Source: a virus
Virus record (IMG/VR): IMGVR_UViG_3300046791_000145
Span: 1 to 34,803 of that record
Length of the DNA stretch: 34,803 nucleotides
Strand: one strand, 5' to 3'
Shown in pieces: positions 1-34,803 of this stretch; within the stretch, counting starts at the first letter, position 1, and the number at the start of each line of letters is the position of its first letter. Under the pieces are notes generated by a model, which was not told where the DNA came from, did not search any database, and saw only the letters and a list, made by a program, of their open reading frames with translations. Both the position numbers and the translations under genes were made by a program.

Positions 1-497
1 TCAAACCCGTCTACGCCTCAGGTGCCGCGGTCACGATTACGCTGGCCTCGCTGGCAGAGTCCAACGACTGGACGGCCGGGCGCCAGTCAAGCGAGATCGA
101 TAACACGTCGAACCTCTACGACGATCTACTCGTCTCGGGGAAGATTACGACGGGCACCACGCCGACGGTCAGCACGCAGATCAATATCTATGTGGCCGCG
201 TGGGACGCGCAAGCGAATGCCTATCCCGACGTGATTACCGGCGCGGGGGATGCGGCGAAAACCTTCACCTCAGTGAACGTGCAGACCGGCGCGGTGAAGA
301 TTCTCAAGGCGATGCTGATTGACTCGACCAGCAATCGCACCTATTACTTCAGCAACGAATCCGTGGCGGCGCTCTTTGGGGGCATCCTGCCGCAGAAAGT
401 GGTGTTCTTCGTCGCCCATAACACGGATGCGAACCTGAACGCGACGGGCGGCAACCACGCCATTGACATCCAGGGCGTGCAGTGGCAGGGCGTCTAA
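1..497 (+). CDS. Virion structural protein, 5'-truncated
   Basis: The reading frame is open from the window edge (first whole codon at position 3) to TAA at 495-497, so the N-terminus lies outside. About 164 residues are visible, rich in Thr, Ala, Val and Asn with alternating polar and hydrophobic stretches, as expected of a beta-rich virion protein. No catalytic motif, signal peptide or membrane segment is visible. It is followed after one base by a lectin-like gene and then a collagen-like fibre, so it most likely belongs to the head-tail or tail-appendage set. I do not recognise the family. An in-frame ATG at 192 is internal and not the true start, because coding character continues upstream of it. 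Confidence 0.75.
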   Translation, partial: KPVYASGAAVTITLASLAESNDWTAGRQSSEIDNTSNLYDDLLVSGKITTGTTPTVSTQINIYVAAWDAQANAYPDVITGAGDAAKTFTSVNVQTGAVKILKAMLIDSTSNRTYYFSNESVAALFGGILPQKVVFFVAHNTDANLNATGGNHAIDIQGVQWQGV

Positions 498-498
498 G

Positions 499-1317
499 AT
501 GTTCCTGAGACTGCCGAGCCGAGCGGGCACGCGGCCGCCCGTGATTTATGGCGTCAACAAAGATTCGTCGCTGGCGCAGGGACTCCTCTCCTGGGTGGAG
601 CCGAACGCGAATGGCCTGATCAACGACTACGGGGAACCCACGGGCGAGACGGGCTTTGGGTCAGGGGGCACGGCGACGATTCTGCCCAATCCCTTCGTGG
701 GCGGATCGAGCTTCTATGCCACGGGCGGATCGGCGCTGGTGCTCGTCGGTGGCGGCACGGGTGATGTGACGAAGGTGAGCACCTGGACACAGCGCCTCGT
801 GTTTACGGTGATGAACTATCCCGGTGCGTTTACGGCGCTCTTGGATGATCCCGGCCGCACCAATAGCGCGTTCCTGAATAGCAGCGGGATCGTGACGTTT
901 TCGGGGTTTCAGTTGACCACGGTGAATATCGCCACGGCCCTCAATCCGCTGACGGCGGGGACGCGCTGGGATATTGTGCTGCGTGGGCAGAGTAATGGCG
1001 GCGCCGTGAGCACGTCCTATGACGGCTGGCTCAATGGCGTGCTGATGGGCACGGGTGCGCCGGGTGGCGGATCCACGTGGGACTTCTCCGGGGTGATTAC
1101 GACCGCCTTCGGATCGAATCCATCCGGTGGCGGCTCCGTGCCGGATTGCTTCTATGAATGTATTCAGCAGTGGACGCGCAAGCTGACCGACGAGGAAGTC
1201 TTCCGGCTGTATAACCCTCCGACGCGCTGGGATCTGTATTGGACGCCCAGTAATCGCACGTTCTTCCATGTGCCCGCAGTCACGACGGGCAAAACGTTCT
1301 TTCTGATCCCGAACTAA
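499..1317 (+). CDS. LamG/concanavalin-like phage surface protein
   Basis: A 272-residue protein starting at ATG 499, one base after the preceding stop. An in-frame ATG at 463 would overlap the upstream gene and is less likely. The body is Gly/Thr/Ser-rich and beta-strand-like. Near the C-terminus the segment [14 protein letters not shown] followed by [10 protein letters not shown] is typical of LamG/concanavalin-like jellyroll domains in phage surface proteins, where an R-x-L-[ST]-x-x-E helix precedes the last strand. The likely role is glycan or host-surface binding, or decoration of the virion. It lies directly upstream of the large collagen-like fibre. The fold is inferred from pattern only. 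Confidence 0.7.
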
Positions 1318-1318
1318 C

Positions 1319-3177
<1,859 letters not shown>

Positions 3178-3178
<1 letters not shown>

Positions 3179-4068
3179 TGCGCGTCTCGGTGGTGATGAT
3201 TTGCAAGAACGAAGAGGCGGTGCTGGCCCGCTGTCTGGAGTCGGTGAAAGAAGCCGACGAGATTATCATTTGCGATACAGGCTCCACGGATCGCACCATC
3301 GAGATTGCGCAGCAGTTCACGGACAAGGTCTTCACGGATTACGTCTGGGAGGACAACTTCGCCAAGGCGCGGAACCATGCGCTCAGCAAGGCCACGGGCG
3401 ACTGGGTGCTCTCGATTGACGCCGATGAATACCTGACCTGTCCCTTCAGCGCGGTGCGCGAAGCGGTGGCGAAGGGGTTTATGGCGGTCAACGTCAAGAT
3501 GACGGCCGAATCTGGCCCGCCGTCCCACTTCTGGTTCCCCCGGCTCTTTCTGCGCTCCCCGAATGTCTGGTGGGAAGGCGCGATTCATAACCATATCTCC
3601 GTGATGGGCGAGGACGTGGGCGCGGTGACACTGACCTACGGCTATTCGCCGGCCCACACCCTGGATCCCCTGCGCTCGATGCGGATTCTGGAGAAGGAAG
3701 TGGCGGATCGGCCCGATTGCATCCGCGAGCGGTTCTATTTAGGCCGGGAATACTTCTACCGGGGCCAGTATGACCAAGCCCTGGTGATGCTCGGGCGCTA
3801 CGTCCAGCAGTCCCGGTTCCTCGCGGAGAAGGCCGAAGCCTTCCTGACGATGTCCCGGGTCTATTGGGCGCTGCACATGCCGGATGATGCGCGGGATGCG
3901 CTGGTGCAATGCCTGATCATCAATCCTCGCTTCAAGGAAGCGGTGCTGTTCATGGCGGAACTGGCAGGGGACGGGTCCAATAATCCCCGCTGGCAGAAGA
4001 ACGCGGATCAGTGGAAGCGGATGGCGGAGACGGCGGATAACGACGGCGTGCTCTTTCTGCGCACATGA
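3178..4068 (+). CDS. Family 2 glycosyltransferase with TPR-like tail
   Basis: A 296-residue protein. ATG 3178 overlaps the fibre gene's TAA (TAATG); an upstream in-frame GTG at 3148 is less likely because the GT-A fold begins at once with RVSVVMICKNEE. The N-terminal half carries GT2 hallmarks: the nucleotide-sugar segment IICDTGSTDRT at about 30-40 and the metal-binding DADE at 81-84. The C-terminal part, from about residue 185, is helical and TPR-like (the FYLGREYFYRGQYDQALVML segment), as in SunS-type and other GT2 enzymes that modify proteins. The expected reaction is sugar transfer from a nucleotide sugar to a protein or glycan. Its position, coupled to a Thr-rich collagen fibre, makes that fibre a plausible acceptor (inference). 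Confidence 0.9.
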
Positions 4069-5114
4069 ACTATCTCCTGTCGCCTCATGACGACGATTCG
4101 GCGCTCTTTGCGGCCGTGACGTGCCTACGGGAGCAGCCGACGGTGGTCGTGGTGACGGATTCCGTCGTGCAGCCGGCGCGTGGCGAGACCGGCTGTTCCG
4201 CGGAGGAACGGGCGGAAGAGACCGAGAAGGCCCATGCGGTGCTGGGTTGTCAGACGCGGCGCCTCGGCCTGCCGGACGACGGGTTGACGATGGCGGCGCT
4301 GATCGCGGCCTTCGGCACGCTGCCGGACGTGGAAACGGTGTATGCCCCGGCGCTCGAGGGCGGGCATCCCCACCATGATCTGGTCAGTCTTGCGGCGGCG
4401 GCGGTCTTCGGGACGGAGACCCTACAGTGCTATGCGACCTATCAGAAGCTCAGTCAGTATCGGGATGTCGATCTGCAGCCGGTGGGCACGACGGAAGTGG
4501 AGTGGACGCGCCCCGAGTATCAGCAGAAGCTGCAGGCGTTGATCTGTTATGAGAGCCAACTGCGGGTCAACCCGATGCACTTCCGGGCCGTCGAAGGGCG
4601 CAGCGAGTGGCTGTCTGGCTTCTCCCGGCTGCATCTCGGGTGTGGTACGCGCATCTTCCCCGGCTGGGTCAACGTGGACCGGAAAGCGCCGGCGGTGCCC
4701 AGCAGCTTCTTTACGCGCTGCGACATCGTGGCCGAACCGTTGCCGCTGGATGACGCCAGCGTCGATTATGTGTTCTCGGAGGACTTCCTCGAGCATCTGC
4801 CGCCTGAGCGTCGGGTGGCGGTGATCAACGAAGTCAACCGGGTGCTCGTGCCGGGGGGCGTCATGGAGCACTACGTGCCGAACGCCGGCAGCCGGAATGC
4901 CTACGGCTCCCCGAGTCATCTGTCCCACTGGAACGCGCAGGTCTTCGAGCATTTCGACGTGGACTCCCATCGCTGGGCGAAGGATCGGGCCTTTGAAGGC
5001 ATTCAGGGCGGTTTCAAGAAGGTCAGTGCGGATCTGCTGAACTGGCAAGTCGAAGAGGACGGCGTGAAGCGGGCGCAGTCGCTGCGGGTGCGCTATCGGA
5101 AGGTCACGTGCTGA
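4065..5114 (+). CDS. PIG-L deacetylase-methyltransferase fusion
   Basis: A 349-residue protein in ATGA overlap with the glycosyltransferase. Residues 1-180 resemble the PIG-L/LmbE family of zinc N-acetyl-sugar deacetylases: SPHDDD at 6-11 corresponds to the usual AHPDDE motif, and GGHPHHD at 99-105 to the downstream His motif. From about residue 187 a class I SAM-dependent methyltransferase follows, with LHLGCGT at 189-195 (motif I), the acidic WVNVD after strand 2, DIVAEPLPLDDASVDYVFSE, then LEHLP and VLVPGG. The two domains suggest de-N-acetylation of an amino sugar followed by N- or O-methylation, in the cytoplasm and probably on the sugar made or attached by neighbouring enzymes. Domain calls are strong; substrate is unknown. 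Confidence 0.85.
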   Translation: MNYLLSPHDDDSALFAAVTCLREQPTVVVVTDSVVQPARGETGCSAEERAEETEKAHAVLGCQTRRLGLPDDGLTMAALIAAFGTLPDVETVYAPALEGGHPHHDLVSLAAAAVFGTETLQCYATYQKLSQYRDVDLQPVGTTEVEWTRPEYQQKLQALICYESQLRVNPMHFRAVEGRSEWLSGFSRLHLGCGTRIFPGWVNVDRKAPAVPSSFFTRCDIVAEPLPLDDASVDYVFSEDFLEHLPPERRVAVINEVNRVLVPGGVMEHYVPNAGSRNAYGSPSHLSHWNAQVFEHFDVDSHRWAKDRAFEGIQGGFKKVSADLLNWQVEEDGVKRAQSLRVRYRKVTC

Positions 5115-5932
5115 GAAAGACCTTTCTCCTGCCGCAGTTCGGGCCGCCCTTCCCGTGGACGGAGCAATATCTCGAGCACATCGGTAGCCTTGCGCCCTAT
5201 GGCTGGTCGTGGAAGATTCTCACGCCGCATAGCTATACGTCGAAGAGCCCGAACGTCGAGATTGTGCCGATGACGTTCGCGCAGTTCGATGCGCGGGTGA
5301 AAGCGATCACTGGCGTGGACTCGGGCAACTTCCTTGATGCCGACTTCCTGCCGGTGAAGCTCCTGAGTGATTATTACCCAGCCTTCGGGGAGTTGTTCGC
5401 GGACCTCCTCACCGACTGTGACTACTGGAGCATCACCAACTGGGATGTGCTCTACGGCCGACTGGATCACTTCCTGCCCGACGAGACACTGGCACAGTAT
5501 GACCTCTGGTCCGACGATCACCATCACGTCAACAGCCTGTGGTGCCTCTACAAGAACGAGCCGCGGATCAATGCGCTCTACCGGCTCGTCCCGCACTGGG
5601 AGGAGATGTTCCAGGTCAATGGGCGGCCGATCTTCGGGTTTGATGAGATTTATTTCGACCTGATTGTGCGGCAGCTCGCGGACGCGGGGCAGATTCGCTT
5701 CGGCCATCCGCCGTATTTCGCGGTGCATAGCTACGACCGGCTGATTCAGCATCAGCCGACGCCGAATCTCTCCTTGGCGCCGGATGGCGCGTTGATTGAG
5801 TGCTTTAACGATGACTTTGCGCCGCTGACACATTACCCCGCGTGGCGGGGCTTCTTTGGGCGGGAGATTGCCTACTTTCATTTCCTGAGCACGAAAACAT
5901 GGCCCGCACTGCGACCCTATCCCGTCCGGTAA
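5108..5932 (+). CDS. DUF6625-like putative glycosyltransferase
   Basis: A 274-residue protein starting at GTG 5108 inside the end of the previous gene (7-base overlap). It opens with a strand and aromatic loop (TFLLPQFGPPFPWTEQYLEH), then WSWKILTP and VEIVPMTFAQFDARVK. This layout resembles DUF6625, a family in glycan gene clusters thought to have a GT-A-like fold. The segment DCDYWSITNWDVLYGRL is where that family has its acidic D-x-D-like region. An LPS/capsule-type sugar transferase role fits the neighbours, but catalysis is not proven by visible motifs. The family assignment is from memory and moderately secure. Confidence 0.65.
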   Translation: MLRKTFLLPQFGPPFPWTEQYLEHIGSLAPYGWSWKILTPHSYTSKSPNVEIVPMTFAQFDARVKAITGVDSGNFLDADFLPVKLLSDYYPAFGELFADLLTDCDYWSITNWDVLYGRLDHFLPDETLAQYDLWSDDHHHVNSLWCLYKNEPRINALYRLVPHWEEMFQVNGRPIFGFDEIYFDLIVRQLADAGQIRFGHPPYFAVHSYDRLIQHQPTPNLSLAPDGALIECFNDDFAPLTHYPAWRGFFGREIAYFHFLSTKTWPALRPYPVR

Positions 5933-7173
5933 CGTCGGTCTACCGGGAGATTGACGCCTGTCGGATGACGGGCAGCCGGGACCTTGTGTCCCTGCTGGAC
6001 CTCGGAGAGATGGCCCTGACCGGCATCTTCCCGAAGCCGGGCGTCGAGGTGCCCAGCGGGCCGGTCGAACTGGTGTTGTGTCCTGATGGCGGCTTGGTGC
6101 AGTTGCGGCAGAGTTACGCGCCTTCGCTGATGTATGGCGAGCACTACGGCTATCGGTCTGGGTTGAACGGCTCGATGGTGCGGCACTTGGCCGGCATTGC
6201 GGCCTCGCTGGAGAAGCGGTGTCCGACGCGGGCCGGCGATGTGGTGCTGGACATTGGCAGCAATGACGGCACGCTGCTCGGGTCCTATGAGAACATGGGC
6301 CAGAAGTTTCTCGGCATGGACCCGACGGCGGCGAAGTTTGGCCGGTTCTACGCGCCGCATATCCAGCCGGTGACTGAGTTCTTTTCGGCGGCTCGGTATC
6401 GTCAGATCATGGGCGACCAATCAGCGCGCATCGTGACCTCGGTCGCCATGCTCTATGACCTTGATTGCCCACTCGAGTTCATGCAGTCGGTGTCGCGCAT
6501 TCTGGCCGATGATGGCATCTGGTATACGGAACAGAGCTACCTGCCGGCCCTGCTTGACCAGTGCGCCTATGACACGATCTGCCACGAGCATCTGGAGTAT
6601 TACGGCCTGACGCAGTTGCAGTGGATGGCTGACCGCGCAGACCTGCGGATCATCGAGGCCACGCAGAATGACACCAACGGCGGATCATTAGCCGTCACGT
6701 TCGCGCATCGGCAGTCTCGGCATCGCTCAGATAGCGCCAATCTTGCGCTGCTCCTGGGCGCGGAGCGTCGTCGTGGACTGGACGAGCCTGACGGCTTCGC
6801 AGCCTTCCAATCGGCCGTGGCACGGCATCGCGTCGAACTGCCGGCGCTGATTCGCTCGCTGCGAGCGGCTGGCAAGACGGTATTCGGCTACGGCGCCTCC
6901 ACAAAGGGCAACGTCCTGCTGCAAGCCTGCGGCTTGACGGCTGATGACCTACCGTGCATCGCGGATGTCAATCCCGACAAGCATGGCTGCGTGACGCCTG
7001 GGACGCACATCCCGATTGTCTCGGAAGCGGAGGCGCATGCGCAGCAGCCGGATTACTTTCTGGTCCTGCCATGGCACTTCCGCGACTTCATCATCGAGCG
7101 CGAAGCGGCCTTCTTGGCGCGTGGCGGCAAGCTGATCTTCCCGCTGCCGACCATCGACGTGGTGGGCGCATGA
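5899..7173 (+). CDS. Sugar C-methyltransferase, TylCIII/NovU type
   Basis: A 424-residue protein. ATG 5899 is chosen over an in-frame ATG at 5842 because family homology begins near residue 15, and 5899 leaves a 34-base overlap with the preceding gene. The three-part layout of C-3/C-5 sugar methyltransferases is present: an N-terminal zinc-type domain (21-64), a Rossmann core with LDIGSNDGTL at 117-126 and ICHEHLEYYG at 227-236, and a C-terminal domain with GYGASTKGNVLLQACGL, NPDKHGCVTPGTHIPI and DYFLVLPWHFRDFI. Relatives methylate the carbon of TDP-deoxysugars. Two oddities: each CxxC pair of the zinc site keeps only its first Cys (C21/T24 and C61/G64), and the usual YHEH is CHEH. It probably makes a branched sugar for the cassette. 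Confidence 0.87.
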   Translation: MARTATLSRPVTSVYREIDACRMTGSRDLVSLLDLGEMALTGIFPKPGVEVPSGPVELVLCPDGGLVQLRQSYAPSLMYGEHYGYRSGLNGSMVRHLAGIAASLEKRCPTRAGDVVLDIGSNDGTLLGSYENMGQKFLGMDPTAAKFGRFYAPHIQPVTEFFSAARYRQIMGDQSARIVTSVAMLYDLDCPLEFMQSVSRILADDGIWYTEQSYLPALLDQCAYDTICHEHLEYYGLTQLQWMADRADLRIIEATQNDTNGGSLAVTFAHRQSRHRSDSANLALLLGAERRRGLDEPDGFAAFQSAVARHRVELPALIRSLRAAGKTVFGYGASTKGNVLLQACGLTADDLPCIADVNPDKHGCVTPGTHIPIVSEAEAHAQQPDYFLVLPWHFRDFIIEREAAFLARGGKLIFPLPTIDVVGA

Positions 7174-7775
7174 GCCTGCAGCCCGGTCAGCCCGGAAACG
7201 ACGGTTACTGGAAGAAGGGTCTAGGTCCTTGGAGCGGCAAGAAAAGGCCGCCGATGTCTCCAGAGTGGAAGGCCAAGATAGCTGCCGCTTTGGTGGGTAA
7301 ATCCGGGCGCATTCCAAGTGAAGAAACAAGAAAGAAGATGAGTCTATCCGGCCGGATGAGAGCGCCAATGTCTGACGCCACGAAGGCAAAGATGAGCGCT
7401 GCTCGGATGGGTAGATCAATGAATCTAAGCAGCGAGGCGCGCCGTCTTCGCGGCCTCAACGTAAAAGGACCAAAGCATTGGAACTGGAAGGACGGAAAGA
7501 CTCGCCTCAGCAGACAAATCAGGCAGATATTCGAATACCGTGAATGGCGCAAGGCTGTCTACGCGAGGGACAACCATACCTGTTTGAAGTGCGGAATCAC
7601 AGGCGCGGATCTACATGCCGATCACATTTATCCATTCGCTAAAATATTAGATGAATGCAGGGTCACCTCAATCGAGGCGGCTCTCCAATGTGATCGGCTA
7701 TGGGATGTTCGAAACGGAAGAACGCTTTGTGTGCCGTGTCACCGCATGACTGAGACATATGCTAAACCCGCGTAA
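7170..7775 (+). CDS. NUMOD3/HNH homing-type endonuclease
   Basis: A 201-residue protein starting at ATG 7170 in ATGA overlap with the methyltransferase; upstream in-frame starts lie inside that gene. Residues 25-85 carry repeated NUMOD3-like DNA-binding motifs (SPEWKAKIAAALVG, SEETRKKMSLSG, SDATKAKMSAARMG). The C-terminal HNH domain has C138/C141, HADH at 149-152, N182 in NGRTL, and C187/C190-H191. Such free-standing enzymes cut DNA site-specifically and spread by copying themselves into cut alleles. The gene is visibly richer in A/T and uses AAA, AGA, ATA and TTA codons that neighbours avoid, consistent with recent transfer. It interrupts an otherwise continuous sugar cassette and overlaps the next gene by 17 bases. 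Confidence 0.9.
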   Translation: MSLQPGQPGNDGYWKKGLGPWSGKKRPPMSPEWKAKIAAALVGKSGRIPSEETRKKMSLSGRMRAPMSDATKAKMSAARMGRSMNLSSEARRLRGLNVKGPKHWNWKDGKTRLSRQIRQIFEYREWRKAVYARDNHTCLKCGITGADLHADHIYPFAKILDECRVTSIEAALQCDRLWDVRNGRTLCVPCHRMTETYAKPA

Positions 7776-8325
7776 CGTCTCCTGCGCTCTGATCACGAAG
7801 GATCCCATCTATCCGCAGGTCATTGTGGACCGCGTGATGGCGGTGGGCTTCGGGGAATGTCTATTCCTGACGCACTGCGACAGCCCGCACCGGAAGCAGG
7901 ACCTGTTCGCCAAGGCGCAGCACGATTATCTGTATTACCAGGATGACGACTGTCTTGCATCGATAGCGGAGTTGCTGGCCGCGGCGGAACCGAACCGCAT
8001 TACTTGCGCTATGAAGCCGTCGCATCTGGCCTCCTATGCGAAGAGCCGCATTGCCCTGCTCGGGTGGGGCTCGATCTTCCCGAAGCGGACGATTCAGGTG
8101 CTCGATCAGTATCGGGCGGTCTACGGCGAGGATCACGTCTACAAGCGAGAGACGGAGCGGATCATGACGTGGCTGTCCTTCCCGCAGACGCGGCTCGACC
8201 TGCCGATTGAGGATCTGCCGTCGGCATGGGCGCCGGATCGGCTGTCGATGCAGCCGGGGCACTACGACTACATTCCACTGGTGGAACGCCGCTGCGCTGA
8301 ACTCGGCCAAGAGGTGCTGCTGTAA
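7759..8325 (+). CDS. Small glycosyltransferase-like protein
   Basis: A 188-residue protein whose ATG lies within the end of the endonuclease gene. It opens with a GT-A-like strand (CALITKDPIYP), followed by VDRVMAVGFGECLFLTHCDSP. The metal-type DxD appears in DYLYYQDDDC at about 53-62, preceded by a Tyr-rich strand as in small GT-A transferases. The later HYDYIPLVERRC segment is unassigned. The fold suggests a nucleotide-sugar transferase acting with the upstream cassette. The canonical second half of GT2 is short, so it could instead be a degenerate sugar-binding relative. Its last base is shared with the ATG of the next small gene (TAATG). Confidence 0.6.
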   Translation: MLNPRNVSCALITKDPIYPQVIVDRVMAVGFGECLFLTHCDSPHRKQDLFAKAQHDYLYYQDDDCLASIAELLAAAEPNRITCAMKPSHLASYAKSRIALLGWGSIFPKRTIQVLDQYRAVYGEDHVYKRETERIMTWLSFPQTRLDLPIEDLPSAWAPDRLSMQPGHYDYIPLVERRCAELGQEVLL

Positions 8326-8438
8326 TGGGTGGCTTCCCCTTTGGCGGCGGGTATTTTGCGCTCTACGCGCAAGCGGTGGGCTCGACGCCGCCGACGCCGG
8401 GCACGTTACATCTCCTCCCGCTGATGGGGGTAGGCTAG
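8325..8438 (+). CDS. Small Gly-rich protein (37 aa)
   Basis: A short frame starting at ATG 8325, coupled by TAATG to the upstream gene and by TAGTG to the downstream adaptor gene. The product begins MGGFPFGGGYFALYAQA and ends in a Pro/Leu/Gly stretch. The double overlap and absence of leftover spacing argue that it is translated. No function is recognised; tiny Gly/Phe-rich proteins do occur next to phage head-tail genes. Confidence 0.55.
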   Translation: MGGFPFGGGYFALYAQAVGSTPPTPGTLHLLPLMGVG

Positions 8439-9568
8439 TGCCCCGCGTCACGCTCGACAACTTCATCGGCGGGTCGAATCGGTTGCGCTCCATTCAGGCG
8501 AATCCAGATGAGACCTACAACCTCTTCCTCGAATCGACGCAACCGGGGAATGAGAAGGCGCCGATCTATCTGCAGGGCACGCCGGGGCTCTCCCCTCGGT
8601 TTGTGGCGCCGGATCAGCCGGTGCGGGGCTTATTCAGCATCAATGGACGAGCCTTCTGTGTGGCGGGCGCGACGTTCTTTGAGTTCTTTAGTGATGACAC
8701 CATCGGGCCGACCTATACCGTGACGAATGACAATCAGCCGGTGTCGTGGGCCAGCAATGGCACGGCCGGGAATCAGTTGATGATTGTCTCGGGCGGGGAT
8801 GGCTATATCTATAACACCGCGACGTTGGTCTTTACCCAGATCACGGATCCGGATTTTCCGGTGCCCTGCAAGATGTGCGAGTTTCTCAACGGCTACTTCC
8901 TGGCGCTCAAGGGCGGGGGATCACGGTCCTTCTCGTGGTCGAATCTGGAAGATGGCCTGATGTGGGACACGCTGGACGTGGCGGAACGCTCATCGACGGC
9001 CGACAACCTCGGGGCGCTGATTCGGTCGCACGAAGAAATCTGGATGATGGGCGGGCAGACAACCCAAGTCTATATTAACAGTGGCGCCGCCTCGAGCATC
9101 TGGGATCCGGTCGCGGGTGTGGTGCTGGAGTTTGGCGTGCTCGGGCCGTTCTCCGTGCAGCGCATGGATAACACACTGTTCTGGCTCGGCTCCAGCGTGG
9201 ACGGCTTCGGCGTGGTCTATCGGGCTGATGGTTATAGCCCGAAGCGTATCTCCACATTTGGTGTTGAGCAGGCCATTCAGCAGGAAGACAATCCGACCGA
9301 TGCGCGGGCGTTCACCTTTCAAATGAACGGCCATTTGTTCTATGCGCTGCTCCTGCCGCGGTCGCAATGGACGTGGCTCTATGACATCACCATGGACCGC
9401 TGGACGAAGTGGGCGACGTGGGATACGACGACCGCCGAATGGCTGCCCCATCGAGCCTGTTGCCATATTTTTGAGTTTGGGACGCACCTTGTGGGGGATC
9501 GGTTCTCTGGGGCCGTCTATGAGATGAGCATGAGCCTATTTGATGAAACCCTCGTGGCGGCGATTTAG
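8438..9568 (+). CDS. P22 gp10-like stabilisation protein, N-terminal part
   Basis: A 376-residue protein from GTG 8438 (TAGTG overlap). It follows the phage stabilisation family (P22 gp10, a tail-hub adaptor that seals packaged DNA) along its length: an opening FIGGSNRLRS with ETYNLFLE, LQGTPGLSPRF, VRGLFSINGRAFCVAG, DGYIYNTATLVFTQITDPDF, LNGYFLALKGG, DNTLFWLGSS, YSPKRISTFGVEQAI, GHLFYALLLP, WTWLYDITMDRWTKW and HLVGDRFSGAVYEM. It stops just after VYEMSMSLFDETLVAAI, where family members continue through an R-x-x-R-R linker into a C-terminal domain. That missing domain is encoded separately at 11132-11440. The stop is followed at once by GGAGGAG, the ribosome site of the next gene. Confidence 0.85.
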   Translation: MPRVTLDNFIGGSNRLRSIQANPDETYNLFLESTQPGNEKAPIYLQGTPGLSPRFVAPDQPVRGLFSINGRAFCVAGATFFEFFSDDTIGPTYTVTNDNQPVSWASNGTAGNQLMIVSGGDGYIYNTATLVFTQITDPDFPVPCKMCEFLNGYFLALKGGGSRSFSWSNLEDGLMWDTLDVAERSSTADNLGALIRSHEEIWMMGGQTTQVYINSGAASSIWDPVAGVVLEFGVLGPFSVQRMDNTLFWLGSSVDGFGVVYRADGYSPKRISTFGVEQAIQQEDNPTDARAFTFQMNGHLFYALLLPRSQWTWLYDITMDRWTKWATWDTTTAEWLPHRACCHIFEFGTHLVGDRFSGAVYEMSMSLFDETLVAAI

Positions 9569-9576
9569 GAGGAGCG

Positions 9577-10095
9577 GTGAGCAGCCCGAATCTGACGAAT
9601 ACAGACGCCGAACTTGACGGATCGGCCGTCGTTTACGGCGTGCCTTCGGCGACGCGGCTGCTTGAGGCGCAGAATGGCGCCTTTGGTGCGACCCGAGCGC
9701 GGTATCGCATCGACCTGGTGACGATTGCGGCGGCGAACGTCAAGCTCCTGCATTCGACGCCCTATACGCTGGTGGCCTCACAAGGCAGTGGCACGATTAT
9801 CAACGTGCATCGCATCAGCTTTGCCAGCACGTTTGTCTCTGTGGCCTACACTGGCGCGAACAATCTGGAGTTCCGCTATACCGGGGCCTCTGGCGCCAAG
9901 GTCGTGGCCGACATTGCCGCGGCCACATTGAACTTTGCCAGTGGGACGAAGTATGCCCTCGTCGCCGGCGTGACGACTGAACTGACGCAGGTTGCGAACA
10001 GTCCGATTGTCGTTGTCGTGCCGACGGCGGATCCTGGGGCCGGCGATAGCATCATCAATTTCTATGTGGAATACACCGTGCTGACGGCCCCCTAA
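9577..10095 (+). CDS. Beta-rich virion protein, unknown
   Basis: A 172-residue protein beginning at GTG 9577 behind a strong ribosome site (GGAGGAG, 9568-9574). The sequence is Thr/Ala/Val-rich with a small-strand pattern (IINVHRISFASTFVSVAY, KYALVAGVTTELTQ) and ends VEYTVLTAP. No catalytic motif or membrane segment is visible. It lies between the two parts of the gp10-like adaptor and is coupled by TAATG to the next gene, so both probably entered the locus together. A decoration or tail-surface protein is possible, but the family is not recognised. Confidence 0.75.
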   Translation: MSSPNLTNTDAELDGSAVVYGVPSATRLLEAQNGAFGATRARYRIDLVTIAAANVKLLHSTPYTLVASQGSGTIINVHRISFASTFVSVAYTGANNLEFRYTGASGAKVVADIAAATLNFASGTKYALVAGVTTELTQVANSPIVVVVPTADPGAGDSIINFYVEYTVLTAP

Positions 10096-11131
10096 TGGCG
10101 CTCTTTCCGGTGCTCACTGCGGACGGGAGCACGATATTGACGACGGAAGGCTTTGCCGCCGTGGTATCGGTGACGCCTGTCACGCCGGCTGGTCCAGGCA
10201 ATGTGCTGATCACGGATTTTGTGATTACGACGGCGGCGATTCTGGACGGCACGACGGGCGCCTACCTTGACACCGCAGAACTGGTGCCGACGGACTACGG
10301 GGAGATTCTTCCCAGTGGGATTATCGGGTTGTATGACGGCGATAACACGAATGCCTTCGTGGTGTATGCGGCCGATTACAGTCTGATTGCCAGTGTCACC
10401 ATCGGGGCGCCGATGTCCCTGACCAATGCGGCGATTAGCTCGGATCGGAGTCACACCTTTTATGCCGCCTATTGCAATGGCAGTGCGGCAGCAGTGGTCT
10501 CTACGATTTCTGATGCGGGCGTAGTCGGTGGCACGACGTGGACGCTGCCGAATACCTCGAAATCGCTCATGGCCGCCGCGCCGAATGCGGCGGGAACTAT
10601 TCTGTATTACACCAGTTTGACGACGGGCGGCGGCGGCACGGGGTCGGTCGTCTACCGCTATGACTTGGTGAACAGTATCGCCATGTCGAACCTCGTCGCA
10701 GCGCTGACGAATTACAACTCCGTGAAGGATCTGCTGGTGCTCGATGACGATACGATCCTCGTGGGGTATCACTCCGCGACGAATGGACAACAAGAAAAAA
10801 TCGTGCATTACGATACCAGCGGAGGCGTGCTGAACACGTATACGTTTGGGCTCCGCTCGGCCGTCAGTCTCAATAGGTTTAACCGGGCGGGGAGCGATGA
10901 GACCCTCATCGCTTGGATTCAGAACAATCCCGCTTCACAGCCGGTCACCTTCTACTATGTGACGGTTGCGGATGGCACCGTCACGGGAAGCTTTCCCGCG
11001 ACGGAAGCGGGCTCGCAAGGGAATCCGGCATTAGAGGAAATCTCGAACTCCTGCCCGGTGCTGATTACGGCTGGCGAGACGCCGGTCGTGGGGACGACCT
11101 TCCCGATTCGTCGGCTGCGGAGGTTTGCGCT

Positions 11132-11135
<4 letters not shown>
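10095..11135 (+). CDS. Beta-propeller-like virion protein, unknown
   Basis: A 346-residue protein starting at ATG 10095 (TAATG overlap). It is built of short hydrophobic strands with Asp/Gly/Ser turns, for example VVYRYDLVNSIAMSNLV, VKDLLVLDDDTILVGYHS and KIVHYDTSGGVLNTY, a pattern seen in beta-propellers. No enzyme motif is visible. The last residues, IRRLRRFAL, resemble the R-x-x-R-R linker that in gp10-family proteins joins the propeller-like body to the C-terminal domain, and that C-terminal domain starts at the overlapping ATGA. The gene may therefore have captured the linker when it was inserted into an ancestral adaptor gene. Confidence 0.72.
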
Positions 11136-12537
<1,402 letters not shown>

Positions 12538-12540
12538 CGC

Positions 12541-12561
12541 AGGCGTATACTTCGGTAACAC
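12541..12561 (+). promoter_or_regulatory. TATACT motif, copy 1
   Basis: AGGCGTATACTTCGGTAACAC lies before the ATG at 12566, with TATACT at 12546-12551. No Shine-Dalgarno sequence is visible. The same pattern recurs at 30627-30646 and 33155-33174. It may be a -10 box giving a very short leader; TTGGCG at 12526-12531 is only 14 bases upstream, which is short for a sigma70 -35 box. Confidence 0.45.
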
Positions 12562-12565
12562 CATC

Positions 12566-12952
12566 ATGCTAGTCACCCGCGAGCTGCCGCCCGATGAGTG
12601 GTCGAAGCTCGCCGGGACGAGTTTTGACGAGTTGTGGCCGCGATTGCCAGACATGGCTGGCGTGCGCGTGCTGGTCGTGGAGGATGAATCCGGCGCTATT
12701 CTCGGATGCTGGGGGTTGTTGCAAATCTGGCATTTGGAAGGCCTCTGGATTGCTCCGACTCAACGCGCGAAGCCAGCGGTTGGTCGTCGCTTACTGACGA
12801 CGATGAAGCGGTGGCTCTGGGAGGCGCGGTTGCCGGCCGTCTGGACGGGTTCATTGACGCCTGATGTCGATGAATGGCTCGGACGTGTCGGCGCCTATCC
12901 GATGCCGGGAAAAGCCTTTATTTGGCCGCAGGGAGAGAAGACATGCCATTAG
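12566..12952 (+). CDS. GNAT-like acyltransferase-fold protein
   Basis: A 128-residue protein from ATG 12566, 28 bases after the fibre gene. The in-frame ATG at 12521 would overlap that gene and is less likely. The core VRVLVVEDESGAILGCWGLL, then HLEGLWIAP and QRAKPAVGRRLLTTM, follows the GNAT fold: a beta hairpin, strand 4, then the acetyl-CoA loop and helix. The usual R/Q-x-x-G-x-G/A loop is degenerate (QRAKPAVGRRL), so activity is uncertain. Small GNAT-like proteins precede internal virion protein genes in many podoviruses (T7 gp13 is one), and here three ejection-type genes follow. A virion-assembly role is therefore as likely as acetylation. Its end overlaps the next gene by 10 bases. Confidence 0.65.
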   Translation: MLVTRELPPDEWSKLAGTSFDELWPRLPDMAGVRVLVVEDESGAILGCWGLLQIWHLEGLWIAPTQRAKPAVGRRLLTTMKRWLWEARLPAVWTGSLTPDVDEWLGRVGAYPMPGKAFIWPQGEKTCH

Positions 12953-13497
12953 CTGCAATACCCGCAGTCGTCTGGGGCGGTATCGCCGGCGCCGCCGGTT
13001 CAGTGGGCGGGGCCGCCATTGCTCAACATGGACAGACCGAAGCGGCGCAGACGCAGGCCGATGCCGCTAAACAAGCCTCTGCTGATCAACTGAAAGCCGC
13101 CGAAGACGCCCTCGCCTTCCAGAAGCAGCAATACCGCAACACGCAGATTGCCACAGCGCCCTATCAGAACATGGGGGCGGGAGCCTTGGCTGCGCTTGGC
13201 TCCGGCTTAGGCGTGACGCCGGGGAACATCGCCCCGACGCCGATTTCGACGGCCCCGGATCGAGGGCAGGGCACGACGACCAGCGGCTTGCTGTCGCCAG
13301 CCGACGCACAGACGAATCTGAGCGCCACGCCCAGCGGCTTCCCGAACCTGACGGCGAGCCAGCAGCGCATTGACGCGCAGAATCCGGCGAGCGTGGCAAA
13401 CCTGAGTCAGAGCAGCGTGGCGGCGCAACCCGGCGAGACGCGCACGATTAACGGCCAACAGGCGCGGTGGGATGGCAAGGGGTGGGAGGCAGTCTGA
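12943..13497 (+). CDS. Internal virion/ejection protein, small
   Basis: A 184-residue protein from ATG 12943 with ribosome site GGGAGAG about 8 bases upstream; the upstream in-frame ATG at 12874 lies inside the preceding gene. A hydrophobic Gly/Ala helix (about 4-27, with WGGIAGAAGSVGGAAIA) is followed by an Ala/Gln-rich coiled coil at 28-65 and a Pro/Thr/Ser/Gln-rich low-complexity tail. An N-terminal glycine-zipper helix with coiled coil is typical of small podoviral ejection proteins such as P22 gp7 and the T7 internal core proteins, which enter the host envelope with the DNA. This assignment comes from layout and neighbours, not sequence identity. Confidence 0.65.
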   Translation: MPLAAIPAVVWGGIAGAAGSVGGAAIAQHGQTEAAQTQADAAKQASADQLKAAEDALAFQKQQYRNTQIATAPYQNMGAGALAALGSGLGVTPGNIAPTPISTAPDRGQGTTTSGLLSPADAQTNLSATPSGFPNLTASQQRIDAQNPASVANLSQSSVAAQPGETRTINGQQARWDGKGWEAV

Positions 13498-14324
13498 TGG
13501 CATATATCTCAACGGATCCGACGGCGGGTCAGCCGGTGAATCAGGGCGCGTTAGCCGCCTTCGGGCAGCCGACGGCCAGCCCGGGGCCAGTGGCATCCAT
13601 GCCGGGGCCTGGAACGCCCACCAGTGGCGTTGTGGACCCGTCTGGAGGCAACACGCCCATCCAGAAGACGGGCGGCTTAGCAGGCCTCGGTGGCGGTCAG
13701 ACGGGCGGCGGCGCGAATGTGGAAGCGGACATTCAGGCACTGGCCCCGTCGTTGCCGAATGGCGCCAACACGAACGACAACAAAGATCATACGGCCATCA
13801 ATGCGCTCATGGCGCAACTGCAAGCCAAGGGGTATCAAGTCTCTCCTGGCATGGTCGATGAATATGGCCGCATGGACTCACTGAATATCAACGGGCAGAT
13901 TTATCGCGTACTCGACAGCGGCGGGAACTGGATTGCCAAGAGCAACGCCAAGGGTGATGCGTGGGGCGGCACCTGGTATGGGGCAGGCGACCCGCGCAAC
14001 GTCGCGGACAGTGGCGGGGGCATGGGCGGCTTCGGCTCGCTGTATGCGACAGTGCCGACAGAAGCCGACGCGATGAACATGCCGGGGATCCAGTTCGCCC
14101 TGGATGAGAACAACCGGCGCATGATGGCGGGCGCGGCAGCGAAGGGCACCTTGTTGAACGGGCGCACCCAGCAGGCCATCGGACAAAGCAATATTCAATC
14201 GGCGCTGCAGATGGGCTATCTCCCGCTGGCGCAGTTACAGAACCAGACGAAGCAGCAGAACAGTTCAAATTTACTTGACCTCAGTAAGCTGGGTCTCTCT
14301 GCGACCAGCACGGGGAACGCCTGA
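13497..14324 (+). CDS. Internal virion-associated protein, unknown
   Basis: A 275-residue protein starting at ATG 13497 (TGATG overlap). The first 95 residues are Gly/Pro/Gln-rich and apparently disordered. The middle part has a compact segment (INALMAQLQAKGYQVSPGMVDEYGRMD, GNWIAKSNAKGDAWGG), and the C-terminal helices are Gln/Asn-rich with LNGRTQQAIGQSNIQSAL and LAQLQNQTKQQN. No catalytic motif is evident. It sits in a run of three coupled genes encoding likely ejection proteins and may be a structural partner in the head core. The family is not recognised. Confidence 0.7.
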   Translation: MAYISTDPTAGQPVNQGALAAFGQPTASPGPVASMPGPGTPTSGVVDPSGGNTPIQKTGGLAGLGGGQTGGGANVEADIQALAPSLPNGANTNDNKDHTAINALMAQLQAKGYQVSPGMVDEYGRMDSLNINGQIYRVLDSGGNWIAKSNAKGDAWGGTWYGAGDPRNVADSGGGMGGFGSLYATVPTEADAMNMPGIQFALDENNRRMMAGAAAKGTLLNGRTQQAIGQSNIQSALQMGYLPLAQLQNQTKQQNSSNLLDLSKLGLSATSTGNA

Positions 14325-16087
14325 TGGGTGCCGCGGATCGGATTGCCGAGACCATCCTGAAGATGGGGCAGATCCGCGCGGAAGGGCTGCAGCATGCGGC
14401 TGATGCGCAGGCGCGCGCCCAGGCGAATAGCGCCCAGATTTGGGGCGGGGCGCTACAGAGTCTCGGGCAGATTCCCGGCGAGGTGGCGAAATACAAGCTG
14501 GCGGATACCGAGAACCAGATCCGGCAGCAGCAACTCGCCAGAGAGAAGCAGCAACAGAACGACCAGTTCAACGCGAACCAGATTTTCCAGTTCACGACAC
14601 GCCCGGATCCGGACGGCACGGTGAAGCTGGACGATACCAAGTTCAACGCGATGATGCAGAAGGCGCAAGGCGCGAACATCGACTTTGAGACGCAGAGTCG
14701 GATGTCGAATGCGTTCAAGCAGATGAATGCCGACGGGGACGCCTTCCGTCAGCAGCAACTCGCGCATCAAGTGAAGGTCGCGCAGAACGTGATGAGCATG
14801 GTCAAGCCCGGCGAGCAACTGGAGCCGGGCGTGGCGCTGGCCACGTTGAAACTCGGCCAAGCGAATGGGTGGGCGACGGCGCAGGACACCGAGCAATTCC
14901 TGAGTGCCATCAATCAGGGCCATGATCCGGCGGACATCTTCAAGGCGATTATCCAGAATGGGACGAAGCCGCTTGATCCGATTGAGGCCGCAAAACTCGC
15001 AAATGAAGAGCGCACCGGCCGGAAGCTTGAGGCTGAGATTCCTGGTATTCAGGCCACGTCTCAGAAAGCGCAGGCGGTAACCGCCGGCATGCAGGGTGGG
15101 CTGACAGCGGATCAGGTGGCCGATAATGCACGGCAGGCAGCGGCGGCGGCGGCGACTGAGGCTGCCAGAGTTGAAGCTGCCAAGCGAGAGGATGCGCGGC
15201 TCGGGCTTGATCGTCAGCGGGTAGGGATGGAGGGTCAGCGTCTAGGGCTTGACCAGCAGAAGTTCAAGGCGTCTCAGGCAGGTGCCGCGCCTTCCGCTGG
15301 TATGGCGGTGCCTGACGTGGCTTCGGGCCAGAAGAATGACGCCTTCATCGAGACATTGCCGGCGCCAGTGGCCTCGCAGGTCAAAGCCTTAGCGGAAGGT
15401 CGGATGGCGTTTCCGCAGGGTGCTGCGCTGCGATCTGACTATTGGCAGAACATGCTGCAGAATGTGGCGAAGTATGACCCATCCTTTGACGCGGTGAACT
15501 ACAACGCTCGGTCGAAGACACGCGCTGATTTCACCTCTGGGAAAGCTGCTCAACAGGTCAATGCCATCAACACGGTCATCGGGCATTTGTCTGGGTTGAG
15601 CGATGCGGCTGAAGCGTTGAACAATAGCGACATTCCGCTGTTTAACAGCCTCGCCAACAGCATCAGTAAGGCCACTGGCAGCCCGAAGGTCACGAACTTC
15701 GACACGATCAAGAAAGCCGTCTCTGATGAAGTGACGCGGGTGTGGCGACAGTCAGGCGGGTCTGAAGCCGACATTCAGGCCGCGCAGAAGAATCTCGATG
15801 CCTCTGGCTCGCCAGCACAGTTGCGCGGGGCGATAGCGACGTATGCGGATCTGCTGGAATCGAAGCTCGGCTCCCTGAACGAGCAATACCGGCAGGGCAT
15901 GGGGACCGACAAGATCGACATGATTACGCCTGGCGCTCAGAAGGCACTGGATGCCATCGAGAAACGGGCAGGACGTGCGCCGGCTGCTGGTGCGGGTCGT
16001 GTCGTGGTCGGTGGGATTCCGTTCCCGAATCAAGCGGCGGCTGATAAGGCGCTGGCGGACTGGAACGCGAAGCAGGGCCAAAAGTAG
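14324..16087 (+). CDS. Large internal virion/ejection protein
   Basis: A 587-residue protein starting at ATG 14324 (TGATG overlap). Residues 20-110 and 245-310 are strongly helical and rich in Ala, Gln, Glu and Arg (QIRQQQLAREKQQQND; REDARLGLDRQRVGMEGQRL), which suggests long coiled coils. A more globular C-terminal half spans about 330-585. There is no lysozyme or transglycosylase signature. The size, coiled coils and position resemble the DNA-injection proteins of P22-like phages (gp16/gp20), which leave the capsid ahead of the genome. That function is inferred. Confidence 0.7.
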   Translation: MGAADRIAETILKMGQIRAEGLQHAADAQARAQANSAQIWGGALQSLGQIPGEVAKYKLADTENQIRQQQLAREKQQQNDQFNANQIFQFTTRPDPDGTVKLDDTKFNAMMQKAQGANIDFETQSRMSNAFKQMNADGDAFRQQQLAHQVKVAQNVMSMVKPGEQLEPGVALATLKLGQANGWATAQDTEQFLSAINQGHDPADIFKAIIQNGTKPLDPIEAAKLANEERTGRKLEAEIPGIQATSQKAQAVTAGMQGGLTADQVADNARQAAAAAATEAARVEAAKREDARLGLDRQRVGMEGQRLGLDQQKFKASQAGAAPSAGMAVPDVASGQKNDAFIETLPAPVASQVKALAEGRMAFPQGAALRSDYWQNMLQNVAKYDPSFDAVNYNARSKTRADFTSGKAAQQVNAINTVIGHLSGLSDAAEALNNSDIPLFNSLANSISKATGSPKVTNFDTIKKAVSDEVTRVWRQSGGSEADIQAAQKNLDASGSPAQLRGAIATYADLLESKLGSLNEQYRQGMGTDKIDMITPGAQKALDAIEKRAGRAPAAGAGRVVVGGIPFPNQAAADKALADWNAKQGQK

Positions 16088-18577
16088 ATGCCTGAAGACC
16101 TGAAGGACTTGCAGCGCGGGCTGATTGGCGCCGAGCCGCTGATGGTCATTGGGAATGCCGTGGCCGGCGCCGGCCGTGAGGTGCAGGACGCGTGGGATCT
16201 GGTGCAGTCGCATCTGACTGGCGGCAAGATGCCCTCGATGCCGTCCTTCTCGGTGCCGTCGTTCTCCATGCCGGTCTCGGCCCAATCTTCGACCGCGCCG
16301 GCTCCGAAGAAGCCATCTAGCGCAGAGCCTTCACCCTCGGATCCGTCGTGGTTAAAGATTGCCGCAGAGCATGGCGGGCAGCCTGAAGTCAACGTCACGA
16401 TCAAGAGCAAGCCAGGAGAGCCTGATCCCTCAGATATTGAATGGCAGCAGATCGCCAAGCAGTTCGGCGGGGCGCCTGAGGATCCGACTGGTGGCGCTGG
16501 GCAGCCGGTCCAATACGATACTCCGCTGGACTTTGCGAAGGGCTTAGGCTCGTCGCTTCTGGGGGCTGTCAATCCGGCGCCCTTAGTCCAGATGGCCGCG
16601 CATCCAATTGAGGCCGTGAAGGGCATCGGAGCGGCTCAGGGAGCCGTCTACGACAAGGCGCGGGCCTCCTTCGACAAGGGCGACTACGGCACGGCGGCGC
16701 GGCATTTCGTGGACTTCCTGCTGCCGATAGTCGGGCCGCAACTCGATCAGATGGCCGATAAGCTCTCCAGTGGTCAGCCGTGGCGCGGGTCGGGGGAAGC
16801 GGTTGGCCTCGGGCTGCAACTCTTCGGGCCGGCGGCGCTGGCGAAGATGGCCGTCAAAGTGCCAGGGGTCGCCAAGAATCCAAATGCGCTCGAAGCCGCG
16901 GCGGTGAAGTTCGGGCAGGACCACGGCATTCCGATAGACGCGGCCACAGCCACAGGTAACAAAGCCGTGCAGGGCGTGCAGTTCTTGGCGGATCGGTCCA
17001 TTGCCGGCAGCTTGGGTGCGACGAGTCGCGCACAAGAGACGGCGAAGGCGCTCGAGCGCGTGGGCGGCGAACTCGCGCAGAAGACTGGCGGGAAGGCGTT
17101 GACGCCTGAGCAGGGCGGGGCCACGATAGGCGACATCCTGAAGGCGAAGGCGGCGGCGCATGGCGGGCAGCAGGACGTGGCCTATACCCGCATGCGGGAA
17201 CTGGCCGCGCAGCCTGAGCATCAGATCGATGTGCCGGTCTCGACGCCTCCTGCCTCTCCCTTGCATGGTGAATTACGCCGGATCGTCCACGAACTCGATG
17301 CGATGCCGTTCACAAAGCGGCTATTACAAGAGAGCGGCAAAGGTGGAGACCTAGAACACGTTCCCGGCACGGGCGGTGCCGGCGCGAAGGTCTATCACGA
17401 CATCGTGCAGATTGCGGGCAGTAAGAAGACTCGTGCGGCCGTGCAAGGCGATATAGAAGATTATCTCGCTGGCGGCAAAGAAACACCCATCGTGAAGGCG
17501 GCGATTGAGGTGGCGAAGCAGCGGGCCAAGGGCAGTTATACCGTCGGCAAGCCTGAGTTTGGGCCATCGGCTATGGATGTGCCAACGCGGCTTGAGCAGG
17601 GTCCGCGATTTGAAGCGATGGGCCTTCCTGCCTTTATTGGAGATGCCAAAGAAGCATTGCGCCCACTAGAGCGGGAGATGTCTCGACGGTTGCCACTGAC
17701 CCAGCAACAGGCGAATCCTGGTCTCCATGCGATTCGGCAGATTCTGGAAGGTCCAGATTGGGTGCCGCTGGCTGATGCAGACCGGGATCTGAGTGCGCTG
17801 AAGACATTAGCGCGTGAACAGGGCGGACTAGCGAAGCGTGCCGTGGCGGAATATGGCAAGGCCGTCACGAAGGCATCGGAGGCTGGGTCTCCTGAAGTCG
17901 CGCAATCGCTGAACGCCGGCCGTGCAGCGACGGTAGCGAAGTATAAGACGCTGGATGTGCTCGGGGACGTGCTGAAGACGAATGAAGAGCCGGTGCAAGC
18001 CTTCCGGCGACTAACGGCGCCGAAGGATACCAACATCAATCTACTGCGGCGGGTGCAGCAACAGGCGCCGGCTGCGATGAAGGATCTGGGGCGGGCCTAT
18101 CTCGAAGATTTGATGTCGCAGGCCACGGCGGAAGGCAGCTTTGATAAGTCGGCGCGACTGAGCGCGGAATGGAACAAGCTCGGGTCGCAGACGAAGCAGG
18201 CGCTGTTTCCCGGCATGGTTGATGATTTGGATCGGTTCTTCCTGTTGGCGAAGCGGCTCAACTTCAATCCGAATCCCAGCGGATCAGGGCATATCGTCTC
18301 GCTTGGCGCTCAGGGCGCGTCGTTGGTAGCGAGTCCGGTCTATGGCCTGTTATCGCAGTTGGGCGGGGCTGGTCTCTCGGCGCTCTTACACTCGAAAACA
18401 GGCGTCAAGCTGCTGACGAACGGTCTGAGCCTGACGGTGGGTAAAGCTCCTGCGGCAGCGCAAGCGGCGGCGGCAGCGCGGATTGTTGCCACTGCGCGTG
18501 AGATGGGTCTGCCGGTAACGCAGGGGGCTCGAGCAGGAGCGCCAGCGCCAGCAGCAACAGAATCAACAGGCCGATGA
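16088..18577 (+). CDS. Very large internal virion/ejection protein
   Basis: An 829-residue protein starting directly after the preceding stop. The first 150 residues are Pro/Ser/Ala-rich linker containing two similar short motifs, PSDPSWLKIAAEHGG and PSDIEWQQIAKQFGG, as in T7-like internal proteins that carry such repeats as docking peptides. A small hydrophobic segment follows near 155-180. The remaining 600 residues are alpha-helical, Ala/Lys/Glu/Gln-rich and without enzyme motifs, and the tail has an Ala-rich helix (APAAAQAAAAARIVATAREM). It is the last and largest of the ejection set and probably forms part of the DNA-translocating channel. The assignment is by architecture and neighbours. 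Confidence 0.72.
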   Translation: MPEDLKDLQRGLIGAEPLMVIGNAVAGAGREVQDAWDLVQSHLTGGKMPSMPSFSVPSFSMPVSAQSSTAPAPKKPSSAEPSPSDPSWLKIAAEHGGQPEVNVTIKSKPGEPDPSDIEWQQIAKQFGGAPEDPTGGAGQPVQYDTPLDFAKGLGSSLLGAVNPAPLVQMAAHPIEAVKGIGAAQGAVYDKARASFDKGDYGTAARHFVDFLLPIVGPQLDQMADKLSSGQPWRGSGEAVGLGLQLFGPAALAKMAVKVPGVAKNPNALEAAAVKFGQDHGIPIDAATATGNKAVQGVQFLADRSIAGSLGATSRAQETAKALERVGGELAQKTGGKALTPEQGGATIGDILKAKAAAHGGQQDVAYTRMRELAAQPEHQIDVPVSTPPASPLHGELRRIVHELDAMPFTKRLLQESGKGGDLEHVPGTGGAGAKVYHDIVQIAGSKKTRAAVQGDIEDYLAGGKETPIVKAAIEVAKQRAKGSYTVGKPEFGPSAMDVPTRLEQGPRFEAMGLPAFIGDAKEALRPLEREMSRRLPLTQQQANPGLHAIRQILEGPDWVPLADADRDLSALKTLAREQGGLAKRAVAEYGKAVTKASEAGSPEVAQSLNAGRAATVAKYKTLDVLGDVLKTNEEPVQAFRRLTAPKDTNINLLRRVQQQAPAAMKDLGRAYLEDLMSQATAEGSFDKSARLSAEWNKLGSQTKQALFPGMVDDLDRFFLLAKRLNFNPNPSGSGHIVSLGAQGASLVASPVYGLLSQLGGAGLSALLHSKTGVKLLTNGLSLTVGKAPAAAQAAAAARIVATAREMGLPVTQGARAGAPAPAATESTGR

Positions 18578-18624
18578 GAAAGACTTGCTCGGCTCGTGCG
18601 AGCGACACAGGGAGAGTGTAACCG

Positions 18625-18945
18625 ATGAGTGCCGCAACTTTATTCGCTCAGCCTTACATTCAAGTTATAGATAATCGCACCGGATCAGACACGCCCGGCG
18701 TGCCGCTGGTCGGCGCCAAGATTTACGTCTACATCACGGGCACGACGACGCCCCAGCCGGTCTATCACGACAGCGATTTGATGTCGGCCTGGACGCAGCC
18801 CATCGTGACGAATGCCTCGGGGATTACCGATGACCCGGTGTTCGTGGATACGACGCCTTCGCTCAAGGTGCTGATTACGGATGCCGATGATGTGGATCTC
18901 CCCGGCTATCCCATGGATCCCTGGAGTCCGTATGCGCTCGCATGA
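18625..18945 (+). CDS. Tail appendage/spike adaptor-like protein
   Basis: A 106-residue protein with ribosome site GGGAGAG (18610-18616) upstream of ATG 18625, after a 47-base gap. The start PYIQVIDNRTG, then GVPLVGAKIYVYITGTTTPQPVYHD and SGITDDPVFVDTTPSLKVLITD, matches a beta-rich module often found at the N-terminus of phage tail spikes and fibres, where it binds the tail machine. Here it is a stand-alone gene without a receptor domain, so it may be an adaptor onto which a separately encoded fibre assembles. It opens the lysis and appendage block. Confidence 0.65.
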   Translation: MSAATLFAQPYIQVIDNRTGSDTPGVPLVGAKIYVYITGTTTPQPVYHDSDLMSAWTQPIVTNASGITDDPVFVDTTPSLKVLITDADDVDLPGYPMDPWSPYALA

Positions 18946-19145
18946 TCCCGCAAATTGAATGGACGATTTCCCTCGGCACGATTCTGCAACTGGTCGTGGT
19001 GATTACGGGGTTTATCAAGATTTACAACGCGGTCGAGCGGCGGTTGAGCGGCTTGGAACTGAAGATGGATCAGGTGTGGCAGTGGTTCACGGATCATATG
19101 GCGCGGGAGCCGATGGCGCGGACGCGGCGGAATGACCACCGATGA
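18942..19145 (+). CDS. Single-helix membrane protein, lysis-region
   Basis: A 67-residue protein in ATGA overlap with both neighbours. One transmembrane helix (about 7-25, with ISLGTILQLVVVITGF) is followed by an amphipathic, coiled-coil-like segment (YNAVERRLSGLELKMDQVWQWF) and a basic tail. This layout is common for small phage membrane proteins directly upstream of an endolysin, including holin-like and spanin-like proteins. With two stronger holin candidates at 22177-22634, this one is better called lysis-accessory. No specific family is recognised. Confidence 0.7.
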   Translation: MIPQIEWTISLGTILQLVVVITGFIKIYNAVERRLSGLELKMDQVWQWFTDHMAREPMARTRRNDHR

Positions 19146-19528
19146 TTACGCGGTTTAAGGCGGGCGTGACGATTGAGCCGACGGCGGTGACAGCGCGACT
19201 GCTTGGGGCGGTGGATCGGGTGGCGATGAATAGCTCCTTCGACATCACGGTGACGAGCGGGTCGGACAGCCATCCGTTGCATGATGTCCATACCCGCGGG
19301 CTGGCGCTGGATCTGCGGTCGCATGATCTGGATGATGTCGAGAAGGCCGACATGATGCGGGCGATTCTCTGGGAGCTCGCAGACGAAGCGCCGGAAGACG
19401 TGAGTGCCAGGAACAGTGCATGGCTGGCGCTCGAGACGGATGAATGGTTCATTCAGTTGGAACATCACGGCGATCTGACCGAACACGTGCATCTGCAGCG
19501 GCGTCAAGGGGCGCTGCCCTTTGATTAA
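19142..19528 (+). CDS. M15-like peptidase, probable endolysin
   Basis: A 128-residue protein starting at ATG 19142 (ATGA overlap). It carries the zinc site of M15/LAS-type D-Ala-D-Ala peptidases: VHTRGLALDLRSHD supplies H50 and D57 in the S/V-H-x-x-G-x-A-x-D pattern, and DLTEHVHLQ supplies H115/H117. Phage members of this fold cut peptidoglycan crosslinks or stem peptides at lysis. There is no signal peptide or wall-binding domain, so export would need a holin; two candidates lie downstream at 22177-22634. The protein is at the short end for an endolysin but complete. An L-alanyl-D-glutamate or D-Ala-D-Ala specificity cannot be decided from sequence. Confidence 0.8.
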   Translation: MITRFKAGVTIEPTAVTARLLGAVDRVAMNSSFDITVTSGSDSHPLHDVHTRGLALDLRSHDLDDVEKADMMRAILWELADEAPEDVSARNSAWLALETDEWFIQLEHHGDLTEHVHLQRRQGALPFD

Positions 19529-19540
19529 CGGGTGGTATCT

Positions 19541-19825
19541 ATGATGGGCTACGAAGAAGTAATTCTGCAGGACCAACTCCGGGTGGCGCTCGACGCCAAC
19601 GGCAACCCGATTGCCGGGAAGGTGCAAGTGCATTACCCGCGGGGATCGGCCACGTTGCTCGCGTGCTTCTTCACGGAGACGCCCGTGCGACTGGCAGCAG
19701 TGGCGCCGGATCAGGTCAGCGGGTTTACCAACTTCACCGTCAAGAATGGGAACCTGCTGATGACGCCGGACCGGGACAACTGCCCCGGCTCGATCATCCT
19801 CGGCGCCGGTCTCACGCAGCCATGA
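19541..19825 (+). CDS. Hypothetical protein
   Basis: An approximately 94-residue protein. Two adjacent ATGs (19541, 19544) follow a GGGTGG ribosome-like site (19530-19535); an in-frame GTG at 19532 is also possible. The sequence includes LRVALDANGNPIAGKVQVHYPRG and a C-terminal SIILGAGLTQP. It looks like a small beta-rich domain, perhaps an Ig-like or appendage module. Its stop is shared with the following zinc-ribbon gene (ATGA). No family is recognised. Confidence 0.6.
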   Translation: MMGYEEVILQDQLRVALDANGNPIAGKVQVHYPRGSATLLACFFTETPVRLAAVAPDQVSGFTNFTVKNGNLLMTPDRDNCPGSIILGAGLTQP

Positions 19826-19929
19826 CCGCTTGTGCTGCCTGTCACCGGTGGGCGTGTGTCCAATTGGAAGGCAGCCTGGTCTACTGCCTCGCTTGCTGGT
19901 TCTACCATCGGCGGTTCCATGTCGCTTAG
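19822..19929 (+). CDS. Tiny zinc-ribbon protein (35 aa)
   Basis: A frame starting at ATG 19822 in ATGA overlap with the upstream stop and ending 11 bases inside the next gene. The product has two CxxC knuckles, C4-A-A-C7 and C22-L-A-C25, separated by 14 residues, plus His and Arg at the end (WFYHRRFHV), the spacing of a small zinc ribbon. The double gene overlap and clean pairing of cysteines favour a real gene, although its size makes chance possible. Its role is unknown; regulators and adaptors of this size occur in phages. Confidence 0.5.
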   Translation: MTACAACHRWACVQLEGSLVYCLACWFYHRRFHVA

Positions 19930-21055
19930 ACGGACGCTGCTGCTGTCGGGGGGCGCGAGCGGCGGCGCCGGTCAGACGGGCCGCATCCACATCGACGGGC
20001 GCATGTTCCGCGATGAGCATGGCGCCGCATGGTTGTGGCGGGGCTGCACGGCCTTCACGTTGTATCTGCTGTGGCTGACGGGCGGGGCCTCGGCGGTGGA
20101 TGCCGTGCTGGCGGATTGGTTTACCGCGGCGGGCTCGAGTCCGTTTACGGTCGTGCGGGTGCTCGGGATGGTCAACTCATTCGCCCATCTCTGGCCGCAA
20201 GAACATGCCGACTACTATGACCAGTTGCAGCCTTTTGTTCGATATCTATTCTCCCGGTGGGCGGTCAGAATTGAGTTTGTCATCTTCGCAGACAGCGGGG
20301 ACATCCTCGGTAACGGGGACATCGATCCCCACGCTCAACGTGTGGCCGGCCTTATTGCTGATGAACCGAACGTCTTTATCGAAGTCGCCAACGAGCCCTC
20401 ACAGCATACCAACCTGAACGGCGGGGATCAGAAGGCGTATGAGATTTATCTCAGCCTCACGGCGCCGGGCCGAATGATTGCCACTGGGGCCTATAGCTGG
20501 GAGCAGCCGGGCGATTACCTGACGGACCATACCCCGCGTGAGGATTGGGTCCGCAAGGCCAACGACCTCAAGGACGGCTGCGAGGCGACGAACCGGCCGA
20601 CGGTGGGGGATGAGCCGATCGGGGCCGCGGAGGTCGCCATTCCCGGGAAGCGGGATAACGTGCCGTCGAAGTTCGCGCAGTATGCGGCGATTGCGGCCAT
20701 GAACGGCTCGGGCTCGACGTTCCACAGTGACAATGGGATCCTGTGCCAGCCGTTCCAGCCGGTGCAGCGCGACTGTGCGGCGGCGTTCTTTGCAGCGGCG
20801 GCATGGCCTCCCCCTGAGACGCAACTGGCGCCCTATAACCGGGGCGGGAGTGTGCCTGGCTGCCACTGGCCCTTCGGCCCCTCGATCTGTGAGCATGACG
20901 ATAGTGTCGAGGTCCGCACGTTTGCGAAGATTCTCGAGCCGCTCGCGTGGGTGTGTCAGGTCGAGACGCAGCGCACGGCGCCGACACCCTGCCCAGGATG
21001 GGCTGTGGACGCACCAGGACCGTCTATAGGCTTAACCGTATTTAAGAGAGTCTAA
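19919..21055 (+). CDS. GH5-like glycoside hydrolase
   Basis: A 378-residue protein from ATG 19919. A GTG at 19832 would overlap the zinc-ribbon frame more extensively and adds no recognisable domain. The sequence follows a clan A (GH5-like) TIM barrel: RIHIDGRMFRDEHGAAWLWRG at strand 1, VVRVLGMVNSFAHLWP at strand 2, FIEVANEPSQH at strand 4 with candidate acid/base E159 in NEP, and PTVGDEPIGAAE with a possible second Glu at 232. It has no classical signal peptide. Its presence inside a lysis block is unusual, and it could be a virion-borne depolymerase for host surface glycan or a lysis aid. The family is reasonably sure; activity is not, since the second Glu is atypically placed. Confidence 0.65.
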   Translation: MSLRRTLLLSGGASGGAGQTGRIHIDGRMFRDEHGAAWLWRGCTAFTLYLLWLTGGASAVDAVLADWFTAAGSSPFTVVRVLGMVNSFAHLWPQEHADYYDQLQPFVRYLFSRWAVRIEFVIFADSGDILGNGDIDPHAQRVAGLIADEPNVFIEVANEPSQHTNLNGGDQKAYEIYLSLTAPGRMIATGAYSWEQPGDYLTDHTPREDWVRKANDLKDGCEATNRPTVGDEPIGAAEVAIPGKRDNVPSKFAQYAAIAAMNGSGSTFHSDNGILCQPFQPVQRDCAAAFFAAAAWPPPETQLAPYNRGGSVPGCHWPFGPSICEHDDSVEVRTFAKILEPLAWVCQVETQRTAPTPCPGWAVDAPGPSIGLTVFKRV

Positions 21056-22168
21056 ATGCCCATCAAAATCCACGGCTATCCTTACGACCCGACTGTGACG
21101 GAATACGCGGACCCGTCGAAGTGGCCCACGATTTCCGCCCAAGCCCATTGGCGCCCGGGGAACAGCAACCCCGATCCCACGACGGTGCCCCAGATGCACT
21201 CGCCCTCCCTGGCGCATACGCATCTGGACATCACGGCCCCGGTGTATGGCGAGATGACAGAGAGCTTCGTGGTGCCGTTCAGCAATACGCTCTTCCAGGT
21301 CGAAGGGGCCATCACGGATTACGTGCCGCTGCGAGGGCCGCTGATCAGCCATGTCGTGTTTGACAAGCCGCTGCCGCTGGTTGGAGATCCCAACGGCGTC
21401 GTGACCATCACGGGTCACTTCACGGTGGACTTCAGCCTCTCGTGGAATGACGGGGTGTCTGGGCATACCGTGCCCAAAAAGGGCTGGTTTGCGGTCCAGG
21501 CCATTACACGGACGTATTTCAAGAATGGCGACTTTACCGATGACATCCTGATCCTGCCGTTCTTTTCGATGGTGGACCCGATGGCCCCGGAGGAGTTTCT
21601 CGCACAGGGCGGGCCGTATATCGGGACGAACAATAATCCCAACTCGCTGCTGGATATGCCCGAAGGCAAACTCGGTGGGACGGCCACGCAATACGACTAC
21701 ATCATCCCGATCCTCTCGCCCCTGACGCAGGCGGTGCCGGGGACGACACCGAAGCTGTTCGGCTACATCGTGGATCCCGATCTGCCGGACGGCGTGGGGA
21801 TGACGCGCTACGACATGGATCTGCACCATGACAGCGAAGGCATTCTGATCAACGAAGGCACGGCGCCAGCCAACAAGACCCTGATCCTGCCCTCGCCGTT
21901 CGATCCCGCGATTCTCGGGCCAGGGACGCATAAGGTGGCGGCGATCTGGCAACAGGACAGCAACGGCGGGAGACCTGGCATTCAGGCCAACGAGCAGGCC
22001 ACGTCGCTGCTGGTCGTGACGGTGAATGTCGGGAGCGCCCCACCGGACCCGACGTGGACCACGCTGGACGGCACGTTTCAACAGCAGGTGAGTCCGAATC
22101 CGAATCTCTATCGGTTCGCGCCGGCCGCGACGCCTGATGTGTGGACGACATTCGTGAAAACAACATAG
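21056..22168 (+). CDS. Beta-rich partner of the GH5-like protein
   Basis: A 370-residue protein whose ATG immediately follows the previous stop. It is Pro/Thr/Asn-rich with beta-strand pattern and several His/Asp motifs (PSLAHTHLDITAPVYGEM; RYDMDLHHDSEG). The C-terminal stretch (TSLLVVTVNVGSAP followed by PTWTTLDGTFQQQV) looks like an Ig-like or carbohydrate-binding module. There is no signal peptide or membrane helix. Tight linkage suggests it works with the GH5-like protein, perhaps as a receptor-binding or substrate-binding subunit. I do not recognise a family. Confidence 0.7.
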   Translation: MPIKIHGYPYDPTVTEYADPSKWPTISAQAHWRPGNSNPDPTTVPQMHSPSLAHTHLDITAPVYGEMTESFVVPFSNTLFQVEGAITDYVPLRGPLISHVVFDKPLPLVGDPNGVVTITGHFTVDFSLSWNDGVSGHTVPKKGWFAVQAITRTYFKNGDFTDDILILPFFSMVDPMAPEEFLAQGGPYIGTNNNPNSLLDMPEGKLGGTATQYDYIIPILSPLTQAVPGTTPKLFGYIVDPDLPDGVGMTRYDMDLHHDSEGILINEGTAPANKTLILPSPFDPAILGPGTHKVAAIWQQDSNGGRPGIQANEQATSLLVVTVNVGSAPPDPTWTTLDGTFQQQVSPNPNLYRFAPAATPDVWTTFVKTT

Positions 22169-22176
22169 GAGCCAGC

Positions 22177-22383
22177 ATGCCCGTCATTACCTTGCTGATT
22201 TACATCGTGCTCGTGGCGCTGCTCGGGTTTCTCGCGGTGTGGGTGCTGGGGAAGCTGGCGCCGGGGCATCCGGCCATGATTGACAACGTGATCTGGGTCA
22301 TTGTGGTGCTGGTGATTGTGCTGGAAGTCTTGCAAGCCTTCGGGCTGCTGGGAGCCGGGCCTGTCGTGCCGCGCCTGCGCTAG
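22177..22383 (+). CDS. Two-helix membrane protein, holin candidate
   Basis: A 68-residue protein from ATG 22177 with AGGAG (22167-22171) upstream. The in-frame ATG at 22141 lies inside the preceding gene. Two transmembrane helices are clear: about 3-24 (VITLLIYIVLVALLGFLAVW) and 36-58 (VIWVIVVLVIVLEVLQAF), joined by a short GKLAPGHPAMIDN turn. The tail is short and basic. This is a class II holin-like topology, and the gene lies downstream of an endolysin and next to another two-helix protein. Holins make the membrane hole that starts lysis. No family signature is visible beyond topology. Confidence 0.7.
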   Translation: MPVITLLIYIVLVALLGFLAVWVLGKLAPGHPAMIDNVIWVIVVLVIVLEVLQAFGLLGAGPVVPRLR

Positions 22384-22634
22384 TGGCGCTCAGCCAAAGC
22401 TCCCAGACCACGGCGGGCTGGGTCGTCTTCATCGCCGGGATTGGCATGATGGCGGCCATGATGGCCGTGGATATTGCCCAACTGATGAACTGGAATGAGG
22501 CGATGACGCCCGCCTTCGTGGGGACGTGCATCGGCCACTTTGGCGCGGTCATTACGGCCTTTGTGGGTGGCAAACTGATCCCTGAGGGCCGCGATCCGGG
22601 CACCCATACACGACAAGAGGACCCCAAACCATGA
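22383..22634 (+). CDS. Two-helix membrane protein, holin/antiholin candidate
   Basis: An 83-residue protein from GTG 22383 (TAGTG overlap). Helices are predicted at about 11-32 (AGWVVFIAGIGMMAAMMAVD) and 43-64 (TPAFVGTCIGHFGAVITAFV), followed by a charged tail (RDPGTHTRQEDP). As an adjacent pair with the previous gene, one may be holin and the other antiholin or a timing partner; the sequence does not show which. It overlaps the next gene by four bases. Confidence 0.65.
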   Translation: MALSQSSQTTAGWVVFIAGIGMMAAMMAVDIAQLMNWNEAMTPAFVGTCIGHFGAVITAFVGGKLIPEGRDPGTHTRQEDPKP

Positions 22635-22831
22635 AGAAGCACAATCCGGCCGACTTGACCGGTCGTAATCTGCGGGCGCTCAAGAAACGCGAACTGATCG
22701 CCAAAGACATGCTGATCAATCGGGCGGGGTCGCTCGACCACCGGCTGACCAATCTCAGCGATCTGGTGGATACCCTGATCCGTCGGCTGACGGCCTTAGA
22801 GGTGATTGTGACCGGCAAGGGGGCCAAATGA
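22631..22831 (+). CDS. Small basic helical protein
   Basis: A 66-residue protein in ATGA overlap on both sides. The first half is basic (NLRALKKRELIAKDMLINRA) and the second has leucine/valine heptads (LTNLSDLVDTLIRRLTALEVI), so a coiled-coil dimer is likely. It has no membrane segment and no signal peptide. It lies between membrane proteins and a secreted protein in the lysis block. Function unknown. Confidence 0.65.
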   Translation: MKKHNPADLTGRNLRALKKRELIAKDMLINRAGSLDHRLTNLSDLVDTLIRRLTALEVIVTGKGAK

Positions 22832-23193
22832 AGCGATTACTTGCGCTCATCGTCGCCGGTCTCTTCGTCGTGATGGCGGGAACCATCCAACAAGCCTGTG
22901 CCGGCCATACTCCGCCCATCCTGACGCCCACCGCTGCCGCGGCGCTCACGAACGGCCTCGGGGCGCTGTCCACCATCCTCCGGACTCAGAACGCCTCTCC
23001 TGGCATCCTCGCAGCGATTAGCGATGCCCAGGTGGCGATTGCCCAAGATGTGACGGGGCACTCGTGGGGGCAGATTACGCGGACGCTGCTGCAGGAGCTG
23101 TATAGCCAACTGCCCGTGGACGTGCTTAATCGGCCGGCGGTGTGGGCGGCGTTTGCAGCGGTGGAGATTGTGCTCGCCACGATTGGGGCGTAG
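22828..23193 (+). CDS. Secreted protein with signal peptide
   Basis: A 121-residue protein in ATGA overlap with the previous gene. The N-terminus is a classic signal peptide: basic MKR, a hydrophobic core (LLALIVAGLFVVMAGTI), and QQACAG around a likely cleavage site. The Cys could be lipidated, but the lipobox (QQAC) is poor. The mature part is Ala/Leu/Thr-rich and helical (LTNGLGALSTILRTQ; QITRTLLQELYSQLP). In a Gram-negative phage this position would suit a spanin component, though no Rz-like coiled coil is seen. It ends in a 68-base convergent overlap with the leftward gene at 23126-23416. Confidence 0.6.
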   Translation: MKRLLALIVAGLFVVMAGTIQQACAGHTPPILTPTAAAALTNGLGALSTILRTQNASPGILAAISDAQVAIAQDVTGHSWGQITRTLLQELYSQLPVDVLNRPAVWAAFAAVEIVLATIGA

Positions 23194-23416
23194 GGAGGCC
23201 CAAGAGGGCGCGGGCCGCGACGACTTCGGCGCCGTGCTCGTTGTCGAGATACCCGCAGTCCGCGCACTGGTTGGCGAGGTCCAGGTGATAGGCGAGCAGG
23301 TGCCGCAGGGCGGCTTCGAGGAGTTGCCGGTCCCGCACGGAGGCATAGAGCGCGTCATTGAACAGGCGGGCCTCGGCGCGCAGGGTCTCGAGTTCGGCGC
23401 GTTCGTCGTCAGCCAC
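23126..23416 (-). CDS. Leftward hypothetical protein with CxxC
   Basis: A 96-residue protein on the minus strand from GTG 23416, coupled (TAGTG) to the leftward gene above it. An N-terminal acidic coiled coil (ERAELETLRAEARLFNDALY) leads to a helical region (RDRQLLEAALRHLLAYHLDL), then ANQCADCGYLDNEHGAEVVA with a CxxC pair, and a Pro-rich tail. The sequence reads as a coherent small phage protein. Its 3' end overlaps the rightward secreted-protein gene by 68 bases. Function unknown. Confidence 0.65.
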   Translation of the reverse strand: MADDERAELETLRAEARLFNDALYASVRDRQLLEAALRHLLAYHLDLANQCADCGYLDNEHGAEVVAARALLGLPTPQSWRAQSPPLQTPPTPPAD

Positions 23417-23580
23417 TAGGCGGCTTCAGCCTTTCGCTTGCGGGCGACACCGGATGCCTTCCCGGCATCTCGCGCAATCTCCTTGCGGCGCTCTGGGGTG
23501 AGGGCATCCCGGCGGGCATGCCCACCTTTCCGGCCCACTTCCTCAAACACGGCCTTCCGCATCGCAGCAGTCACTTTCAT
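23416..23580 (-). CDS. KGG-like small basic DNA-binding-type protein
   Basis: A 54-residue protein from the minus-strand ATG at 23580-23578, chosen because homology starts there and a promoter-like -10 box (23588-23593) lies just upstream; an in-frame ATG further upstream (23667) would begin inside the divergent gene. The body VGRKGGHARRDALTPERRKE followed by IARDAGKASGVARKRKA matches a widespread family of tiny proteins with a GG-x-AR-x(2-3)-LTPERR-x-EIAR pattern, often in phages and near regulatory genes. High Arg/Lys content suggests nucleic-acid binding. The exact role is unknown; an early regulator is possible. Confidence 0.65.
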   Translation of the reverse strand: MKVTAAMRKAVFEEVGRKGGHARRDALTPERRKEIARDAGKASGVARKRKAEAA

Positions 23581-23587
23581 AGCCTTC

Positions 23588-23616
23588 AGCCTACCCGAAA
23601 ACGAACTTGCAATCAA
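23588..23616 (-). promoter_or_regulatory. Leftward sigma70-like promoter
   Basis: On the minus strand TTGATT (-35, 23616-23611) and TAGGCT (-10, 23593-23588) are separated by 17 bases. The -10 box ends seven bases before the ATG at 23580, so the transcript would be leaderless or nearly so. It is divergent from the rightward promoter at 23620-23648. Confidence 0.55.
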
Positions 23617-23619
23617 GTG

Positions 23620-23648
23620 TTGACAAGCCGTTTTGGACTTGCTAGTAT
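23620..23648 (+). promoter_or_regulatory. Rightward sigma70 early promoter
   Basis: TTGACA (23620-23625) and TAGTAT (23643-23648) are separated by exactly 17 bases. The start codon of the first early gene (ATG 23655) lies six bases after the -10 box, at the expected transcription start, and no ribosome site is visible. This indicates leaderless initiation. Confidence 0.8.
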
Positions 23649-23654
23649 GTCGGT

Positions 23655-23867
23655 ATGGCAAACACACTGACGGCGGCGACCTCCGATGACGTGCTCCGCA
23701 TTGCGGTGGGGCTGGACGACCTGAAGCGCCGGCTGCACGCGGAAGCCAAGGCGGGCAACTACGAGGGCGTCATGGCGATCTACGCGGCGATGCGGGGGAT
23801 TGAGTTGGACGTGATGAGCCTGACGACGCTGGCGGGGAAGCTGGCGACGGATCTGGTGATGCGATGA
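23655..23867 (+). CDS. Small early protein
   Basis: A 70-residue, helical, mostly acidic/Ala-Leu-rich protein (DVLRIAVGLDDLKRRLHAE; VMAIYAAMRGIELDVMSL). It is the first gene after the strongest promoter in the window, where phages often place host-takeover or regulatory proteins. There is no HTH or zinc motif. It overlaps the next gene by four bases. Function unknown. Confidence 0.7.
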   Translation: MANTLTAATSDDVLRIAVGLDDLKRRLHAEAKAGNYEGVMAIYAAMRGIELDVMSLTTLAGKLATDLVMR

Positions 23868-24103
23868 CGTGGCACATTGGCACCACGACGCACAACGACG
23901 GAGCCATCGCGGTGCTGGCTGACGAGGGGCGCGTGGCCCGCGTGGACAAGCACGAAGACCGTGACGCACGCGCTGCCCTGATTGCTGCGGCGCCTGACCT
24001 GTTGGCGTGCTGCAAGCGGGCGCTCCGTGAGTCTGCGCGAGTGCGTCCTGATTTTATGGAGCAGTTACTGGTCGCTATCGCCAGAGCGGAGGGCAAGTTA
24101 TGA
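23864..24103 (+). CDS. Small early protein
   Basis: A 79-residue protein in ATGA overlap on both sides. A beta-rich start (WHIGTTTHNDGAIAVLADEG) leads to a helical half with ALIAAAPDLLACCKRALRES, a pattern (AAPDLL..C..AL) typical of many small phage hypotheticals. Function unknown. Confidence 0.7.
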   Translation: MTWHIGTTTHNDGAIAVLADEGRVARVDKHEDRDARAALIAAAPDLLACCKRALRESARVRPDFMEQLLVAIARAEGKL

Positions 24104-24234
24104 CCGCGCAGTTCTGGCTCTACTTCTCGCTGGCGCTCTTGCTGCTGGCGTTTGTGTGGGGTGTGGTGGACGTGCTGGGCACTGGATTGGTGCGGGCCTA
24201 TCGGCGGTATCAGGTGCGGAAGGAGTGCAAATGA
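24100..24234 (+). CDS. Single-helix membrane protein (44 aa)
   Basis: A short frame starting at ATG 24100 in ATGA overlap and ending in ATGA overlap with the next gene. The product is one hydrophobic helix (about 5-27, with FWLYFSLALLLLAFVWGVV) followed by a basic cytoplasmic-type tail (VRAYRRYQVRKECK). Overlaps on both sides and proper topology support translation. Function unknown; early phage membrane peptides can alter host envelope or exclude other phages. Confidence 0.6.
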   Translation: MTAQFWLYFSLALLLLAFVWGVVDVLGTGLVRAYRRYQVRKECK

Positions 24235-24434
24235 GAGACGAACATCGGACCTATGGCGGGGCGCCTGCGATGCCCAGCGGCGATGGCAAGCCTCTCAAGG
24301 CGCTGCTCTGCCGGTGCGCGGATTGCGACTATACCGGCTCACTCCTCGGCTCGATTGTGCATTACCAGACGACGAGCCATCGGCTCATCTATCGGGGCTA
24401 CGTGCAAGATTTCTCACATCTCAAACACGTCTAA
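24231..24434 (+). CDS. C2H2-type zinc-finger-like protein
   Basis: A 67-residue protein from ATG 24231. The segment CRCADCDYTGSLLGSIVHYQ followed by TTSH fits a C-x2-C ... H-x5-H zinc finger, with Cys at about 29/32 and His at about 45/51. The C-terminal YRGYVQDFSHLKHV is uncharged apart from Arg/Lys/Asp. It may bind DNA or protein in the early operon. The finger is a pattern match only. Confidence 0.6.
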   Translation: MRDEHRTYGGAPAMPSGDGKPLKALLCRCADCDYTGSLLGSIVHYQTTSHRLIYRGYVQDFSHLKHV

Positions 24435-24470
24435 CGCGCCGGCCGCAGAGCGGTTGGCAAGGGAGCAGAC

Positions 24471-25106
24471 ATGACGACTTCAGAGCAGATCGGGGAACTG
24501 GCGGCGGCACTGGCGAAGGCGCAAGCGGAGATGGAAGGCGCTGCTAAAAACTCCACGAATCCCCACTTTCGGAATGCGTATCCCGATTTAGCCTCCGTGC
24601 GGGATGCCTGTGTCGGGCCGTTGAGCAAGAACGGGATTGCCGTGGTGCAGTCGCCGTCTATCTCGCTGACGGCCGAATTCGGCGCCGGGGTGACGGTGGA
24701 GACACGGCTGATTCACGGCTCTGGGCAGTGGATGGCCGGGACGTTATCGTGCCAGATGAAGGACGCCAGCCCGCAGTCGGTCGGGTCTGCAATCACCTAC
24801 TTGCGGAGGTATGCGCTGCTCTCGTTCGCTGGGATTGCCCCGACGGACGACGACGGGGAAGCCGCGCACGGTCGCCCGAAGGTCGCGCAGCCTGTGGCGA
24901 AGGCCAGCGCCCCGTCTGGTTATGACGAGTGGCTGAAGAAACTGGAAGGCGTGGCCGATGGCGGGTCCGACAAGCTCAAGGCGGCGTGGCAGAGCTCGGC
25001 GCCGGATTACCGCAAGCACTTGACGGAGACGGATAACGGCCGATGGGAAGCGCTGAAGGCGCAGTCTGCGATGGCTGATGTGAAGCTGAAGCTGGTGGCG
25101 AAGTGA
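24471..25106 (+). CDS. erf: ERF-family single-strand annealing protein
   Basis: A 211-residue protein with ribosome site AAGGGAG before ATG 24471. The N-terminal 130 residues match the ERF recombinase family: LAAALAKAQAEMEGAAKNST, then NPHFRNAYPDLASV and LSKNGIAVVQSP, the beta-strand core with TVETRLIHGSGQWMAGTL, and SVGSAITYLRRYALLSFAGI. ERF proteins coat and anneal single-stranded DNA during phage recombination and genome circularisation. The C-terminal 80 residues are a charged tail. It lies directly upstream of an exonuclease, forming a lambda Red-like pair. Confidence 0.88.
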   Translation: MTTSEQIGELAAALAKAQAEMEGAAKNSTNPHFRNAYPDLASVRDACVGPLSKNGIAVVQSPSISLTAEFGAGVTVETRLIHGSGQWMAGTLSCQMKDASPQSVGSAITYLRRYALLSFAGIAPTDDDGEAAHGRPKVAQPVAKASAPSGYDEWLKKLEGVADGGSDKLKAAWQSSAPDYRKHLTETDNGRWEALKAQSAMADVKLKLVAK

Positions 25107-25747
25107 TCGCCGCGCATCCGTTCACGGTCTGCGAGGCGGAGCAGCGGTCGCCTGAGTGGTTCCAGGCCCGCCTCGGGCGCCTGACCGGCTCACGGTCGGC
25201 GGACATGCTGGCGACGATCAAGACCGGAGAGGCCGCAGCCCGCCGTGACCTTCGGACCCAGTTGGTCGTGGAGCGGCTGACCCAGAGCGTGCAAGAGGAC
25301 GGATTCATCAATGCCGCGATGCAATGGGGGATAGACCAAGAGCCGGCCGCCTTTGCCGCCTACGAGGCGTTAACGGGCCTCATGGCGCAGCGGACAGGCT
25401 TCATCAGCCATGCATCCCTGATGGTCGGGTGCTCGCTGGACGGGCATGTGGGCGATTTCGAGGGCATCACCGAGTTCAAGGCGCCGAAGTCGGCCACGCA
25501 TCTCAAGTATCTGCGGGGGGCGATTCTGCCCATCGACTACCTGCCGCAAGTGCGGCATAACCTCTGGGTAACGGGGGCGAAGTGGGCGGATTTCATGTCC
25601 TATGATCCGCGGTTCCCGGCGCACCTCCAGACGTTTCTGGTGCGGGTGGAGGCGTCCACGTTGGACATGGCGGCATATCAGCGGGCGGTGGAAGCCTTTT
25701 TAGCTGAGGTGGATGCCGAAGTCGAAGCGGTGCGAGGGTTACGGTGA
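25103..25747 (+). CDS. YqaJ/lambda-type exonuclease
   Basis: A 214-residue protein from GTG 25103 (GTGA overlap). Motifs of the YqaJ/lambda Exo PD-(D/E)XK family are present: RSPEWFQARLGRLTGSR at 15-31, GIDQEPAAFAAYE with E80, CSLDGHVG with D113, ITEFKAPK with E124 and K126, and YLPQVRHNLWVTG with Q149. The enzyme degrades one strand of dsDNA from an end and hands 3' ssDNA to an annealing protein, here ERF. The full active-site set supports activity. Its position after ERF fits a two-component recombination system. Confidence 0.9.
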   Translation: MIAAHPFTVCEAEQRSPEWFQARLGRLTGSRSADMLATIKTGEAAARRDLRTQLVVERLTQSVQEDGFINAAMQWGIDQEPAAFAAYEALTGLMAQRTGFISHASLMVGCSLDGHVGDFEGITEFKAPKSATHLKYLRGAILPIDYLPQVRHNLWVTGAKWADFMSYDPRFPAHLQTFLVRVEASTLDMAAYQRAVEAFLAEVDAEVEAVRGLR

Positions 25748-26160
25748 TTCCGGTGTTTCATGGCGTGGTGGAGAAGGGCGTGTTGGTGCTCGAGCCGCGG
25801 GAGCGGTATCAACGCTCTGGCTGGCTCAAGTCACTGGAAGGGCAGCCGGTGGACGTGACGGTGAAGCGTCACTACAACAAGCGCAGCGACAAGCAGAACC
25901 GGCTGTGGTGGGGCATCATCGTGCCGCTGATTGCGCAAGAGACCGGCTATGACAAGCACGAACATGAAGCGGTGCATTACGCCTTGGTCGCTAAGTGCTT
26001 CGGGGTGATTCAGGATGAACGGCTCGGGGAACTGCCCAAGGTCCGCAGCTCGCAGATGACGACGGCACAGTTTACGGAACTAATCGAATGGGCCGTGCGG
26101 TGGGCCGCTACCGAGTTTGGGATGAACATCCCGTTACCGGGTGACATGGAGGCTGCGTGA
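25744..26160 (+). CDS. NinB-like recombination protein
   Basis: A 138-residue protein from GTG 25744 (GTGA overlap). It follows the NinB/YbcN (lambda Orf) family: basic KRHYNKRSDKQNRLWWGIIV, QETGYDKHEHEAVHYALV, and a C-terminal SSQMTTAQFTELIEWAVRWA ending in INIPLPGD. Family members bind SSB and ssDNA and help mediate recombination. It completes a recombination module with ERF and exonuclease and overlaps an HNH nuclease gene by four bases. Confidence 0.8.
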   Translation: MIPVFHGVVEKGVLVLEPRERYQRSGWLKSLEGQPVDVTVKRHYNKRSDKQNRLWWGIIVPLIAQETGYDKHEHEAVHYALVAKCFGVIQDERLGELPKVRSSQMTTAQFTELIEWAVRWAATEFGMNIPLPGDMEAA

Positions 26161-26489
26161 AATTCCCGAAGCCTTCCCCCACGCGGGACCGCATTGACCA
26201 GAAGCGGGATCAGGACAAGAAGCTGCGAGACGCCATTGTGGCGGTCTGGGCGCGGGATGGCTCGACGTGTCGGGCGTGTGGCCGGCGGGTGCGGCGGAGC
26301 AATAGCGGGGTGGCGCAAGCGGGGCATGTGCATCATGTGGTCAAACGGTCACAATCGAAGAGCCTGCGGAGTAACCCGGATAACCTGCTGCTCTTGTGCT
26401 CAACCTGCCACGCAGATGTCCATACGTATGACCTCGTGATTGCCGGCACGGTGGGGGCGTTTACCTTTAAGAAAGCGAGGCGGCAGTGA
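26157..26489 (+). CDS. HNH endonuclease
   Basis: A 110-residue protein from GTG 26157 (GTGA overlap). A basic N-terminus is followed by a complete HNH domain: zinc Cys C38/C41 in CRACG, GHVHHVVKRS with the catalytic His pair at 59-60, N76 in NPDNLLLLCSTCH, and C81/C84 plus H89. It acts as a metal-dependent DNA nuclease. Unlike the NUMOD3 enzyme at 7170-7775, it has no DNA-binding repeats and normal local base use, and it belongs to the recombination operon, so a role in branched-DNA or packaging-intermediate processing is more likely than homing. Confidence 0.82.
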   Translation: MKFPKPSPTRDRIDQKRDQDKKLRDAIVAVWARDGSTCRACGRRVRRSNSGVAQAGHVHHVVKRSQSKSLRSNPDNLLLLCSTCHADVHTYDLVIAGTVGAFTFKKARRQ

Positions 26490-26683
26490 CTGTCAGATAT
26501 TCCGTGACCTTTGAGTTTGACCTGCGGGCACCGTTAACGCACACAGGCACGGTTGTAGCCGCTAGTGCCGCCACATGCTTCGCTCGGGCCGTGCGGGAGG
26601 CCCAGAAGGCCGCGAAGCCCGTGGCGTGGACCTCGGTGGTCTGCGTGCTTCTAGATCGGGCAGATACGCGAGCGGCGGCATGA
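26486..26683 (+). CDS. Small early hypothetical protein
   Basis: A 65-residue protein from GTG 26486 (GTGA overlap). It has two beta strands (YSVTFEFDLRAP; GTVVAASAATCFARAV), one helix (REAQKAAKPVAW), then a hydrophobic strand (SVVCVLLDR). This beta-beta-alpha-beta order resembles a small RHH- or ferredoxin-like fold but no family is recognised. It is coupled to neighbours on both sides. Confidence 0.6.
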   Translation: MTVRYSVTFEFDLRAPLTHTGTVVAASAATCFARAVREAQKAAKPVAWTSVVCVLLDRADTRAAA

Positions 26684-26952
26684 TGGCCTTCCTGAGCCGC
26701 CTGTTCCCCTCCCGTTCGTCCTACGTGTCTGAGGCGTGGCTGGATGCCTTAGCGAACCGGGGGAGCACGGAGGGGTGGACGGAGGCGCCGCGGATCGACT
26801 GGCAGGCCAACACGTATACCGGGCCTAGAACGCGCCAGGATGCCCCACAGGAGCCGTTGACGATGGTTTCGACCGCGAGGCCGGATGAATGTCTAGTCTT
26901 CACTGATGGGGCGGCTTACAAGCGGGAGGGGGGAGAGTGGACACGGCTATGA
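26680..26952 (+). CDS. Small early hypothetical protein
   Basis: A 90-residue protein from ATG 26680 (ATGA overlap); upstream in-frame starts lie within the previous gene. It has an aromatic, basic N-terminus (MAFLSRLFPSRSSYVSEAWL), a loop rich in Thr/Arg/Pro, and a C-terminal beta-like segment (DECLVFTDGAAYKREGGEW). No family, membrane helix or catalytic motif is evident. Confidence 0.6.
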   Translation: MMAFLSRLFPSRSSYVSEAWLDALANRGSTEGWTEAPRIDWQANTYTGPRTRQDAPQEPLTMVSTARPDECLVFTDGAAYKREGGEWTRL

Positions 26953-27191
26953 CTCAGACTGAGTTGTCCTTCACCCCGAAGTCCCTGAATCCCACAAGCT
27001 TGACGGGGCGGGTGTATGCCCTCCTGGACGCGCACCGGGGGCAGTGGGTAGACGGCAGGCTCATATCTCAGGTGGGCGGCTATGCGGGATTTACCGCACG
27101 CTGTCGTGATTTGAGGAAGTTGGGCTACACCGTAGAAAATCGTGTCCGCCACGAGAAGGGCATCACGATTTCTGAATATCGGCTTCTGTGA
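26949..27191 (+). CDS. Winged-helix DNA-binding protein
   Basis: An 80-residue protein from ATG 26949 (ATGA overlap); an in-frame GTG at 26937 is less likely. SLTGRVYALLDAHRGQWVDG, then LISQVGGYAGFTARCRDLRKLGYTVENR and a hairpin (GITISEYRLL), form a winged helix: helix 1, helix 2 with the turn, the recognition helix GFTARCRDLRKLG, and the wing. This is a typical small phage transcription factor layout. It is the last gene before the regulated promoter at 27294-27322 and is a natural candidate to bind the two TTGACnGTCA sites there (inference). Confidence 0.78.
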   Translation: MTQTELSFTPKSLNPTSLTGRVYALLDAHRGQWVDGRLISQVGGYAGFTARCRDLRKLGYTVENRVRHEKGITISEYRLL

Positions 27192-27274
27192 GCTCCGCGC
27201 TACGGGAGGAGAGTCCTTCGGCGCTTGGACGTGCCGCCGGTCGCGTGGAGACTACCGGCACCTAATTTAGTCAA

Positions 27275-27284
27275 TTGACCGTCA
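27275..27284. promoter_or_regulatory. Operator-like palindrome 1
   Basis: TTGACCGTCA contains the perfect inverted repeat TGAC-N-GTCA. It lies 19 bases upstream of an almost identical site, about two helical turns, as expected of paired repressor or activator sites. Confidence 0.5.
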
Positions 27285-27293
27285 CGATTTCTA

Positions 27294-27303
27294 TTGACAG
27301 TCA
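27294..27303. promoter_or_regulatory. Operator-like palindrome 2
   Basis: TTGACAGTCA is the second TGAC-N-GTCA inverted repeat. Its first six bases are the -35 box of the promoter, so a bound protein would compete directly with sigma factor. Confidence 0.5.
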
Positions 27304-27322
27304 GCACTCATAACACGATACT
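27294..27322 (+). promoter_or_regulatory. Sigma70 promoter for replication operon
   Basis: TTGACA (27294-27299) and GATACT (27317-27322) are separated by 17 bases. The -10 box ends two bases before the first ATG (27325) and eleven before the second (27334), so transcription would begin near 27329 and only the second ATG would lie in the mRNA, with an almost absent leader. Confidence 0.75.
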
Positions 27323-27333
27323 CCATGCCATCT

Positions 27334-28119
27334 ATGGCCGGTTACACGAAGCTCTTTAGCTCAATTCTCGCGTCCACTATCTGGCGGGCCGACGACAAGA
27401 CACGGCTTGTCTGGATCACGATGCTGGCGATGTCGAATCGGGAAGGGGTGGTTGAAGCCTCAATCCCTGGTTTGGCTGATTTTGCCCATGTGACCTTACC
27501 CGAGTGTGAAGACGCGCTGAAGAATCTCTCAAGTCCAGATACCTATTCCCGCACGAAGACCAACGGGGGCCGACGGATCAAGGAAGTGGACGGTGGCTGG
27601 CTGCTCCTGAATCACGGCAAGTATCGGGAGACGATGAGCCGGGAAGAGCGGAAGGAATACAACCGCGTCAAACAGCGGGAGACGCGGGCGCGTCGTGCGG
27701 CTGTCAGCAATGTCAGCAATGTCAAAGACAAATCAGCAGAGTCAGCACATACAGCACCAGCACCAGATCCAAAAGCAAGAGAGAGAAAGAGCGCCGCTGC
27801 GCGGCCGTCTCTCTCCGATCCGTTCACGGACCCGGAGACGACGGAACGCGCCGGACGGTTCATTGAACGGTATCAGGGGTTGTATCAGGAATACCGGAAG
27901 GGCGCTCGCTATGCCGTCCGGCCGACGCGTGACTATGCCGCGGCGGTGACGCTCTGCCAAACATGGCCCGACGAACGGCTAGAGAAGCTGGCGATCTGTT
28001 TTCTGACCACGGACCATAAGTTCGCGGACGAAGGCAGCCGGACGATTCCTCAATTCCTCGCCCTCGCCTCGTGGGCTGACGGAGAACTGGTGAAATGGGA
28101 AAGCCGACACGCTCGTTAG
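27334..28119 (+). CDS. Phage replication protein, DnaT/O-like
   Basis: A 261-residue protein. ATG 27334 is preferred over 27325, because the expected transcription start lies between them and homology begins AGYTKLFSSILASTIW. The N-terminal part is a winged-helix-type region (TRLVWITMLAMSNREGVVEA, SIPGLADFAHVTLPECEDAL, GGRRIKEVDGGWLLLNHGKY) typical of phage replication initiators. A Ser/Thr/Ala-rich linker follows, then a helical C-terminal domain (FIERYQGLYQEYRKGARYAV; LAICFLTTDHKFADEGSRTI) that often engages helicase loaders. Such proteins bind the phage origin and recruit replication machinery. It overlaps the next gene by 25 bases. Confidence 0.78.
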   Translation: MAGYTKLFSSILASTIWRADDKTRLVWITMLAMSNREGVVEASIPGLADFAHVTLPECEDALKNLSSPDTYSRTKTNGGRRIKEVDGGWLLLNHGKYRETMSREERKEYNRVKQRETRARRAAVSNVSNVKDKSAESAHTAPAPDPKARERKSAAARPSLSDPFTDPETTERAGRFIERYQGLYQEYRKGARYAVRPTRDYAAAVTLCQTWPDERLEKLAICFLTTDHKFADEGSRTIPQFLALASWADGELVKWESRHAR

Positions 28120-28460
28120 CCGATACGGTCTCCGAAGCTGTTCGGCTTCGTGCCGCGCAAAAGGCGGCGGGTGCCTCTGATGCGGAGTGTGATCGCTATC
28201 TTGAAGGCGTGTTGCGTCAGTCGTGGCCCTTCACGCGGGAATGGAAGTATCTCTGCGATAAGTGCGATGACACCGGCCTCGTGATGGCCGACTGTTCTGG
28301 CGATGCGACGTGTGGTCGCTCCACCATTCACGGCCGTCACAGTTTCGGAACGCCGTGCTGGTGTAGTGCTGGCAATCGGTTCAAGGCGAAGCCGAAGACT
28401 GAGGATGACTTCTCGCAAGCCACAGCCAAGACGCGCAAGCCCACGAGATTCGGCCGATGA
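28095..28460 (+). CDS. Zinc protein of replication module
   Basis: A 121-residue protein from ATG 28095 with GGAG about ten bases upstream. After a helical N-terminus (SDAECDRYLEGVLRQSWPF) comes a cysteine/histidine cluster: C54/C57 in LCDKCDDTG, C67 and C73 in DCSGDATCGR, H79/H82, and C88/C90 in GTPCWCSAGNRF. The pattern is seen in small phage proteins next to replication initiators and resembles DnaJ-type or loader-associated zinc modules. It probably binds DNA or a helicase loader. The precise function is unknown. Confidence 0.7.
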   Translation: MGKPTRSLADTVSEAVRLRAAQKAAGASDAECDRYLEGVLRQSWPFTREWKYLCDKCDDTGLVMADCSGDATCGRSTIHGRHSFGTPCWCSAGNRFKAKPKTEDDFSQATAKTRKPTRFGR

Positions 28461-28720
28461 AGCGCGTCGCTCGTAAAGATCTGAATCAAGCCGCCATTGT
28501 GGCGGCGTTGCGGGCCATCGGCTGCGAGGTGCTGATTCTCAACCAGGAGGGCGTGCCTGACCTTCTGCTTCATCACCCGGCGATAGGGTGGCAGCCTGTT
28601 GAAATAAAGCGTCCTGGGGGCAAGCTAACCGGCTTGCAGGTCAATCTCCAGCGGCGGGCGTGGTTTCCGGTGGTCTCGAGCGTCGATGAGGCGCTCCAAC
28701 TCTTCGGAGTCAAGCCGTGA
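28457..28720 (+). CDS. VRR-NUC domain nuclease
   Basis: An 87-residue protein from ATG 28457 (ATGA overlap). It is essentially one VRR-NUC domain of the PD-(D/E)XK class: GVPDLLLHHPAIGWQPVEIK gives D35, E49 and K51, followed by KLTGLQ with Q61. Stand-alone viral VRR-NUC proteins act as homodimeric nucleases on branched DNA such as Holliday junctions. Placement in the replication operon fits resolution of replication or recombination intermediates. The motif set is complete. Confidence 0.87.
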   Translation: MKRVARKDLNQAAIVAALRAIGCEVLILNQEGVPDLLLHHPAIGWQPVEIKRPGGKLTGLQVNLQRRAWFPVVSSVDEALQLFGVKP

Positions 28721-29370
28721 AGCCCTATTACGAGCATGCGGGGATCACGATCTACCACGGGGACTGCCGGGAGGTGCTGCCGTCGGTTCAGGCTGATGTG
28801 CTCCTGACAGATCCGCCCTATGGCATTGGCAGACTGATGCAGGGCGGCACGAATACGGGGCACTGGAATCTTCTTTCTTCTGGAAATGCGTGGGATATGG
28901 ATGCTGCCGATCTCACGATATTGGACCTCACGAAGCCGTCTATTGTGTGGGGCGGGAATTATTTCACATTGCCCCTGAGTCGCTGCTGGTTGGCGTGGGT
29001 CAAGACCAATGCGGTTGAGACTATGGCCGATATGGAACTGGCATGGACGAACATTGATCGCCCCAGCCGTGTGCGTTATCTGCCTTCAGGAGGGGCATAT
29101 GAACGCCTGCATCCGACACAGAAACCGCTGGAGTTATTCCTGTGGTGTCTGAGCTTTTTTCCTGACGGAATTCTCGTGGACCCATTCCTTGGGAGCGGCA
29201 CGTCACTTGTTGCGGCTAAACAGGTGAATCGAAAGGCGATAGGCATCGAATTCAACGAAGCCTACTGCGAGATCGCCGCAAAACGGCTGTCTCAAGAGGT
29301 GTTCAACTTTGCGGAAGCCCTCCCTGCGGACGCCCGCACCGACCGATCAGGGCTGTTAATTGAGGAGTAA
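28717..29370 (+). CDS. DNA adenine/cytosine-N4 methyltransferase
   Basis: A 217-residue protein from GTG 28717 (GTGA overlap). The catalytic DPPY motif (32-35) precedes the AdoMet-binding DPFLGSGT (155-162), with HPTQKPLEL between them, which is the beta-class order of amino-methyltransferases. The target-recognition region is short (about residues 90-125). No restriction endonuclease lies beside it, so it is an orphan enzyme; phages use such proteins to evade host restriction or mark replicating DNA. The sequence cannot tell N6-adenine from N4-cytosine. Confidence 0.88.
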   Translation: MKPYYEHAGITIYHGDCREVLPSVQADVLLTDPPYGIGRLMQGGTNTGHWNLLSSGNAWDMDAADLTILDLTKPSIVWGGNYFTLPLSRCWLAWVKTNAVETMADMELAWTNIDRPSRVRYLPSGGAYERLHPTQKPLELFLWCLSFFPDGILVDPFLGSGTSLVAAKQVNRKAIGIEFNEAYCEIAAKRLSQEVFNFAEALPADARTDRSGLLIEE

Positions 29371-29374
29371 TTCG

Positions 29375-29668
29375 ATGCCGAGGACACCCGCCCCGCTCAC
29401 CGTGATGGATGGGGCTGAACATGATCATCCCGGCTGGTGGGCTGCGATTGATCCGCAGGGCTCACTGATTGTGGCAATTTTCAGGTCGGAAGCCGACGCC
29501 CGCGCCTTCGTGGCGCTGCCCGCGCTGATTGAAACTGCTCATGCCGCTGTTGAGTGGTTCAATAACGCGAACGTCGGCACAGACGACTGGAAGGGCGTTT
29601 ACAAAGTGTTTGAACCGCTGGAAGCCGCCCTCGCGCAGGCCGACGGCCCCACCCCCACGGAGGAGTGA
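29375..29668 (+). CDS. Hypothetical protein
   Basis: A 97-residue protein from ATG 29375 with GAGGAG nine bases upstream. It has a HDHPGWWAAIDPQGSLIVAI segment, then SEADARAFVALPALIETAHA and a C-terminal helix (YKVFEPLEAALAQADGPTPT). The A-x-A-F-x-A-L-P-x-L pattern is common in small phage proteins of unknown role. Family not assigned. Confidence 0.65.
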   Translation: MPRTPAPLTVMDGAEHDHPGWWAAIDPQGSLIVAIFRSEADARAFVALPALIETAHAAVEWFNNANVGTDDWKGVYKVFEPLEAALAQADGPTPTEE

Positions 29669-29671
29669 GAG

Positions 29672-29890
29672 ATGTTTGGACGCTGGCATGTCACGGAAGC
29701 GATGATTATTTACGGTGGTGGCTTCGTGCAGGGGCTTGGGCGACTCTTTCGTTCCGCAGATGCCGACAACCAGAAACGGCTGATCGCCGCTTTCCCAGAA
29801 TATTTTAAGGAATACACCGCAATTGCGAGACAGCGTGAAAGCCAACTTGAATCACCAGTTGCCGCCGACGGCCCCAAGGAGCAGCCATGA
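29672..29890 (+). CDS. Hypothetical protein
   Basis: A 72-residue protein from ATG 29672, three bases after the previous stop, with GGAGGAG upstream. A hydrophobic stretch (AMIIYGGGFVQGLGRLF) precedes a helical segment (NQKRLIAAFPEYFKEYTAIA). The tail is Pro/Ala/Asp-rich. Function unknown; a 12-codon frame (29887-29925) bridges to the next gene and may couple translation. Confidence 0.6.
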   Translation: MFGRWHVTEAMIIYGGGFVQGLGRLFRSADADNQKRLIAAFPEYFKEYTAIARQRESQLESPVAADGPKEQP

Positions 29891-29917
29891 GCCGAACTAT
29901 TCCTGTTGAGGTAGCTG

Positions 29918-30622
29918 ATGTCTGAGTCCCGCCCCCCAACGCGGTGCATCTGTGCCATTCCGGGAGAATCTGATGTGTGTCCTGCCTGTAATCCAAAGGC
30001 TCAAAGGATGACCGCCGCGTCCCGCCCCCCTGACGAGCCGCGAGCTACACATCAACTGGATTACACCTGCATGTGCAGCGATCCTGTCGATTTGTCTGAC
30101 GAACGACTCATTCCGGCGCGGTGTAGTCTTCATCGTGACGGGAAGCCGTATCGACTGCGCCCTGTTCCGACGCCGCCCGTCGCCCCTGACGACACCCCGC
30201 GCTGCAATTGCGCGATGATGTTCGGCTATCCCGGTCATGGCTCAGAGGTGCGCGATCCGAGTCTCCACGCGCCAACCTGTCCGATGACGTGCTTGCCGCC
30301 CGTCGCCCCTGACGACACCCCCACACGCCTCCAACGAATTGCTGAGAATCTAGCGACTGATTACTACATCGGCACATTCAAACACACCGATGATATTCAT
30401 TTCCTGTTGGCCGAGGTCTCCCGTCTCCAGCAGGAGCTACAAGAGCAGAAATCATGGGCGGCCGGTTATGTGCGTGGCGCAGAGCTGCGTGTCAATGCGT
30501 TGACGGAGGAGAACGCCCTACTCAGACGCAGCCTGGAGATGCTGACGAAGCAACTCGATGAGAAGGACGAGCGCATCACTGAATTGACGTTCACCATCGT
30601 CAGGCACAACAGCCCCGCATGA
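29918..30622 (+). CDS. Cys-rich, coiled-coil hypothetical protein
   Basis: A 234-residue protein from ATG 29918 with GAGGT upstream. The first 130 residues carry several Cys/His groups resembling short zinc motifs (CICAIPGESDVCPAC; YTCMCSDPVD; RCSLHRDGKPY; RCNCAMMF; HAPTCPMTC), joined by Pro-rich linkers including two identical PPVAPDDTP segments. The C-terminal 100 residues are a heptad coiled coil (LAEVSRLQQELQEQ; LLRRSLEMLTKQLDEKDER). The mixture suggests a multi-domain scaffold or binding protein. No family is recognised. It lies between the replication and packaging genes. Confidence 0.65.
   Translation: MSESRPPTRCICAIPGESDVCPACNPKAQRMTAASRPPDEPRATHQLDYTCMCSDPVDLSDERLIPARCSLHRDGKPYRLRPVPTPPVAPDDTPRCNCAMMFGYPGHGSEVRDPSLHAPTCPMTCLPPVAPDDTPTRLQRIAENLATDYYIGTFKHTDDIHFLLAEVSRLQQELQEQKSWAAGYVRGAELRVNALTEENALLRRSLEMLTKQLDEKDERITELTFTIVRHNSPA
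30172..30198 (+). repeat. 27-base direct repeat, copy 1
   Basis: A perfect 27-base copy of 30295-30321 encodes part of a Pro-rich linker (PPVAPDDTP) in the Cys-rich protein. The repeats are 123 bases apart and likely arose by a local duplication. Confidence 0.85.
30295..30321 (+). repeat. 27-base direct repeat, copy 2
   Basis: The second perfect copy of the repeat at 30172-30198, in the same reading frame. Recombination between copies would delete 123 bases in frame, removing one Cys/His unit. Confidence 0.85.
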
Positions 30623-30626
30623 CTCA

Positions 30627-30646
30627 GGTGTATACTTTGGTGCCAC
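30627..30646 (+). promoter_or_regulatory. TATACT motif, copy 2
   Basis: AGGTGTATACTTTGGTGCCAC runs from 30626 to the base before GTG 30647, with TATACT at 30631-30636. The start has no ribosome site. The motif is shared with 12541-12561 and 33155-33174, and no clear -35 box is present. Confidence 0.5.
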
Positions 30647-31054
30647 GTGTCTAAGCACGCCCCCCGCGGACCCGTGAAGGTGCATTCAGACCCTATGGAC
30701 GGCACAAACCCCATAGATGCCCCATTTACGCCCTGCACGGCGCATAGCCGATCCGGCAACCGGTGCAAGCGTCGGCCCATCCCTGGTGGTGCTGTCTGCT
30801 ATATGCACGGCGGGGCCGCCCCGCAGGTGCAAGCCTCCGCGAAAGAGCGTCTGATGGCCCTGCAACCCTTAGCGATTCAGACCTTAGCGAAGCTCTTAGC
30901 GCGGGATGAGTTCCCAACGGTGCAACTGGGGGCGAGCAAGGACGTGCTGGACCGCACGGACGGCAAAGCCTTTGAGCAGCCCCAGGAACTGAATATCACC
31001 ATCAACATCGTGGACGTCCTGAAGCAGCGCCATGCTCGACGCCTCACGGCTTAG
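30647..31054 (+). CDS. Terminase small subunit candidate
   Basis: A 135-residue protein from GTG 30647. A zinc-type segment C30TAHSRSGNRC40KRRPIPGGAVC51YMHGG is characteristic of a small protein family often found just before the large terminase, with the HGG-x-x-P ending. The C-terminal half is helical (KERLMALQPLAIQTLAKLLA; VQLGASKDVLDRTDGKAFE) and ends in basic residues. It overlaps the large terminase by 23 bases. In tailed phages the small subunit recognises the packaging site. The role is inferred from position and this zinc pattern; an HNH-like or regulatory role is possible. Confidence 0.7.
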   Translation: MSKHAPRGPVKVHSDPMDGTNPIDAPFTPCTAHSRSGNRCKRRPIPGGAVCYMHGGAAPQVQASAKERLMALQPLAIQTLAKLLARDEFPTVQLGASKDVLDRTDGKAFEQPQELNITINIVDVLKQRHARRLTA

Positions 31055-32525
31055 CCCCACCGACGAACTGGCCTTAGCCGAGTGGGCGAGAGACTGCGCC
31101 GAAGACCCCCTCCGCTTCGTGCTGGAAGCCTACCCGTGGGGCGAGCCTGGCCCCCTGAGCCAGCATGACGGCCCGGATACGTGGCAGCGGGCGTTCCTTG
31201 AGGACCTTGGCAAAGAAGTCCGGACCAGAGCCTTTGACGGGGTCACTCCGGTGCAGCCCATCCGGCGGGCGGTCTCGAGCGGTCACGGCATCGGCAAGTC
31301 CGTGATGGTGGCGTGGCTGGTCGATTGGATCATGTCTACCCGCCCCTACTGCAAGGGCACCATCACGGCCAACACCTTTACCCAACTCGAGACGAAGACC
31401 TGGGCCACGGTGCAGCACTGGACGGGCCTGTGCATTACGGCGCCGTGGTTTGCGGTGGTGGCGAACCGGATGTATCACCGGCAGTATCCCAAAAGCTGGT
31501 TCTGCGCCCCGCAGTCCTGCCGGGAAGAGAACAGCGAAGCCTTCGCCGGCCAGCATGCCGCGGATAGCACCAGCTTTTACATCAACGACGAAGATTCAGC
31601 CGTGCCGGATAAGATCCACGAGGTCAGCGAAGGCGGATTGACGGACGGGGAGCCGATGCAGTTCCTGTTCGGCAACCCGACCAGGACTACGGGCGCCTTC
31701 CATGCGGCGTGCTTCGGGGTGCAACGCTCACGGTATGTCGTGACCGTGGTCGATAGCCGTGAATCCCGGTTTACCAACAAGACGCAGATTGCGGAATGGG
31801 CGCAGGATTATGGCGAAGGGAGTGATTTCTTTCGCGTTCGTGTGCTCGGTCTGCCGCCGGCAGCTTCGGATCTGCAGTTCATTGATACCGCCACGGTTGC
31901 CGCCGCTCAGGCCCGGCAAGTGCTCGCTTTGCCAGATGAGCCGCTCCTCGCGGGTCTTGACTTGGCTCGTGGAGGATCCGATGAGTGCGTCATCCGATTT
32001 CGTCGGGGACCGGATGCTCGCAGCATTCCGCCGATCCGTGTGCCAGGGGCGCAGGCTCGAGACTCCATGAAGATGGTCACGCTGGCCGCCGATGTCCTGA
32101 CGCGGGACTACTCAGGCCAGAAGGTGGCGAAGCTCTTTGTGGATGCGACAGGCGGCAGTATCGGCGGCCCGATTGCGGACCGGCTGCGGCAGTTGGGCTA
32201 TGACAACGTGATTGATGTGCAGTTCGGCGGGGAGAGCCCTGACCCGAAGCTGGCGAACATGCGGGCGTATATGTGGTCCAAACTGCGCGACTGGTTGCCG
32301 CGGGGCGCGATTGACAGCACGTCGGCCCTCGAGATGGACCTGACCGGCCCAGGGTATACCCATGACAAGCAGGATCGGGTGCTCTTGGAGTCGAAAGAGA
32401 ACATGAAGAAGCGCGGCGTGGACAGCCCCGATGACGGGGACGCGCTGGCCCTGACATTCGCGCAGCCGGTGCGGGTCAATGTGCCGATGCCGGCGCCCTA
32501 TAAACCTCGCGTCGGGTGGACGTAG
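31032..32525 (+). CDS. terL: Terminase large subunit
   Basis: A 497-residue protein. Its N-terminal ATPase has Walker A SSGHGIGKS at 82-90, an adenine-type motif upstream (WQRAFLEDLG), Walker B region SFYINDEDSAVPD with D186/E187, and coupling motif FLFGNPTRTTGAF at 211-223. The C-terminal RNase H-like nuclease has LAGLDLARGGSDE with D310, a middle acidic strand (VAKLFVDATGGSIGGPI) and the final DDGDALALTFA. All motifs of the packaging motor are in place. TerL pumps DNA into the prohead and cuts concatemers. Its 23-base overlap with the small subunit implies coupled translation. Confidence 0.94.
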   Translation: MLDASRLSPTDELALAEWARDCAEDPLRFVLEAYPWGEPGPLSQHDGPDTWQRAFLEDLGKEVRTRAFDGVTPVQPIRRAVSSGHGIGKSVMVAWLVDWIMSTRPYCKGTITANTFTQLETKTWATVQHWTGLCITAPWFAVVANRMYHRQYPKSWFCAPQSCREENSEAFAGQHAADSTSFYINDEDSAVPDKIHEVSEGGLTDGEPMQFLFGNPTRTTGAFHAACFGVQRSRYVVTVVDSRESRFTNKTQIAEWAQDYGEGSDFFRVRVLGLPPAASDLQFIDTATVAAAQARQVLALPDEPLLAGLDLARGGSDECVIRFRRGPDARSIPPIRVPGAQARDSMKMVTLAADVLTRDYSGQKVAKLFVDATGGSIGGPIADRLRQLGYDNVIDVQFGGESPDPKLANMRAYMWSKLRDWLPRGAIDSTSALEMDLTGPGYTHDKQDRVLLESKENMKKRGVDSPDDGDALALTFAQPVRVNVPMPAPYKPRVGWT

Positions 32526-32537
32526 AATGAGGCCACT

Positions 32538-33155
32538 ATGGGCATCTTAGAGCAGGCGCTGGCGTGGCTGAACGGGCCGAAGGTGCAGCCGTCAGGGATT
32601 GACCGGCGGCGCTTCCTGCAGTTCCTTGGCGGGACTGCGGTGGGTGCGGCGGTCGCTCCGCTGATCGACGTGGAGCATCTGCTGTGGACGCCCAAGCCGA
32701 TGATTGTGGTGCCTGGTGCTGACACGTGGCTCTCGATTGACTGGATTACGCGAGAAGCGCTCATGATGTTTGAGAATCGCCTCGGCGTGGCTCGCCTCTT
32801 TAATCGTGATTGGGACATCGCGAATGGGCAAATAGGGCAGAGTGTCAGCGTGCAGCATCGGCCCGTGGTGCTTGACCATCAATACGGCGTGAGCATGGAT
32901 GTCCTGCGTCGGCCGGTCGATCCTGCCGAATTCCGGCGGACGTTCCTTCGGTCAGCCGTCGATGCTCTGGTTGAGAAGATGCCTAAGCAGGTCGTCTGTG
33001 GAGAATTGGCTATTCCGGCCAATATGGGCGGCTCACGAGCCACAAAGGCCGGCGGTGGTCCCTCGCTACGTGGCATTCAAACTGGCTACTTAGATCCGAC
33101 AAGCGGCGAGGTAGTTGAATTGTTACGGCTCGATGTGTTGGCTGGCGCGGTGTAG
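32538..33155 (+). CDS. Tat-signal protein with coat-like segment
   Basis: A 205-residue protein from ATG 32538 with ATGAGG about eight bases upstream. Residues 23-42 (RRRFLQFLGGTAVGAAVAPL) have a twin-arginine signal: the R-R-x-F-L-x-F motif followed by a weakly hydrophobic, Ala/Gly-rich core. From about residue 67, SIDWITREALMMFENRLGVA then RLFNRDWDIANGQIG and VSVQHRPVV resemble the first part of P22/BppU-type coat proteins (ITREAL...NRDYD...IGDTIxIRxP), but the rest of the coat is missing. A true Tat signal on a virion protein would be odd; a lipoprotein-like or displaced paralogue is possible. The likeness to coat is by eye only. Confidence 0.6.
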   Translation: MGILEQALAWLNGPKVQPSGIDRRRFLQFLGGTAVGAAVAPLIDVEHLLWTPKPMIVVPGADTWLSIDWITREALMMFENRLGVARLFNRDWDIANGQIGQSVSVQHRPVVLDHQYGVSMDVLRRPVDPAEFRRTFLRSAVDALVEKMPKQVVCGELAIPANMGGSRATKAGGGPSLRGIQTGYLDPTSGEVVELLRLDVLAGAV

Positions 33156-33174
33156 GTGTATACTGCCGTGCCAG
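33155..33174 (+). promoter_or_regulatory. TATACT motif, copy 3
   Basis: AGGTGTATACTGCCGTGCCA (33154-33173), with TATACT at 33159-33164, matches copies at 12541 and 30627 before a start without a ribosome site. TTGGCT (33138-33143) is 15 bases upstream. It lies across the stop of the previous gene. Confidence 0.45.
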
Positions 33175-33392
33175 TGGATCCCTATCAGGCGCTGAAGACC
33201 ACAGATACCTGGCAGCCTGGGAAGTTGCAGGTTGCGGAGCGTGATGACCTGCCGGCGCTCGTGGCCAACATGGAAAGGCGTCTGAGTGCTCTTGAAGCCC
33301 GCTACGTGAGGCTTGAAGAGCGCGTGAGCATCACAAGCGGCGAGGTCGAAGGGGTGGGCCACGTTCAGATTGAGGAGCGCCATGAGCCCTGA
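33156..33392 (+). CDS. Small coiled-coil protein
   Basis: A 78-residue protein from GTG 33156, directly after the previous stop. The GTG at 33174 is an attractive alternative, because it stands at the same distance from the TATACT motif as the terminase start does at 30647. A helical region with heptads (LPALVANMERRLSALEARYV) is followed by a charged tail. Small coiled-coil proteins in this position of P22-like phages can assist portal or scaffold assembly, but this is speculation. The stop is inside the next short gene. Confidence 0.6.
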   Translation: MYTAVPVDPYQALKTTDTWQPGKLQVAERDDLPALVANMERRLSALEARYVRLEERVSITSGEVEGVGHVQIEERHEP

Positions 33393-33492
33393 CGAGCGGC
33401 AAGCCATCTGGGCCAAGGCGGTCGAGCAGTTGCTGAAGCTGTCCCGCGACGATAAAGCCTTCCTGCGGCAGATCCACATCTCCCCGGAGTAG
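33382..33492 (+). CDS. Small protein (36 aa)
   Basis: A short frame from ATG 33382 with a strong ribosome site (GAGGAG, 33373-33378). The product SPDERQAIWAKAVEQLLKLS followed by RDDKAFLRQIHISPE is an amphipathic helix pair with no cysteines. It overlaps the previous gene by eleven bases and is separated from the next by two. The good ribosome site and tight packing make it a likely gene. Function unknown. Confidence 0.62.
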   Translation: MSPDERQAIWAKAVEQLLKLSRDDKAFLRQIHISPE

Positions 33493-33494
33493 CC

Positions 33495-33767
33495 ATGCCC
33501 GCCAAGTCCCGAGCGCAGCAACGACTCATGCAAGCCGCGGAGCACGGCGCCACGTTCCCGATGGCTGAGAAGATCCGGGCCTCGATGACCCACGACCAGA
33601 TGCATGATTTCGCCGTCGGCTCCGAGAAGGGCAAGCCAGAGCACGTCAAGAAGGCCCGTGCCGCCAAGCCCGCGGCCGATCCAAACCACGAATCCTACGC
33701 CTACGACTGGCGGGCGCAGCAGCATCCCCACCGGAATCTGGGCAAGTTCCTGCACAAAGCGAAGTAA
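33495..33767 (+). CDS. DUF3008-like small protein
   Basis: A 90-residue protein from ATG 33495. The N-terminus PAKSRAQQRLMQAA followed by FPMAEKIRASMTHDQMHDFAVGS matches the DUF3008 pattern (PAKSxAQQRLM...A), frequently seen in phage structural neighbourhoods. The C-terminus is basic with NLGKFLHKAK. No biochemical role is known for the family. It is coupled to the next gene by TAATG. Confidence 0.75.
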   Translation: MPAKSRAQQRLMQAAEHGATFPMAEKIRASMTHDQMHDFAVGSEKGKPEHVKKARAAKPAADPNHESYAYDWRAQQHPHRNLGKFLHKAK

Positions 33768-33976
33768 TGGGGCGTGCTGCTCGAGGGAATCCGCGCAGTC
33801 CTGACGGGGGGAAGCATCCGCGTGGGCTCTTTCAGGCGCGGTTCATCCGGTTTGCCGATCACTTCCGCACCCGCACCGACTTCGATGCCTATGTTGTCCA
33901 CGCCAACGTGACGGAGCAAGAGCGCCGGCTGCTCGAGCAGTTGCTGCCCGAACGCCTGCGGGTCACGGAGTCCTAA
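33767..33976 (+). CDS. Small basic hypothetical protein
   Basis: A 69-residue protein from ATG 33767 (TAATG overlap). A basic, Gly-rich N-terminus (GRAARGNPRSPDGGKHPRGL) precedes a helix-rich half (RFADHFRTRTDFDAYVVHAN; TEQERRLLEQLLPERLRV). It resembles small head-morphogenesis accessories between terminase and portal. It shares a base with the portal start codon. Family unknown. Confidence 0.62.
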   Translation: MGRAARGNPRSPDGGKHPRGLFQARFIRFADHFRTRTDFDAYVVHANVTEQERRLLEQLLPERLRVTES

Positions 33977-34803
33977 TGGCTGAGAATCCCGGCCGCCCCT
34001 TGCCGGCGCGTCAATCCAGTGACTCCGCAGCCGATGATGCCCTGCTCGTGGAACTCCGCGAGCGGTATACCTACGCCCTTGACCAATGGAAGCCGATCCG
34101 CGATGCCGCAAAGGAAGATATGCGGGTCGTGGGCGGGGATCCGTGGGCGCCGAAGGACCGCAGAGCCCGTGAGGATGCCGGCCGGGTCTGCCTGTCCCTG
34201 GACGAGCTGCATCAATACTTCAATCAACTGATCAATGAGGTCCGTGCCAATCCCCGGGCGCCGAAGTTTGACCCGACAGGCAACGGGGCGAACGCGCAGA
34301 CCGCCGAGTTCTACCAAGGCAAGATGCGGGAGATTGAGTATCGCTCGCAGGCGCAGATTGCCTATACCACGGCCTTTCAGAACGCCGTGCATCAGTCTTA
34401 CGGCTGGCTGCGGTTCAACACGAAGTATCAGCCCAAGGGCTTCGTGCAGGACTTGTGGATTGACAGCATCGAGAACCCAGACCTCGTGCTGTCGGACCCT
34501 GATGCCTTGCGGCCGTCGTCCAGCGATCAGACCTACCTGTTCTATCTGCAGTCGCGGAGCATCAAGGAGTTTCGCCGGGAGTTCCCCAATGCTCAAGTGA
34601 CCAACTTCACGCCCGAAGTGGTGAGCCAGGCGCCGGCTTGGATTACCCCGGAGCGCGTCCAGGTGGCGGAATACTGGGTGGTCGAGCCGGTCACGAAGGA
34701 ACTCGTCCTGCTGCAACTGCCAGACGGTCGGACGCAGGGCTTCTACACCGACGAACTCGAGCAGATGCCGACGAACGGCGCGAAGGTCGTGGACCGCCGG
34801 CAG
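33976..34803 (+). CDS. P22-like portal protein, 3'-truncated
   Basis: A reading frame from ATG 33976 (TAATG) open to the window end, 276 residues visible. P22-type portal features include LRERYTYALDQWKPIRDAAK, DLWIDSIENPDLVLSDPDAL and the early QLINEVRANPRAPKF region, followed by EVVSQAPAWITPERVQVAEY. P22 portal is about 725 residues, so this is probably the first third or more. The protein forms the dodecameric ring through which terminase pumps DNA. The rest, and probably scaffold and coat, lie beyond the window. Confidence 0.85.
   Translation, partial: MAENPGRPLPARQSSDSAADDALLVELRERYTYALDQWKPIRDAAKEDMRVVGGDPWAPKDRRAREDAGRVCLSLDELHQYFNQLINEVRANPRAPKFDPTGNGANAQTAEFYQGKMREIEYRSQAQIAYTTAFQNAVHQSYGWLRFNTKYQPKGFVQDLWIDSIENPDLVLSDPDALRPSSSDQTYLFYLQSRSIKEFRREFPNAQVTNFTPEVVSQAPAWITPERVQVAEYWVVEPVTKELVLLQLPDGRTQGFYTDELEQMPTNGAKVVDRRQ

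Follow-up and report, generated by a model that had tools for sequence, protein, structure and literature searches.

A phage accessory gene that joins a predicted Tat-type leader to parts of a P22-type coat protein

Introduction

The coat proteins of tailed phages are usually regarded as shell bricks, and the Tat pathway, which exports folded domains, usually carries cofactor enzymes. Encapsulins keep the complete HK97 fold, including the A-domain, and form shells. They are a case in which an HK97-type shell protein is used outside a virus (PMC8346489). In the P22 coat, the N-arm (residues 2–30) binds scaffold and is followed by an F-loop (34–50) and an E-loop (51–78), the P-domain comprises residues 31–33, 79–127, and 358–416, the A-domain comprises residues 128–221, 346–357, and 417–430, and the I-domain spans residues 222–345 (PMC9965877). 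Assembly-blocking proteins occur in prophages, an example being Tab, which is encoded by a Pseudomonas prophage and blocks the assembly of tails (PMC10884400), and capsid-sensing immunity exists in the form of CapRel, which senses a major capsid protein (PMC9712102).

Here we describe a phage gene whose product compares with each of these systems in part. It shares N-arm/loop and C-terminal P-domain sequence with P22-type coats (PF11651, PHROG 283) but is half as long, lacks the A-domain and I-domain, and has an additional Tat-like leader of 60 residues; moreover, the gene and its one diverged homologue, L003, are accessory, lying between the terminase and portal genes or elsewhere, and the L003 phage encodes a full coat in addition. 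Like Tat substrates (TIGR01409), the protein has an RRxFL motif and an uncharged core and passes the NCBI model, but here the signal precedes a phage coat module and a good cleavage site is absent. Unlike encapsulins, it shows no A-domain region in alignments. Among the matches listed in searches of 5.39 million open-access papers (titles and the beginnings of abstracts, with subscription papers and preprints outside their scope), none concerned Tat-exported coat fragments. If our reading is true, recurring export-tagged coat domains would put the HK97-type coat to a new use, raising the question of whether these domains act against other phages at the envelope of the cell or serve some other purpose. 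The case also carries a warning that a small ORF matching 'major head protein' need not be a capsid gene.

Results and discussion

A one-gene insert after the terminase gene

The window analyzed here, 34,803 bases, is IMG/VR record IMGVR_UViG_3300046791_000145 taken entire; it is possibly a genome fragment, and its 3′ end falls within a P22-type portal gene (33976–34803, plus strand; PF16510, E 3e-54), which is truncated at the record end. Upstream on the same strand lie the gene for the terminase large subunit (TerL; 31032–32525; PHROG 2) and then the ORF of interest (32538–33155), a genuine gene encoding 205 residues, with an ATG start and a GAGG (32529–32532, plus strand), the likely ribosome-binding site, five bases 5′ of that start.

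A sequence-only reading of this DNA had called the position between terminase and portal unusual, and comparison with relatives bears this out. Of the 15 contigs (L018 to L032) that have both genes assembled and a TerL 92% or more identical, all 15 lack the gene between TerL and portal, and in all 11 relatives that were aligned the site is empty, with the TerL stop codon followed immediately by the next conserved gene. In the window, the inserted stretch runs from 32526 to 33153 (plus strand), after which the conserved sequence begins with aggtgtatactgcc. By these alignments, the gene is a one-gene insert after TerL and is accessory (moron-like) in character.

Two further ORFs were seen in this region. 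A 90-residue ORF at 33495–33767 of the window, between TerL and portal, has a sub-threshold DUF3008 match and is almost identical in several close relatives. A different ORF, of 132 residues (L018:3967–4365), occupies a longer TerL–portal interval in L018, the closest relative after L002 (TerL 99% identical), and the interval thus looks like a site of changing cargo.

A diverged homologue at another location

Scanning 2.9 million viral contigs turned up two relatives of the gene: L002, a separate record identical to the window, and L003, which encodes a protein of 222 residues that is 55% identical to the window protein. Close-relative scans with the window or L003 protein, or with the two aligned, returned L002 and L003 only. 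TerL of the L003 phage is 98% identical to that of the window. Its copy of the gene lies at a different location, on the strand opposite to the surrounding ORFs, and homology to the window restarts no more than 5 bases past the stop codon. The same phage encodes a full coat at L008:10056–11300.

Other searches gave no further copy. The WTPTK segment, searched as a degenerate DNA pattern, matched the L003 contig only, the plasmid collection gave no match, and none of 42 pattern matches from a first genome scan was confirmed. A two-sequence profile (window plus L003) matched 39 places in 38 of 50 related whole records; none of these spans the first 47 leader residues, so a further copy of the gene was not seen in those 50 records. 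One of the 39 places, G050 19055–19267, was inspected and rejected. Leader-rich queries added only weak matches to other proteins (E 2 to 8), one of which, in MW202477.1, lies within a 4.6-kb hypothetical gene and was dropped.

A Tat-type leader under purifying selection

The leader (residues 1–60; 32538–32717, plus strand) contains D-R-R-R-F-L-Q-F, with the twin-arginine motif R23-R-R-F-L27 at 32604–32618 (plus strand), and then an Ala/Gly core without charge that reaches residue 43. The sequence-only reading had taken R-R-R-F-L-Q-F and the Ala/Gly-rich core for a Tat-type signal. In agreement, residues 21–40 pass NCBIfam model TIGR01409 (TAT_signal_seq) with 20.1 bits against a cut-off of 16.7, and the L003 leader passes with 18.6 bits; the window protein (16.6 bits) and L003 (17.8 bits) both fall below the cut-off of 22.7 for Pfam TAT_signal. 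Export or membrane anchoring is predicted from this Tat-type leader. A-V-A at residues 38–40 is followed directly by proline, and a proline at this place hinders cleavage.

Over their first 52 residues, the window and L003 leaders are 90% identical with 21 synonymous codon differences, giving dN 0.088, dS 1.07, and dN/dS of about 0.08. The bodies are 43–44% identical with silent sites saturated or close to saturation, and changes at third codon positions outnumber those at first and second positions (64 versus 43 and 35; 37 versus 24 and 13). Constraint within the protein is thus strongest on the leader, which is under purifying selection, as expected if the signal works.

The body is homologous to parts of a P22-type coat

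The window copy by itself resembles coat only faintly: residues 68–114 match PHROG 283, a major head protein family, at E 0.055, PF11651 gave no match at E ≤ 1, and tblastn against a collection of 50,697 phage records gave none. The relationship emerged through L003, and several comparisons support it. First, L003 matches PHROG 283, a family without a curated cut-off, at E 5e-4, and scores 11 bits against PF11651, below the cut-off of 24. Second, tblastn with L003 matched 30 of the 50,697 phage records (best E 4e-9), of which 23 carry a coat, capsid, or head protein annotation and 7 are labeled hypothetical, and in all five of the matched records that were opened the matched stretch was the beginning of the coat gene. 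Third, we scored both proteins with a coat HMM whose 33 member coats came from database phages and related loci (four of four tested exceed the PF11651 cut-off). These coats were chosen among ORFs of 380–470 residues matched by a mini-coat profile, a choice that favors an N-terminal match; the PHROG and tblastn matches of L003 are independent of it. L003 scored 57.9 bits (positions 5–81 and 343–391), compared to 27.6 bits for the window copy (positions 2–51). Fourth, the L003 C-terminus matched the coat C-terminus with 20.2 bits, a value reached by 0 of 10,000 shuffles; the corresponding match of the window copy, taken singly, is weak, being equaled in 37 of 10,000 shuffles, and the coat segment in its C-terminus was recognized only via alignment with L003. 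Finally, hhalign aligned the two-sequence profile with coat at E 7e-7. In sequence terms, the coat likeness is homology, established through L003, and with L003 included it begins near residue 61 and, apart from a single internal gap, continues to the C-terminus. The likeness to P22 coat that had been noticed at residues 67–110 is therefore real, but that span was too short, and the C-terminal coat segment had been overlooked.

Residues 61–149 (32718–32984, plus strand; PHROG match and alignments) correspond to the N-terminal part of the coat, comprising N-arm, a shortened loop region, and a spine-helix segment. Residues 152–203 (GELAIPA..RLDVLAG; 32991–33146, plus strand) correspond to the C-terminal P-domain part, an assignment that is firm in L003 and weak in the window copy alone. 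In the window/L003 alignments, nothing corresponds to coat positions from about 118 to 342 or to the last strand. When HMM position 101 is equated with residue 100 of P22 gp5 and position 391 with about residue 412 (limits that are approximate, the N-arm part coming from hhalign alone), the body appears to keep the regions matching N-arm, loops, and P-domain and to lack the A- and I-domain regions. Thus, the earlier description of the protein as a coat relative is supported by sequence, but the relative is not whole, and the absence of the A- and I-domain regions makes an ordinary shell subunit unlikely. AlphaFold reached a pLDDT of 32 for L003 from two-sequence input and of 55 when coat rows accompanied the window protein, and fold searches found nothing at E ≤ 0.001. 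For the window model, the best Foldseek values were E 0.08 in the PDB and E 0.04 in a viral library, where the one capsid protein, at rank 34, had values at the level of noise (E 0.30, TM 0.17); the VIA list was headed by unrelated proteins (best Z 6.2, a lipoprotein).

Comparison of the L003 body with 37 coats, 32 of which matched, placed a coat of another lineage first (60.5 bits) and the coat of its own phage 28th (22.3 bits). This ranking speaks against the body having been copied recently from the coat of the same phage or standing in for that coat. With the window body, 31 coats matched and that of the L003 phage came 7th, so a foreign origin is less clear for the window copy.

These results bear on whether the protein could be an accessory structural component of the carrier's head, for example at the portal vertex, with the leader acting as a hydrophobic contact segment instead of a Tat signal. 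The location of the window copy between TerL and portal and the retention of the N-arm segment would suit such a role, but we judge it quite improbable: all 15 close relatives compared lack the gene at this site, the L003 copy lies elsewhere on the other strand, the leader passes a Tat model, and the L003 body is unlike the coat of the same phage.

Tat-like leaders joined to other coat modules

The I-domain is joined to Tat-like leaders in ORFs of L052, L092, L128, L130, and L041. Those of L052 and L092 lie between TerL and portal and match the coat HMM with 80.7 bits (positions 239–325) and 61.5 bits (positions 245–319), respectively, and that of L041, upstream of TerL, has an I-domain start (9.6 bits; 0 of 3000 shuffles as good). 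The L128 (37.8 bits) and L130 (52.2 bits) proteins came from scans with L052 and L092 and so are not independent of that design; the L130 phage also has a full coat of its own. With TIGR01409, L041 (18.2 bits) exceeds the cut-off of 16.7, L092 (15.0 bits), L128 (15.4 bits), and L130 (14.3 bits) fall below it, and L052 gives no match. Likeness to the window leader is clear for L128 and L092 (0 of 2000 shuffles as good for each), lower for L130 (3 of 2000), and hardly seen for L052 (11 of 2000), L041 (54 of 2000), and L033 (417 of 2000); the common Tat motif alone may explain part of it.

Across 101 contig pieces with 11,219 ORFs, 8 ORFs are Tat-like, 9 have coat pieces, and 5 have both (Fisher p 5e-15, to be read with the caveat that the Tat motif was sharpened after the first examples). 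Because the window and L003 genes are homologous, four of the five are independent. This count leaves out L002, repeat views of contigs, database phages L012–L017, and 48 ORFs that are true coats or contig-edge pieces (L061 among them); L128 and L130 also stand outside it. Among non-coat ORFs, coat HMM scores of at least 9 bits were obtained for 9 real, 0 reversed, and 0 shuffled sequences, and a limit of 8 bits gave 10, 1, and 1. Tat-like ORFs without a passing coat piece occur in L033, L058, and L071, and an ORF of L104, with 8.5 bits to the coat model, lies under the 9-bit limit.

Small ORFs of related phages also carry coat pieces without a Tat leader (L096 twice, L076, and L046). The two in L096 (7904–8203 and 8407–8601; 17.7 and 14.3 bits) lie between TerL and portal and have the coat C-terminal motif GIxIRxxxxxx. 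In L076:7508–7729, L046:3164–3421, L033:13794–14021, and L104:2114–2326, a coat loop/N-arm segment stands at the end or start of an otherwise unrelated ORF, that of L046 being close to the decoy level of the segment model. Segment model C1 at 10 bits matched 7 reversed decoys and 2 real ORFs, and the segment A model exceeds decoys only from 12 bits upward, so these models alone are no evidence. Coat likeness seen by eye was not counted for L042, L058, the Tat ORF of L033, or a second ORF of L076, whose scores with their best model were 1.8 to 4.3 bits (20, 1, 12, and 48 of 3000 shuffles as good, respectively).

In L128:2318–3672, small overlapping ORFs encode, in order, a weak coat N-arm piece (9.6 bits, segment model), a piece of the coat C-terminus (16.6 bits, rising to 25.6 bits under the segment model), and the Tat-plus-I-domain protein. 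A long ORF ahead of these resembles terminase by eye only, and the window TerL has no match in the L128 locus. The order N, C, I differs from what a broken coat gene would give, which weighs against the view that the window gene is what remains of a duplicated or foreign coat gene that has lost internal parts and is decaying. The missing coat middle, the low similarity, and the presence of pieces in several related phages would fit decay, but the ORF and leader are intact in two diverged phages, the leader has a low dN/dS, and body changes are commoner at third than at first and second positions. We give decay the lowest probability of any reading considered here.

The L092 protein matched 36 entries of the phage collection, 35 of them coat, capsid, or head proteins and one a terminase small subunit; among six loci from the L092 search, one was L092's own contig and four (L131–L134) were true coats. 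A second genome scan, with the coat alignment and one pattern only, gave 13 loci in cellular genomes with related coats, where no ORF under 330 residues had a coat piece of at least 8 bits; the sole Tat-like match there was on the minus strand and without coat. From this small sample, the combination of Tat leader and coat piece looks limited to the present phage group. We consider the chances evenly balanced that these proteins make up a new class of Tat-targeted fusions of excised coat domains, the P-domain here and the insertion domain elsewhere, in which capsid modules are re-used at or across the inner membrane.

A possible membrane-anchored coat mimic

Our preferred explanation, held tentatively and with slightly less than even confidence, is that this accessory gene encodes a non-assembling coat mimic, anchored in the inner membrane by its Tat leader, that hinders capsid assembly by competing phages. 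The coat-derived body would fold independently in the cytoplasm, the leader would take it to the inner membrane, and the protein would remain anchored and uncleaved, because A-V-A has proline next. In a less confident step, the mimic would disturb the capsid assembly of competitors and would not build the carrier's capsid, since the L003 body is nearer to the coats of other lineages than to its own. Tab offers a parallel: it too is a phage-encoded accessory protein acting on the assembly of others, an action only proposed here, but it blocks tails (PMC10884400). Taken alone, interference with foreign coats is the function we favor, at well under even odds. A Tat substrate ends on the periplasmic side, where no coat or scaffold of other phages assembles, so localization and mimicry fit poorly, and the Tat-plus-I-domain relatives lack the scaffold-binding N-arm, so a single interference mechanism fails to cover all cases.

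The main rival to interference is a new role at the envelope, in which a coat P- or I-domain has been captured as a stable fold and re-used in the periplasm or membrane with no capsid-related partner, perhaps for superinfection exclusion, lysis control, or envelope binding. Three points favor such capture: Tat exports folded domains, P-domain and I-domain types both occur with similar leaders, and the leader is the best conserved part. Nevertheless, we think it unlikely, given the coat pieces without a Tat leader in four small ORFs, which make coat sequence as such seem the useful feature. Alternatively, the protein might be a decoy against a host defense protein that senses capsid protein, as CapRel does. 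Capsid-sensing immunity is established (PMC9712102), and the coat modules vary between phages, as an arms race would predict, but a decoy would be expected to mirror the carrier's coat, which the L003 body does not, and a Tat leader would remove the protein from cytosolic sensors. We regard a decoy function as very improbable and retain the membrane-anchored mimic as our working explanation.

Other genes in these phages

Elsewhere in the window (3148–5114), PHROG matches indicate a tail fibre gene followed by a glycosyltransferase-like ORF and then a methyltransferase-like ORF. In database phage L016 (MW202674.1), the coat gene (5986–7501) is annotated as two pieces about 220 bases apart that jointly span the whole coat model, and it is possibly interrupted or intron-containing.
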